Assembly (NCBI RefSeq): GCF_000739715.2
Contig: NZ_BBJC02000004.1
Location: 168,324-221,939, forward strand
DNA from: Falsirhodobacter sp. alg1
GTDB taxonomy: Bacteria; Pseudomonadota; Alphaproteobacteria; Rhodobacterales; Rhodobacteraceae
Length of the DNA: 53,616 nt
Direction: 5' to 3'
The position numbers and the translations under genes were made by a program. Below are positions 1-53,616 of the stretch, one piece after another. The notes below the pieces were generated by a model. That model was not told where the DNA came from, did not search any database, and was given only the letters and a program-made list of their open reading frames with translations. Position 1 is the first letter of the stretch. Each line of letters starts with the position of its first letter.

Positions 1-169
1 GGGGCCCGGGCAGCTGGAGGACGAGCTTGCGCGGAATGACTGGCTGGTTCTGCCCAATGCCTCGGCCGATCTGATATTCGCGGCCGAGGATGGGCAGAAA
101 TGGACGCAGCACCTTCGCGCCCTTGGCATCGATCCGGTGCTGCTGTCCCCTGCGGCGGGGCGGGCCTAG
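1..169 (+). CDS. C-terminal fragment of an unidentified protein
   Basis: Only the last 55 codons are in the window, read in the frame that starts at base 2 and ends with TAG at 167-169. The visible tail contains [17 protein letters not shown] and ends in SPAAGRA. I do not recognise the family. The frame is open to the window edge and its codon use is GC-rich at third positions, so it is probably a real gene end. Its stop codon shares the palindrome CTAG (166-169) with the stop of the convergent adenine deaminase gene, so the two genes end on the same four bases. Confidence 0.5.
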
Positions 170-1857
170 TCCAGAAGGGCAAAGCGATCCACGTCGACCA
201 GCCCGTGATCGGTGATCTTGAGATGCGGGATCACGGGCAGCGCAAGGAAGGCCAGTTGCAGGAATGGCTCTTCCAGCGTCACCCCGAGGCTGCGGGCGGC
301 AGCGCGCAGGGCGACAAGATCGCTCTGGACCGTCTCGAAGGGTTCCAGACTCATCAGGCCGCCCAATGGCAACGCCAGTTCTGCCAGAACCTTGCCGCCT
401 TCGACTACGACAAAGCCGCCCTCGATTTCACCCAGACGGTTCACGGCCAACGCCATGTCGTCATAATCGATGCCGACCACGCCGATGTTGTGATGGTCAT
501 GGCTGACGGTCGAGGCGATGGCCCCTGATGTCATGCCGAAGCCGCGCACCAACCCGCGGGAGATGTTTCCGTTTACGCCGTGACGCTCGATCACCGATAC
601 GCGGGCCAACCCGTTTGCCGGGGCTGCATCCCCTGCCACCAAGGGCACATCTTCGCGCAAATATTCGGTGATGATCTTGCCCGGCAGCACGCCGATTACA
701 GGTGTTTCGACCCCTGAAGCCCGCTCCCAGCGGAAAGAATCCGCGGTGACGGTGCGGGCATGTACCGAATTGCGGGCTACCGCTGGAATGGTGGTGCGCG
801 CGGCAAAGGCCGTTTCGTCCACGATCACGCCGCCTGCCAGCACGATCTGCGCGTGGCATCTTTCAAGGCTGTCCAGCACGACGATGTCGGCCCGTTTGCC
901 GGGGGTGATCTGGCCGCGGTCCTTCAGGCCGAACGCCTCGGCGGCGGAAAGGCTTGCAGCGCGATACACGGCCAGCGGGGGGCAACCCGAGGCGATCAGG
1001 CTGCGGATCATGTAATCCAGATGACCATGCTCATGGATATCCAGCGGATTCCTGTCATCCGTACAAAGACACATGTAGGGAGAGGTGCGTTCGGTCAGAA
1101 CCGGTGCCAAGGCCGCCATGTCCCGGGAAACCGACCCTTCGCGGATCAGCACGCGCATCCCCTTGCGCAGTTTCTCCGTGGCTTCGGTGGCCGTAGTCGC
1201 CTCATGCTCCGTCCGGATACCGGCGGCGATATAGGCGTTCAGGTCACGCCCGCCCAACAGGGGGGCATGCCCGTCGATGTGCCGCCCCTCGAAGGCCTCA
1301 AGCTTGGCCATGCAGCCGGGGTCCTTGAACAGAACGCCGGGGAAATTCATGAATTCCGCCAGACCCAGAACGCGCGGGTGATCGGCCATCGGCGCCAGAT
1401 CCGCAGCCTCCAGCACGGCCCCCGCAGTTTCCATATGGGTGGATGGCACGCATGAAGACAGGTTCACCCGCAGGTCCATCACCAGATGCGGAGACGCATC
1501 GAGGAAGTATCTGATCCCCGTCGTGCCGCAGACATTCGCCAGTTCGTGCGGATCGCATATGGCCGTGGTGATGCCGCGCGGAGTGACGCAGCGGTCGAAT
1601 TCGAACGGCGTCACCAGCGAGGATTCGATGTGCAGATGCGTGTCGATGAAACCGGGAACGAGAATGCGGCCCGTGCAGTCGATCTCGCGCTTGCCTTCAT
1701 AAGTGTCATAGACGCCGACGATGGTATCACCGCAGATCGCCACGTCGCCCTCGATCAGTTCACCGGTGACCAGATCGAGGATGCGGCCGTTCTTCAGCAC
1801 CAGATCGGCCGGTTCCAGCCCGCGCCCCTGATCGATGCGATTGGTCAATTTACTCAT
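166..1857 (-). CDS. ade: Adenine deaminase
   Basis: A 563-residue metal-dependent amidohydrolase predicted to deaminate adenine to hypoxanthine in purine salvage. Visible motifs are the metal-binding DTHLHIESS (about residues 72-80), CDPHELANV (101-109), a distal HGHLDYM segment, and the C-terminal adenine-deaminase domain with [11 protein letters not shown]. Length fits the Ade family. The start at 1857 (MSKLTNRID) is chosen because GAGAGG lies a few bases upstream and because the conserved region begins right after it; a longer reading frame upstream runs into the divergent gene. The neighbouring divergent EamA-type transporter starts 73 bp away, so the two probably share a promoter region. 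Family assignment is strong; adenine as substrate follows from the family. Confidence 0.93.
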
Positions 1858-1930
1858 TTCGGCCTCTCTGCCTTGCCTTGGCGGGCAAACAATGGTGACT
1901 GGGACGTACCCTGTTCCCAAGGTTATTGTT

Positions 1931-2869
1931 ATGCCCCCGGTATCTGAACGTCCTTTGCGCGGTATCACGCTAAAAACGTGCTCGGTTCTTATATTCGTGG
2001 TTATGTCCTCGTTGATCAAGGTCACCTCCGATGTGGTGCCTGCGGGGGAGGCCGTGTTCTTCCGTTCCGCCTTTGCAATTCCGGTCATTCTGGTGTGGCT
2101 TGCCATGCGTCAGGAACTGCGGACAGGGTTGCGCGCCAATAACATCATGGGCCATGTCTGGCGCGGCGTGGTGGGGACGATGGCCATGGGGTGCGGGTTT
2201 TCGGCTCTTGGCTATCTGCCGCTTCCCGAAGTAACGGCCCTGGCCTATGCCACACCGTTGCTGACGGTCATCTTTGCCGCGATGTTTCTGGGAGAGGAGG
2301 TTCGCGCCTTCCGCCTGACAGCCGTCGGCCTGGGGTTGACCGGTGTCATGGTCATCCTGTGGCCGCGAATGACCATCGGCGCCGACGGAATCGGCAACGC
2401 CGCCACACTGGGGGCGATGCTGGCCCTGATCGGGGCAACATTCGCGGCAATGGCATCCGTGTTCATCCGCAAGATGGTCGCGATCGAGAGTACGGCCTCC
2501 ATCGTCTTTTATTTCTCGCTTACCTCTACCGTATTGTCGCTGGCCACCATTCCCTTCGGCTGGGTATGGCCCGGCTGGGAGTACGTGGGGCTGCTGATTA
2601 TCGCCGGTATTCTGGGGGGAATCGCACAGATATTTCTGACGCAGGCATTCCGGGAGGCGGATGCCTCCGTGATTGCGCCATTCGATTATGCATCCATGCT
2701 GTTCGCCCTGGGAATCGGCTATTTCATCTTTGATGAAACGCCGACGCATACGATGCTGCTGGGGGCGGCCATCGTGATCGGGTCCGGCTGCTTCATCATC
2801 TGGCGAGAGCAGCGGCTGGGGTTGGAGCGGACGCAGATGCGCAAGGCGCTTTCGCCCGGAATGCGTTAG
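1931..2869 (+). CDS. EamA/DMT-family transporter
   Basis: A 312-residue integral membrane protein with about ten hydrophobic segments in two similar halves, the layout of the drug/metabolite transporter (EamA, RhaT-like) superfamily. The second half carries the typical [20 protein letters not shown] stretch, and the chain ends in a short basic cytoplasmic tail. The start ATG at 1931 is chosen because AAGG lies just upstream and because it places the first membrane helix near the N terminus; an upstream in-frame ATG would add residues encoded in the divergent promoter region. Substrate cannot be told from sequence. Divergence from adenine deaminase hints at nucleobase or amino-acid related export, but that is only inference. 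Confidence 0.85.
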
Positions 2870-3243
2870 GGCGGCTGCGCCTCGGGATTCGTGGCGCATC
2901 CTTGTCAACGCATCGCTTGCCATACCGGAGCCAGTTGTCTTTTTCGGTCAGCTTTGCCGTATCTGCCGCCGCACCGCTTCGGCCCATGCGCCCGCCGACG
3001 CTGTGATCCTGAAAGACTGCACAAACGACCCGGCACAATCCGGTTTCTGAACATGGCCATATCGAAGGCCCGCAGGGCGGTGCGCGGCAGGCCGGGCATT
3101 CATCGCATTAGCCCGGGTGCTGGCAGGGAACGGTATTTGCCGTTTGAGGCTTTCCTCCAAGGCATCTTACACAAAGCCCGTTATGTGAATTGATATTGCC
3201 GATCCGGTGCCTCGGGCATCTTTCGTTACAAAAGGATGATCCT
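2870..3243. other. Intergenic stretch without a recognisable gene
   Basis: These 374 bases between the EamA-type transporter and the beta-lactamase hold only short open frames with no family resemblance. I see no convincing hairpin terminator and no repeat. The last bases carry the ribosome-binding site AAAGGA (about 3230-3236) of the beta-lactamase gene. Its promoter is presumably here but I could not pick out a clear -35/-10 pair. Confidence 0.5.
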
Positions 3244-4125
3244 GTGCGGTTTTACACCTCCATCCTGTCGCGCGTGGCGGCAGCTTTTGCTTTTGGTCTG
3301 TTATTAGCCCCGACATCATTCGCCCAGCCATCTGCCGATACGCTGTTGCCCACCGTGGCGCAGATCGAAGCGCGTCTTGACGGCCGTATCGGCCTGTCAC
3401 TCATCGAAACCGGTTCGGGGCGGTCGTGGACCTATCGCAAAGACGAACGATTTCCGATGAACAGCACGGTGAAAGTTCCGATCTGTGCCACTGTGCTTGC
3501 CCGTCGCGATGCGGGGAAGTTGTCGCTGTCGGATATTCTGCGCGTTAACCAAGAGGATATCCTGTCCTATGCACCCGTTACCGAAAAAACGGTCGGGGCA
3601 GGGATGAGCCTTGCAGACCTTTGCCTGGCCGCGATCGATATGAGCGATAATACGGCCGCGAACATGCTGGTCGATCATATTGGCGGGCCGCAGGCGGTGA
3701 CAGATTTTCTACGAGGCACGGGAGATGAACTAAGTCGGCTTGACCGGCGCGAGCCGGAGTTGAATAATTTTCTGTCCGGGGATCCGCGCGATACGACAAC
3801 TCCCGCTGCCATGACCGAAACACTGCGTCGGCTGCTGCTAGGGAACGCACTGTCATCGGAATCGGGTAAGCAACTTGCGGAATGGATGAGCATTGGCGGG
3901 GTGACAGGCAACCTGCTGCGCGCCGACGCGCCTGAAGGGTGGATTATTCTGGACAAGTCGGGTGGTGGAAGCCACACGCGCAACATCGTTGCGGTGGTCA
4001 TTCCCGAAGGCGGCTCTCCATGGATTGTTACGATCTTCATTTCGGACGTCGATGCGGATTCAAGCACACGCAACGCCGCCCTTCAGCAGATCGGCAGCGC
4101 CGTGATGTCGGTAATCCGGGAATGA
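3244..4125 (+). CDS. Class A (serine) beta-lactamase
   Basis: A 293-residue periplasmic beta-lactamase predicted to hydrolyse penicillin-type antibiotics through an acyl-serine intermediate. It starts with a signal peptide (about residues 1-27, cleavage after TSFA). All class A landmarks are present: STVK with catalytic Ser74 and Lys77, SDN at 134-136, Glu170 and Asn174 in the omega loop (EPELN), and a KSG triad at 238-240 in place of the more common KTG. Chromosomal class A enzymes are known in Rhodobacter relatives, some of the carbenicillinase group. The GTG start at 3244 is preferred over an upstream ATG because AAAGGA is correctly spaced and it starts directly at the signal peptide. No AmpR/BlaR-type regulator lies next to it. 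Confidence 0.93.
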   Translation: MRFYTSILSRVAAAFAFGLLLAPTSFAQPSADTLLPTVAQIEARLDGRIGLSLIETGSGRSWTYRKDERFPMNSTVKVPICATVLARRDAGKLSLSDILRVNQEDILSYAPVTEKTVGAGMSLADLCLAAIDMSDNTAANMLVDHIGGPQAVTDFLRGTGDELSRLDRREPELNNFLSGDPRDTTTPAAMTETLRRLLLGNALSSESGKQLAEWMSIGGVTGNLLRADAPEGWIILDKSGGGSHTRNIVAVVIPEGGSPWIVTIFISDVDADSSTRNAALQQIGSAVMSVIRE

Positions 4126-4851
4126 AATGAGCCGCGAGCTGTCGCGCATCAGCGCCGATTGAGGGTATTTTCCATTTGACGTTGATCCGGGGGGCGCGGC
4201 GCAGGTTTTGCGGGGTGTGGTGTAGATGGGGATCAACGTCTGCGTTTCCCGTAATCCCCAAAAGATCAGTCCGGTCCCGAAGGCGCCGATGAACGTGTCG
4301 ACAGCAAATTCCTGTCGTCAGGCGACGGGAATGTACTGGCATCGCTGTCGCAAGTTTTCGGGTAGCTGGGACAACAATATCGGGCTGCGTTCATCCGAGT
4401 GATGGATGCAGCCATTGTATGGAGGCTGATTGCAAATGTCGGCTCGCATTTTTGGCCAATGCCATTGGTTTATGCCGATCAAGCATCAAGAATGCGTGGC
4501 TGGGATCATAGTCGATTACAGCCAGCCTTCATTCGTCCGGGCATACGGATGTCGCGTGCCTATCACCGTCCCTTGGTATCCGCGCTTCCCCTTTGGCGGT
4601 TGGTGGCGCGCCCGGCTTCGGAATGAAGTAGCAGTCGCAGAACCTGAACCTGGGGTCACTCATTGGGGCGAAGAAATGGTCGCTCATGCACCGCCGAGTG
4701 CGTTGAGAGAGAAGGCCACACAGCGATCAGCATGCAATGATCGCGCATTAGCGCATGATAATTTCAAATGGGGGAATGTATCTCTGCATGGCAGAGTAAA
4801 TTAAGCTAAAGAAAAGATCGGAATTACTTACCGTTTTTCAATAGTTTAATT
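4126..4851. other. Gene-poor segment between beta-lactamase and tRNA-Ala
   Basis: About 0.7 kb with no gene I can recognise. Open frames exist on both strands (for example plus-strand 4430-4804) but they lack a ribosome-binding site, look compositionally unlike the neighbours and resemble no family known to me. The last 120 bases are clearly richer in A and T than the surrounding DNA. The segment abuts the 3' end of a tRNA gene, a common integration point, so it could be the eroded remnant of an inserted element. I found no copy of the tRNA 3' end in it and no terminal inverted repeats. Confidence 0.4.
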
Positions 4852-4927
<76 letters not shown>

Positions 4928-4992
4928 ACCGGGTACGTTCCGTTTCCGGTTCGTTTGGGCCTTCTAGAAGAGGGCGCGGCGGGGTGCAAGAG

Positions 4993-5013
4993 AAAAAAGC
5001 ATTCCCGCCGGGA
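4993..5013 (-). terminator. Possible weak terminator after the FYDLN-acidic gene
   Basis: Read on the minus strand, a short TCCC/GGGA hairpin (5003-5013) is followed closely by six T residues (4993-4998). The stem is only about four pairs, so this is a weak candidate. Its position between the FYDLN-acidic gene stop and the tRNA gene fits a terminator that separates the two. Confidence 0.35.
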
Positions 5014-5028
5014 CCAGTTTTAAAAAAA

Positions 5029-5355
5029 TCAGCTTTCGTCGTCGTCGCCGGCCACATCGGCCAGTTCGTCCAACGAGACGTTGTCGTCGTTGTCGTCTTC
5101 AAGCAGATCATCATCGGTGTCGTTGCCGGTGTCGTCATCCAGCAGATCGTCGCCGTCCAGATCCTCGACCACGGTTTGGTCATCCTTTTCCTCTTTGGCG
5201 CGAGAGATCACGACAGAGGCCGCCTTGCGGCGGGCGGATTCGATATCCACGATCTCACCCGTGTAGGGGCTGACGATCGGGTTTTGATTCAGGTCGTAAA
5301 AGCGTTTGCCGGTGGTGGGGCAAAGGCGCTTCGTGCCCCAATCCTCTTTGGGCAT
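5029..5355 (-). CDS. FYDLN-acidic family protein (TIGR02300-like)
   Basis: A 108-residue protein with two parts. The N-terminal 45 residues contain the family signature KRFYDLNQNPIVSPYTGE, preceded by LCPTTGK. The C-terminal half (about residues 56-108) is dominated by Asp and Glu, with runs such as DLDGDDLLDDD, and is probably disordered. The family is typical of alphaproteobacteria and has no established function that I can name. The start at 5355 is chosen because AAGGA sits seven bases upstream and the conserved region begins MPKEDWGTKR, as in the family. It is a single gene on its strand, followed by tRNA-Ala. Confidence 0.88.
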   Translation of the reverse strand: MPKEDWGTKRLCPTTGKRFYDLNQNPIVSPYTGEIVDIESARRKAASVVISRAKEEKDDQTVVEDLDGDDLLDDDTGNDTDDDLLEDDNDDNVSLDELADVAGDDDES

Positions 5356-5487
5356 GTCAAATTCCTTCAAAGGCTGGCGGGTCCAGAGTCGCAGTCGCTT
5401 GCCACAGGGCGGTGCGGGTGTCAAAGGCTTTCGGATACACCCAATTGGGGGTTACGCCGTGGAATTGCAAGAATAGAGTGGCGGTTG

Positions 5488-6180
5488 ATGATGGATGTTG
5501 CCGTTCCTTCCCTGCCCGGGCTGCCGGATGTCGTGCTGGTGATCCGCCGATCGGCCCGCAGCCGCCGGTTTTCATTGCGTGTCTCGCAGCTTGACGGGCG
5601 TGTGACGCTTTCGATGCCGTTGCGGGCGCCTCTGGCCGACGGGATGGCTTTTGCCGTCAGGCACAAAGATTGGCTGCAGGAAGTTCTGGCGGATATTGCA
5701 CCGCCGACACTGGTGGGGTTCGGCACTGTCCTGCCGGTGGAAGGGCGAAGCCTTACCCTTTGCCCGGGCAAGGGGCCTGTACGGATAGAAGGCGAATCGT
5801 TGATCCTGCCCGTCTCGGCCCCGGCGGCCCGTGCGGCGGGCTGGTTGCGCACATTGGCGCGGGGGCGGTTGGCCGAGGCATGTGACCGCCATTCGGCGGC
5901 ATTGGGGCTGCCCTATTCCCGCCTGACGCTGCGCGATACCCGCAGCCGATGGGGAAGCTGCACTGCCAACGGGGCCCTCATGTTCAGCTGGCGGCTGATC
6001 ATGGCCCCGCCACGCATTCTGGATTACGTTGCGGCGCATGAAGTGGCGCATCTCGCAGAAATGAACCATTCGCAGGCTTTCTGGAATGTTGTCGAGGGGT
6101 TATGTCCCGAGTACAGAACCTGTCGTGCATGGCTTCGCGGCCCGGACGGGCAGGCGCTGCAATCCTGGAGATTCGCATGA
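5488..6180 (+). CDS. YgjP-like zinc metallopeptidase (DUF45/M48-type)
   Basis: A 230-residue protein of the YgjP/DUF45 family. The zinc site is HEVAH (His184-Glu185-His188) with a further His194 in MNHSQAFW, and it is preceded by the family hallmark RSRWGSC. The N-terminal third is the variable region. The family is predicted to be zinc-dependent hydrolases; the substrate is unknown. Two consecutive ATG codons (5488 and 5491) could start it, and the ribosome-binding site is poor. The stop overlaps the start of the GntR-type regulator in an ATGA, so the two are translationally coupled, but whether the regulator controls this gene is not visible. Confidence 0.85.
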   Translation: MMDVAVPSLPGLPDVVLVIRRSARSRRFSLRVSQLDGRVTLSMPLRAPLADGMAFAVRHKDWLQEVLADIAPPTLVGFGTVLPVEGRSLTLCPGKGPVRIEGESLILPVSAPAARAAGWLRTLARGRLAEACDRHSAALGLPYSRLTLRDTRSRWGSCTANGALMFSWRLIMAPPRILDYVAAHEVAHLAEMNHSQAFWNVVEGLCPEYRTCRAWLRGPDGQALQSWRFA

Positions 6181-6830
6181 TCCGGCCCCGTATCGATACC
6201 ACTCCTGCGCATGAACGCGTGTACCGTGCGCTGCGAACGCGCATCATGCATGGTGAGGTGGCGCCTGGGCAGGCGCTGACGTTGCGCGGAATCGGGCGGG
6301 ACCAGAATGTATCCATGACCCCGGCCAGAGAGGCTGTTCGCCGCTTGGTGGCAGAGGGAGCGCTGACGCTTTCCTCCTCGGGGCGGGTGGCCACCCCCGA
6401 GCTGACGCCCGAACGGATCGAGGAGCTGGCGTCCATTCGGGCGCTGCTGGAGCCGGATCTGGCCAGTCGTGCCCTGCCGCGTGCGCATTTCGCCCTGATC
6501 GATCGGTTGACCGCGATCAACGCCGCGAATGCAGAGGCCGTGGTGAAGGGGGATGCGGTCGGCTACATCCGGACGAACCTCGAATTCCACCGGACCCTGT
6601 ATCTGCGGGCACAGGCCCCTGCAATGCTGGCCCTGACCGAAACGGTCTGGCTGCAATTGGGGCCGACGATGCGCGCACTTTACAGCCATTTGCGGCGGAA
6701 CGAGCCGCCGATCCATCACCGCCATATTCTGGCGGCCCTGCGTGCGGGGGACGAGCCGGGCTTGCGCCTTGCCATCCGCACGGATGTTACCCAAGGATTG
6801 CGCCATCTTGCAGGCTGGGAACGAACCTGA
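6177..6830 (+). CDS. GntR-family transcriptional regulator (FadR/FCD subfamily)
   Basis: A 217-residue regulator. Residues about 10-70 form the GntR winged helix, with the pattern HERVYRALRTRIMHGEVAPG followed by MTPAREAVRRLVAEG. The rest is an all-helical FCD-type effector domain, including the RTNLEFHRTLY segment that usually supplies metal- or ligand-binding residues. The start at 6177 overlaps the previous stop (ATGA) and has GGAG just upstream; a longer in-frame start lies inside the upstream gene. An aldo/keto reductase gene follows after about 50 bp, the most likely local target, though this is inference. The effector is unknown. Confidence 0.9.
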   Translation: MIRPRIDTTPAHERVYRALRTRIMHGEVAPGQALTLRGIGRDQNVSMTPAREAVRRLVAEGALTLSSSGRVATPELTPERIEELASIRALLEPDLASRALPRAHFALIDRLTAINAANAEAVVKGDAVGYIRTNLEFHRTLYLRAQAPAMLALTETVWLQLGPTMRALYSHLRRNEPPIHHRHILAALRAGDEPGLRLAIRTDVTQGLRHLAGWERT

Positions 6831-6883
6831 CGCCGCATTTCTTGTAGGGGTGCGGCGAGATGTCAGAAACAAAGGAGCGCGCG

Positions 6884-7858
6884 ATGGAAATGCGGAAACT
6901 GGGGGCCGATGGCCCTATGATCAGCGCGATCGGCCTTGGCGCGATGAGCTTTGGCGGCATGTTCGGGGCAACGGACGAGGCGACATCCCTGGCCTGTCTG
7001 GGTGCCGCAGCCGAAGGGGGAATGAATTTCATCGATACGGCCAATATCTACGGCCTTGGCGTATCGGAGCAGATCATCGGCGGATGGCAAGGGCGCCATG
7101 GCATGCGCATCGCCACGAAATGCGGCATCGTCAGCGGTCCCCCCCGCAGCGTGGATAATTCCGAACCATATATCCGGACCTGCCTGGAAGAATCGCTTCG
7201 GCGGCTGAAGGTGGACCACATCGACCTCTATTATATCCACCGCCGCGATCCGGGTGTTCCGGTCGAGGAGCTTGCCGAGACCATGGCGCGACTGGTGGCA
7301 GAGGGGAAGATCGGTGGTTACGGCCTGTCCGAGATTGCGCCCGCCACCCTGCGACGCGCCCATGCCGTACATCCGGTCATGGCAGTGCAGAATGAATATT
7401 CGCTTTGGACCCGTCAGCCCGAACTGGGACTGATCCGCACATGTGCAGAGCTGGGTACGACATTCGTGGCGTTTTCGCCCTTGGCGCGGGGCATGTTCGG
7501 TGAACTGCCTTTGCGGCGCGAGGATTTCCGCTCGGGCATTGATTTCCGCCATACCAACCCGCGGTTCTGCGAGCCGAACTTTGCGGCCAACCTTGCAGCC
7601 ATTGCACCGTTCCGCAGCTTCTGTGCCGAACGCGGGTGGACCGTGGCCGGTACGGCGCTGGCATGGGTGCTGGCGCAGGGGGAGAACATCGTGGCCATTC
7701 CGGGAACCCGGACCGCCGACCACCTGCGGGAATGGCTGGGTCCGCCAAGGCTGGAGGCGGATGATCTGGCAGCCATAGAGGCGATCCTGCCTGCCGGCTT
7801 TGCATGGGGTGATCGTTATGGCGACCATCAGATGCAGAATGTGGAACGTTACTGCTGA
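6884..7858 (+). CDS. Aldo/keto reductase
   Basis: A 324-residue NADPH-type oxidoreductase of the aldo/keto reductase superfamily, predicted to be a cytoplasmic TIM barrel. Visible residues include GLGAMSFGG near the N terminus, the catalytic Asp-Tyr pair in FIDTANIYG, the lysine in RIATKCG, and the His in DHIDLYYIHR. The C-terminal IPGTRTADHLREW segment contributes to cofactor binding. The start at 6884 is chosen because AAAGGAG lies six bases upstream; an upstream ATG at 6860 has a poorer site. The GntR-type gene directly upstream may regulate it. Substrate unknown. Its last 10 bases overlap the end of the convergent small gene. Confidence 0.92.
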   Translation: MEMRKLGADGPMISAIGLGAMSFGGMFGATDEATSLACLGAAAEGGMNFIDTANIYGLGVSEQIIGGWQGRHGMRIATKCGIVSGPPRSVDNSEPYIRTCLEESLRRLKVDHIDLYYIHRRDPGVPVEELAETMARLVAEGKIGGYGLSEIAPATLRRAHAVHPVMAVQNEYSLWTRQPELGLIRTCAELGTTFVAFSPLARGMFGELPLRREDFRSGIDFRHTNPRFCEPNFAANLAAIAPFRSFCAERGWTVAGTALAWVLAQGENIVAIPGTRTADHLREWLGPPRLEADDLAAIEAILPAGFAWGDRYGDHQMQNVERYC

Positions 7859-8061
7859 CCTCTGAGGCAATGGCGCGGTTCATCCCCCTTGGGGAGACGG
7901 GTCTCTGCCCCGCAGGTAACGCAGTGAAAGAAGGATTCGTCAGGACCGGCCTGCTGCCGGTCCTCGCGCCAGCGGCAATCGCGGGTCAGGGTGCGGGACC
8001 GTTTCCATATCCATGACAGGATGAAGAACGCGATCAGGCCTATGATCAGCGGGATAAACAT
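7849..8061 (-). CDS. Small single-span membrane protein with a cysteine pair
   Basis: A protein of about 70 residues whose first 20 residues (MFIPLIIGLIAFFILSWIW) form one membrane helix. A basic stretch follows, then a soluble tail with CVTCG and a later single Cys, suggestive of a small metal site or a redox pair. I do not recognise a family. The start at 8061 has AAAGGG upstream; an alternative ATG at 8082 would add seven polar residues. The 3' end overlaps the convergent aldo/keto reductase by 10 bp. It lies 57 bp downstream of the yifB-like gene on the same strand and could be co-transcribed with it. Confidence 0.65.
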   Translation of the reverse strand: MFIPLIIGLIAFFILSWIWKRSRTLTRDCRWREDRQQAGPDESFFHCVTCGAETRLPKGDEPRHCLRGQQ

Positions 8062-8118
8062 CGAACGCCCTTTCTTGTTCATGTGCAACCTAGGGCGTTG
8101 CCGGTCGGGGAAAAAGGG

Positions 8119-9618
8119 TCAGGCGGTATTCAGGCGATAGCCGACGGCCTCGGCAATATGTGGCAGGCGGACCTGATCGCTGCCATCCAGATCGGCGATG
8201 GTCCGGGCCACGCGCCGTATACGGTGATAACCGCGCGCCGACAGGCCGAACCGTTCGGCCACGCGGCCCAGAAGGGCGCGCCCCTCGGCGTCCGGGGTTG
8301 CGATATCATCCAGCAGCGCCCCGTCGGCCTCGGCATTCGTGCGGACGGGAAGGCCGTCAAACCGGCGGGTCTGTACCTGCCGCGCTGCCGCCACGCGCGC
8401 GGCGATGGTGGCAGAATGTTCACCGTTGGGGGCGCCGTCCAGTTCGGTCCAGTTCACGGCGGGCATGTCGATCCGCAGATCGAACCTGTCCAGAAGCGGG
8501 CCCGATATTTTACCCATGTAATCCGTACCGCATATCGGCGCCCTTGCGCAGGCCCGCGCTGCATCGGCCATATGGCCGCAACGACAGGGGTTCGCAGCAG
8601 CAACCAGCAGAAAGCGGCAGGGATAGCGGACATGGGCATTGGCCCGGGCCACGACGATATCACCCGTTTCCAGCGGCTGGCGCAGGGTTTCAAGTACGAT
8701 GCGTGAAAACTCGGGCAGTTCGTCCAGAAACAGCACGCCGTTATGGGCAAGGCTCAGTTCACCGGGTTTGGCGCTGCGCCCTCCGCCGGTGATGGCAGGC
8801 GGGCTGGCCGAATGGTGCGGGGTGCGGAACGGGCGGTCACGGCAGAATCCGTCCTTCAGCAACCCTGCAACCGAATGGATGGTCGATGTCTCCAGCGCCT
8901 CGAGCGGGCTGAGCGGGGGAAGAATGCCGGGCAGCCGCGCGGCCAGCATGGATTTCCCCGATCCCGGTTGCCCGACCATCAGCAGATGGTGCCGACCGGC
9001 GGCAGCAATTTCCAGCGCCCGCTTGGCGCGTTCGTGGCCGCGCACGTCCCGCAGGTCCGGCACTGCGGTGGTGTTTGCCGGAATTGAGGCCTCGGCGGGG
9101 GTAATGGGGGATTGGCCGGTGAAATGCCGCAGTACCTCGGTCAGCGTACGGGCGGCAAGAACTTGCGTTGCACCTACCCAAGCCGCTTCGGGGCCGCAAT
9201 CCTTGGGGCAGATCAGCGCGCGATCCTCTGCGGCGGCGGTCATTGCGGCGGGCAGGGCGCCTATGACGGGCATCAACCGCCCGTCCAGCGACAGCTCCCC
9301 GAGGGAAACCGTCCGTTCCACATCTTCGGCCGGCAGGATCTGCATGGCGGTCAGCAGTGCCAGCGCGATGGGCAGATCGAAATGCGCTCCCTCTTTCGGC
9401 AGATCGGCAGGCGCAAGGTTGATGGCGATGCGCCGCGATGGCAGGGCAATAGACATGGCATCAAGCGCGGCGCGAATGCGTTCCTTCGCCTCGGACACTG
9501 CCTTGTCGGGAAGGCCGACAATCGTAAAGGCGGGCAGGCCGGGGGAAAGGGCGCATTGCACCTCTACCAGCCGCGCCTCTATGCCGTCAAAAGCAACCGT
9601 ATATACACGCGCGACCAT
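8119..9618 (-). CDS. YifB/ComM-family Mg-chelatase-like AAA ATPase
   Basis: A 499-residue ATPase of the YifB (ComM) family. Residues about 20-140 form the N-terminal ChlI-like fold. The AAA domain follows with Walker A GQPGSGKS (216-223) and Walker B VLFLDE (295-300). A C-terminal Mg-chelatase domain contains GLSARGYHRIRRVARTIADL. ComM in naturally competent bacteria is a hexameric helicase that promotes branch migration of incoming DNA, so a role in DNA integration is likely from the family; a dprA gene in this window (46926) fits that picture. The start MVARVYTVAF is the conserved family N terminus. The glutathione transferase gene lies 54 bp upstream on the same strand. Confidence 0.93.
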   Translation of the reverse strand: MVARVYTVAFDGIEARLVEVQCALSPGLPAFTIVGLPDKAVSEAKERIRAALDAMSIALPSRRIAINLAPADLPKEGAHFDLPIALALLTAMQILPAEDVERTVSLGELSLDGRLMPVIGALPAAMTAAAEDRALICPKDCGPEAAWVGATQVLAARTLTEVLRHFTGQSPITPAEASIPANTTAVPDLRDVRGHERAKRALEIAAAGRHHLLMVGQPGSGKSMLAARLPGILPPLSPLEALETSTIHSVAGLLKDGFCRDRPFRTPHHSASPPAITGGGRSAKPGELSLAHNGVLFLDELPEFSRIVLETLRQPLETGDIVVARANAHVRYPCRFLLVAAANPCRCGHMADAARACARAPICGTDYMGKISGPLLDRFDLRIDMPAVNWTELDGAPNGEHSATIAARVAAARQVQTRRFDGLPVRTNAEADGALLDDIATPDAEGRALLGRVAERFGLSARGYHRIRRVARTIADLDGSDQVRLPHIAEAVGYRLNTA

Positions 9619-9672
9619 GGTCTTCCCCGACTGACGATGTGCCAGCCCTAGCCGCGCATGGTTAGCGGATGA

Positions 9673-10542
9673 TTAACGCCCGATCATCGCCATGAAGGCA
9701 GGCCAGGCGGCAGGATCGGCAACGGTCTTGTCACGGCATGTGGGATTGCAGAACCCCCACCGCCGCCCGTCCATTTCCAGAACATGGGTCACGGGATCCC
9801 CTGAGTAGGGGCAGGTGTCATTCTCGGCCTCGGTTCCATCCACTGCGCGTGCGGCCAGTGGCGTGGGGAATGGCCAGGTACGGCGTGGCCAATCCTTGTG
9901 GTATTGCACAAGATCACTGTCCCGCACCAATCCCATGGCCCGCCAGCGACGAATGCTGTTATCTGCCAGATGTTGCGCGACATAGGCATGTGCAACCTTG
10001 CCGACGGGCAGGTCATAGCCTGCGACCCGCATGGCAAGCGGCGCATAGGCGGCATCGGCCAGCGACCATTCTCCCAGCAGCCATGGCCCTCCCGAGATAT
10101 CGAGCGCATGCGACCAGAGCCGTTCGACCCGCGCCAGATCCTGTGCTGCGGCATCGGGCACCGGCACGTCGCGATAGGCAATTCGCAGGTTCATGGGGCA
10201 ATGGCTGCGCAATGCCGCAAAGCCTGAATGCATTTCGGCAACCAAGGCCCGGCCTGTGGCGCGCAACGCAGCATCGGTCGGCCAGAGACCTGCCTCAGGA
10301 TGGCGGCTGTGCAATTCTTCGGCAATGGCGATACTGTCCCAGATCACTGTGCCGTCGGGCAGGCGCAGGGCGGGAACCGTCCGGGCCGGGGCAAAAGCCT
10401 TCAGCACTTCGGCAAAGGCGTCTTGATAAAGCGGAGCCTGAAGGGTGGATACCGGAATTCCCGCCTTGTCAAAGGCCAGCCATGCCCGAAGGCTCCAGCT
10501 GGAAAAGCTTTTGTCGCCAATGGCTAGCGTATAGGGCGCCAT
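9673..10542 (-). CDS. Glutathione S-transferase with C-terminal cysteine knuckle
   Basis: A 289-residue protein. Residues 1-80 are the thioredoxin-like GST domain (KSFSSWSLRAWLAFDKAGIP, then VPALRLPDG and DSIAIAEEL), and residues about 90-215 the helical GST domain. A tail from about residue 240 carries CPYSG (Cys244) and FCNPTC (Cys265, Cys269) in a pattern like the small YHS/TRASH metal-binding knuckles. The fusion is unusual for a GST and suggests a metal or redox sensing part. The start at 10542 has AAGGA well placed. The gene diverges from rpoH across 198 bp; yifB follows downstream. Substrate unknown. Confidence 0.87.
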   Translation of the reverse strand: MAPYTLAIGDKSFSSWSLRAWLAFDKAGIPVSTLQAPLYQDAFAEVLKAFAPARTVPALRLPDGTVIWDSIAIAEELHSRHPEAGLWPTDAALRATGRALVAEMHSGFAALRSHCPMNLRIAYRDVPVPDAAAQDLARVERLWSHALDISGGPWLLGEWSLADAAYAPLAMRVAGYDLPVGKVAHAYVAQHLADNSIRRWRAMGLVRDSDLVQYHKDWPRRTWPFPTPLAARAVDGTEAENDTCPYSGDPVTHVLEMDGRRWGFCNPTCRDKTVADPAAWPAFMAMIGR

Positions 10543-10601
10543 CACCAAGATCCTTGCCTGAAGCAATTGTTGAAAAAATAGATCTTGCCGAAAGTTTTTG
10601 C

Positions 10602-10626
10602 GGAACTAAAGCCCGCACGCGTCGTT
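10602..10626 (+). promoter_or_regulatory. EcfG-type (general stress sigma) promoter candidate for rpoH
   Basis: GGAAC at 10602-10606 and CGTT at 10623-10626 are separated by 16 bases. This is the core pattern recognised by EcfG/RpoE2-type sigma factors of alphaproteobacteria (GGAAC-N16/17-CGTT). It lies about 115 bp before the rpoH start and points towards it. In Sinorhizobium the second rpoH gene is a member of the RpoE2 regulon, so the match is biologically plausible. The assignment is from pattern alone. Confidence 0.55.
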
Positions 10627-10740
10627 AACCCCTCAGAAAACAGGTCCTGCCGCATGTGATTTATAATCTGTGGCGGAAACTTCCCGGGTCAAGGGGGTGC
10701 GCCCTTGGATCGGGACCACAAAAAAGAGAGGGTTCGGATC

Positions 10741-11616
10741 ATGCCACTTGATATGTCCAGCGATCAGATGATGTCGCGCCGCGCTATGAAGGCCGAACTT
10801 CTTGATGCGGATACGGAATTGCGCCTTGCCTATGCTTGGCGGGATAACCGGGACGAACAGGCCCTGCATCGGCTGATCACTGCATATATGCGTCTGGCAA
10901 TTTCGATGGCCGCCAAGTTTCGCCGGTATGGCGCGCCTATGAACGACCTGATCCAAGAGGCCAGCCTCGGTCTGATGAAAGCTGCCGAGAAGTTCGATCC
11001 TGATCGCGGCGTCCGTTTTTCCACCTATGCCGTCTGGTGGATCAAGGCGTCGATTCAGGATTATGTCATGCGCAACTGGTCGATGGTCCGCACCGGATCG
11101 ACATCTTCGCAGAAAGCCCTGTTTTTTAATCTCCGCCGTGTGCAAGCCAAGCTGGAGCGTGAGGCCGAAGCCCGCGGCGAAAAGCTGGACGGTTATCAAC
11201 TGCGCCACATGATCGCCACCGAAGTGGGTGTGCCGTTGGCAGATGTGGAAATGATGGAAGGCCGGTTGTCCGGGTCCGATTTCTCGTTGAATTCGACGCA
11301 GTCTGCCGACGAAGATGGTCGTGAATGGATCGATGCACTGGAAGACGACACCATTCAGGCTGCCGAACAGGTCGAAGGGTCGCATGATGCGGCACATCTG
11401 CGCACTTGGCTGATTTCAGCTATTCAAAATCTGAACCCGCGTGAGCGTTTCATCGTGACGGAGCGCAAGTTGCGCGAATCTCCCCGCACGCTGGAATCCC
11501 TGGGTGAAGAACTGGGGTTGTCGAAAGAGCGCGTTCGCCAGTTGGAGGCTGCTGCCTTCAACAAGATGCGCCGGAATCTGGAAACGCAGAACCGCGAAGT
11601 GCATCACTTCCTCTGA
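10741..11616 (+). CDS. rpoH: RNA polymerase sigma factor RpoH (sigma-32 family, RpoHII-like)
   Basis: A 291-residue sigma-70 superfamily factor. Region 2 includes YMRLAISMAAKFRRYG and DLIQEASLGLMKAAEKFDP followed by FSTYAVWWIKASIQDYVMRNW. The RpoH box QKALFFNLR is at about 124-132, and region 4 contains LGEELGLSKERVRQLE. This marks the heat-shock/oxidative stress sigma family, which directs transcription of chaperone and stress genes. Rhodobacterales usually carry two copies; this one starts directly at region 1.2/2 and resembles the second (RpoHII) type, the subgroup call being less certain. The start at 10741 follows GAGAGG; an upstream in-frame ATG at 10705 is a weaker choice. An EcfG-like promoter lies upstream. 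coaBC follows after 55 bp. Confidence 0.92.
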   Translation: MPLDMSSDQMMSRRAMKAELLDADTELRLAYAWRDNRDEQALHRLITAYMRLAISMAAKFRRYGAPMNDLIQEASLGLMKAAEKFDPDRGVRFSTYAVWWIKASIQDYVMRNWSMVRTGSTSSQKALFFNLRRVQAKLEREAEARGEKLDGYQLRHMIATEVGVPLADVEMMEGRLSGSDFSLNSTQSADEDGREWIDALEDDTIQAAEQVEGSHDAAHLRTWLISAIQNLNPRERFIVTERKLRESPRTLESLGEELGLSKERVRQLEAAAFNKMRRNLETQNREVHHFL

Positions 11617-11671
11617 TCTGCTTGAGGGGGTGCTGCCGTAGAGTTAAGGTTACCCCGAGCAGGAGGGTACC

Positions 11672-12868
11672 ATGCTTCACGGAAAACGGCTTCTTCTGAT
11701 TATCGGTGGCGGAATAGCCGCATACAAGGCGCTGGATCTGATCCGGCGCCTTCGCGAACGTGGGGCACAGGTGGTGCCGGTCCTGACCCGCGCGGGTGCG
11801 GAATTCGTGACCCCGATGTCCGTAGCGGCACTATCCGGCCACAAGGTCCATCGGGAATTGTTCGATCTGACCGATGAGGCCGAGATGGGGCATATCCAGC
11901 TCTCGCGCTCGGCCGATCTTGTCGTCGTGGCGCCTGCCACCGCGGATCTGATGGCGAAAATGGCGCAGGGGCGGGCGGATGATCTAGCGTCTACCCTGTT
12001 GCTGGCAACGGATACACCGGTTCTCGTTGCGCCAGCCATGAATATGCGGATGTGGGATCACCCTGCCACGCGGCGTAATCTGGCGGTTCTGCAACAGGAT
12101 GGCATCCGGTTCGTGGGCCCGGACGAAGGGTCGATGGCTTGTGGTGAATTCGGGCCGGGCCGGCTGGCCGAACCGCTTGCGATTGTTGCGGCGATCGAGG
12201 CTGCCTTGGCCGACGGTCCGCTAAAGGGGCGCCACATCATCGTCACATCCGGCCCCACCCATGAACCCATCGATCCGGTGAGATATATCGCCAACCGGTC
12301 TTCGGGGGCACAGGGAAGCGCGATCGGCCGTGCATTGGCCGCGCTGGGCGCGGATGTGACATTCATCACCGGTCCTGCCGATGTGGCGGCACCCGAAGGG
12401 ACAAGGGTGATCCGTGTCGAAACGGCGCGACAGATGCTGGATGCGGTCCAATCGGCACTTCCTGCCGATGCTGCCGTCTTTGCCGCTGCGGTTGCCGATT
12501 GGCGCACCGCAGATGCAACGGACCACAAGATAAAGAAGAACGGCACCTTGCCTGTGCTGTCCCTGATCGAAAACCCGGATATTCTGGCAACCGTATCAAA
12601 AGGCGCAGACCGGCCGGCGTTGGTTGTCGGGTTTGCTGCGGAAACGGATGATGTGATCGCCCATGCCACCGCAAAACGGCTTCGCAAAGGGTGTGACTGG
12701 ATCGTGGCCAATGATGTATCGCCTGCCACCGGAATTATGGGGGGCACGGAAAATGAGGTGACGGTCATCAGGCCGGACGGGGCCGAAGTGTGGCCGCGCA
12801 TGACCAAGGATATGGTAGCCAGCCGTCTGGCCCGCTCCATTGCGGATACGCTGGCCGGGGAACCTTGA
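11672..12868 (+). CDS. coaBC: Bifunctional phosphopantothenoylcysteine decarboxylase / synthetase
   Basis: A 398-residue fusion enzyme that makes 4'-phosphopantetheine in coenzyme A synthesis. The N-terminal CoaC half is an FMN-dependent decarboxylase with the catalytic His74, the PAMNMRMW substrate clamp (121-128) and Cys157 in SMACGEFGPGRL. The CoaB half begins near residue 188 with ITVTSGPT-like IIVTSGPTHEPIDPVRYI and contains the conserved KIKK (substrate binding) later. Length matches the E. coli enzyme. AGGAGG stands just before the start. It is the first of a plus-strand series that continues with a secreted protein, dut and a MoeB-like gene. Confidence 0.96.
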   Translation: MLHGKRLLLIIGGGIAAYKALDLIRRLRERGAQVVPVLTRAGAEFVTPMSVAALSGHKVHRELFDLTDEAEMGHIQLSRSADLVVVAPATADLMAKMAQGRADDLASTLLLATDTPVLVAPAMNMRMWDHPATRRNLAVLQQDGIRFVGPDEGSMACGEFGPGRLAEPLAIVAAIEAALADGPLKGRHIIVTSGPTHEPIDPVRYIANRSSGAQGSAIGRALAALGADVTFITGPADVAAPEGTRVIRVETARQMLDAVQSALPADAAVFAAAVADWRTADATDHKIKKNGTLPVLSLIENPDILATVSKGADRPALVVGFAAETDDVIAHATAKRLRKGCDWIVANDVSPATGIMGGTENEVTVIRPDGAEVWPRMTKDMVASRLARSIADTLAGEP

Positions 12869-12914
12869 TTTACGTTCGGGCGTTGGCAGGGTGTTCTGTA
12901 AAGGAGGGTTTCCT

Positions 12915-13343
12915 ATGCCCCGTATCACGCTGCTGACGCTGAGCATGGCCTTGATGGCCGGATCCGCTGCCTTCGCCCAAGCGGTGCCGCAGCGTGTCAA
13001 TTTTCCCGAAGGTGCCACCCATGTGACGCTTGAAGGGCAGGCCGCGCCCGAGGCCGTCCGCTATGTGGTGAATGCCGGTGAGGGGCAGATCCTTGATATC
13101 AATCTGGTTTCGCCGGATATGGGGGCATGCTTTACGCTTTATACCCCTGACAGTGCAGATAAAGCCGCTCCGACCTTTACCGGCGGGTGCAACGGCCAAT
13201 CCTTTTCCGCGATGCTGAGCGAGACGGGCGATTACACCGTTGCCGTTGCGGCTGCCCCCGGCATCGAGGCTGCGGCATATTCCCTTGTCATATCCGCTAC
13301 GAATGATGCAGTCGAAGGCGCGCCTGTCCTGCCTGCCAACTAG
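12915..13343 (+). CDS. Secreted protein of unknown function
   Basis: A 142-residue protein with a clear signal peptide (about residues 1-21, ending GSAAFA). The mature part is acidic and predicted to be mostly beta, with two cysteines (in GACFTL and GGCNGQ) that could form a disulfide in the periplasm. The stretch LSETGDYTVAVAA resembles the edge strand of small pre-peptidase C-like or inhibitor-like domains, but I cannot name a family. AAGGAGG precedes the start with good spacing. It lies 46 bp after coaBC and 57 bp before dut, so it is probably co-transcribed with them. Confidence 0.8.
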   Translation: MPRITLLTLSMALMAGSAAFAQAVPQRVNFPEGATHVTLEGQAAPEAVRYVVNAGEGQILDINLVSPDMGACFTLYTPDSADKAAPTFTGGCNGQSFSAMLSETGDYTVAVAAAPGIEAAAYSLVISATNDAVEGAPVLPAN

Positions 13344-13400
13344 TTGCCGGTGCGGGTCTGCTCCGTTACCTTTGCGGGTGGAATATAGAAGGAAGCGGCA

Positions 13401-13865
13401 ATGGGCATGACGGTCGAAGTAAAGATTCTTGACGAACGTATCCATGAATGGGGGCTGCCCGCATATCAGACCGAAGGCTCGGCCGCGCTTGACCTGTTTG
13501 CCTGCCTGGATGCCCCGCTGACGATTGAGCCTGGAGACAAGGCGGTTCTGGTTCCATCAGGTATCGCGCTGTTCATGAATACGAATGAAATGGCGGCCCT
13601 TGTGCTGCCTCGCTCGGGCGCTGGCCATAAGAAGGGGCTGGTTCTGGGCAATCTCGTCGGTCTGATCGATCCCGACTATACCGGTGGCATCCAGATGAGC
13701 GTCTGGAACCGCAATGCGGCAGGTTCACCCCCCATCGTGATCGAGCCGGGGGAGCGCGTGGCCCAACTGATGTTTGTTCCCGTTCTGCGCCCGGACCTGC
13801 ACGTGGTCGCGGAATTTTCTGCGCAGACCGAACGCGGGGCAGGTGGGTTCGGATCAACCGGATGA
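13401..13865 (+). CDS. dut: dUTP diphosphatase
   Basis: A 154-residue homotrimeric dUTPase that converts dUTP to dUMP, keeping uracil out of DNA and feeding thymidylate synthesis. All five family motifs are visible: SAALDLFA, PRSGAGHKKGL, GLIDPDYTGGIQMSVWN, PGERVAQLMF and the C-terminal arm RGAGGFGSTG. The aspartate in the third motif is the catalytic base. AAGGA is placed upstream of the ATG at 13401; a second in-frame ATG at 13407 is possible. The stop overlaps the start of the MoeB/ThiF-like gene in an ATGA. The coaBC-dut association is common in bacteria. Confidence 0.97.
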   Translation: MGMTVEVKILDERIHEWGLPAYQTEGSAALDLFACLDAPLTIEPGDKAVLVPSGIALFMNTNEMAALVLPRSGAGHKKGLVLGNLVGLIDPDYTGGIQMSVWNRNAAGSPPIVIEPGERVAQLMFVPVLRPDLHVVAEFSAQTERGAGGFGSTG

Positions 13866-14611
13866 CACCTGACGCCTTGGAGCGATATTCGCGCCACATG
13901 CTGCTGCATGATATCGGCGGGGCCGGGCAGATGCGTCTCTTGGCTGCCAAGGTGCTGGTCATCGGTGCGGGCGGGCTGGGGTCGGGTCTGTTACCCTATC
14001 TGGCGGCCGCAGGTGTCGGGGCGATTACCGTGTTTGACGGGGATGTGGTGGATCTGTCCAATCTGCAGCGGCAGATCATTCATACCACTGCCGCAATCGG
14101 ACAAAACAAGGCGGAATCCGCCATCGCGCAGCTGGCGGCCCTCAATCCGCTACCGGCATATACCGCCTGTTCCCACCATTTTGAGGATGCGGATGCGCCC
14201 TTGGTCGCGGCGCATGATCTTGTGATTGATGGTACGGATTCCGTTTCTACACGATACCTGCTGAATGCACTTTGCGTGGCAGCGGATCGTCCATTGCTTG
14301 CAGCCTCCATCGCGCAATGGGACGGGCAGATCGGGCTGTATCATGCAGATGGCTCGGCCTGCTATCGTTGCGTGTTTCCGAATCCCCCCAAAGCGGGCGA
14401 TGCCCCTACCTGCGCCGAGGCGGGGGTTCTGGGCCCACTACCGGGCATTATCGGAACCATGATGGCGGCAGAGGCAGTGAAATATCTGTCAGGGGCAGGC
14501 ACGCCCCTGCGGAACCGGCTGTTCCTGTTTGATGCCCTGCATATGGATGCACGCACCATCTCTGTCACCCGCAAGGCAGGGTGCCCCGACTGCGGTACGG
14601 AACCGCTCTGA
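13862..14611 (+). CDS. MoeB/ThiF/HesA-family adenylyltransferase (E1-like)
   Basis: A 249-residue ubiquitin-activating-like enzyme that would adenylate the C-terminal glycine of a small sulfur carrier such as MoaD or ThiS. It shows the nucleotide-binding GAGGLGS (about 36-42), the LSNLQRQI loop with the conserved arginine, IDGTDS with the Mg-binding aspartate, the cysteine in PTCAEAGVLGP, and two CxxC pairs (CYRC, CPDC) that bind zinc. There is no rhodanese domain. The sequence cannot separate molybdopterin from thiamine roles, and no moaD or thiS lies in the window. It is translationally coupled to dut. Confidence 0.9.
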   Translation: MTPDALERYSRHMLLHDIGGAGQMRLLAAKVLVIGAGGLGSGLLPYLAAAGVGAITVFDGDVVDLSNLQRQIIHTTAAIGQNKAESAIAQLAALNPLPAYTACSHHFEDADAPLVAAHDLVIDGTDSVSTRYLLNALCVAADRPLLAASIAQWDGQIGLYHADGSACYRCVFPNPPKAGDAPTCAEAGVLGPLPGIIGTMMAAEAVKYLSGAGTPLRNRLFLFDALHMDARTISVTRKAGCPDCGTEPL

Positions 14612-14649
14612 CCTGCCACAGGTTGATCCGCGCCAAAGGAGCGTTGGAA

Positions 14650-15654
14650 ATGCCGAATGACGTACAGGTCCCCGAAGGGCTGGTTTATGTGGATGACAGG
14701 ATGCCGGGAATCCGGCGGCACAAATCCGGCAGGGGGTTCCGCTTCGTTGGCCCCGACGGTCTGACGCTGAAAGGGGAAATGCGTGCCCGGTGCCTGAAAC
14801 TCGCCGTTCCTCCTGCATACGAAAATGTGTGGATTTGCGCGTTGCCCAATGGGCATTTGCAAGCCACCGGTTTTGATGCGCGCGGGCGGAAACAGTACCG
14901 TTACCACGCTGATTGGGCGCTTTGGCGGTCCGAGGCGAAATATGGCCATCTTCCGGAATTCGGCGAAGGACTTGGCCGTTTACGGCGCCGGGTTGATCGC
15001 GACCTGAAGGGCGAGGCGGGGGATATGACCTTCAGCCTTGCCGCAATGGTCCTGCTGATCGACCGGACACATCTGCGGGCCGGAAATCCGTCCTACGCGC
15101 TGGAGAACCGCACTTTTGGTGCTACCACCCTGCTGGCCCGCCACCTGAGCCTGTCGGACGGACGTGTACGCCTGAAGTTCCGGGCGAAGGGGGGCAAGAC
15201 CGTCAACCGTACCCTGCATGACAAGCGGCTGCACAAGATCATGCATGTGATCGGCGATCTGCCCGGTCGCCAGTTGTTCACCTGGCTTGATGATGCGGGA
15301 GTTTCGCATCCGGTATCTTCTAACAATCTGAATGAATACATTGCCGAGGCTTCAGGGGTTGAGGGGGCTTCGGCCAAGACATTCCGGACATGGGGCGGTT
15401 CGCTCGCCGCCTTTACCGAGGCAAGAGCTGCCGGTGACGCTTGTCTGTCTATCAGATCCATGGCCGAGGCTGCTGCCGAAACGCTGGCAAATACCCCAAG
15501 CATCGCCAGAAAATCCTATATCCACCCGAAGGTTCTGGAACTGGCGGAAATGGATGCGGATGTGCGCCACGAAATGATGCAGGCGCTGCCAACCGAGGGT
15601 GACAGCGCCCTGCGGGCGGATGAACGCCGGATGCTGGGGCTGCTGAGGGCTTAG
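14650..15654 (+). CDS. DNA topoisomerase IB (poxvirus/bacterial type)
   Basis: A 334-residue type IB topoisomerase that relaxes supercoils through a 3'-phosphotyrosyl bond. The N-terminal domain holds PPAYENVWICALPNGHLQATG; the catalytic core contains HLRAGN (Arg143), KFRAKGGK, KTFRTWGG (Arg246) and the nucleophile Tyr290 in RKSYIHP. Bacterial IB enzymes are sporadic and often stress or repair associated. AAAGGA precedes the ATG at 14650. It lies 38 bp after the MoeB-like gene. The window also has type IA topA (48063), so the cell has both kinds of relaxing enzyme. It converges on the proline-rich gene. Confidence 0.93.
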   Translation: MPNDVQVPEGLVYVDDRMPGIRRHKSGRGFRFVGPDGLTLKGEMRARCLKLAVPPAYENVWICALPNGHLQATGFDARGRKQYRYHADWALWRSEAKYGHLPEFGEGLGRLRRRVDRDLKGEAGDMTFSLAAMVLLIDRTHLRAGNPSYALENRTFGATTLLARHLSLSDGRVRLKFRAKGGKTVNRTLHDKRLHKIMHVIGDLPGRQLFTWLDDAGVSHPVSSNNLNEYIAEASGVEGASAKTFRTWGGSLAAFTEARAAGDACLSIRSMAEAAAETLANTPSIARKSYIHPKVLELAEMDADVRHEMMQALPTEGDSALRADERRMLGLLRA

Positions 15655-15676
15655 ACGCACAGCCATTCCGCCGGGA

Positions 15677-15859
15677 TCAGCTGTGGATCGGCGGCGTGAT
15701 CTCGCCCGGCTGCGGTGGGATCGGATCCTCGGCCGGCGGGATGGGGGCAGGGTCCGGCATCGGATCCGGGGTGGTGTCGGGGCCGGGGGCCGGTGGTGGC
15801 ATGTCTGGCGGGGTGTCGCCGGGGTTCGGTACGCCAATCATCTGGGTCAGGTCGGTCAT
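15677..15859 (-). CDS. Small proline-rich protein
   Basis: A 60-residue acidic protein in which more than a third of residues are proline, with runs of short PPxP and PDP units from residue 17 onward (for example PDTTPDPMPDPAPIPP). It begins MTDLTQMIGVPNPGDTPP. No membrane segment or known domain is visible and it is probably unfolded. The very good ribosome-binding site AAGGAGG seven bases before the ATG argues that it is translated. It lies 43 bp downstream of the 3-methyladenine glycosylase gene on the same strand. Function unknown. Confidence 0.65.
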   Translation of the reverse strand: MTDLTQMIGVPNPGDTPPDMPPPAPGPDTTPDPMPDPAPIPPAEDPIPPQPGEITPPIHS

Positions 15860-15902
15860 AACATCCTCCTTCATTCTGTGAAGGCAACCATGCAACCCGT
15901 GT

Positions 15903-16457
15903 TCAAGTTCCCGCAAACCGCCGCGACAGGAAGCGTGATCCTGCCAACCCGAACCGCCATGGCTGATCCACCGCCCGCGATATTCCGATCCGCGGGCCGC
16001 TCATGACCTGTACATCGCCCCCACGCTCTATGCGAAGGATGTCGGTTCCATCGTCCGCGGGCCCGATCCCCAGTGCCTGACCCAGACGCCCCGGACCGGC
16101 ACATAGGCGCCTTGGATCATCAAGGCCCCGCCGGGTTGCCATCTGCCCGATGCCGCACAGGGGTTCCAGCGCGCGGAACAAAACAGCGTCACCCGGGCGG
16201 CACACCACATTCAGGCACCAGTGTATCCCGTAGGATCGGTAGACATAGGCCATTCCGGCAGGGCCGAACATAGCCCGATTTCGCGGCCTTATTCCTGAAA
16301 AGCTGTGCGATGCCGGATCATCGAGGGTATAGGCCTCGGTTTCGACGATCGTCCCCCCCGCGCCGCGCAGCATCAGCCGCGCCCCTATCAGATCATGGGC
16401 GACCAAAGGGGCCGGCCTGTCGAACCAGCTGTGGGGAAGGGGGGAAATGGCGTTCAT
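15903..16457 (-). CDS. 3-methyladenine DNA glycosylase (AAG/MPG family)
   Basis: A 184-residue base-excision repair glycosylase that removes alkylated purines. The family core is visible as [22 protein letters not shown] with the catalytic glutamate, [10 protein letters not shown], and [17 protein letters not shown], where the tyrosine intercalates into DNA. The C-terminal [11 protein letters not shown] is also conserved. The start at 16457 ([12 protein letters not shown]) is a guess between close in-frame starts; the upstream site is poor. The neighbouring plus-strand gene is topoisomerase IB, and the proline-rich peptide gene follows on its own strand. Confidence 0.92.
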
Positions 16458-16629
16458 CCCCCATAACTGGACCAAAGCCCCGTGCAATCAATATGACCGC
16501 CGGGATTTGGACCCGAAGAACTATCAAAGCGAATTGCTTGGGGGCGTGAGTCATATTACAGCATGAACCATACAAGAACACCTGTCGCGTGCTGGATCGC
16601 GTTGGGTTGCTGCTCGGAGAAGTGACAAT

Positions 16630-18135
16630 ATGCACGGCACAACCGGGAGCGATCCCCAAACCAGAATTCTGACCGGTACACCTGGCCTTGATGATGTGTT
16701 GCGGGGTGGGCTGACGCCTTCGCGGCTGTATCTGGTAGAAGGAACGCCCGGATCGGGCAAGACGACGCTGGCGCTGCGCTTTTTGCTGGAGGGGCGTCAG
16801 GCGGGGGATCGGGCGCTGTATATCACCCTTTCCGAAACGGAAAACGAACTGCAGGCGGTGGCGCTTTCCCACGGGTGGTCGCTTGACGGGGTTACCCTGT
16901 TCGAGATGGTGGCCGAGGATGAATTCAGCGCGGCACATGAACAGACGCTGCTGCATCCCAGCGAGGTGGAGCTGGGCGAAACCGTGCGCGGCATCATTGA
17001 TCTGGTCGAACGGATCAATCCCCGGCGGGTTGTGCTGGACAGCCTTTCGGAGCTGCGGCTTCTGGCGCAGAATCCGCTGCGGTACCGCCGCCAGATACTG
17101 GCATTGAAGCATTTCTTCGCCCGCCGGAACTGTACCGTCTGGATGCTGGATGACCGGACCGCCGAGCCGGGCGATCTGCAGCTGCACTCCATTGCGCATG
17201 GCGTCATCTCTCTGGAGCATTCCGCAAGCGATTTCGGGGCCGAGCGTCGCCGCCTGCGGGTGATAAAGATGCGGGGGTTGCAGTATCATGGCGGGTTCCA
17301 CGATCTGACCATCGAGCGCGGCGGTATCCGTGTGTACCCGCGCCTGATAGCAGCCCATCACCATCGCACATTCTCCAGCCTGCCTGTCACAACGGGGCTT
17401 GAGGGACTGGATGCCCTGCTGGGAGAGGGACTGTTCCCCGGTACGAACACGCTGCTGGCCGGACCTGCGGGCGTGGGAAAAACCACCACGGCGGTGCGAT
17501 GCATGATTGCAGCGCTGCAACGCGGGCAGAAGGCGGCGTATTTCCTGTTCGACGAACGTCTGTCTACCCTACTGATCCGGTCTAGGGCCCTGAACATGGA
17601 TTTGCAGCCCTATCTGGATTCGGGCCTGCTGCAGATCCGCCAGATCGATCCGGCGGAACTGTCGCCGGGGCAGTTCGCCAGCGCGGTCCGGTCAGCGGTG
17701 GAAGAGGGGGATGTCGGGATTGTCGTGATCGACAGCCTGAATGCCTATCTGCACGCCATGCCAAGCGATAACTACCTTGTCCTGCAGATGCACGAATTGC
17801 TCAGCTATCTGGCGCAGCAGGGTGTCGTATCGATGATGATCCTTGGCCAGCATGGCGTGACAGGGGATCTGCGGTCCGACATCGACATCAGCTATCTTGC
17901 TGATACGGTCATGATGCTGCGCTTTTTCGAGGCGGAAGGGGAGGTTCGCAAATCCATCTCCGTCATCAAGACGCGGACCTCGGATCATGAACGCAGCATC
18001 CGCGAATTCCGCATCGACCAGGGCGGCCTTCTGGTGGGCCAGCCCCTGCGCAACTTCAGGGGCATCCTGTCCGGCGTGCCGATCTATCATCCAGAGCAGG
18101 GCGCGCTCCTGCCGCTGGAGGGTAATTCGCAATGA
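16630..18135 (+). CDS. KaiC-like double-domain RecA ATPase
   Basis: A 501-residue protein of two RecA-like KaiC domains. Domain 1 has Walker A GTPGSGKTT (38-46), domain 2 has GPAGVGKTT (278-286). In cyanobacterial KaiC two glutamates follow the first strand of each domain; here they read SE in domain 1 (about 69-70) and DE (FDER, 308-309) in domain 2. At the autophosphorylation site of domain 2 the usual Ser-Thr is Ser421-Tyr422 (DISYLADT). KaiC homologues outside cyanobacteria act with histidine kinases rather than a KaiABC oscillator. No kaiA or kaiB is nearby. The stop overlaps the start of the HWE kinase (ATGA), so the two proteins are made together. Confidence 0.93.
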   Translation: MHGTTGSDPQTRILTGTPGLDDVLRGGLTPSRLYLVEGTPGSGKTTLALRFLLEGRQAGDRALYITLSETENELQAVALSHGWSLDGVTLFEMVAEDEFSAAHEQTLLHPSEVELGETVRGIIDLVERINPRRVVLDSLSELRLLAQNPLRYRRQILALKHFFARRNCTVWMLDDRTAEPGDLQLHSIAHGVISLEHSASDFGAERRRLRVIKMRGLQYHGGFHDLTIERGGIRVYPRLIAAHHHRTFSSLPVTTGLEGLDALLGEGLFPGTNTLLAGPAGVGKTTTAVRCMIAALQRGQKAAYFLFDERLSTLLIRSRALNMDLQPYLDSGLLQIRQIDPAELSPGQFASAVRSAVEEGDVGIVVIDSLNAYLHAMPSDNYLVLQMHELLSYLAQQGVVSMMILGQHGVTGDLRSDIDISYLADTVMMLRFFEAEGEVRKSISVIKTRTSDHERSIREFRIDQGGLLVGQPLRNFRGILSGVPIYHPEQGALLPLEGNSQ

Positions 18136-19583
18136 CGCCGGAATGGCCCCCCGCTGCGGTGACGGGGGCAGGGTCCGATCCGACCGGCGCCGTCGCGATC
18201 CTGGCCCCCCGCGGGCGGGATGCGGTGGTGGCTGCGCAGCTTCTGCACAAGGAAGGTATCGGGACGATCATTGTTTCCGGATTGGACCGGCTGGCCGCGC
18301 TGATCGAGCAGCGTGTCGGCGCGGTTCTGATCACCGAAGAAGCATTGGCAGGCCCGGACGAAGAGCGCTTGCTGCGGGTTTTGCAGGATCAGCCTGCCTG
18401 GTCGGATGTGCCCTTTGTCGTGCTGGCGAACGGCACGGTCAGCAACCGGTCGGACAGGGCGATCCGCCGGATGGATTCCTTGCGAAATGCCGTTCTGCTG
18501 TCACGTCCGCTGCATGCAGAGGAACTGGTCCGCTCCGTCCGCTCTGCACTGACGGCCCGCGGCCGTCAGCACGATGCCCGCAAACGGATGGAAGAGCTGC
18601 GGCTTCGGGAAAAGCAGCTTTTCGAGAGCGAAGCGCAGTTTCACGCCATTGCGGATTCCGTGGACCAGATGATCTGGTCCACCACCCCAACAGGCTTTCA
18701 TGACTATTTCAACCGTCGCTGGTATGAATTTACCGGTGTTCCCTATGGCTCCACGGATGGGGAGGCATGGGCCGAACTGTTCCACCCTGACGATCAGGAT
18801 AACATTTGGCGGCGCTGGCGCCACAGCCTCGGCACCGGCGATCATTATGAGATTGAGTATCGGCTGAAGCACCGCAGCGGCGATTACCGATGGGTGCTGG
18901 GCCGCGCGCAGCCCGTGCGGAACGTGGATGGCAGGATCATCCGCTGGTATGGGAGCTGCACCGATATCCACCGCATGAAAACCGCCGAAGAGCAGCGGCA
19001 GCTGATGCTGGCCGAGATGAACCACCGGGTGAAGAACTCCTTGGCGATGGTGCATGCAATCGTCTCGCAGACCCTGCGTCAGGCCGAGAATCTGGAGGAT
19101 GCGCGGGCGGCAATCCAGTCGCGGATCGGAATGCTGTCGCAGGCACATGATCGGCTGGTGCAGTCCAGCTGGACCGAGGCGCATATTCTTGATGTCATCG
19201 ATGCAGCGCTGGCCCCCCATCGCAACGGCGAGGCGCGGTTCATCGTGAAAGGGCCGAACCTTCCTGTCGGGTCCAAGCAGGCACTGGCCCTGACGATGGC
19301 GCTTCACGAATTGGCAACCAATGCCGTCAAATATGGCGCATTATCGGTTGCAGGGGGGCATGTGCATCTGAAATGGGAAATGGCCGACGCACAATTCCAC
19401 CTTTCATGGATCGAAACGGGTGGCCCGCCGGTGGCCCCGCCCGCGCGCAAGGGGTTCGGCAGCCGCATGATCGAACAGGCACTGGCAGGATATTTCGATG
19501 GGTCGGCGGAACTCGACTACGATGTCGGGGGTTTGCGATTCAACCTGATAGCTCCGGTCACGGGCCTGACGACCGGCGAATAG
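18132..19583 (+). CDS. Sensor kinase: pseudo-receiver, PAS, HWE histidine kinase
   Basis: A 483-residue soluble kinase. Residues about 21-140 have the spacing of a receiver domain but lack the acidic pair and the phosphoacceptor Asp (ITEEA at that place), and the usual Lys is Arg (LSRP): a pseudo-receiver. A PAS domain follows (about 165-282) with the RRWYEFTGV and HPDD motifs and a PAC end. The HWE kinase region has the phosphorylated His298 in EMNHRVKNSLAM, the N-box HELATNAVKYGALS and the defining WxE (Trp426-Glu428). HWE kinases commonly feed general stress or light/oxygen responses in alphaproteobacteria. It is coupled to the KaiC-like gene upstream and followed 32 bp later by a receiver gene. 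Confidence 0.92.
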   Translation: MTPEWPPAAVTGAGSDPTGAVAILAPRGRDAVVAAQLLHKEGIGTIIVSGLDRLAALIEQRVGAVLITEEALAGPDEERLLRVLQDQPAWSDVPFVVLANGTVSNRSDRAIRRMDSLRNAVLLSRPLHAEELVRSVRSALTARGRQHDARKRMEELRLREKQLFESEAQFHAIADSVDQMIWSTTPTGFHDYFNRRWYEFTGVPYGSTDGEAWAELFHPDDQDNIWRRWRHSLGTGDHYEIEYRLKHRSGDYRWVLGRAQPVRNVDGRIIRWYGSCTDIHRMKTAEEQRQLMLAEMNHRVKNSLAMVHAIVSQTLRQAENLEDARAAIQSRIGMLSQAHDRLVQSSWTEAHILDVIDAALAPHRNGEARFIVKGPNLPVGSKQALALTMALHELATNAVKYGALSVAGGHVHLKWEMADAQFHLSWIETGGPPVAPPARKGFGSRMIEQALAGYFDGSAELDYDVGGLRFNLIAPVTGLTTGE

Positions 19584-19615
19584 GCTATCAACCCTATGTG
19601 TGAATAGAAGCAAGA

Positions 19616-20002
19616 ATGACCAGTATTCCCAAATCTCCTCCCGCAGTTCTTGTGGTCGAGGACGAACCCCTGATCCGTATGGAAGCGGTGGACATGATCG
19701 AGGACGCCGGATTCAGCACCTATAGTGCCAAATCCGCCGATGCGGCGATCACCATTCTGGAAAGCCATGACGATATCGGCATCCTGTTTACGGATGTGGA
19801 TATGCCCGGATCGATGGATGGGTTGAAACTGGCGGCCTATGTGCAGGGGCGTTGGCCTGCGGTCGGGATCATCGTGGCATCGGGTATCGTGAACGCGAAT
19901 GACCGCAACCTGCCGGAAGGGGTGGCATTCTTTCCCAAGCCCTATCCGACAAGCCGTATCATCGAGGCATTGGGCGATATCGCGGCGCGCCAGCCGGAAT
20001 GA
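19616..20002 (+). CDS. Single-domain response regulator
   Basis: A 128-residue CheY-like receiver with no output domain. The acidic pair is in VVEDEP (Glu15-Asp16), the phosphoacceptor is Asp60 in LFTDVDMPGSMDG, the conserved Thr/Ser position reads ASG, and Lys108 is in FPKPY. All phosphorylation residues are intact. It most likely takes phosphate from the adjacent HWE kinase and acts through protein contacts, possibly on the KaiC-like ATPase or as a phosphate sink; this is inferred from gene order. It ends the module and is followed by a hairpin. Confidence 0.93.
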   Translation: MTSIPKSPPAVLVVEDEPLIRMEAVDMIEDAGFSTYSAKSADAAITILESHDDIGILFTDVDMPGSMDGLKLAAYVQGRWPAVGIIVASGIVNANDRNLPEGVAFFPKPYPTSRIIEALGDIAARQPE

Positions 20003-20007
20003 CCAAA

Positions 20008-20027
20008 GGGTGCCCGCAGGGGCACCC
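20008..20027 (+). terminator. Hairpin ending the kaiC-kinase-receiver module
   Basis: A perfect 8-bp stem, GGGTGCCC (20008-20015) with GGGCACCC (20020-20027), closes a four-base loop six bases after the receiver stop codon. The tract after it is mixed (GGGTATTGTTT), so termination may be incomplete, but the position just behind the last gene and before a convergent gene fits a terminator. Confidence 0.65.
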
Positions 20028-20045
20028 GGGTATTGTTTGAATCTC

Positions 20046-20711
20046 TTATTCGGCTGGTACGTGATCCATGACTACATTGCGCCGGAACTCCGGCGTGGCC
20101 AGGCGGGCAATGGCCACGGCGATCAGCCAGTAGCAGGCCAGCTCCAGCACTTCTTCGCCTTGCCCCGCCAGATCGTTCAGTTGCACGGATATGTCGATGC
20201 CCATGGGGGCCAGCTTGCGGCCAAGGCCATCGAATGTCTTAGCAAATACGCCGCAGATGAAGGCGATCGTGATCAGCACAGCATCCAGCCGCATCATCCG
20301 CAGGCGCGCCCACCACAAGGGGCCATTGCGGCGGATCAGGCGATAGGAAACATACAGCACGAACAGGATGGCTGCGCCGCCAATCAGCTTATCCGCAAGG
20401 GGGGCCGGATGTGTGTAGGTTGTCAGCTTCAGCAGCCCGTGTTCGGTGAACCGCTTGTCGGCATCCATTTCGCGTGCCAGCATCAGCAGCATCACTGCGG
20501 GGATCTGCCATTCCGACCAGCGATAGGGACCTGCCAGCCAGAACCACAGGCAGATCGAGCCTACCAGCATGCCCAGCGATGCCTCTTCCACGCCGTGCCC
20601 CTCTTTGAAGAACAGGTGGAGATCCGAGACCTCAGCCGCCGAGATCACCAGATACCCAAGCGTCAGAATGGCGATGGTTCGGGCGATAACGCTGAAATTG
20701 GGGGTGGGCAT
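20046..20711 (-). CDS. Multi-span membrane protein of unknown function
   Basis: A 221-residue inner-membrane protein with about six hydrophobic segments (roughly residues 8-28, 45-63, 67-79, 105-125, 139-159, 185-205). A loop between helices three and four contains KRFTEHGLLKLTTYTHPAPLADK, and a short amphipathic loop near 165-185 holds DISVQLNDLAGQGEEV. I do not recognise the family. AAAGGA stands seven bases upstream of the start at 20711. It converges on the receiver gene and diverges from the CbiX-like gene, so it seems to be transcribed alone. Confidence 0.75.
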   Translation of the reverse strand: MPTPNFSVIARTIAILTLGYLVISAAEVSDLHLFFKEGHGVEEASLGMLVGSICLWFWLAGPYRWSEWQIPAVMLLMLAREMDADKRFTEHGLLKLTTYTHPAPLADKLIGGAAILFVLYVSYRLIRRNGPLWWARLRMMRLDAVLITIAFICGVFAKTFDGLGRKLAPMGIDISVQLNDLAGQGEEVLELACYWLIAVAIARLATPEFRRNVVMDHVPAE

Positions 20712-20871
20712 GACGCAGTCCTTTGAATCGGCAATGGGCTGACCTAGGATTTTATGCGACCATTTGACATGTTGCTGTTACAATTACGTGGCGTCTTGTC
20801 ATAAAGAAAAATAATCTGTGACGCATTGATGACAGGTGGTCATCCTGCCCAACCGCACCAGATTGCCGTAT

Positions 20872-21540
20872 ATGACATATCACGCCCTGATCGTGGCTCA
20901 TGGCCAACCCTCCGACCCCGAACCCGCCGCCGCAGAAATTGCGGCCCTTGCCGCCCGCGTTCAGGCGCATTTGCCCGATTGGGATGTTCAAAGCGCCACA
21001 TTGGCCGAACAGGATGCCCTGGCCCGAGGGGTGGCGGGGCGCACGGGCGTCATCTATCCGCTATTCATGGCGGAGGGCTGGTTCACCCGCGTGCATCTGC
21101 CTGAACGGTTGGCCCAATCCGGGGGCGAGGGGTGGCGTATCCTGCCGCCGTTCGGGTCCGATCCGGCCCTGATCGATCTGACACTGGCGGTCGCGGCAGC
21201 CCAGAACCGCCCGATCCTGCTGGCAGCCCACGGATCGTTCCGAAGCCCGGTTCCGGCGCAGATCGCGGATGATATGGCTGCACGGATCGTTGCGGCAACG
21301 GGCATGCCTTGCCGTGCGGGGTTCATCGATCAATCGCCGCAGATCGCCGATATCGCGCAGGACATGCCGGATGCCGCCTGCCTGCCGTTCTTTGCAGCAC
21401 GCGGGGGGCATGTGATAGATGATCTGCCACAGGCACTGGATGCTGCTGGCTTTGCAGGCCCGCGCCTTTCCCCGATCGGTCTGGATCCGGCTGTGCCTGC
21501 GCTGATCGCCCGTGCCCTGCGTCAGACAGAGTGCATGTAA
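20872..21540 (+). CDS. CbiX/SirB-family chelatase-like protein
   Basis: A 222-residue protein made of two similar halves. The first starts with LIVAHGQPSD (His about 9) and contains PLFMAEGWFTRVHLP; the second starts with LLAAHGSF and contains LPFFAARGGHVIDDLP. This duplicated HG plus His pattern is that of sirohydrochlorin cobalto/ferrochelatases (CbiX, SirB), which insert a metal into a tetrapyrrole. No other cobalamin or siroheme gene is in the window, so the true role is open. The ATG at 20872 starts at the conserved core, with no clear ribosome-binding site; a GTG at 20836 is possible. Its end overlaps the convergent glutamine-synthetase-like gene by 19 bp. Confidence 0.8.
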   Translation: MTYHALIVAHGQPSDPEPAAAEIAALAARVQAHLPDWDVQSATLAEQDALARGVAGRTGVIYPLFMAEGWFTRVHLPERLAQSGGEGWRILPPFGSDPALIDLTLAVAAAQNRPILLAAHGSFRSPVPAQIADDMAARIVAATGMPCRAGFIDQSPQIADIAQDMPDAACLPFFAARGGHVIDDLPQALDAAGFAGPRLSPIGLDPAVPALIARALRQTECM

Positions 21541-22898
21541 AGGTCCAGATCGACATCAGGAATGATCGCGGATACCCGTGCCAGTTCAGCCGATTTGATT
21601 GCGCAGAACACGCGATGCAGCTCGTGCCCCAAGGCATCGCGCAGAAAGGCGGAGCGTTGCGCCGCGCCGATCGCCTCTCGCCAGTCGGCGGGCATGGTCG
21701 GCGATGGCGGATTGGCATAGCCGTTGCCCGTCACTTCCGGCCCCGGATCGATGTGCGCTGTCATCCCATGACGCATGGCCGCAAGCACGGTGGCGGCCAC
21801 CAGCGTGGGTTGGGCATCCACCCCCGAGGGGCGATGTTCGATCCGCCGTGCGTTCTTGCCCCCTGCCGGAATGCGGAAGGCAACCGACCGGTTGTTCACC
21901 CCCCAAGTCGGCGCGATAGGGGCATAGCTTTCGGCGGTGAACCTGCGCCATGAATTGGCGTGCGGGGCAAAGACCAGCATCGATTCATCCATCGTTGCCT
22001 GCAACCCCCCGATGGCATGGCGGATACGGTCAGACCATTCGCCCTCCGCCGTTTCGGCAAACATGTTGCGCCCCTCGTCATCGTTCAACGAGATGTGCAG
22101 GTGCATGCCTGAACCGGAGACACCGGCAAAGGGCTTGGCCATGAAGCAGGCGACCACGCCATGTGCCCGTGCCTGTGCCCGCACGATCCGTTTCATCCGC
22201 GCCAGATCATCCGCAGCCTTCACGACCGAGGTGCGATAGGCCAGCGTCAGCTCGTATTGTCCCGGCGCGAACTCCGAGATCATGGTTTCAGCCTTGATCC
22301 CCGCCAGTTCGGCACCGGCATAGATGTCGTCGAACAGCGGGATCATGCCTTGCAGGTGATCGACGGAATAGACTTCGGTCCGGTGGCTGGTGCGCCCGTC
22401 CAGCACTGCCGGGGCTGGGCGCAGGGCCCCATCCGGGCCACGGTTCGGATCCAGAAGAAAGAACTCCAGCTCGAATGCGGCGGCGGGATGCAGGCCATCG
22501 GCTGCCAGAAGATCGACCTGCCGTTGCAATGCATGCCGAGGATCAGCCAGCATCGGCGATCCGTCCAGATGATGCACCTGCAGCAGCACCTCGGCCCGCG
22601 TGGTGCCATGCAGCGGCACCAGCGATCCTGCCACGGGCCACGCGCGCACATCACCATCGCCGCATTCCCAGACGAGTCCGGTTTCGTGCACATCCTCGCC
22701 GCAGATATCCAGCCCCAGGATCGAGGCAGGAAGCAGACGACCGTCGCGATACAGGGCCATCAGTTCGTGCCGCCGGATGATCTTTCCCCGGGCAATGCCG
22801 TTTACGTCCGACAGGACCAGATCGATGGCATTGATATGGGGATGGGCCGCAAGAAAAGTCTCGGCCTCGGTCGGGCAGGCACCGGATGGGGCAATCAT
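21522..22898 (-). CDS. Glutamine synthetase family protein (GlnA/PuuA-like)
   Basis: A 458-residue ATP-dependent ligase with the glutamine synthetase fold. Visible catalytic motifs are FELEFFLLD, the glutamate-rich ISEFAPGQYELTL, GSGMHLHISL with the nucleotide/metal residues, and NRSVAFRIP plus RRIEHRPSG. The adenylylation-type NLYDLP site of classical GlnA is absent, so it is not the main nitrogen-assimilating enzyme; gamma-glutamylation of a polyamine or amine (PuuA-type) is likely from family. Its start overlaps the stop of the cation efflux gene (ATGA). It is the last gene of a nine-gene minus-strand run that begins at mreB. Confidence 0.88.
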   Translation of the reverse strand: MIAPSGACPTEAETFLAAHPHINAIDLVLSDVNGIARGKIIRRHELMALYRDGRLLPASILGLDICGEDVHETGLVWECGDGDVRAWPVAGSLVPLHGTTRAEVLLQVHHLDGSPMLADPRHALQRQVDLLAADGLHPAAAFELEFFLLDPNRGPDGALRPAPAVLDGRTSHRTEVYSVDHLQGMIPLFDDIYAGAELAGIKAETMISEFAPGQYELTLAYRTSVVKAADDLARMKRIVRAQARAHGVVACFMAKPFAGVSGSGMHLHISLNDDEGRNMFAETAEGEWSDRIRHAIGGLQATMDESMLVFAPHANSWRRFTAESYAPIAPTWGVNNRSVAFRIPAGGKNARRIEHRPSGVDAQPTLVAATVLAAMRHGMTAHIDPGPEVTGNGYANPPSPTMPADWREAIGAAQRSAFLRDALGHELHRVFCAIKSAELARVSAIIPDVDLDLYMHSV

Positions 22899-23776
22899 GC
22901 AACGTCCTTATGAATGATGATATCCACTTGGGGATAGGCAAGCATGATTGTGCGCTTCAGACCAGCGCCGATCTCATGTGCGTCGCGCAGGGAAAGGTCG
23001 CCATCCAGTTCGATATGCAGGTGGATGAATACACGGCTGCCGGCAACGCGGCTCTTGAGGTCGTGATGCCCCTGCACCCCCGGCCAATTCTGGCTGAGCG
23101 TTGCAATGCCGCGCAGTACTTCGGGATCGGCTTGCCGGTCCATCAGGGCATCGAAGGCGCCGCGCCCGATCTTCAGCGCACCCCGCGCCATGATCGCGGC
23201 GGCGAACAGCGCAACAAGGCTGTCCACCTGCGGCAGATTCAGGCGACCCGCCGCAAGCAGGGAAATCAGCGCCCCGAAATTGGGAATCAGATCCCCGAGA
23301 TAGTGCAACCTGTCGGCCGAAACCACGCGGCTGCCTGTCATGCGGGCAATCCGGCCCTGCCACCACACCAAGAGCAAGGTCAGCACGATGGAAATGACCA
23401 TCACCACCATACCGCCCGTCTCATCCCGCAGCGGGCTGGGGGCATTCGACAGCAACCGCAGAACAGAGGCACCGCCAATAATGATGGCAGACAGCATGAT
23501 GAAGAACGATTGCCCCAGGGCTGCGATATCCTCGGCAGAGGTATGGCCGAAGGCATGGTCCTCATCCGCGGGTCGCTGCGCATAGACGATGGCTGCCATC
23601 GCTCCCAGCGACACGATCAGGTCCATCGCGCTATCTGCAAGGGAGGCTGCAACCGACAGCGCGCTGGTAGCGGCCACGGCCCACAGCTTCAGCGCGACAA
23701 GAATGGTGGCCACGGTTATGGAGGCCAGCCCGGCCTGAAGCGTCAGCCTGTCACGAGAGGGGTGGCCCCCGCTCAT
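22895..23776 (-). CDS. Cation diffusion facilitator (FieF-like efflux protein)
   Basis: A 293-residue inner-membrane divalent metal/proton antiporter. The metal site in the membrane is given by Asp pairs in SLADSAMD and by His and Asp in HYLGDLIPNFG, the DxxxD/HxxxD arrangement of iron and zinc exporters. HAFGHTSAED marks the loop after helix two. The C-terminal cytoplasmic ferredoxin-like domain holds the HLHIELDGDLSLRDAH metal-binding stretch. The start overlaps the stop of the SH3 gene and its stop overlaps the start of the glutamine-synthetase-like gene. The metal is not visible; Fe, Zn or Mn are possible. Confidence 0.9.
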   Translation of the reverse strand: MSGGHPSRDRLTLQAGLASITVATILVALKLWAVAATSALSVAASLADSAMDLIVSLGAMAAIVYAQRPADEDHAFGHTSAEDIAALGQSFFIMLSAIIIGGASVLRLLSNAPSPLRDETGGMVVMVISIVLTLLLVWWQGRIARMTGSRVVSADRLHYLGDLIPNFGALISLLAAGRLNLPQVDSLVALFAAAIMARGALKIGRGAFDALMDRQADPEVLRGIATLSQNWPGVQGHHDLKSRVAGSRVFIHLHIELDGDLSLRDAHEIGAGLKRTIMLAYPQVDIIIHKDVA

Positions 23777-24321
23777 TCCACCGTCTCGCCGGGGTCCACC
23801 CCCCAGATTTCGGTCTTGCTGACCCAGCCGTTCTGGTCACCTATGCGGACACGGCACCAATTGGGGGTGCATTGCATCAGACGGGCAATCACGTCCTTTT
23901 CCGCGCGGACAACGATCGCGGCATCATCGCTGGGGCTTGTATGAAGGTCGGCGATATCGGCGGTTATCATGACGCTGCGGGTGCCGGACAGCAGGGCATA
24001 GTGCATCCATCCGCCCATGCCCTCGGAATCCTCGACCCGGCGCCAGTGGCCGTATTCGGCCGTGATCTTCAGCGGCATTCCATCCCGCGCGAATACCCAG
24101 TCGATCCGGTGGGTCAGGCTGGGTCCGCGCCGGGCATTCCCCTCGCGCGTTTTCAGGGTAACGTAACGGGGCAGCGGCAGATGGGTCACAGCGCCGACAT
24201 TCGGGTCGGCCGATTGCGCGGTTGTTTCCTGCGGGCTGTCATCAGCCCCCAGTTCCTGTGCGCTGGCCATGCCGCCTGCAAGCAGCCCTGCCACCAGAAT
24301 GGCGCGGATCAATCCCTTCAT
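23773..24321 (-). CDS. Secreted SH3-like domain protein
   Basis: A 182-residue periplasmic protein with a signal peptide (about residues 1-22, ending GMASA). The rest contains two SH3-type barrels: one starting RYVTLKTREGNARRGPS, the other with DIADLHTSPSDDA and CTPNWCRVRIGDQNGWVSK, whose two cysteines may bond. Bacterial SH3 domains of this type often bind peptidoglycan or act in envelope assembly, which would suit its position downstream of the rod-shape genes. The start at 24321 has AAGGA eight bases upstream; the ATG at 24330 is too close to it. Function otherwise unknown. Confidence 0.85.
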   Translation of the reverse strand: MKGLIRAILVAGLLAGGMASAQELGADDSPQETTAQSADPNVGAVTHLPLPRYVTLKTREGNARRGPSLTHRIDWVFARDGMPLKITAEYGHWRRVEDSEGMGGWMHYALLSGTRSVMITADIADLHTSPSDDAAIVVRAEKDVIARLMQCTPNWCRVRIGDQNGWVSKTEIWGVDPGETVE

Positions 24322-24368
24322 GGCGAGCATCCTTCGTTGCCGTTGTATCCAGACAAGCTGCCCATGTG

Positions 24369-25298
24369 TCAGTAGCCCCGCGTCCGGTCAACAAGGTTGA
24401 TGAACGGCAAACCGGCCTCACCCCTGCGGATATTCTCGGCAACCTGCACGGAGGCCGTCCGGGGGCGGGTGGCTGCCGCCACATGCGGCGTGACGGTAAT
24501 GCGCGGATGGGCCCAGAACGCATGTTCGGGGGGCAGGGGTTCGGTCCGGAAGACATCCAGCGTGGCATGGCTGATCCGGCCGCTGTCCAATGCATCCAGC
24601 AGCGCCTCGTCATCGATCAGCGGACCACGGCCCGGATTGATCACCACCGCCCCCGAAGCCAGCCGTGCCAAGGCCGGTGCATCCAGCAAATTGGTCGTAT
24701 CGGGCGTATCGGGAAGCAGGGCCACGACAATTTCGGCCCCGTCCAGCGCCTGTTCCAAGGAGGTAACACAGGTCAGCCCCTCGATCTGTTTGGCGGTCCT
24801 GCTCCATCCCGTTACCGGAAAGTTCAGCCGGGCAAGGGCCTGGCCGCAGGCCGCCCCCAATGCGCCCGTTCCCAGAATCGTGACACGCCGTTCGCGTGCC
24901 AGTGGTGCGAATGCCTGATCCCAATGCGGTGCATCCGCTGTGATATATCGATCCATGCCAAGGTGATGGCGCAGGACATGCCCTGTGGCCCATTCGACCA
25001 TGCCTTCGGTCAGGCTGGGATCGACCATGCGGCACAGCGGTTGGGTCAGGGTATCATTGCCGACCAGCCGCTCGACGCCCGCCCACAGGTTCAGCACGGC
25101 CTTGGCGTTGGGATAGCGGCCGAAATCCTCGATCACGCCCCCGGGGGCAAAGACGATGTAATCCACCGCCGCCCGATCCGCAGCCTCGACCTCGGTCACG
25201 ATCCGCGCGTCCACGCCCGCGGCCGCCAGCGCCTCGGGTAGACAGTCCCGGTATTGTTCCCACGCGCGGGGCCCTGCGGCAAAGAATACGACGGTCAT
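24369..25298 (-). CDS. GhrA-like 2-hydroxyacid dehydrogenase (glyoxylate/hydroxypyruvate reductase A)
   Basis: A 309-residue NAD(P)H-dependent dehydrogenase. The nucleotide-binding motif is GTGALGAACG; catalytic residues are Arg in NPGRGPLIDDEAL, Glu in DVFRTEPLP and the His in TPHVAAAT. The short N-terminal catalytic part and overall length fit the GhrA subgroup, which reduces glyoxylate and hydroxypyruvate. Its ATG directly abuts the stop codon of rodA, so it is translated from the rod-shape operon message. A metabolic link to cell-wall synthesis is not obvious. Confidence 0.9.
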   Translation of the reverse strand: MTVVFFAAGPRAWEQYRDCLPEALAAAGVDARIVTEVEAADRAAVDYIVFAPGGVIEDFGRYPNAKAVLNLWAGVERLVGNDTLTQPLCRMVDPSLTEGMVEWATGHVLRHHLGMDRYITADAPHWDQAFAPLARERRVTILGTGALGAACGQALARLNFPVTGWSRTAKQIEGLTCVTSLEQALDGAEIVVALLPDTPDTTNLLDAPALARLASGAVVINPGRGPLIDDEALLDALDSGRISHATLDVFRTEPLPPEHAFWAHPRITVTPHVAAATRPRTASVQVAENIRRGEAGLPFINLVDRTRGY

Positions 25299-26444
25299 CT
25301 ATCTGTCCCTTGCGCGGTGGACATGCGCGCTTTGCACGATTCCGAATGCGGTCAGCAAGACCATCATTGCCGATCCACCATAGCTGACCAATGGCAGCGG
25401 AACACCCACAACCGGCGCAAGGCCCATCACCATCAGCATGTTCACGGCGAACAGGAAGAAGAAGCTGGCGGCAATGCCCAAGGTCACAAGGGCGGCAAAC
25501 CGGTCCTTCATCTGCACCGCCGATGCAATGCAGAACGCGATGATCAGCACATAGAGGATCAGCAGGGAACAGGCCCCGATGAAGCCCAGTTCTTCGGCGA
25601 TGACGGTAAAGATGAAATCGGTATGTTTTTCGGGCAGGAAGTTGAGCCGGCTTTGCGTACCCTGCATGAAGCCGCGCCCCGTCCAGCCGCCCGAGCCGAG
25701 CGCGATCTTGGCCTGCGTGATGTGATAGCCGGCCCCCAGTGGATCGGTGGACGGGTCCAGAAAGGTGTCGATCCGTTTGAACTGGTAATCGCGCAGCAAC
25801 TGCCAGCTTTTCCCGCGGCTTGCCAGCACCACGGTTACAAGGCCTACGCCCGCGCCCAGTACCACTGCGAAATACCACAGGCTGACACCGGCGCAGAACA
25901 TCACCACGGCCCCGCCGCCCATCAGCAGGATCGCGGTGCCCAGATCCGGTTGCACCATCACAAGAAAAACCGGCAGCAGGATCAGGACCAGCGGTACGGC
26001 CACCCAAAGCGGATGGGACACCTTATTCGGGGGGAGCCAGTCATAATAGGCGGCCAACATCATCACGAGGGCGATCTTCATCACCTCGGACGGTTGCAGC
26101 ATGATGAACCCCAGGTTCAGCCAGCGCTGCGCGCCCATGCCCACATGGCCCATCACATCCACGGCCACCAGAAGCCCGACCGCCCCCAGATAGATGACGC
26201 CCGAAATATTGCGCCAGAACCAGATGGGAATGAACGCCATCACCAGCATGATGGACAGGCCGGCCACGAAGCGCTTCATCTGCGGTTCGGCCCAGACGGT
26301 GATATCCCCGCCCGCCACCGAATACAGCATCAGCCAGCCCACAGCGCAGACCGAGGTCAGCAGCAGTACCAGGGGCCAGTTCAGATAAAGCGCCTTGCGT
26401 AACCCGGTGGGGACAGTCTGGATGCGGTATTCGAGAAAGCTCAT
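25299..26444 (-). CDS. rodA: Peptidoglycan glycosyltransferase RodA
   Basis: A 381-residue inner-membrane protein of the SEDS family, about ten membrane helices, that polymerises glycan strands for elongation of the cell together with PBP2. It carries the SEDS signatures LQPSEVMKIALV, QPDLGTAILL, GSGGWTGRGFMQGTQ and the C-terminal GVPLPLVSYGGSAM. The catalytic aspartate is expected in the FLPEKHTDFIFTVIAEELG region. The start overlaps the stop of mrdA (ATGA), consistent with coupled synthesis of the enzyme pair. A GhrA-like gene follows without a gap. Confidence 0.96.
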   Translation of the reverse strand: MSFLEYRIQTVPTGLRKALYLNWPLVLLLTSVCAVGWLMLYSVAGGDITVWAEPQMKRFVAGLSIMLVMAFIPIWFWRNISGVIYLGAVGLLVAVDVMGHVGMGAQRWLNLGFIMLQPSEVMKIALVMMLAAYYDWLPPNKVSHPLWVAVPLVLILLPVFLVMVQPDLGTAILLMGGGAVVMFCAGVSLWYFAVVLGAGVGLVTVVLASRGKSWQLLRDYQFKRIDTFLDPSTDPLGAGYHITQAKIALGSGGWTGRGFMQGTQSRLNFLPEKHTDFIFTVIAEELGFIGACSLLILYVLIIAFCIASAVQMKDRFAALVTLGIAASFFFLFAVNMLMVMGLAPVVGVPLPLVSYGGSAMMVLLTAFGIVQSAHVHRARDR

Positions 26445-28396
26445 GCGCGGCCCTGTACACCGGTTGCGGAGGCCAGCGCGCTGAAATCACGCAGGCTCAT
26501 TTCGGAAAGGGCGGTCTGGATGCGCGCGCGCTGGCTTTCGGGATAGGCGGCAAGCGGTGGCATCTTTCCCGTCAGGATGCGCAGCAGAAGATCCCGCACG
26601 ATCGGAGCGGCCACCGTGGATCCGCCGCCGCCATGTTCGACGACGCAGGCCACCGCCACCTTCGGGGCATCATAGGGGGCAAAGCCCACGAACAGGGCAT
26701 GGTCCCGCCGGTTCCAGGGCAGATCATCGTTGCCGATCACACCACGGGCCCGTTCGGCGGCGCTGATGTTCCGCACCTGCGATGTGCCGGATTTCCCCGC
26801 CATCGTCATTGCCGGATCCACGATGCGGCTGTTGTAGCCTGTCATTCCCAGCTTGTTCGACACTGTGTACATGCCATGACGCACCATCCGTAGCAGGGCC
26901 GGGTTCACATCCATCATGGGCGGCTCGGGCGGGGTATCTTCCACACCCCCGATCGATTTCACGAGACGCGGGGTAACCGCACGGCCCGAGGCAAGCCGCG
27001 CCGTCATGAGCGCAAGCTGCAACGGTGAGGCCAGAACATAGCCCTGTCCGATCGAGGCGTTGATCGTATCGCCGATCCGCCATTCCTGATCATAGCTGCG
27101 GCGCTTCCAGTCCTTGTCGGGCATCACACCTTCGGCAATGGCCGACATGGGCAGATCATGCCGCTGGCCAAGGCCCATCCGGCGGCCCATCTCGGCAATC
27201 TTGTCGATCCCGACACGCTGCGAGACATCGTAGAAATAAACGTCGCAGCTTTTGCCCATGGCCCCGTCAAGGTTCATGTGGCCATGCCCCCAGCGGGACC
27301 AGCAGTGGAAACGCCGTCCGCCGATCTCGTAATATCCGGGGCAATAGACGGTGGATTCGCTGTCGATCACCCCTGCCTCTAGGGCGGCAAGAGCGGTGAT
27401 GATCTTGAAGGTCGATCCGGGCGGATATGTGCCCTGAACCGCCTTGTTCGACAGGGGGCGATGGTCGTTTTCGGTCAGCTTGGCATAATCGGTATAGGAA
27501 ATGCCGCGGACGAACAGGTTCGGATCGAAGCTGGGGGCCGAAGCGGCGGCGAGGATATCACCGGTATTCACATCGATGGCGACGACGGATGCACTTTCGC
27601 CGCCCAGCCGGGCCTGCGCGAAATTCTGTACCTCTGCATCGATCGTCAGATGCAGGTCGGCGCCGGGCTGGCCCTCGACACGGTCCAGCTCCCGCATGAC
27701 GCGCCCGACCGCATTCACCTCGATCCGTTTGCTGCCGGCCTGGCCGCGCAGCTCGTCTTCCATCCACGTTTCGACCCCGATCTTGCCGATCTGGAATTGC
27801 GGAATCTGAAGCAGCGGATCAGGGTTTTTCTGGGCGGCAAGGTCGCGTTCGGAAACGGGGCCGACATAACCCACGATATGGGCAAAGTCGGTATCCAGCG
27901 GATAGATGCGCGACAGTCCCACCTCGGGCGTGACACCGGGCAGGGACGGGGCGTTGACCGCCACGCGTGACATTTCATCCCAGGAAATGCGGTCGGCCAC
28001 GACCACGGACACGAAGGCGGACCGTTTGCGGACTTCTTCGGCGGTACGGGCCAGTTCCGCATCGGTCAGGGGTATGACACGCTGTAGGCGGTGCAGGATC
28101 TCGGGCACATCGCCAGCATCCTCGCGGGTGATCGTGACGCGGTAGTTCTGTTCGTTCCCCGCGATCAGCCGCCCGTTCCGATCGAATATCTGGCCCCGGT
28201 TCGGGGGAATCAGCCGGATGGAGATGCGGTTCTCTTCGGCCAATGTGCGATACTGATCAGCCTCATCCACCTGCATGTACCGCAGGCGCGCGCCCAGTAC
28301 CGCCACCACAGCCGACATCGCACCGCCCATGAACAGGGCGCGGCGCGTGATCTTGCGTGTGCTTTCGTCGCGGTCACGATGGACGATCCGTCTCAC
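26441..28396 (-). CDS. mrdA: Penicillin-binding protein 2
   Basis: A 651-residue class B penicillin-binding protein, the transpeptidase of the rod complex. One membrane anchor (about residues 18-40) is followed by the pedestal domain with NRGQIFDRNGRLIAGN. The transpeptidase motifs are STFK with the acyl-serine (in GTYPPGSTFKI), SCD (in GKSCDVYFY), typical of PBP2 instead of SxN, and KSGT (in AGKSGTSQV). Length fits the family. Start and stop overlap mreD and rodA by four bases each. It is the main beta-lactam target in this window, and a beta-lactamase gene lies elsewhere in it. Confidence 0.97.
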   Translation of the reverse strand: MRRIVHRDRDESTRKITRRALFMGGAMSAVVAVLGARLRYMQVDEADQYRTLAEENRISIRLIPPNRGQIFDRNGRLIAGNEQNYRVTITREDAGDVPEILHRLQRVIPLTDAELARTAEEVRKRSAFVSVVVADRISWDEMSRVAVNAPSLPGVTPEVGLSRIYPLDTDFAHIVGYVGPVSERDLAAQKNPDPLLQIPQFQIGKIGVETWMEDELRGQAGSKRIEVNAVGRVMRELDRVEGQPGADLHLTIDAEVQNFAQARLGGESASVVAIDVNTGDILAAASAPSFDPNLFVRGISYTDYAKLTENDHRPLSNKAVQGTYPPGSTFKIITALAALEAGVIDSESTVYCPGYYEIGGRRFHCWSRWGHGHMNLDGAMGKSCDVYFYDVSQRVGIDKIAEMGRRMGLGQRHDLPMSAIAEGVMPDKDWKRRSYDQEWRIGDTINASIGQGYVLASPLQLALMTARLASGRAVTPRLVKSIGGVEDTPPEPPMMDVNPALLRMVRHGMYTVSNKLGMTGYNSRIVDPAMTMAGKSGTSQVRNISAAERARGVIGNDDLPWNRRDHALFVGFAPYDAPKVAVACVVEHGGGGSTVAAPIVRDLLLRILTGKMPPLAAYPESQRARIQTALSEMSLRDFSALASATGVQGRA

Positions 28397-28932
28397 ATCC
28401 GTCTCCCATAGGCGTCGATTTCGCCGGTGGCGGGCTTATGCAGCCCCATGATGATGGCCGATGCCAGCACGACCACAGGATAGCACAAGATCGTGGCCAG
28501 GGCTTCGATCATGGAATACCCCAAAGGCACCTGCGGCAGAAGGGCTATGCCGAACACGAAACGGTAAACAAGCTTCATGGTCACGATCAGTCCGGCCATC
28601 ATCAGCCATTCGCTGAAAAGGTTCAACTCTCGTGTGAATGCCATGCGTGTGCGCAGGAATTCCGTTCCGGCAATGACCACGGCGGTCCACAGGCCGGGGG
28701 GGCGCATCAGCAGCAGGTCTTCGGCGAACAGGACGATCACGATCAGCCAGAGGGCCATGGCCTGCGGCCGGCGCAACGTCCAGGCCAGGGTGATGCACAG
28801 CAGCACATCCGGGCCGGGCCAATCCCCTGCCTGCCCTCCAAGGGGCATCAGGTGCAACAGCACGATGACCAGCGCCAGAACGACATAGGCTGCGCGGTAG
28901 ATCCAGCGCCGCGCCCGCAAGGCCTGGCTCAT
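28393..28932 (-). CDS. mreD: Rod shape-determining protein MreD
   Basis: A 179-residue inner-membrane protein with about five helices, beginning with a basic N terminus and a long first helix (residues about 13-32). Sequence is poorly conserved in this family, so the call rests on size, hydrophobic pattern and its position between mreC and mrdA, the invariant order of the rod cluster. It overlaps the stop of mreC upstream and the start of mrdA downstream in ATGA motifs. It acts in the elongasome together with MreC. Confidence 0.9.
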   Translation of the reverse strand: MSQALRARRWIYRAAYVVLALVIVLLHLMPLGGQAGDWPGPDVLLCITLAWTLRRPQAMALWLIVIVLFAEDLLLMRPPGLWTAVVIAGTEFLRTRMAFTRELNLFSEWLMMAGLIVTMKLVYRFVFGIALLPQVPLGYSMIEALATILCYPVVVLASAIIMGLHKPATGEIDAYGRRM

Positions 28933-29837
28933 TCCGGGGCCTGTGAGGGCAGGGGCGGAATCTCGGGGGAGGGCGGCAAGGCCGGGGTGATCAGATCGCC
29001 CGGATCGGTGGGAACCGGCCGCTCGGTGGCCCGCAGGACGCGCAGATACTCCAACCGTCCGTAATCGGCCGCCAGCCGCACCCGCAGGCGGCGATCGGGG
29101 CTCTGGGCGACCTCGCCCACCAGCAGGTCGGCGGGAAACACGGCGCCGTCACCTGAGGTGACGACCCGGTCACCGGGGCGGATCAGGTCCGGCTTGTCCA
29201 GAAACTCCAGTGTAGGCATCATGGTGTTGTCACCGGTCAGGATGGCACGCTGACCCGATGGCTGCACGATGACGGGAATGCGGCTGTTGGAATCGCTCAG
29301 CAGAATGACACGGCTGGTCTCTTCACCCACTCCTGCGATGCGGCCCACAAGACCCACGCCGTCCATCGTGGCCCAGCCCGTGCGGATGCCGTCGCGCCGG
29401 CCCACGTTCAAAAGCACGGATTGGCGAAATGGCGATCCGCTGTCGGCCAGAACGACGCCGGTCACATGGGTCAGCTGCGGGTCCAGCCGGACCTGGTTCA
29501 GCCCCAGCAGCTTGGCATTCTGCTGCGCCAGCTGCATTGCCGCCTCTTTCCACGCCCGCATCTGCTGCAGTTCGCGCCGCAGATCCTGGTTCTGTTCGTA
29601 GATGCGAACATAGGATTGGGCGTTGTCGATCATATCGGCAGCCTTGGTGACGGGGGCCATGGCCCAGCCGAAGCTGGGCACAAAGCGGTCCATCATCGCA
29701 GCGCGCAATTGTTCGACCCTGACGCTGTCGATCCGCCAGATCAGGAAGATCGCCATGAGCACCAGAATCACGCCTGCTGCCAGCAAGCGGCGCAGGGGGC
29801 GGGTAAACTGGTCCGGTCCGTTGCGGTCGCGTGCCAC
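28929..29837 (-). CDS. mreC: Rod shape-determining protein MreC
   Basis: A 302-residue bitopic protein: cytoplasmic basic N terminus, one membrane helix (about residues 18-35), a coiled coil (about 72-110), then the periplasmic beta domains starting around VTGVVLADSGSPF with GVGLVGRIAGVGEETSRVILLSD. The tail after residue 270 is rich in proline. MreC links MreB filaments to PBP2 and RodA. It starts 19 bp after the mreB stop and overlaps mreD by four bases. Confidence 0.95.
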   Translation of the reverse strand: MARDRNGPDQFTRPLRRLLAAGVILVLMAIFLIWRIDSVRVEQLRAAMMDRFVPSFGWAMAPVTKAADMIDNAQSYVRIYEQNQDLRRELQQMRAWKEAAMQLAQQNAKLLGLNQVRLDPQLTHVTGVVLADSGSPFRQSVLLNVGRRDGIRTGWATMDGVGLVGRIAGVGEETSRVILLSDSNSRIPVIVQPSGQRAILTGDNTMMPTLEFLDKPDLIRPGDRVVTSGDGAVFPADLLVGEVAQSPDRRLRVRLAADYGRLEYLRVLRATERPVPTDPGDLITPALPPSPEIPPLPSQAPE

Positions 29838-29856
29838 TATGGCCTCTCAGGGTAGA

Positions 29857-30954
<1,098 letters not shown>

Positions 30955-31034
30955 TTATAGAAAGGCCGGATTCGAAGGGAAAGTGCGGGTTAACGGCAAT
31001 AAAGCATCAATCCGCAGAATGCGCGGGGTCTTGC

Positions 31035-31059
31035 GCGGGGACAGGCCGATTGCCCCCGC
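31035..31059 (-). terminator. Candidate GC-rich hairpin downstream of leuA
   Basis: On the minus strand, GCGGGG (complement of 31054-31059) can pair with CCCCGC (complement of 31035-31040) around a 13-base loop, about 15 bases after the leuA stop. There is no following T tract, so it may be a processing or stability hairpin rather than an intrinsic terminator. Confidence 0.35.
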
Positions 31060-31073
31060 ACAATTATGTGAGT

Positions 31074-32639
31074 TCAGCTGGCGTCGCGGTAGTTCACGGC
31101 CTTCTTGTCGTGATCCGGCGCGTTCTTCTCGCGGCGCAGGATCAGACGGTTCAGCGCGTTCACATAGGCGCGGGCCGAGGCGACCACGGTATCGGTATCG
31201 GCAGCCTGTCCGGTGGCGATCTTGCCGTCCTCTTCCAGCCGGACGCTGACGGTGGCCTGCGCATCCGTACCTTCGGTGATCGCATGCACCTGATACAGCG
31301 CCAGACGCGCCTTGTGCTCGACCAGCGAATTGATGGCGTTGAAGGCCGCATCCACGGGGCCGTCGCCGGTGGCCTCGGCCATATGGTCGGTGCCGTCGAT
31401 CGACAGGGTCAGCTGTGCCTCCTGGGGGCCATCGGTCCCGCACACCACACGCAGGCGGCGGATCACCAGCTTGTCATAGGCCGCTGTCGTATCGACATCC
31501 TGCATCAGAGCCAGCAGATCCTCGTCGTAGACCTCTTTCTTGCGGTCGGCGAGCGTTTTGAACCGCACGAAAACATCGGCCAGCTGGTTGTCGGCCACAT
31601 CGAAGCCCAGATCCTTCAGCTTGGAGCGCAGGGCCGCACGGCCCGAGTGTTTGCCCAGAACGAGGCTGGTTTCCGACAGGCCCACATCGGTCGGACGCAT
31701 GATTTCGAAGGTCTCGGCATTCTTCAGCATGCCGTCCTGATGGATGCCGGATTCATGTGCAAAGGCGTTCTTGCCCACGATGGCCTTGTTGAACTGCACG
31801 GCAAAGCCGGACACGGTCGCCACCTTGCGGCTGATCGCCGTCAGCTTGGTGGAATCGATGCCGGTCGTATAGGGCATGATGTCGTTGCGGACCTTCATGG
31901 CCATCACGACTTCTTCCAGCGCGGTATTGCCTGCGCGTTCGCCCAGCCCGTTGATCGTGCATTCGATCTGGCGGGCGCCAGCCTCCACCGCGGCCAGCGA
32001 GTTTGCCGTCGCCATGCCCAGATCGTTATGGCAGTGCGTTGCGAAAATGATCTCATCCGCGCCGGGTACGCGTTCCAGCAGCATGCGGATCAGGTCGGCG
32101 GATTCGCGTGGGGCGGTGTAACCCACCGTATCAGGAATGTTGATCGTCGTGGCGCCGGCCTTGATCGCGATTTCGATCACGCGGCACAGGTAATCATGCT
32201 CGGTCCGCGTGGCATCCATGGGGGACCATTGCACATCGCCGCACAGATTGCGCGCATGCGTGACGGTGTCGTGGATGCGTTCGGCCATCTGGTCCATGTC
32301 CAAATTGGGAATGGCCCGGTGCAGGGGCGATGTGCCGATAAAGGTATGGATCCGCGGGCGGGCGGCATGTTTAACGGCCTCCCACGCGCGGTCGATATCA
32401 CGGAAATTGGCGCGTGACAGACCGCAGATCACGGAATTGCGGGATGCCTTGGCGATGGCGCTTACCGCCTCGAAATCCCCTTCGGACGCGATGGGAAAAC
32501 CGGCTTCGATGATGTCCACGCCCATTTCGTCCAGCATGGAGGCGATCTCCAGCTTTTCGGTGTGGGTCATCGTCGCGCCGGGCGATTGCTCGCCGTCACG
32601 CAGGGTTGTGTCGAAAATGAATACTTTGTCTTGTGCCAT
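31074..32639 (-). CDS. leuA: 2-isopropylmalate synthase
   Basis: A 521-residue enzyme that condenses acetyl-CoA with 2-oxoisovalerate, the first committed step of leucine synthesis. The catalytic domain begins DTTLRDGEQSPGATM and holds the metal site ATHCHND with GLGERAGN. The C-terminal regulatory domain (about residues 390-521), where leucine normally binds for feedback inhibition, is present and complete. It stands alone without leuBCD. Upstream on the same strand is a leucine-rich leader peptide, and the weak ribosome-binding region (AAGAAG) in front of the ATG is complementary to the leader's leucine codons, so expression is likely controlled by leucyl-tRNA supply. Confidence 0.97.
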   Translation of the reverse strand: MAQDKVFIFDTTLRDGEQSPGATMTHTEKLEIASMLDEMGVDIIEAGFPIASEGDFEAVSAIAKASRNSVICGLSRANFRDIDRAWEAVKHAARPRIHTFIGTSPLHRAIPNLDMDQMAERIHDTVTHARNLCGDVQWSPMDATRTEHDYLCRVIEIAIKAGATTINIPDTVGYTAPRESADLIRMLLERVPGADEIIFATHCHNDLGMATANSLAAVEAGARQIECTINGLGERAGNTALEEVVMAMKVRNDIMPYTTGIDSTKLTAISRKVATVSGFAVQFNKAIVGKNAFAHESGIHQDGMLKNAETFEIMRPTDVGLSETSLVLGKHSGRAALRSKLKDLGFDVADNQLADVFVRFKTLADRKKEVYDEDLLALMQDVDTTAAYDKLVIRRLRVVCGTDGPQEAQLTLSIDGTDHMAEATGDGPVDAAFNAINSLVEHKARLALYQVHAITEGTDAQATVSVRLEEDGKIATGQAADTDTVVASARAYVNALNRLILRREKNAPDHDKKAVNYRDAS

Positions 32640-32640
32640 G

Positions 32641-32733
32641 TGCTTCTTCTTTGCGGTTTGCTTGGGGGCGGGCGCTGGTCACCTCTGAGCGGTCGCGCCC
32701 TAGGGCACGCTCAGAGGCAGCTAAGAAGAAGCA
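32641..32733 (-). promoter_or_regulatory. leuA leader: leucine-codon/RBS complementarity and competing hairpin
   Basis: Two structures can form in the leuA leader RNA. First, the leucine codon run of the leader peptide (minus strand of 32723-32733) is perfectly complementary over 11 bases to the region just before the leuA start (32641-32651), with two further pairs after one mismatch. Second, a perfect 10-bp stem forms between 32708-32717 and 32682-32691, beginning at the leader stop codon. No T tract follows the stem. A ribosome waiting on leucine codons would keep the leuA binding site unpaired. The pairing is visible in sequence; the control model is inference. Confidence 0.6.
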
Positions 32734-32791
32734 GGCCGCGGGGGCGGATCAGGGCGATGCCCTGCGATGTGATATGTGTTTCCCGTACCAT
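32711..32791 (-). CDS. leuL: leuA leader peptide (26 residues, leucine-rich end)
   Basis: A short open frame that starts with ATG at 32791 and stops with TGA at 32713-32711, 71 bp before leuA. It encodes MVRETHITSQGIALIRPRG followed by LLLLSCL. Four adjacent leucine codons (CTG CTT CTT CTT) plus a fifth next to the stop make it a typical attenuator sensor of leucyl-tRNA level. Leucine leader peptides in front of leuA are an established theme in proteobacteria. A good promoter ends only seven bases before its ATG, so no ribosome-binding site is present and translation is probably leaderless. Confidence 0.8.
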   Translation of the reverse strand: MVRETHITSQGIALIRPRGLLLLSCL

Positions 32792-32798
32792 ATTGCGG

Positions 32799-32826
32799 AC
32801 TATAAGGACGGTTAACGCGCTGACAA
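32799..32826 (-). promoter_or_regulatory. Housekeeping-type promoter of the leuA leader
   Basis: On the minus strand TTGTCA (complement of 32821-32826) and TATAGT (complement of 32799-32804) are spaced by 16 bases, close to the sigma-70 consensus. The -10 element ends seven bases before the leader ATG at 32791, so transcription would start at or within two bases of the start codon. Confidence 0.65.
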
Positions 32827-32853
32827 CCCCTAATAAATGGCAGAAAAGCTGTC

Positions 32854-33867
32854 CTAAAGCCATTTTTTCCGGCGGAACCATAGATACGGAAGCACGGCCG
32901 AAACCGCCATTGCCGCCAAGGCCAGCGGATAGCCGATGAACCACTGCAGTTCCGGCATATGGGCAAAGTTCATGCCGTAGATCGTTCCGACCAGTGTCGG
33001 CGGCAGGAACAGCGCCGTGGCCACGGACAGAACCTTGATGATCTGGCTCTGCTCGATCCCGATCAGGCCGATCGTTGCGGAATGCAGAAACGACAGTTCC
33101 TGCTCCACCTGCCCCTGAAAGGCTGAAAGCGAGCCGAGATCCCGTTCGATCGCCTTTAGCCGCGCGGTGCCCTTGGGCGACAGGCGGGCGAGAGGGGGCA
33201 GGGTTTCATCTTCGGTCCGGGCGGCTTTGCCGCTGGTGGCATCGCGCAGGAACGGGATCATGCGGCCAAGGCTCAGCACGCTTTCCCTCAGGATGGACAG
33301 GGTCCGGTTGATGCGGCCAAGCCGGCGCAGCAGTTTTTGCAGGTCGTGTTCCGCGGTCCCTGCTGCCTGATCGGGGGCAAAGAACACCTCTTCCGAAATC
33401 TCTCCCAGATCGGCCGCGCTGCGTTCAAGCACATCGGCGATGCGTTCGACAATTGCCTCGATCATTGTGGCCATCAGGCGCGGGGCAGTGTCGGATTCGC
33501 CCGGATGGCGGGCCACGCGCTGCGCAATGGTCCGAAGGGGCAGGGGGTTGGCATAGCGCACGGTGATCAGCCGGTCAGGAAGAAGCACGAATGTGATCTG
33601 GGCGCGGCGGGGGCGTCCCGCCGTTGCCCCTTCGATCACAGCCACGGTCATCACCATGGCCTGCCCCTCGATATACATGCGCGACGAATCCTCGATATCC
33701 GTCATCTCGTCGAGGCTGGGCACCTTGACGCCAAGCGAGGCTTCGATCCGGCCCTCTTCCTCGGTGGTCGGGTTGCACAGATCGACCCAGAGCACCCCCT
33801 GCAACGAAGAAGGCACGCCATTGCCGATATGAAGCTGTCCGTCGCGAAGGATGTGATGCTCTATCAT
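32854..33867 (-). CDS. CorA-family magnesium/divalent cation channel
   Basis: A 337-residue membrane protein. The long N-terminal cytoplasmic part has the family features WVDLCNPTTEE, SRMYIEGQAMVMTV and a long helical stalk; two membrane helices at the C terminus are preceded by the selectivity motif YGMNFAHMPE and end in a basic tail (WFRRKKWL). CorA pentamers import Mg2+, and some homologues export zinc (ZntB-like); the intact GMN motif does not separate these. The start at 33867 (MIEHHILRDG) is the conserved start but has a poor ribosome-binding site. The leader peptide promoter of leuA lies immediately downstream. Confidence 0.88.
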   Translation of the reverse strand: MIEHHILRDGQLHIGNGVPSSLQGVLWVDLCNPTTEEEGRIEASLGVKVPSLDEMTDIEDSSRMYIEGQAMVMTVAVIEGATAGRPRRAQITFVLLPDRLITVRYANPLPLRTIAQRVARHPGESDTAPRLMATMIEAIVERIADVLERSAADLGEISEEVFFAPDQAAGTAEHDLQKLLRRLGRINRTLSILRESVLSLGRMIPFLRDATSGKAARTEDETLPPLARLSPKGTARLKAIERDLGSLSAFQGQVEQELSFLHSATIGLIGIEQSQIIKVLSVATALFLPPTLVGTIYGMNFAHMPELQWFIGYPLALAAMAVSAVLPYLWFRRKKWL

Positions 33868-33913
33868 ACAGGATGATGTGCCCGCAGCCGTAGCCGCAGG
33901 CAAGCATGATCCT

Positions 33914-35140
33914 TCAGCCTTCCGAAGGTGTGATCCGCACGATCTCGGATGTGCCGGCGCCCCGGTCCTCGGTAATGGCGTAGATTGCGCCTTCCGGCCC
34001 GACGCGAACATCGCGGACCCGCGCATTCAGCGGGATGTGTTCCTCGGTTGCGACCCTTTCCCCGTCCATCGTCAGCACGACGACGCTTTGCACCACCAGT
34101 CCCCCGACAAGGATCGCGCCATCCAGTTCGGGAAACATGTCGCCCCTGTAGAAATCCATGCCGGACGGGGCGATGACGGGATCCCAGTAATACAGCGGCT
34201 GCTGCGTTTGCGCGCTCTGGGTGATTCCGTCGCCCACCGCGTCCCCGCTGTATTCGATGCCATAGGTCACCTCGGGCCAGCCATAGTTCCGCCCGGCCTC
34301 GGGGCGGTTCAGTTCATCCCCGCCCTTGGGACCGTGTTCGATGACCCAGACATGACCATCGGGGCCGAGGGCTGCGGATTGCGCGTTCCTGTGGCCCAGG
34401 CTCCAGACCTCGGGGGCCGCGCCTTCCATACCGATGAACGGGTTGTCATCGGGAGGGGTGCCATCGGCGTTCAGCCGGATCACCTTGCCGAAATGGCTGG
34501 CCGGATCCTGAGCCTGTACCCGCGGTTCATCGTCGGACCGCTCACCCACGGTCAGCCAGATGATGTCATCCGCATCCTGAACGATGCGCGAGCCGAAGTG
34601 CTTGTTGCCATCATAGGTGGGGCGCTGGCTGAAGATCACTTCCACATCTTCCAGCCGGGGGGCATCGCCGTCTTCGACCAGTGTGGCGCGGGCAAGGGCG
34701 GTTCCGTTGCCATCCGCGCGTGGTTCGGCAAAGGAGAAGAAGATCGTGCCGCTGGTTGCGAAATCATTGGCCAGGGCCACATCCAAAAGGCCGCCCTGGC
34801 CGCTGGCATCCACCTCGGGGACGCCGGCAATGGCAGGGCCGGGGGTGCCATCTGTCAGGATATGCATGGTGCCCTCTTTGGCGGTGACCAGCATTCGGCC
34901 ATCCGGCAGGAATTCCATCGCCCATAGCTGCGGCAGCCCCTCGGCCACCACGCTAGTGGTCACGGCAGTTGGCGTGGCGGGCTGGTTCGCACGGGTCTGC
35001 CCCTCAAACGCCGGGGTCTGATCCGTTGCATTCGGCGGTGCGGTCTGGACCGGAGGGCGCAGATCCTGCGCCATCAACGGCAAGGGCAGCAGAAGTGCGG
35101 CAACTGTGGTGGTGGCGAGGCGAAGCGGGGTACGTGTCAT
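33914..35140 (-). CDS. PQQ-dependent sugar dehydrogenase (YliI/Asd-like)
   Basis: A 408-residue periplasmic six-bladed beta-propeller. It begins with a signal peptide (about residues 1-24, ending PLMA) and a proline- and threonine-rich linker. Family motifs are YDGNKHFGSRI with the catalytic His, VGERSDDEP, GHRNAQSAALGPDG and EHGPKGGDELN, which bind PQQ and calcium in soluble aldose sugar dehydrogenases. Substrate is probably an aldose sugar; the sequence does not tell which. No PQQ synthesis gene is in the window. It lies 46 bp upstream of the corA-like gene and 76 bp downstream of the MORN gene on the same strand. Confidence 0.88.
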   Translation of the reverse strand: MTRTPLRLATTTVAALLLPLPLMAQDLRPPVQTAPPNATDQTPAFEGQTRANQPATPTAVTTSVVAEGLPQLWAMEFLPDGRMLVTAKEGTMHILTDGTPGPAIAGVPEVDASGQGGLLDVALANDFATSGTIFFSFAEPRADGNGTALARATLVEDGDAPRLEDVEVIFSQRPTYDGNKHFGSRIVQDADDIIWLTVGERSDDEPRVQAQDPASHFGKVIRLNADGTPPDDNPFIGMEGAAPEVWSLGHRNAQSAALGPDGHVWVIEHGPKGGDELNRPEAGRNYGWPEVTYGIEYSGDAVGDGITQSAQTQQPLYYWDPVIAPSGMDFYRGDMFPELDGAILVGGLVVQSVVVLTMDGERVATEEHIPLNARVRDVRVGPEGAIYAITEDRGAGTSEIVRITPSEG

Positions 35141-35216
35141 GACGGTCCTCCGGGTGCTGGGTACCGAAAGAAACGCCCCGCGCCCCCCGCGGGTTCAACG
35201 CGCGAATTGTCGCAGA

Positions 35217-36611
35217 TCAGTTTGCGGGGCCGACCAGCCGCCCTTCTTCCCACGTGCCGCTGGCCACCTGGCCGGAAGCATATGTCATTGTGCCGGTCCC
35301 ATGCGGCAGGTTGTTCTGGAAACCGCCTTCGTATTTGTCACCCGATGCATATGTCAGGCTGCCTTGCCCGGAAAATGCGCCCGCGGCCCAACTGCCGGTG
35401 TATTCATAGCCGTCGGCGCGGCTCAGCTCACCCTCGCCCTCCCGCTGGCCATTCACGAAGCTGCCCTCATAGACCGTGCCATCGGCATAGGTTGCGGTGC
35501 CCCGTCCGTTGCGTTCGCCCTCGGCCCATTCGCCTTCGTAACGGTAGCCGTCGGGGCGGACCAGCGTGCCCGAACCATGATAGCGGCCTGCCTTGAAGCC
35601 ACCTTCATATGTCGTGCCATCGGCCTGCCGGGCCTGCCCCTGACCTTCGATCTCGCCAGCGGACCAGCCGCCCTGATAGGTGGAGCTGTCGGCATAGGTG
35701 ATCGTTCCCTGCCCATCGGGACGGCCGGCGGCAAAGGCGCCTTCGTAGACCGCACCATCGGCATAGGTTGCGGTTCCCGCCCCCTCCATCTGGCCGGCCT
35801 TCCATTCGCCCTCGTACCGGTATCCGTCGGGGCGGGTCAGCGTGCCATGGCCTTCGCGCTGATCATCGACAAAGCCGCCCTCATAGACTTCGCCACTGGC
35901 GTAGGTCACGCGGCCCTCGCCGGTGCGACGCCCGGCAATGAAGCCGCCTTCATAGATATCGCCATTGCTCTGGGTCAGGGTCCCGGATCCTTCGATCCGG
36001 CCTTCGACCCATTCGCCGGTATAGGTCAGCCCTTCGGCCGTCTGCAGGGTCCCTTTGCCCGACGGTTTCCCGGCAACGAGCGTTCCGCGATATTCCGAAC
36101 CGTTGGCATAGGTGATTACACCTTCGCCTTCCTTTTCCCCGTTGGCCCATTGGCCTTCGTATTTGTAGCCATCCGCCGCCACGATCTGGCCATCACCGCT
36201 GGGTTGGCCGTTCAGGAAGCCGCCGGAATACCGCGAACCGTTGGCATAGGTTGCCTCGCCCTGTCCGGTGCGCTGCCCTTCCTTCCAGTCCCCGACATAG
36301 GTCGAGCCATCTGCAAAGGTGATCTTGCCTTCGCCATCGGGGCGTCCGGCCACGAACATCCCTTCATAGACCGAGCCATTGGGATAGCGGGCAACACCGG
36401 CCCCTTCGATCGTGCCATCCACCCAGTTGCCGGTGTATTCATAGCCGTTCGGCATCCGGTATGTGCCGGTGCCATGCTGCAGGCCGTTGCGGAAATCCCC
36501 CTCGTACGAAGAACCGTCATCATATTGCATGGTTTGCCGGCCATCCTGCGCCAGCCCCGCCCCGGCCATTGCCAGCACGATCGCTCCGCCGATCCACAGT
36601 TGTTTGACCAT
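35217..36611 (-). CDS. Secreted MORN-repeat protein
   Basis: A 464-residue protein with a signal peptide (about residues 1-20) and then almost only MORN repeats: 18 complete units of 23 residues with the pattern YxGxWxxGxxxGxGxxxxxxG, and one degenerate unit at the end (ASGTWEEGR). The units are contiguous from about residue 31 to 445. MORN repeats make an elongated beta-hairpin stack used for dimerisation or binding of lipids and proteins. Export puts it in the periplasm or outside. The start at 36611 has GGAGGG well placed. It diverges from the wrbA-like gene. Function unknown. Confidence 0.88.
   Translation of the reverse strand: MVKQLWIGGAIVLAMAGAGLAQDGRQTMQYDDGSSYEGDFRNGLQHGTGTYRMPNGYEYTGNWVDGTIEGAGVARYPNGSVYEGMFVAGRPDGEGKITFADGSTYVGDWKEGQRTGQGEATYANGSRYSGGFLNGQPSGDGQIVAADGYKYEGQWANGEKEGEGVITYANGSEYRGTLVAGKPSGKGTLQTAEGLTYTGEWVEGRIEGSGTLTQSNGDIYEGGFIAGRRTGEGRVTYASGEVYEGGFVDDQREGHGTLTRPDGYRYEGEWKAGQMEGAGTATYADGAVYEGAFAAGRPDGQGTITYADSSTYQGGWSAGEIEGQGQARQADGTTYEGGFKAGRYHGSGTLVRPDGYRYEGEWAEGERNGRGTATYADGTVYEGSFVNGQREGEGELSRADGYEYTGSWAAGAFSGQGSLTYASGDKYEGGFQNNLPHGTGTMTYASGQVASGTWEEGRLVGPAN
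35280..36530 (-). repeat. Tandem 69-bp coding repeats (MORN units)
   Basis: The DNA repeats with a 69-base period in phase with the 23-residue MORN unit, about 18 times. Copies are diverged but share blocks such as the codons for YEGG, GEG and YADG. The outer limits given are approximate. Repeats of this kind can gain or lose units by recombination, so copy number may vary between strains. Confidence 0.75.
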
Positions 36612-36772
36612 CGCAATATCCCTCCGCGTTTCGCGAACCTTAGTAATCCGGCGAGCCTGTCGCAAGCGTGGAAGGATTTCGTGCGCAGATGCACAGCCAT
36701 CCGGCGCATCATGCGTAATTTCCCGCCCCGCCGGACAGGCTATTGTCTGTCAAAACCTGTGAAGGAGTGATG

Positions 36773-37363
36773 ATGACCAAACTTGCCGTGATTTATTATT
36801 CGACCTATGGCACCAACTACCAGATGGCCGAAATTGCAGCCGATGCCGCCCGCGCGGCGGGGGCTGAGGTGCGCCTCTTGAAGGTGGCGGAAACCGCGCC
36901 CGAAGCCGTCGTGAACAGTCAGGATGCCTGGAAGGCCCTGGTCGAGAAAACGGCACATATCCCCGTAGCGACGCCCGAAGATATGGAATGGGCGGATGCC
37001 TATCTCTTTTCGGCGCCCACGCGTTTCGGGGGTGCCCCCAGCCAGATGCGCGCCTTCATCGATACGCTGGGCGGATTGTGGTTTGCGGGCAAGCTGGCGA
37101 ACAAGGGCGTCAGCGTCATGACATCATCCCAGTCCCCCCATGCGGGGCAGGAGGCGACGACCCTCGGGCTTTATACCACCTTCATGCATTGGGGGTGCAT
37201 CATCGTGGCGCCGGGCTTTACCGACGAATCGGTGGCAAAGGCAGGTGGCAATCCCTATGGCTATGCCCATACCCAAGGTGCGGAGTTCACGGCGGATGTG
37301 ACGGCCGCGATCGGCCATCAGGCACGCCGGCTGGTGGAAATCAGCGGCAAAATACGTGGCTGA
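36773..37363 (+). CDS. WrbA-type NAD(P)H:quinone oxidoreductase
   Basis: A 196-residue flavodoxin-like protein that reduces quinones by two electrons with FMN, protecting against semiquinone radicals. The FMN phosphate loop is [12 protein letters not shown], the ring-binding loop is [24 protein letters not shown], and [12 protein letters not shown] plus the C-terminal GFTDE are typical of the WrbA group. The start at 36773 is five bases from GAAGGAG; the ATG three bases earlier is too close. It diverges from the MORN gene across 161 bp and precedes ileS by 184 bp. Confidence 0.93.
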
Positions 37364-37547
37364 TCCCTTAGGGGCATAGTGCAACTCGCTCTGGACCCAT
37401 GGCGCGGTCAATCGTATAACCCGCGCCATGTTTCATACCATACCCCCCCTTCGTCGAATTAGCGGCCCGGTGCGCTGACTGCCCGCAGCGTACCGGGATG
37501 ACCCCGCACGGCCTTTTCCTGCCCTGATGAAGATGAGGAGCGCCTCC

Positions 37548-40457
37548 ATGAGCGCCGATACGACCCCCGACTACCGCGATACCGTATTCCTGCCCGAAAC
37601 AGACTTCCCGATGCGCGGTGGCCTGCCCACGCGTGAACAGGGCTGGCTGGATCATTGGGCGCGGATCGGGATCTATGACCGCCTGCGTGAAAAGGCGGGG
37701 CGCACGCCCTTTACCCTGCATGACGGCCCTCCCTATGCGAACGGCAATTTGCATATCGGCCACGCGCTGAACAAGACGATCAAGGACATGATCGTGCGCA
37801 GCCACCAGATGATGGGCTTTGACGCGCGCTATATTCCGGGGTGGGATTGCCACGGCCTGCCGATCGAATGGAAGATCGAGGAGCAGTATCGCGCCAAGGG
37901 TCTGAACAAGGACGATGTCGATATCGTCGATTTCCGTCAGGAATGCCGCGCGTTTGCCAAGGGCTGGGTCGATATCCAACGCGAGGAGTTCAAGCGCCTT
38001 GGTGTTACCGGGAATTGGGCCGATCCCTATCTGACCATGGATTTCCATGCCGAAGCGGTGATCGCCGACGAATTCATGAAGTTCCTGATGAACGGCACGC
38101 TGTATCGCGGATCGAAGCCTGTCATGTGGTCGCCCGTTGAAAAGACGGCCCTTGCCGAGGCCGAAGTGGAATATCACGACCACACGAGCCATACGATCTG
38201 GGTGCGGTTCAAGCGCCGGTCCGGCAGCGTGGCCGGCGATGTTGCCGAGGATCTGCGCGATGCCTCCGTCGTCATCTGGACCACGACGCCCTGGACCATT
38301 CCGCAGAACCGTGCCGTGGCCTATAACCCCACGGTCGCCTACGGCCTCTACCGCGTGGATGAAGTTGCGGAAAACGCGATGGCCCGGGCGGGGGAACATC
38401 TTCTGCTGGCAGATGCGCTGGCCGAAGCCGTGATGGCGCAGGCGAAGGTGCAGGGCTTTACCCGCCTGCGCGACGTGGCTGCCTCCGAGCTGGAAGGCGT
38501 CACTCTGGCGCACCCCTATGCCGGTATCGAGGGCGGGGCGGGTGAATGGGATTACGATGTTCCGCTGCTGCCGGGTGACCATGTGACCGATGATGCGGGA
38601 ACGGGCTTTGTCCATACGGCACCCAGCCATGGTGATGACGACTATCAGGTCGGCCTCAAGTTCAACCTGAAGATGACCTACAACGTGGAGCCGGACGGAT
38701 CCTACCGGGCGGATCTGCCGTTGTTCGCAGGCCAGCACATCATTCTTGCCGATGGCAAGGAAGGACCGGCCAATGTTTCCAACATCAAGGCTCTTGCGGG
38801 GGCGGGGGCGTTGCTGGCCAAGGGCAAGCTGAAGCACTCCTATCCGCACTCGTGGCGGTCGAAGGCCCCGGTCATCTATCGCAACACCCCGCAATGGTTC
38901 GCAGGGATCGACCGCCCGTTGAACGACGGCACGGGCGATTACGGCAATACCATCCGGGAACGTGCGCTTGCCTCCATTGAACGGCTGGTGAAATTCACGC
39001 CGCAATCGGGCCGCAACCGTCTGCATTCGATGATCGAGGCGCGCCCGGACTGGGTGCTGTCGCGCCAGCGGGCATGGGGCGTTCCGCTGACCTGTTTCGT
39101 CAAGAAGGGTGCAAAGCCCGAGGATGACGACTTCTTGCTGCGCGATGCGGCCATCAATGCCCGAATCGTGGCGGCGTTCGAGGCCGAAGGTGCCGATGTC
39201 TGGTACAAGGACGGCTTCAAGGCCGAGATGCTGGGCGATCTGGCCGAGAGCTACGAGCAGGTGTTCGACGTGCTGGACGTCTGGTTCGATTCCGGATCCA
39301 CCCATGCGTTCGTATTGCGTGACCGGGCCGATGGCTCCGAGGACGGTATTGCGGACGTCTATATGGAAGGGACGGACCAGCACCGTGGCTGGTTCCATTC
39401 CTCGCTGTTGCAGGGCTGCGGTACGATGGGGCGCGCGCCCTATCGCAACGTCGTCACCCACGGCTTCACGCTGGACGAAAAGGGCATGAAAATGTCCAAA
39501 TCGGTCGGCAATACCGTGGTGCCGGAAAAGATCGTCAAGGAATACGGCGCGGATATCCTGCGGTTGTGGGTGGCGCAGGCCGATTACACCGCCGACCAGC
39601 GGATCGGAAAAGAGATCCTGAAGGGCACCGCCGACAGCTATCGCCGTCTGCGCAACACCTTGCGGTTCCTTCTGGGCGCGCTGAAGGGGTTCGAGGAGAT
39701 CGAGCGGGTGGCACCTGCCGAAATGCCCGAGCTGGAGCGCTGGGTACTGCACCGCCTGTCGGAGCTGGATGGCGAGGTCCGTCGCGGTTATGCCGCGTTC
39801 GATTTCCAGGGTGTGTTCCAGAAGTTGTTCACCTTCTGCACCACCGATCTGTCGGCGATCTATTTCGACATCCGCAAGGATGCGCTGTATTGCGATGCCG
39901 CCGACAGCTTGCGCCGCCGGGCTGCGCGCAGCGTGCTGGACATCGTGTTCCACCGTCTGGTGACATGGCTGGCCCCTATCCTCGTGTTCACGACCGAGGA
40001 TGTGTGGCTGTCGCGCTATCCGGGGGATGATTCCTCGGTGCACCTGCAGGACATGCCGGAAACGCCCGCCGCCTGGGCGGATGCCGATCTGGCGGCGAAA
40101 TGGCAGGGCATCCGTTCGGCCCGCCGCGCGGTGACGGCAGCGCTGGAGGTGCAGCGCACGGCCAAGGTCATCGGTGCCAGCCTCGAGGCCGCCCCGACGG
40201 TTTATGTCGCGGATGCGGCCCTGCTGGCCTCGCTCCGGTCGGTGGATTTTGCCGAACTGTGCATCACCTCGGCGTTGACGCTAAGCGGTGACACCGCTCC
40301 GGAAGGTGCGTTCACTCTGCCCGAGGTGCCGGGCGTCGCCGTCGTGTTCCACGAGGCCGAGGGTGAGAAATGTGCCCGTTGCTGGCAGATCCTGCCCGAT
40401 GTCGGAACCCATGCACATCCGGCAACCTGTGCCCGCTGCAACTCCGTACTGGGGTGA
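37548..40457 (+). CDS. ileS: Isoleucyl-tRNA synthetase
   Basis: A 969-residue class I synthetase that charges tRNA-Ile. HIGH is at residues 69-72, the catalytic GWDCHGLPIE follows, the editing domain (about 190-420) contains WTTTPWTIPQN and GTGFVHTAPSHGDDD, and KMSKS is at 648-652. The C-terminal zinc-binding end is present (CARCWQILP and CARC). Length is within the bacterial range. The start at 37548 has GAGGAG upstream; an earlier in-frame ATG at 37527 lacks this. It ends before a strong bidirectional terminator. A long open frame on the opposite strand is a GC-rich shadow. Confidence 0.97.
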   Translation: MSADTTPDYRDTVFLPETDFPMRGGLPTREQGWLDHWARIGIYDRLREKAGRTPFTLHDGPPYANGNLHIGHALNKTIKDMIVRSHQMMGFDARYIPGWDCHGLPIEWKIEEQYRAKGLNKDDVDIVDFRQECRAFAKGWVDIQREEFKRLGVTGNWADPYLTMDFHAEAVIADEFMKFLMNGTLYRGSKPVMWSPVEKTALAEAEVEYHDHTSHTIWVRFKRRSGSVAGDVAEDLRDASVVIWTTTPWTIPQNRAVAYNPTVAYGLYRVDEVAENAMARAGEHLLLADALAEAVMAQAKVQGFTRLRDVAASELEGVTLAHPYAGIEGGAGEWDYDVPLLPGDHVTDDAGTGFVHTAPSHGDDDYQVGLKFNLKMTYNVEPDGSYRADLPLFAGQHIILADGKEGPANVSNIKALAGAGALLAKGKLKHSYPHSWRSKAPVIYRNTPQWFAGIDRPLNDGTGDYGNTIRERALASIERLVKFTPQSGRNRLHSMIEARPDWVLSRQRAWGVPLTCFVKKGAKPEDDDFLLRDAAINARIVAAFEAEGADVWYKDGFKAEMLGDLAESYEQVFDVLDVWFDSGSTHAFVLRDRADGSEDGIADVYMEGTDQHRGWFHSSLLQGCGTMGRAPYRNVVTHGFTLDEKGMKMSKSVGNTVVPEKIVKEYGADILRLWVAQADYTADQRIGKEILKGTADSYRRLRNTLRFLLGALKGFEEIERVAPAEMPELERWVLHRLSELDGEVRRGYAAFDFQGVFQKLFTFCTTDLSAIYFDIRKDALYCDAADSLRRRAARSVLDIVFHRLVTWLAPILVFTTEDVWLSRYPGDDSSVHLQDMPETPAAWADADLAAKWQGIRSARRAVTAALEVQRTAKVIGASLEAAPTVYVADAALLASLRSVDFAELCITSALTLSGDTAPEGAFTLPEVPGVAVVFHEAEGEKCARCWQILPDVGTHAHPATCARCNSVLG

Positions 40458-40480
40458 TTGTGCCAGAAGGCCAACGGAAA

Positions 40481-40508
40481 AGGCGCCCTGCAAAGGGCGC
40501 CTTTTTTG
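40481..40508. terminator. Bidirectional intrinsic terminator between ileS and pcs
   Basis: AAGGCGCCC (40481-40489) pairs perfectly with GGGCGCCTT (40496-40504) around a six-base loop, followed on the plus strand by a run of six T. On the minus strand the stem is followed by TTTT as well. It sits 23 bases after the ileS stop and 17 bases past the pcs stop, so it can end both convergent transcripts. Confidence 0.92.
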
Positions 40509-40525
40509 CATTCCGGCGGATGGGG

Positions 40526-41218
40526 TCAGCGCCGCTGCGGCACAAGCTGCTGCGCGATGCCCGCCAGCAGAAGGTATAGCGATGTGGCGATCAGCCCCCA
40601 ATGTGCCAGACTTTGTGGATCGAAGGACACCATGGCCGCCCATCCGGCAAAAACGATCCATGCGATTGCAACGGGCAGGGACAGTACCCGCCAACGTTCG
40701 GTCCGGACGGGATGGATGAACTTGAGGTTGGTGAACATCGCGATGGCCAGCATCAGCGTCATGATCAGGATCAGGGTTTCATGCGGGCGCGCGGCGAAAA
40801 CCACCAGAATGTACATGTTCCAGCATCCGGGAAAGCCCGCAAAGGAATTATCCTTCGTCTTCATCCGCGTATCGACGAAATAGATGACCGAGGCATAGAC
40901 GATCACCAGCAGGGTGAGCCACCCTTCCCATCCATCCAGAAGCCCCGACTTGAACAGGGCATAGGCCGGGATGAACACATAGGTCAGGTAGTCGATGATC
41001 ATATCCATCATCACCCCGTCATATGTGGGCCAGTTCTTTTTTACGTCATAGCGGCGGGCCAGCGGTCCATCGATACCGTCCACGATCAGGGCCACCACCA
41101 GCCACGAGAACATCAGGCCCCATTTTTCCTCGACGGCGGCCAGCATGGCCAGCATCGACAGGATGGCGCCCGTGGCGGTCAGCAGGTGAACGGATAAAGC
41201 TTTTAGTCGAAGATCCAT
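40526..41218 (-). CDS. pcs: Phosphatidylcholine synthase
   Basis: A 230-residue integral membrane CDP-alcohol phosphotransferase that joins choline to CDP-diacylglycerol in one step. The signature is DGPLAR followed after 12 residues by GVMMDMIID, the modified spacing typical of the Pcs subfamily, with a preceding DGID. About seven to eight hydrophobic segments are visible. The start at 41218 (MDLRLKALSVHLLTATGA) fits the family N terminus; AAAGGA is 12 bases away, a little far. It follows xerC on the same strand by 45 bp. The choline ABC transporter at 50756-53595 could supply its substrate. Confidence 0.92.
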   Translation of the reverse strand: MDLRLKALSVHLLTATGAILSMLAMLAAVEEKWGLMFSWLVVALIVDGIDGPLARRYDVKKNWPTYDGVMMDMIIDYLTYVFIPAYALFKSGLLDGWEGWLTLLVIVYASVIYFVDTRMKTKDNSFAGFPGCWNMYILVVFAARPHETLILIMTLMLAIAMFTNLKFIHPVRTERWRVLSLPVAIAWIVFAGWAAMVSFDPQSLAHWGLIATSLYLLLAGIAQQLVPQRR

Positions 41219-41263
41219 GGGCGGGATCGGTCCTTTCGGCAATCGTGGTATAACCGGGATCGG

Positions 41264-42181
41264 TTATGCGCGTGGGTGGGCGCGGGCATAGACCTCCATG
41301 ATCCGTGCTGTATCCACCCCCGTATAGACCTGGGTAGAGGAAAGCGACCCATGGCCCAGCAATGTCTGGATGGTACGTAGATCGCCGCCTTTGCCCAGCA
41401 AGTGCGTGGCAAAGGAGTGGCGGAACGCATGCGGCGTGGCGGAAGACGGCAGGCCGAGGCGTTCTCGTGCGAGTTCGACCGTTTTTGCCACGATCCGCGG
41501 GTTGAGCGGGCCGCCGCGAGCCCCGCGAAACAGCACGCCACCCGCCAGATCATGGGGGCAGAGTGCGACGTAATGCGCCACCGCCTGTTGTGCGACCGGC
41601 AGCGTGGGGATCAGGCGTTCCTTGCCGCCCTTGCCCGTTACCCGCAACACATCGGGCAGGGGGGAGGCCTCGGCGGTCAGCCCGAGTGCTTCGGATATCC
41701 GCAGGCCGCAACCGTACAGAAGGGTGATGACGGCCTGATCGCGGGCGGCGATCCAGGCTTCGGGGTGGACCGCGACCTCGGTCAGCATGGCCCGGGCAGG
41801 AGCTTCGGGGATCGGGCGGGGCAGGGAGCGTTTGTAACGCGGGGCACGCGCCGAGAGGATGACGGTTGCATCCCCCCCCTCACGATCATTCAGCCAGTGG
41901 GTAAAGGATTTGATGGCCGATAACCGCCGCGCCAGCGACCGCGACGCCAGTCCCTTGCCACGCTCGGCCGCCATGAAGGCCCGCAGATCCGTCTGCGGTA
42001 CGGTGACCAGATCCGCCAGCCCGTAGCCTTCGGCCCGATGCCGCGCCAGAAAATTCATCCAGCACGCCACATCGGTGCGATAGGCCGTAACCGTTGCCGG
42101 AGATGCATTGTCGATTGCGGACAGATGCGACAGCCAGCGTGTCAGAGCATCGCGGGCAGCCGGCGGTATGGCAAGGGTCAT
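41264..42181 (-). CDS. xerC: Site-specific tyrosine recombinase XerC
   Basis: A 305-residue recombinase for resolving chromosome dimers at dif. The N-terminal SAM-like DNA-binding domain covers about residues 10-100. Catalytic residues are Arg161 (GLRISEAL), Lys184 (GKGGKER), His251 and Arg254 (HAFRHSFATHLL), His277 and the nucleophile Tyr286 (LLGHGSLSSTQVY). The start overlaps the stop of the DUF484 gene in an ATGA, the usual partner arrangement in proteobacteria. No integron or phage gene is near, supporting a housekeeping Xer role; XerC rather than XerD is inferred from context. Confidence 0.93.
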   Translation of the reverse strand: MTLAIPPAARDALTRWLSHLSAIDNASPATVTAYRTDVACWMNFLARHRAEGYGLADLVTVPQTDLRAFMAAERGKGLASRSLARRLSAIKSFTHWLNDREGGDATVILSARAPRYKRSLPRPIPEAPARAMLTEVAVHPEAWIAARDQAVITLLYGCGLRISEALGLTAEASPLPDVLRVTGKGGKERLIPTLPVAQQAVAHYVALCPHDLAGGVLFRGARGGPLNPRIVAKTVELARERLGLPSSATPHAFRHSFATHLLGKGGDLRTIQTLLGHGSLSSTQVYTGVDTARIMEVYARAHPRA

Positions 42182-42855
42182 GACAGCCAGCGGCGCATCA
42201 CACGCTGGAAAACGCCGGTGAAGAACGTCAGCAGCTCCGACCCCTGTCCGGAATGGAACTGCCCTTCGTCCGCGGCCCCGAGGGCAAGCATACCCGGCAG
42301 GCGGCCCTGACCCAGATCCAGAAGCAGCAGCGCCTCGGATTTGATCCAGCGAGTGCGGTCACCATAGATCGTTTCGACCCCGCCGGATGCAGGACGCAGG
42401 ATGACCGGCCCCTCCCGACCCGCGTAATCGGCAATGAAGCCGGCGGGGGCGGTGCACAGCACATTGTCGAATTTGTCCAGCGCAGGATCAGGCTCATCCT
42501 CGCTGGTTTCCAGTACAAGACGCAGGCTGTCGACCCGCAGGGTCTGCGCCATGTCATGTTCCAGCGTGGTCAGCAGCGCGGGAAAGGATGGCGGGTCCAG
42601 CAGTTGCAGAATGGCCCTGTGGATCTGGGCCGTGCCTGCCACGTTTTCATAGGCGGCCGCGATCACATGGCGGTGGGTGTCTTGCAGCGTGTCCAGTTCC
42701 GACGTCAGCCGCTGCATCGCGGCGCCCCGCAGATCGATGACATTATGGCCACGCTGTGCATCACCTGCGGCGATCAGGGCGCGCATCACATCTGCGTCTT
42801 CAAGCACAAGTTCGGGCTGCGACAGGATATGTGCGCGCCATTCTGTGGGTTGCAT
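42178..42855 (-). CDS. DUF484 family protein
   Basis: A 225-residue cytoplasmic protein of the DUF484 family, which has a GAF-like C-terminal domain. It begins MQPTEWRAHILSQPELVLED, continues with the family stretch VIDLRGAAMQRL, and ends with GQGSELLTFFTGVFQRVMRRWL. No function is established to my knowledge. It is usually found directly before xerC, as here, where the stop overlaps the xerC start. The start at 42855 is preceded by GAGAG. It diverges from gltX across 127 bp. Confidence 0.88.
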   Translation of the reverse strand: MQPTEWRAHILSQPELVLEDADVMRALIAAGDAQRGHNVIDLRGAAMQRLTSELDTLQDTHRHVIAAAYENVAGTAQIHRAILQLLDPPSFPALLTTLEHDMAQTLRVDSLRLVLETSEDEPDPALDKFDNVLCTAPAGFIADYAGREGPVILRPASGGVETIYGDRTRWIKSEALLLLDLGQGRLPGMLALGAADEGQFHSGQGSELLTFFTGVFQRVMRRWLS

Positions 42856-42982
42856 GCTGCTCTCTCTTGTTCTTTTGCAGGAGTATATCCGGCACCCCGT
42901 GCCTTGCAATGCCGGGCCACACGATATGGACAAGGTGCTGCTTTCATGAAACAGGTTCGCCACAGAACCGGAGGTTTTCCTG

Positions 42983-44308
42983 ATGCCCGTCGTCACCCGT
43001 TTTGCCCCTTCCCCCACAGGTTATATCCATGTGGGCAACCTGCGTACCGCGCTGATGAACTGGATGATCGCCCGTAAGGCGGGCGGCAAGTTCATTCTGC
43101 GACTGGACGATACCGACCAGGAAAGGTCCAAGCAGGAGTATGTGGACGCGCTCAAAGAAGATCTGGAATGGCTGGGCCTGACATGGGATGTCGAGGAACG
43201 CCAGTCCCTGCGTCTTGAGCGTTATGCCGAGGCTGCCGCCGACCTGCGCGAAAAGGGGAAGTTCTACGAATGCTTCGAAACGCCCACCGAACTGGACCTG
43301 AAGCGCAAGAAACAGCTGAACATGGGCCGTCCGCCGGTCTATGACCGTGCGGCGCTGGCCCTTTCGCCCAAGGAGGCGGATCGCCTGCGGGCAGAGCGTG
43401 GGGGCTATTGGCGTTTCCAGCTGGACCAGCAGCGTATCGAATGGAAAGACGGCATCCTTGGCGACATCTCCATTGATGCGGCCAGCGTTTCGGACCCGGT
43501 CCTGATCCGGCAGGACGGGCAGGTGCTTTATACCTTCGCCTCTTCGGTCGATGACATCGACATGGGCGTCAGCTTTATTGTGCGCGGTGCGGACCATGTG
43601 ACCAATACCGCCACGCAGATCCAGATCATGGAGGCGATGGGCGGCAAGGTTCCCGATTTTGCGCACCACTCGCTGCTGACCGGCCCGCAGGGCGAGGCGC
43701 TGTCCAAGCGTTTCGGCGTGCTGTCCTTGCGTGATCTGCGGGCGCGGGGCGTGGAGCCGATGGCGCTGTTGTCGTTGATGGCCCGGCTGGGATCGTCCAA
43801 GCCGATTGAGGTGGTCGAGGATCTGACAGAGCTGATGGACGGGTTCGACATTGGCAGCTTCGGGGCCGCACCGACCAAGTTCGACGCCGAGGATCTGTTC
43901 CCGCTGACCAAGCAATGGGTGCAGGGGCGTCCGTTCGATGCCGTAGCCGCGCGGATCGCAGCGCTTGGTGTGCCGGACCATCTGGCCGAAGGCTTCTGGC
44001 GCGTGGCGAAGGACAACATCACCGTTCTGGATGATCTGGAGGGGTGGTGGGTACTGTTTCGTGATGGCGCCGAGCCGCTGATCGACCCCGAGGATGCGGA
44101 GTTCGTGGCCGAGGCGCTGACCCTGCTGCCTCCTGCGCCCCATACATCGGCCACATGGTCCGAGTGGACGGCAAAGGTGAAGGAAGCAACGGGCCGCAAG
44201 GGCAAGGGCCTGTTCATGCCCCTGCGCAAGGCCCTGACGGGGCAGGCGCATGGCCCCGACATGGGCGATGTCATGCCCCTGTTGCAGCGCATCCGCGCCG
44301 CCGAGTAA
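42983..44308 (+). CDS. gltX: Glutamyl-tRNA synthetase
   Basis: A 441-residue class I synthetase. The HIGH-type motif is YIHVGN near residue 17 (after RFAPSPTG), and the KMSKS-type motif reads LSKRFG. The RLDDTDQERSK segment and the C-terminal helical anticodon domain are complete. Alphaproteobacteria often carry two GltX proteins; at 441 residues this is the shorter type, and which tRNA it charges cannot be told. GGAGG precedes the start. Its stop codon directly abuts the stop of the convergent lipoprotein gene. Confidence 0.95.
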   Translation: MPVVTRFAPSPTGYIHVGNLRTALMNWMIARKAGGKFILRLDDTDQERSKQEYVDALKEDLEWLGLTWDVEERQSLRLERYAEAAADLREKGKFYECFETPTELDLKRKKQLNMGRPPVYDRAALALSPKEADRLRAERGGYWRFQLDQQRIEWKDGILGDISIDAASVSDPVLIRQDGQVLYTFASSVDDIDMGVSFIVRGADHVTNTATQIQIMEAMGGKVPDFAHHSLLTGPQGEALSKRFGVLSLRDLRARGVEPMALLSLMARLGSSKPIEVVEDLTELMDGFDIGSFGAAPTKFDAEDLFPLTKQWVQGRPFDAVAARIAALGVPDHLAEGFWRVAKDNITVLDDLEGWWVLFRDGAEPLIDPEDAEFVAEALTLLPPAPHTSATWSEWTAKVKEATGRKGKGLFMPLRKALTGQAHGPDMGDVMPLLQRIRAAE

Positions 44309-44884
44309 TCAGCGGCAGCTGGCCAGTTGGGTGCGGTAGCGGTCTGCCCGCGCTGCCACCCGCTGGGCCACGTTTATCAACCATGCCTTGTTGCGATAGG
44401 TGCCCCGGCTGTAGCCGGTGCGCCCCTCATGATATGCAAGATACTGGTTCTTCACGTCGGTTTTGGAAATGCCAAGCGCGCGTGTCGTGCCATCCGCGTA
44501 CCAGCCGACGAAATCGGCCGATGCATAGATACGGTCACGCCGCGACCAGCTTCCGCCTTCTTTGGCCTGATACTCTTCCCACGTACCGTCCAGCGCCTGC
44601 GTGTAGCCATAGGACGAGCTGACACGCCCGGCGGGAAAGATGCCCAGAAACCATTTACGGGGCGGGCGGGCATCCCCGACAAAGGCGGATTCCTGATAGA
44701 TCACGGCCATCTGGACGTAGATCGGCACCCCCCATTTCCGTTCGGATGCCTCCATGGCATGGGCGTAGTCGCGACGTTCGCTCAGGATGCTGCAGGCGTT
44801 GTCTGTATTGCTTGGTTGCGAGACGTTCCCCGCGCATGATGCCAGAAACAGCAGTGATGCCACTGCCAGAAATTTCCTGCCCAT
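44309..44884 (-). CDS. Lipoprotein with SLT/lysozyme-like fold
   Basis: A 191-residue envelope protein. The N terminus is a lipoprotein signal with lipobox LASC and the modified Cys17. The mature part has features of lytic transglycosylases: a candidate catalytic Glu in VIYQESAF, then SSYGYTQALDGTWEEY and a helical C-terminal half with a late Cys that may pair with the Cys at about 31. It is expected to cut glycan strands of peptidoglycan from the outer membrane, though the activity is inferred. Its stop abuts that of gltX; bioY follows on the other side of an 87-bp gap. Confidence 0.85.
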   Translation of the reverse strand: MGRKFLAVASLLFLASCAGNVSQPSNTDNACSILSERRDYAHAMEASERKWGVPIYVQMAVIYQESAFVGDARPPRKWFLGIFPAGRVSSSYGYTQALDGTWEEYQAKEGGSWSRRDRIYASADFVGWYADGTTRALGISKTDVKNQYLAYHEGRTGYSRGTYRNKAWLINVAQRVAARADRYRTQLASCR

Positions 44885-44971
44885 AAAATCTGCCCTCGTT
44901 TTTTCCTGAGTGTAGCGGGTGGAGAGGGCGCGCGTAATGCAATTAATTTTGTGGGCGGGGAACTGCCGTCT

Positions 44972-45520
44972 TCAGTTGCGGGAAAGCAGGACGTGCGGAC
45001 GCGCCCGCGCAAGGCTTTGGGTGATCAACGCGGCCAGACCGACCTTGATCAGATCACCGGGCAAGAAGACAGCCATGGAGGCGGCAATCGTCGCCATCGC
45101 GGTTTCTTCGGGGGAATAGAGCCACAGGCCGAAAATTCCGCAGGCATAAAGCACGACGATCCCGCCGATAACGCCAGCAAAGGCTGATACCAGCAGAACC
45201 TGCCCCTTCCATGCGCGCATGATGGCCCCGATCACGAAGGCCGCAACCGGAAAGCCCAGAAGGAAGCCCGCGCTCGGGCCGACGAAGGGAGCCAGTCCGC
45301 CCCGGCCACCGGCAAGAATCGGCAGGCCCATTGCGGCCACGGCCAGATACAGCAGCACGGCCAGCGCGCCGCGACGGGCACCCAGAACGGTTCCGCACAA
45401 CATGATCCCGAGGCTCTGAGCCGTGATCGGAATGCCCAGTGGCAAATGGATCTGCGGGACAGTGCTGAGTGCAGCGATCAAGGCGGCAAACAGGGCAATC
45501 AGAGTAACGTTGCGTTCCAT
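44972..45520 (-). CDS. bioY: Biotin transporter substrate-binding subunit BioY
   Basis: A 182-residue membrane protein with six helices, the S-component that binds biotin in an energy-coupling factor transporter. Family motifs are PLGIPITAQSLGIMLCGTVLGARRGALAVLLYL and GGRGGLAPFVGPSAGFLLGFP. The start at 45520 has GGAGGAG upstream; a longer open frame upstream overlaps nothing conserved. It lies 25 bp after bioN, giving the order bioM-bioN-bioY. The tripartite BioMNY system was characterised in Rhodobacter capsulatus. Confidence 0.94.
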   Translation of the reverse strand: MERNVTLIALFAALIAALSTVPQIHLPLGIPITAQSLGIMLCGTVLGARRGALAVLLYLAVAAMGLPILAGGRGGLAPFVGPSAGFLLGFPVAAFVIGAIMRAWKGQVLLVSAFAGVIGGIVVLYACGIFGLWLYSPEETAMATIAASMAVFLPGDLIKVGLAALITQSLARARPHVLLSRN

Positions 45521-45545
45521 GGTTTCTCCTCCGGTAAGATCACGC

Positions 45546-46145
45546 TTATGACAGACCGCCGCGCGCGCGCAAGGCATCTGCAACATGCTCGGATTCATCC
45601 AGAACAGCCAGCAGGGTAGGGTTGACCGTGCGCCATCCGGCACGACGGGGGGACCGTGCCCGCCACGCATCGCCCGCGCGGGCATAACGCAGGGCAAGGA
45701 CGGGTACCGTCCGCAGTGTCAACGCCACCGCCAACGCAAGCGCATGGGGCGGAATGCCGATATGGCGCAGGGGAAAGGTGACCCGCGTCAGCACGGCAAT
45801 CAATGCATCCAGCCGCGTTGTCATGGTGACCAGATTGGCCGCCGCCATGGCCACCGTCAGCCGCAGGGCCATGACCAGCCCTTCGCGCGGTGCCCCCAGC
45901 CACAGGTGCCACAGGCAAACCACAACGATCAGCGGCCAAAGGGGCCGCAGCACCCGTACCCCGGCAATGGTGAATGCGCGCCCCCCTGAGGCATAGGCTG
46001 TGCCGACGGCCAGCAGCATCAGCGCCAGCGGCCCCGCACGGTCCATGACCAGCACGACCGCCGTCAGCCCCATCAGGGCCAACAGCTTCGGCCCCGCGCG
46101 AAAGCCGTGCAGGGGGGTGGGCAGCGGATAGGTCAGGGAAATCAC
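45546..46145 (-). CDS. bioN: Energy-coupling factor transmembrane subunit BioN
   Basis: A 199-residue membrane protein of the EcfT/CbiQ family that couples the ATPase BioM to BioY. About four to five helices are present, and the coupling helices with the Ala-Arg-x motifs are near the end (RYARAGDAWRAR and ALRARG). The GTG start at 46145 overlaps the bioM stop (GTGA). At 199 residues it is short compared with CbiQ but matches BioN-type subunits. Confidence 0.9.
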   Translation of the reverse strand: MISLTYPLPTPLHGFRAGPKLLALMGLTAVVLVMDRAGPLALMLLAVGTAYASGGRAFTIAGVRVLRPLWPLIVVVCLWHLWLGAPREGLVMALRLTVAMAAANLVTMTTRLDALIAVLTRVTFPLRHIGIPPHALALAVALTLRTVPVLALRYARAGDAWRARSPRRAGWRTVNPTLLAVLDESEHVADALRARGGLS

Positions 46146-46843
46146 GGATCTTCCCTTTCGGCGATCTGTTCCATGGCGCGGGTGAAGGCAGGGACCACAC
46201 GTTCGGGCGGGCCGTCGTCGTGGATCTGCCCGTCCTCCAGCCATAAGACGCGGGCGCACCCCTGGGCCGAAGCTGGATCATGGGTAATCGTGATCAGCCG
46301 CTGCGGCAGGGTGGCCAGACGCCGTTGCAGGCGCAGGCGGGTGGGCAGGTCCAGCGCGGCAAAAGGTTCGTCCAGAAGCAATGTTCGCGGGGCCATCATC
46401 GTGACGGCCATCAGGCACAGCAATTGTTTCTGCCCCTGCGACAGGGTGTGGACCAGCCTGCCTGCCCAATCGGACCGCCCCTCTTGCTGCAGCATGGCAA
46501 GGGCGGCACGATTTGCCTCGGCGGTGCTTTGCCCCATCTGCCGCAAGCCGAAGGCCAGCTCCTCCTCTACCGTGGGGAAGATGATCTGGTGTTCGGGGTT
46601 CTGAAACAGGATTCCGATGTGGGGCAGGATCTTGCGGCGGTTCTCGGGGTCGATGCCATCGACGGTGACCTTGCCCGCAGTAGGTGCGATCAGCCCTGCC
46701 ATCAGCCGCAGCAGTGTTGTCTTGCCAGAGCCGTTCCGGCCCAGAATGGCGATCCGCTGTTCGGTCAGATGCAGGTTTATGCCGTGCAGGATCGTGCGTC
46801 CCTGAACGGCAAATTCCGCATCGGTGATCTTTATGCCGTTCAT
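46142..46843 (-). CDS. bioM: Energy-coupling factor ATPase BioM
   Basis: A 233-residue ABC ATPase that powers biotin uptake. Walker A is GRNGSGKTT, the Q-loop is ILFQNPEHQI, the signature is LSQGQKQ and Walker B is LLLDEPFAALD, followed by the switch His in ITHDP. GGAGGA stands before the start at 46843; a longer open frame extends upstream without conservation. It is the first gene of the bioMNY operon and diverges from dprA across 82 bp. I saw no BioR-type palindrome in that region. Confidence 0.94.
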   Translation of the reverse strand: MNGIKITDAEFAVQGRTILHGINLHLTEQRIAILGRNGSGKTTLLRLMAGLIAPTAGKVTVDGIDPENRRKILPHIGILFQNPEHQIIFPTVEEELAFGLRQMGQSTAEANRAALAMLQQEGRSDWAGRLVHTLSQGQKQLLCLMAVTMMAPRTLLLDEPFAALDLPTRLRLQRRLATLPQRLITITHDPASAQGCARVLWLEDGQIHDDGPPERVVPAFTRAMEQIAEREDP

Positions 46844-46925
46844 GTTCCTCCGGCCCTGTGTGGCGCGATTGTCTAGTCCGTAGCAGGTTAAATACACATT
46901 AACCATTTGGCGGCAAAAGGCCGGA

Positions 46926-48011
46926 ATGGATGCAACCCGTGATGCCCTTCGCCTGATCCGGTCCCGCAGGGTGGGGCCCGTGACATTCCATCGGCTGATG
47001 GAAGAGCATGGTTCTGCACGGGCTGCCCTTGCCGCTTTGCCGCAGATTGCCCGTTCATCGGGGGTGGAGGCCTATGAGGCCTGCCCCCTTGCCGTGGCCG
47101 AGGCCGAGATCCGCAAGGGAGAGGCTGCCGGCGCCCGCCTGATCGTGTGGGGGGATGCGGATTACCCTGCCGGGCTGTCGGCCATTCCAGATGCGCCGCC
47201 GGTGCTATGGGCCATGGGGGATACGGATCTGCTGGCGCGGTCCATGGTGGCCCTCGTGGGGGCGCGAAATGCCTCCAGCCTCGGGGTGAGGATGGCACGG
47301 AAGCTGGCGTTCGGGTTGGGGGAGGCGGGCCATGTGGTGGTGTCGGGGCTGGCGCGTGGGATTGATTCCGAGGCGCATTCCGTAGCGCTGGATCACGGCA
47401 CGGTGGCGGTCATGGCGGGTGGGATCGATGTGATCTATCCATCGGAAAACGCCGAATTGGCCATGCGCATTGCCCGCCACGGCTGCCTGATCAGCGAGCA
47501 GCCCCCGGGGGTAGAGCCGCAGGCCCGCCATTTCCCGCTGCGCAACCGGATCGTCTCGGGGCTGTCCCGCGCTGTTGTGGTGGTGGAGGCGGCGGCGCGG
47601 TCCGGCAGCTTGCTGACAGCCAGAATGGCGCTGGAGCAGGGGCGAGAGGTCTTTGCCGTTCCGGGTCATCCCTTTGATGCGCGGGCGGCCGGGTGCAACC
47701 GCCTAATCCGCGAGGGCGCGACATTGATTGCCGAGACGCGCGACATTCTGGAGCATGTGCCCGCCCCGCGGCGGATGGTACCTGCGACAGCCAGGCCTGC
47801 CCGCACCCTGCCGCAGGCTATGCCGGTTGCTGCCGGTGGGCTTGCGGCGCGTATTCTTGACAGGCTTGGGGCCAGCCCGATCCCCGAGGATCAGCTGATC
47901 CGGGATGTGGCCGCCCCTGCCAGTGCGGTTGCGGCGGAATTGCTGCAACTGGAGCTGGAAGGAAGGGTGGAAAGACAGCCCGGCGGCATGCTTGCGCGGC
48001 TCATGCATTGA
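46926..48011 (+). CDS. dprA: DNA processing protein DprA
   Basis: A 361-residue protein that binds incoming single-stranded DNA and loads RecA in natural transformation. The N-terminal SAM-like domain covers about residues 1-65. The Rossmann fold follows with VALVGARNASSLGVRMA, VVSGLARGIDSEAH, GGIDVIYPSEN and the FPLRNRIVSGLS motif. A C-terminal winged helix (about 300-361) is present. It is followed by topA after 51 bp, an arrangement common in bacteria. A YifB/ComM homologue is also in the window. Confidence 0.95.
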   Translation: MDATRDALRLIRSRRVGPVTFHRLMEEHGSARAALAALPQIARSSGVEAYEACPLAVAEAEIRKGEAAGARLIVWGDADYPAGLSAIPDAPPVLWAMGDTDLLARSMVALVGARNASSLGVRMARKLAFGLGEAGHVVVSGLARGIDSEAHSVALDHGTVAVMAGGIDVIYPSENAELAMRIARHGCLISEQPPGVEPQARHFPLRNRIVSGLSRAVVVVEAAARSGSLLTARMALEQGREVFAVPGHPFDARAAGCNRLIREGATLIAETRDILEHVPAPRRMVPATARPARTLPQAMPVAAGGLAARILDRLGASPIPEDQLIRDVAAPASAVAAELLQLELEGRVERQPGGMLARLMH

Positions 48012-48062
48012 CAATGGTGGGCAATCGCCCACATCTAAGCCCGCTGTCGAAGGGAATTATAC

Positions 48063-50711
48063 ATGGCTGTCGTTGTCGTTGAATCACCGGCCAAGGCCAA
48101 GACGATCAACAAATATCTGGGGTCGGACTACACGGTTCTGGCCTCCTACGGTCACGTCCGCGATCTGCCGCCCAAGGACGGATCGGTGGATACCGATGAT
48201 GAATTCGCCATGAAATGGGAGGTGGCCGCGGATAGCAAGAAACATATCCGTGCCATTACCGATGCCCTCAAGACCGACGACACATTGATCCTTGCGACCG
48301 ACCCCGACAGGGAAGGGGAGGCGATTTCATGGCACCTGCAGGAGGCGCTTGCGTCTTCGTTGAAGAAGGGCAAGACGATTCGTCGCGTCACCTTCAACGC
48401 CATCACCAAGGCTGCTGTGCTGGAGGCCATGGCGAACCCGCGTGATATCGACGCGCCATTGGTAGAGGCCTACTTGGCCCGCCGCGCGCTGGATTATCTG
48501 GTGGGTTTCAACCTTTCACCCGTATTGTGGCGCAAGCTGCCGGGGGCCAAATCCGCAGGTCGTGTGCAGTCGGTCTGCCTGCGATTGATCGTTGAGCGGG
48601 AGATGGAGATCGAAGCCTTTCGCGCCCGCGAATACTGGAGTGTGAAGGCAGGGCTGCTGACACCGCGCGGGGCGGAATTCGACGCGCGCCTGACGGTTCT
48701 GGGCGGCAAGAAGCTGGATCGTTACGATATTGCGACAGCCGAAGCGGCAGAGCTGGCCGTGCAGGCGGTCACCTCGCGCGATCTGAAGGTGCAGTCGGTA
48801 GAGGCGAAGCCCGCCACGCGGAACCCCTCGGCGCCGTTCATGACGTCGACCCTGCAGCAGGAGGCCAGCCGCAAGTTCGGCATGGGGGCGAAGGTCTGCA
48901 TGTCCACAGCCCAGCGTTTGTACGAGGCGGGGCATATCACCTATATGCGGACCGACGGCATCGACATGGCCCCCGAAGCCGTGATGGAGGCGCGGGACGA
49001 GATCAAGCGCCGCTTCGGGAATGATTATGTTCCACCCTCGCCGCGCATGTACAAGAACAAGGCCAAGAACGCACAGGAAGCGCATGAATGTATCCGCCCC
49101 ACGGATATGGCCGCCTCTCCTGAAAAGCTGCGGCTGGAGGCGGATCAGCGCAAGCTTTATGACCTGATCTGGAAGCGGACATTGGCCAGCCAGATGGCGG
49201 CCGCCCGGTTCGAACGGACGACCGTTGATGTCGGCAGTGATGACGGGCAGGTGGTGTTGCGCGCGACCGGGCAGGTTGTGGTGTTTGACGGTTTCATCGC
49301 GATCTATGAAGAGGGACGCGATGATGACGGAGAGGATGACGGCCGTCTGCCGCAGATCACCCAAGGGGAAGCGGCCAAGAAGCAATCCGTTACGCCAGAG
49401 CAGCATTTCACCCAGCCGCCGCCCCGGTATACCGAGGCGACCCTGGTCAAGCGCATGGAAGAGCTGGGGATCGGCCGTCCGTCTACCTATGCCAGCGTGC
49501 TGACCACGATTCAGGACCGTGAATACGTTCGCAAGGACAAGAACCGTCTGTTCCCCGAGGACAAGGGGCGGTTGGTCACGGCCTTTCTGACCAATTACTT
49601 CAAGCGGTATGTGGAATATGATTTCACCGCCGATCTTGAGGCCGAGCTGGACGATGTGTCGGCCGGTGACAGGAACTACAAGGAGGTTCTGGCACGTTTC
49701 TGGCGGGATTTCTCGGCAGCGATCGCGGAAACAGCCGACCTTCGGATCGGTGAGGTTCTGACCACGATCGATGATTTTCTTGCGCCGCACCTGTACCCCG
49801 CGCGCGAAGACGGATCGGACCCTCGTGTCTGCCCCGTTTGCCACGAAGGGCGGCTGAACCTGAAAACCTCTCGCGGTGGCGGGGCATTCATCGGTTGCGG
49901 CAATTACCCCGAATGCCGCTACACGCGCCCGATTTCCGTGGCGGGCGATGGTGAGGCGGTCGGGGAACGTGTGCTGGGAGAGGACCCTGCCGGCGTGCCG
50001 GTCTGGCTGAAAACGGGCCGCTTCGGCCCCTATGTCCAGAAGGGCGAGGCGACCGAGGACGTGCCGAAACCCCCGCGTGCCAGCCTGCCCAAAGGGTGGT
50101 CGCCCGCGAATATGGATCTGGAAAGGGCGCTTCGTCTGCTGGATCTGCCGCGCCCGATCGGCCCGCACCCCGAGGATGGTGAACTGGTCGAGGCGGGGAT
50201 TGGCCGCTTCGGCCCCTATGTCAAGCATGGCTCCAAATATGCGAACCTGCCTGATGTGGAGGAAGTGTTCGAGATCGGGATGAACCGTGCAGTCGAGGTT
50301 CTGGCCCAGAAAGTGGTGCGGGGGCGCGCCGCAGCAGCAGAGCCATTGCGCCAGCTGGGGGACCACCCGGACGGGGGCGCGCTTAGCGTCATGGCCGGTC
50401 GCTATGGCCCCTATGTCAAATGGGAAAAGGTGAACGCGACCCTGCCGAAGGAGTTGGCACCAGAGACCATCACTCTGGAAGAGGCGCTTGTTCTGGTGAA
50501 CGAGAAGGCCGCGAAGGGTGGCAAGAAAAAGGCGGCACCCAAGAAGGCGGCAGCGAAAAAGCCTGCTGCCAAGAAGCCTGCAGCCAAGAAAACGGCCGCG
50601 AAAAAGGCGGCTACGACGAAAACGGCTGCTGAAAAGGCCCCTGCCGCGAAGAAACCCGCGGCAAAGAAGGCGCCTGCCAAGCCGAAGGCAGAAAAACCGT
50701 CCGAAGACTAA
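48063..50711 (+). CDS. topA: DNA topoisomerase I (type IA) with Lys/Ala-rich tail
   Basis: An 882-residue topoisomerase that removes negative supercoils. The Toprim domain starts VVVESPAKAKTINKYLG and has the acidic triad in ATDPDREGEA. The catalytic Tyr294 is in HITYMRTDG. One zinc-finger domain (CPVCHEGRLNLKTSRGG with GCGNYPEC) and several C-terminal repeats of the GRFGPYVK type follow. The last 67 residues (about 816-882) consist almost only of Lys, Ala and Pro units such as KKPAAKKPAAKK, like the tail of histone H1. It ends at an intrinsic terminator. Confidence 0.97.
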   Translation: MAVVVVESPAKAKTINKYLGSDYTVLASYGHVRDLPPKDGSVDTDDEFAMKWEVAADSKKHIRAITDALKTDDTLILATDPDREGEAISWHLQEALASSLKKGKTIRRVTFNAITKAAVLEAMANPRDIDAPLVEAYLARRALDYLVGFNLSPVLWRKLPGAKSAGRVQSVCLRLIVEREMEIEAFRAREYWSVKAGLLTPRGAEFDARLTVLGGKKLDRYDIATAEAAELAVQAVTSRDLKVQSVEAKPATRNPSAPFMTSTLQQEASRKFGMGAKVCMSTAQRLYEAGHITYMRTDGIDMAPEAVMEARDEIKRRFGNDYVPPSPRMYKNKAKNAQEAHECIRPTDMAASPEKLRLEADQRKLYDLIWKRTLASQMAAARFERTTVDVGSDDGQVVLRATGQVVVFDGFIAIYEEGRDDDGEDDGRLPQITQGEAAKKQSVTPEQHFTQPPPRYTEATLVKRMEELGIGRPSTYASVLTTIQDREYVRKDKNRLFPEDKGRLVTAFLTNYFKRYVEYDFTADLEAELDDVSAGDRNYKEVLARFWRDFSAAIAETADLRIGEVLTTIDDFLAPHLYPAREDGSDPRVCPVCHEGRLNLKTSRGGGAFIGCGNYPECRYTRPISVAGDGEAVGERVLGEDPAGVPVWLKTGRFGPYVQKGEATEDVPKPPRASLPKGWSPANMDLERALRLLDLPRPIGPHPEDGELVEAGIGRFGPYVKHGSKYANLPDVEEVFEIGMNRAVEVLAQKVVRGRAAAAEPLRQLGDHPDGGALSVMAGRYGPYVKWEKVNATLPKELAPETITLEEALVLVNEKAAKGGKKKAAPKKAAAKKPAAKKPAAKKTAAKKAATTKTAAEKAPAAKKPAAKKAPAKPKAEKPSED

Positions 50712-50714
50712 GAA

Positions 50715-50735
50715 CGGGGGCCAATCAGGCCCCCG
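50715..50735 (+). terminator. Terminator between topA and choV
   Basis: CGGGGGCC (50715-50722) pairs with GGCCCCCG (50728-50735) around a five-base loop, followed by TCTTCATTTT, three bases after the topA stop. It lies between convergent topA and choV and may serve both strands. Confidence 0.85.
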
Positions 50736-50755
50736 TCTTCATTTTCCGGTTACCG

Positions 50756-51778
50756 TCAGCTGCGCGGATCCAGAAGCCGCGCCATGACCGTGCTGGCACG
50801 GATCACGCCGATAGGCTGGCCCTGATCAAGGACGGAAAGTGTTTCCACACCATCCCGCAGCAGTTGCATGACCTGTTTAACGGGCTGCTCGGCGTCGACC
50901 GTGGGGGCGCTCTCTGCCGTTCCTGCGGTCATCACATCACGCGCCCGCAGCACCGACAGTGGGTTCATATGGGCCACGAAATCGGCAACATAATCCGACA
51001 CTGGGTTGGCGATGATCTCGCGGGCCGTGCCGCATTGCACGATCCGCCCGCCGTCCATCAGGGCAATCCGGTTGCCGATCTTGAACGCTTCGTCCAGATC
51101 ATGGCTGACGAATATGATGGTGCGCTTGAGGTCCGATTGCAGTTCCAGCAATTCATCCTGAAGGCGCGCACGGATCAGCGGGTCCAGCGCCGAAAAGGGT
51201 TCGTCCATCAGCAGGATCGGTGCTTCGGTGACAAAGGCGCGGGCCAGACCCACGCGCTGCCGCATTCCGCCCGAAAGCTCCTCAACCCGCCGGTCCGCCC
51301 ATTGCGTCAGGTTCACCAGCCGAAGCTGTTCATCCACCCGTTTGCGGCGTTCCTTGGCAGAAATGCCGGCCAGTTCCAGCCCCAGCCCGACATTTTCCCG
51401 GACGGTCCGCCATGGCAGCAGGCCGAAACCTTGAAAGACCATGGCCACGCGGGACAGGCGCAGCTGCCGCAGATCGCGTGATGTGGCATTGGTAACGGAA
51501 ACCATCCTGTTCCCGTCATTGATCCGCACTTCTCCGCGCACGACGGGGTTCAAACCGTTTACCCCCCGCAGCAAAGTGGATTTCCCGGAGCCGGACAGCC
51601 CCATCAGCACGAGGATCTCCCCCTCCTCCACCGTCAAGGAACAGTTGTGGACGCCAAGGATCTGGCCTGTCGCCGCTTCTATTTCCGTGCGGGATTTGCC
51701 GGCATCCATCAGGGGCAGGGCGGTTTCGGGGGCCGTGCCGAAAACAACCGAAACGTTATCGAAAACAACCGATGTCAT
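50756..51778 (-). CDS. choV: Choline/betaine ABC transporter ATP-binding protein ChoV
   Basis: A 340-residue ATPase of the glycine betaine/choline (OpuA/ProV) class. Walker A is GLSGSGKST, the Q-loop is VFQGFGLLPW, the signature LSGGMRQRVGLARA and Walker B LLMDEPFSALDP; switch His in FVSHDLDE. The C-terminal 70 residues form a CBS-like module (SVLRARDVMTAG, then PIGVIRASTVM), often involved in osmotic or nucleotide regulation. The start overlaps the stop of choW (ATGA). Choline as substrate is inferred from the binding protein of the same operon. Confidence 0.92.
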   Translation of the reverse strand: MTSVVFDNVSVVFGTAPETALPLMDAGKSRTEIEAATGQILGVHNCSLTVEEGEILVLMGLSGSGKSTLLRGVNGLNPVVRGEVRINDGNRMVSVTNATSRDLRQLRLSRVAMVFQGFGLLPWRTVRENVGLGLELAGISAKERRKRVDEQLRLVNLTQWADRRVEELSGGMRQRVGLARAFVTEAPILLMDEPFSALDPLIRARLQDELLELQSDLKRTIIFVSHDLDEAFKIGNRIALMDGGRIVQCGTAREIIANPVSDYVADFVAHMNPLSVLRARDVMTAGTAESAPTVDAEQPVKQVMQLLRDGVETLSVLDQGQPIGVIRASTVMARLLDPRS

Positions 51779-52611
51779 GTGCGGGTCACCTTCAGCATGC
51801 GGTCCAGAATGATGGCCACCACAACAATGATGATGCCTGATTCAAACCCGAGGGAGGTATTGACCGTATTCAGCGCACGGACCACCGGCACGCCAAGGCC
51901 ATCTGCCCCGACCAGTGCCGCGATCACCACCATCGACAGGGACAGCATGATTGCCTGCGTCAGCCCGGCCATGATCTGGGGCAGGGCCCACGGCAGCTCC
52001 ACTTTCCAGAGCCTCTGGCTGTTGGTGGCCCCGAAACTTTCCGCCGCTTCCATCAGGGCAACGGGAGTAGAAGCGATGCCGAGAGCCGTCAGCCGGATCG
52101 GGGCCGGCAGCACGAAGATGACCGTGGCCAGCAATCCGGGCACCATTCCCAGACCGAAGAAGACGATTGCCGGGATCAGGTACACAAAGGTGGGCAAGGT
52201 CTGCATCAGATCCAGAACGGGTGTCAGCGCTTGTTGCAGCCGCGGGCGATGCGCGGCGGCGATGCCGATGGGAACGCCGATCAGCATGCAGGTCGCACAG
52301 GCGATCACGATCAGCGCCAGGCTTTCGGTCATCGCCTCCCAATAGCCCTGGTTCAGAACGAACAGAAATCCAAGCGATACCAGAAGGCAGGTTTTCCAGT
52401 TGTGCTGGATACCCCATGTGATGGCCACCAGTATTCCGATCACGACCAGCGGATGCGGCCATTGCAGGGCAAACAGGACAGCTTCGATCAGCGCATCCAT
52501 CACGTCGGAAATAACGTCGAAAACCGGGCCGCCATTCGCGGTCAGCCAGTCGAACAATGTCTTGGCGAATTTTCCTACGGGGATTTTATAATCAGTCAGC
52601 CAGTCGAGCAT
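51775..52611 (-). CDS. choW: Choline ABC transporter permease ChoW
   Basis: A 278-residue inner-membrane permease of the ProW/OpuAB class with about six to seven helices. The cytoplasmic coupling loop EAAESFGATNSQRLWKVELPWALPQI, shortened here in the usual EAA form, contacts ChoV. The stretch DLMQTLPTFVYLIP is typical of betaine/choline permeases. The stop overlaps the choV start. A perfect hairpin separates it from choX. Confidence 0.93.
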   Translation of the reverse strand: MLDWLTDYKIPVGKFAKTLFDWLTANGGPVFDVISDVMDALIEAVLFALQWPHPLVVIGILVAITWGIQHNWKTCLLVSLGFLFVLNQGYWEAMTESLALIVIACATCMLIGVPIGIAAAHRPRLQQALTPVLDLMQTLPTFVYLIPAIVFFGLGMVPGLLATVIFVLPAPIRLTALGIASTPVALMEAAESFGATNSQRLWKVELPWALPQIMAGLTQAIMLSLSMVVIAALVGADGLGVPVVRALNTVNTSLGFESGIIIVVVAIILDRMLKVTRT

Positions 52612-52640
52612 CCGGTATCCAGAGTTGTTGCGGTCAGAAG

Positions 52641-52661
52641 GGCCCCGCCTGATGCGGGGCC
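52641..52661 (-). promoter_or_regulatory. Intercistronic hairpin between choX and choW
   Basis: GGCCCCGC (52641-52648) pairs with GCGGGGCC (52654-52661) around a five-base loop in the 57 bp between the two genes. No T tract follows on the minus strand. Such hairpins behind a binding-protein gene commonly protect its mRNA, so that more binding protein than permease is made. Confidence 0.6.
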
Positions 52662-52668
52662 GTCAGGT

Positions 52669-53595
52669 TTAAAGGCCGAAAGCCTCTTTCACGACCGCCA
52701 GACCGTCCTGGCCGTCAACGGTGGTCACGCCGGCCAGCCATGGTTCGATCACTTCGGGATGTTCGGAAACCCATTTCACCGTGGCATCATCGGCGTCCAT
52801 TCCGTCATCAAGGATATAGGCCATCATTTCGTTTTCCATGGGCAGGGTGAATTCCTGCTGGGACAGGAGCCTGATCACATTGGGGCATTCCTGCTGGAAA
52901 CCCTTGCGGACGATGGTGTTCACCACGCCCTCTTCGCCAAAGAATTCTGCTCCGCCCTGAAGATAGTCGATGTCGAACGTGGTGTTCATCGGATGCGGCG
53001 CCCAACCGATGAACACGACCGGTTTTTCACGTGGGTAGAACCGTGAAACCTGCGCCAGCATCCCCTGTTCGGACGATTGGACAAGCGTCCAGCCTTCCAG
53101 CAATTTTCCGGGCTGGGTCAGGCTGATGATGTATTCGTTGCTTTCGTTGCCCGGTTCGATTCCGTAGATCGTGCTGTCCAGCTGATCCGCGAACTTCGGC
53201 AGATCCTCATATGTCCTGAGGCCCTGCGCCGACAGGTATTTCGGCACGGCAAGATTGAACTTCGTACCTTGCAGATTGGTCTTTACCGTTTCGATCGTGC
53301 CTGCGGCCAGATAACCGGAAATGGCCGAATCCTGCGATGGCATCCAGTTGCCCAGAAACACGTCCAGATCGCCTGCGGCAACCGATGCAAAGGTGACCGG
53401 AACGCCCAGAACGTCGACATCCACGTCATAGCCCAACGCCTCCAGCATCTGGCGCGTCAACGAGGTGGTGGCGGTGATGTCCGTCCAGCCCACATCCGAC
53501 ATGCGAACCGAGGTGCATTGCGATTGTGCCAGTGCCGGACCCGCCAGGGCGAGCGCCGTTACCGAGGCCAGAAATGCGGATTTGATAGTGGGCAT
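52669..53595 (-). CDS. choX: Choline-binding periplasmic protein ChoX
   Basis: A 308-residue substrate-binding protein with a signal peptide (about residues 1-23, ending PALA). The mature chain resembles Sinorhizobium ChoX closely by recall: DVGWTDITATT, FLGNWMPS, IEPGNE, SSEQGMLAQV and IGWAPHPMN. These supply the aromatic box for the quaternary ammonium group (Trp37, Trp84, Trp198 and an aromatic at 113, here Phe where ChoX seems to have Tyr) and Asp39. Choline is therefore the likely ligand. It heads the operon choX-choW-choV; only 21 bp upstream of its start are in the window, with GGGAG before the ATG. Confidence 0.94.
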   Translation of the reverse strand: MPTIKSAFLASVTALALAGPALAQSQCTSVRMSDVGWTDITATTSLTRQMLEALGYDVDVDVLGVPVTFASVAAGDLDVFLGNWMPSQDSAISGYLAAGTIETVKTNLQGTKFNLAVPKYLSAQGLRTYEDLPKFADQLDSTIYGIEPGNESNEYIISLTQPGKLLEGWTLVQSSEQGMLAQVSRFYPREKPVVFIGWAPHPMNTTFDIDYLQGGAEFFGEEGVVNTIVRKGFQQECPNVIRLLSQQEFTLPMENEMMAYILDDGMDADDATVKWVSEHPEVIEPWLAGVTTVDGQDGLAVVKEAFGL

Positions 53596-53616
53596 ATGTG
53601 ATCTCCCGAGGGGTTG

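Follow-up and report, generated by a model that had tools for sequence, protein, structure and literature searches.

KaiC proteins encoded without an adjacent KaiB are widespread in Proteobacteria. In 2011, a "second kaiC-context" was defined in Ramlibacter tataouinensis and other Proteobacteria: a kaiC gene with an SY, TY or SF phospho-site pair is directly followed by the gene for a specific kinase whose N-terminal module is conserved, in a genome without kaiB (PMC3164672). As described there, cotranscription of the Ramlibacter kaiC and kinase genes was demonstrated by RT-PCR, the kinase domain is given as HisKA plus HATPase_c, and the N-terminal module, for which binding to KaiC was proposed, is 19% identical to the receiver domain of a Thermosynechococcus response regulator and was also likened to SasA and KaiB (16% and 10% identity; PMC3164672). 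Methylorubrum (Methylobacterium) extorquens AM1 possesses a further kaiC cluster without kaiB, kaiC2-kaiR2, in addition to a kaiC1-kaiB2-kaiB1-kaiR1 cluster; its KaiC2 is phosphorylated at Ser426, and the kaiC2 phenotypes reported in 2018 concern temperature-dependent UV resistance, as summarized in a 2021 review (PMC8069551). A double-domain KaiC is likewise combined with a PAS kinase in Rhodobacter sphaeroides (PMC5520375, PMC6627678), and Bradyrhizobium ORS278 has a PAS kinase and a CheY-like receiver (PMC3899966); unlike the locus studied here, both systems are described with kaiB. KaiA has been described as exclusive to cyanobacteria (PMC5520375), and pseudo-receivers are known from KaiA and CikA (PMC12632262).

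The window analyzed here is a stretch of 53,616 nucleotides from Falsirhodobacter sp. alg1 that carries a triad of genes for a KaiC-like ATPase (P0001), a histidine kinase (P0002) and a receiver (P0003) (Table 1). The open reading frames, their strands and their coordinates agree with the original prediction, and so does the ATGA overlap between the stop codon of the first gene and the start codon of the second. The predicted succession of a receiver and a hairpin was also recovered: P0003 is a lone receiver (PF00072, 4.4e-15), and the hairpin behind it comprises 8 pairs, 7 of which are G-C. The 48-nt stretch containing this hairpin folds at -21.5 kcal/mol (z -2.67), a value equalled by 6 of 200 shuffles.

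Table 1. Features of the triad; gene and domain positions are those of the window, motif positions those of the protein.
Feature	Position	Strand	Evidence
kaiC-like double-domain ATPase gene (P0001, 501 aa)	16630..18135	+	ORF, Pfam, alignment with solved KaiC
HWE histidine kinase gene (P0002, 483 aa)	18132..19583	+	ORF, Pfam; start overlaps kaiC stop
Pseudo-receiver domain (P0002 residues 16-145)	18177..18566	+	AlphaFold, Foldseek, alignment A2 of 79
PAS domain (P0002 residues 165-288)	18624..18995	+	PF08447
HWE dimerisation and catalytic domains of P0002	18999..19565	+	PF07536, invariant motifs
Single-domain receiver gene (P0003, 128 aa)	19616..20002	+	PF00072, pocket residues
GC-rich hairpin 3' of receiver gene	20008..20027	+	Fold; terminator-like, T run weak
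Walker A of P0001	residues 38-46 and 278-286
Walker B of P0001	D137 and D368
CII acidic pair of P0001	D308-E309
Phospho-site position of P0001	S421-Y422

P0001 possesses two KaiC domains (PF06745, 1e-69, two stretches), and solved KaiC structures align with its residues 12-485 (best 8zn5, 1.5e-53). Relatives were studied as the best 80 of 272, and KaiC motifs were counted in 80 rows, consisting of the window protein and 79 of these relatives; the remaining one (L057) was left out because its frame is split. The SY phospho-site pair, the CII D-E pair and the Walker A lysine of CII were present in all 80 rows, and the Walker A lysine of CI in 79, with a gap in the remaining row. P0001 extends 19 residues past G482, and this tail ranges from 14 to 34 residues across the 80 rows; the coiled-coil extension of about 50 residues typical of R. 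sphaeroides KaiBC was found neither in P0001 nor in any of these rows. S421-Y422 is one of the pairs (SY, TY or SF) by which the second kaiC-context was defined. A single conserved serine (SY, not ST or SS) is as compatible with a phospho-switch as with a timer, if not more so.

A search for KaiB elsewhere in the organism's own genome, which the original prediction had proposed, gave no match, so that the kaiB gene found beside kaiC in the R. sphaeroides hourglass is missing here; the proposed unit of KaiC, pseudo-receiver-PAS-HWE kinase and receiver without KaiB is thereby borne out, its domains being recovered by Pfam and predicted fold. The absence of kaiB is not a strict rule of the family. 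KaiB was detected in one of 42 genomes of relatives and in none of the other 41, and, in a single sample of 385 genomes from the class of the window organism, in three of the 21 genomes with such a kaiC, on other contigs. M. extorquens, too, differs from the window organism in carrying kaiB genes besides kaiC2-kaiR2 (PMC8069551).

We considered whether the triad is a KaiBC operon that lost kaiB, and rejected this origin. Three congeners carry KaiBC loci (L018-L020) which share an HWE core with the window and contain kaiB, but their KaiC is only 29-30% identical to P0001; that of L018 has an SS site (judged by eye) and a long C-terminal tail in place of the SY pair and short tail of P0001. Their kinases align with P0002 from residue 259 at the earliest, which excludes the pseudo-receiver part (for L018 this also follows from its domains), and the KaiBC-type rows lie far from the window KaiC in a KaiC tree, a quick one with long branches from which L057 and 24 similar Sphingomonas-type rows were left out.

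For the N-terminal part of P0002, Pfam gave no match at E 0.001. Its AlphaFold model, with alternating strands and helices and a mean pLDDT of 92.2, predicts a receiver fold. Foldseek returned 145 matches to this model at E 0.001 or better, and the 50 listed are mostly receivers or response regulators, judged by title or name, with moderate TM-scores of 0.55-0.73 (normalized by query length). KaiB, SasA, KaiA and CikA do not occur among the 50 listed matches, which do include a B12-binding protein (2yxb) and 6oec, in which a yeast coiled coil is joined to another entry. The model gives no support to the KaiB- or SasA-like fold suggested by one of the likenesses noted in 2011. Active-site columns were matched via the predicted strands in alignment A2, which holds the window and 78 of 103 available pseudo-receiver stretches (87 after thinning, a further nine dropped by hand). 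After strand 1, APxGRD stands in for the acidic pair, strand 3 is followed by Glu-Glu (in the E69 column, 70 of 79 rows have Glu and 5 have Asp), and R125, at the position of the lysine, is Arg in 79 of 79; the module is thus predicted to be a phosphorylation-dead receiver. Its invariant patches are R29-D30, E70, W90-S91-D92 and R125-P126. The pseudo-receivers of cyanobacterial CikA and KaiA likewise lack active-site residues and are attached to a KaiC system, but that of CikA binds KaiB (PMC12632262), which the window genome lacks, and the one described here is N-terminal in an HWE kinase. A continuous predicted helix (residues 129-176) joins the pseudo-receiver to the PAS domain (PF08447, 1.7e-19); since the full-length model of P0002 is of low confidence (mean pLDDT 76.2, pTM 0.40), only its secondary structure was used.

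In 79 of the best 80 of 272 relatives, kaiC is immediately followed by the pseudo-receiver gene, with the domain starting at most 89 nt past the kaiC stop codon; in the 80th, the contig ends at this point. All 21 genomes of the class sample that contain a kaiC of at least 48% identity (the organism's own included) also have the pseudo-receiver, and 23 of the 24 strong pseudo-receiver matches in the 385 genomes (E 8e-12 or better) are found directly behind such a kaiC, the match edges being 23-75 nt apart; the exception (L162, in genome G597) has no kaiC next to it. One relative, from Methylorubrum podarium (L102), has a pseudo-receiver gene with the start of a HisKA core visible before the contig ends. 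Counted from one of three possible ATG starts, the serine of its SY pair falls at position 426, as does the serine that is phosphorylated in M. extorquens KaiC2 (PMC8069551).

Behind this constant front end, the catalytic half varies. A HisKA core is present in 64 of the best 80 of 272 relatives, and in 61 of these we saw the fused HisKA-ATPase-receiver form. P0002 has an HWE core (PF07536, 1.7e-24, 86.8 bits) and no Pfam match to HisKA (PF00512), which makes it a variant of the kinase context of 2011. Its H298, N397, W426-x-E428, G441 and G443 are invariant in 12 of 12 sequences, and the set of motifs characteristic of HWE kinases (phosphoacceptor His, N box, W-x-E and G box) is complete. An HWE kinase with a free receiver occurs, apart from the window, in 11 of the best 80 of 272 relatives; a separate receiver behind the kinase accompanies only this HWE form, and we have therefore abandoned the notion of a conserved triad as such. 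Cultivated bacteria with the same triad include Loktanella salsilacus and Sulfitobacter litoralis. The linkage that the original prediction sought in other genomes is strong for kaiC and the pseudo-receiver gene, and the form with a separate receiver is in the minority. At residue 281, the identity of P0002 to two hybrid relatives drops from 75% to 15%. A front end common to both and a different catalytic half from residue 281 onward would be expected if partner specificity resides in the front end. Across these alignments, the front end stays and the catalytic half is swapped; the overall arrangement is on record, and the swapped back end sets the window kinase apart as a variant.

The window triad fits the second kaiC-context, with which it shares the order of kaiC and specific kinase, the SY site and the lack of kaiB; compared with the published description of Ramlibacter, it differs in its HWE core, its separate receiver and a module predicted to be a pseudo-receiver (PMC3164672). 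A KaiB-less, strongly linked unit, as originally predicted, is thus upheld, but the arrangement was already on record in that paper and for M. extorquens (PMC8069551). A description of the HWE variant was not found in the open literature searched, mostly as listings and passages.

The pocket residues D16, D60 and S89 of P0003 (numbered by hand) are conserved in 12 of 12 rows, and K108 in 11 of the 11 rows that reach it. Receivers like P0003 are uncommon in the family, occurring in the organism's own genome and in two others among 198 (E 1e-18). A receiver 51% identical to P0003 adjoins the KaiBC cluster (KaiC1) of Methylorubrum podarium (L164), and one of 49% identity is present in genome G135; no HWE match lies in the 10.5 kb around the latter, and no donor of the HWE-receiver back end was found. 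The triad itself was probably acquired laterally, because it is missing at the corresponding site in six of six other genomes of the genus; since the GC content of the cassette does not differ clearly from that of its flanks, this proposal relies on the sites without the triad.

Taken together, we favor, at a probability of roughly 60%, a self-contained, probably acquired, kaiB-less KaiC cassette in which the state of KaiC is read by the pseudo-receiver, gates the kinase and is passed on to P0003. KaiC would form a two-tier ATPase ring, and autophosphorylation of CII on Ser421 would let its state track ATP supply or temperature. The pseudo-receiver may serve as a dedicated KaiC reader, the counterpart of the KaiB-like domain of cyanobacterial SasA; the swapping of kinase halves downstream of it points to this one small domain in that role. 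Binding would be signaled to the HWE core via the long helix and the PAS domain, thereby setting autophosphorylation on His298 and presumably phosphotransfer to Asp60 of P0003, which might work through protein contact since it has no output domain. Several observations weigh against this reading: the free-receiver form is the minority among the best 80 of 272 relatives, one strong pseudo-receiver match lacks a kaiC neighbor, some genomes with this KaiC also possess KaiB, the GC content of the cassette resembles that of its flanks, and the HWE core may target other receivers, such as the PhyR protein encoded in this genome. PhyR is a usual target of HWE kinases.

Control might also run in the reverse direction, with the PAS-HWE kinase as the sensor and its pseudo-receiver docking onto KaiC to alter ATPase, autokinase or assembly as a KaiA-like input, KaiC being the effector. 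The pseudo-receivers of both KaiA and CikA (PMC12632262) and the conservation of the front end regardless of the kinase type behind it are in line with this idea, which we nevertheless regard as unlikely, since the retention of the catalytic half and a receiver in most of the best 80 of 272 relatives suggests that phosphoryl output lies downstream of the kinase. We deem it rather improbable that the locus is a rudimentary hourglass whose KaiC is charged by day, when ATP is high, and discharged by night, with the kinase reporting the time of day. Such a timer was proposed in 2011 for the kaiB-less context (PMC3164672), the KaiBC system of R. sphaeroides has been described as an hourglass with the ATP-to-ADP ratio as its driver (PMC10076222), and a single Ser431 site was reported in 2024 to be sufficient for a circadian period (PMC11832031); however, neither the window genome nor 41 of the 42 genomes of relatives contain KaiB, the phospho-site pair offers a single Ser or Thr, the long C-terminal tail is absent, and M. 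extorquens KaiC2 has been linked to temperature-dependent UV resistance (PMC8069551). That P0002 and P0003 form an ordinary two-component system or belong to the PhyR general stress response as one of its branches, with an independent KaiC in the same operon merely for convenience, agrees with the encoded PhyR and with the P0003-like receiver beside KaiBC in Methylorubrum podarium, but is highly unlikely given the rarity of such receivers in the family and the class sample, where pseudo-receiver and this kaiC are almost always linked, a linkage that survives the exchange of the kinase core.

Beyond the favored reading of the cassette, we tentatively suggest that the pseudo-receiver may represent one more type of KaiC-docking module in addition to the KaiB/SasA fold and KaiA, that KaiC and this front end may constitute a portable ATP- or temperature-reading head, and that unrelated back ends (a HisKA hybrid, or HWE plus a free receiver) might have been grafted onto it at least three times, judging from the quick tree, in which the core labels of G547, G320 and G289 are based on weak or partial HisKA scores (33, 23 and 72 bits). 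If the pseudo-receiver binds KaiC, this would give the KaiC family an output route that works without KaiB and is also plasmid-borne: a betaproteobacterial relative with the pseudo-receiver is located on a plasmid of Paraburkholderia phymatum (L180, 64 bits).

The triad is a real, well-conserved module of a kind already known, and its form in the window is a variant in which the kinase half has been exchanged. Its three genes lie where the original prediction had placed them, and their products proved to be as described there: a double-domain KaiC relative (best solved relative 8zn5, 1.5e-53), a kinase with PAS domain and HWE core (domain search) whose gene starts in an ATGA overlap with kaiC, and a lone receiver, followed 3' of its gene by the hairpin. 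The pocket of this receiver is intact. The N-terminal module of the kinase, which precedes the PAS domain and HWE core, lacks a Pfam match. KaiB had been left to be sought elsewhere in this genome (2.92 Mb, 154 contigs, rated 100% complete), and none was found. A PF06745 search indicates that the double KaiC is present in a single copy; this family also covers parts of two further frames of 472 and 362 codons, which we take to be RadA- and RecA-like. HWE kinases feed PhyR, which is also encoded in this genome (357 bits) and may be another target of P0002, the kinase in the window.

Coordinates of the genes and sites discussed in the text
Feature	Location	Strand	Remark
kaiC-like gene (P0001, 501 aa)	window 16630-18135	+	
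HWE kinase gene (P0002, 483 aa)	window 18132-19583	+	pseudo-receiver: residues 16-145
Receiver gene (P0003, 128 aa)	window 19616-20002	+	
Methylpurine glycosylase to 221-aa gene	window 16487-20046; L189-L194		content varies within genus
PhyR gene	L178 (G000:C1:396500-401500)		near weak HWE match (33 bits)
Receiver, Methylorubrum podarium	L164 6162-6515	+	51% identical to P0003; adjoins KaiC-KaiB-KaiB cluster, divergent orientation
Pseudo-receiver kinase gene, Sulfitobacter maritimus	L046 7420-8250		split into short frames; no kinase core detected
Hybrid kinase, genome G597	L162 (G597:C1:455000-463000), 1974-3935	-	

A scan of genome contigs that used three aligned KaiC proteins yielded 545 candidate stretches and 272 relatives, and we analysed the best 80 of the 272. 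In 79 of these 80, the gene after kaiC opens with the same pseudo-receiver, whose domain starts at most 89 nt after the kaiC stop; in the 80th (L026), the contig ends 79 nt past kaiC. Within this set, the kinase core is HisKA in 64 (a fused receiver is seen in 61, and the contigs of the other three end), HWE in 11, all of which have the receiver as a gene of its own, and without assignment in four (broken frames in L046, contig end in L096 and L102, a split frame in L100). As regards conservation of the triad as originally described, the linkage of kaiC to a pseudo-receiver kinase therefore stands, whereas the HWE form with a separate receiver is found in only these 11. A query with the P0002 PAS domain detected PAS beside the pseudo-receiver in near relatives; many Sphingomonas-type hybrids gave no match to it. 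Paracoccus acridae possesses the HWE-type triad twice, on different contigs (L027, L032).

The linkage was also examined in reverse: the pseudo-receiver served as the sole query against a sample of 385 genomes of the class (Alphaproteobacteria, judging by the relatives with names), 24 of which matched at E 0.001. Strong matches, at E 8e-12 or better, occupy 24 places spread over 22 genomes, and in 23 of these places a P0001-type kaiC lies directly ahead on the same strand, with match edges 23-75 nt apart. The sole exception is the pseudo-receiver hybrid kinase of G597, for which no KaiC match was found in the surrounding 8 kb. Three further places matched weakly (E 2e-4 to 3e-4), and for these the analysis covered domains only.

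The structure model of the pseudo-receiver (mean pLDDT 92.2) has the strand-helix order of a receiver (alignment of 79 rows), and Foldseek retrieved mostly receivers, with moderate TM-scores. Since D30, W90, R125, P126, R143, R145, and Q146 (P0002 numbering) are invariant in 79/79 rows, the altered pocket is conserved rather than decaying, which suggests that it serves binding. In a low-confidence full-length model, a single helix (129-176) joins the pseudo-receiver to the PAS domain. PMC3164672 defined this kaiC context (kaiC with a specific kinase), showed its cotranscription in Ramlibacter, noted already in 2011 that the Ramlibacter module and a receiver domain are 19% identical, and proposed that the N-terminal module of the kinase binds KaiC. 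Binding of KaiC by the pseudo-receiver would likewise be the central step of the mechanism that we consider most likely.

For KaiC motifs, we compared the window with 79 loci from the best 80 of 272 relatives (L057, with a split frame, was omitted). S421-Y422 at the phospho-site position, the CII acidic pair D308-E309, and the CII Walker A lysine are present in 80/80 rows, and the CI Walker A lysine in 79/80, with a gap in one row. The tail beyond G482 comprises only 14-34 residues; window-type KaiC therefore lacks the C-terminal extension of about 50 residues that excerpts of PMC10076222 describe for R. sphaeroides KaiC. According to PMC8069551, M. extorquens KaiC2 belongs to a kaiC2-kaiR2 cluster, negatively regulates temperature-dependent UV resistance, and shows phosphorylation that decreases with temperature; its S426A variant loses the phosphorylated band and does not restore plant colonisation. 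In the Methylorubrum podarium relative (L102), the SY serine is residue 426 when counted from one of three ATG starts, which makes it likely that this protein is KaiC2.

The kinases of G149 (taken as a Pacificitalea manganoxidans plasmid) and G192 (taken as Pseudooceanicola onchidii) are built as pseudo-receiver-PAS-PAS-HisKA-HATPase-receiver. Their identity to P0002 is 60-90% per 20 residues over residues 121-280 and 5-35% over residues 281-480. Mapped onto a KaiC tree with 86 rows, the HWE/HisKA label requires four changes, at least three of them forced by starred branches, an approximate count because the tree is quick and has long branches; none of 500 shuffles was as low. The HWE rows of the window are nested in starred sets (96 and 99) that include HisKA rows, a nesting from which we infer an exchange from HisKA to HWE.

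We rejected the reading of the triad as a KaiBC operon. Three of the other genomes among the seven compared for the genus, own included (G198, G200, G201), encode KaiB, and their KaiC is only 29-30% identical; the G198 locus (L018) differs from the triad in having kaiB and a PAS-HWE kinase without pseudo-receiver. KaiC matches at E 1e-60 occur in four of 197 other family genomes (G149 77%, G192 72%, G170 40%, G088 37%), and KaiB was found neither in these four nor in the window genome. In the class sample, KaiC was matched at E 1e-40 in 28 of 385 genomes. Identity is at least 48% in 21 of these, own genome included, three of which also encode KaiB on other contigs (G289, G315, G489); it is 27-37% in the other seven, where KaiB lies near kaiC on the same contig in all except G259, in which none was found. 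One KaiB query gave no match within the best 80 of 272 loci. The KaiB search of whole genomes was aimed at 43 of these 80 loci and covered 42 genomes; among these 42, only Methylorubrum podarium encodes KaiB, with a second KaiC (28% identity) on the same contig. The KaiC relatives of G088 and G170 (L013, L014) are followed by short kinases that have an HWE core and no PAS match and that match the pseudo-receiver weakly (25 and 18 bits); in L014, a receiver lies upstream of kaiC.

In 6/6 other genus genomes, the methylpurine glycosylase and 221-aa genes retain their order and neighbourhood (ThiF and topoisomerase IB on one side, CbiX and cation efflux on the other), and kaiC, kinase, and receiver gave no match in the 16 kb at this site, so that the triad looks acquired. 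In L191, there is a 13-nt overlap between the matches to the glycosylase and the 221-aa gene, and other ORFs occupy the spot in L189, L190, L193, and L194. The flanks differ: nothing in L189 and L191 matches the GlnA-like gene, and L193 and L194 match the dUTPase at only 38%. Across the genus, the site holds the triad, nothing, an ORF of 199-219 aa, or two ORFs that, judged by eye, resemble a Rieske oxygenase with its reductase. Among 72,556 plasmid records, 241 contain a relative at E 1e-60, and the Loktanella salsilacus plasmid NZ_CP072993.1 carries the same triad, annotated as ATPase, HWE kinase, and response regulator.
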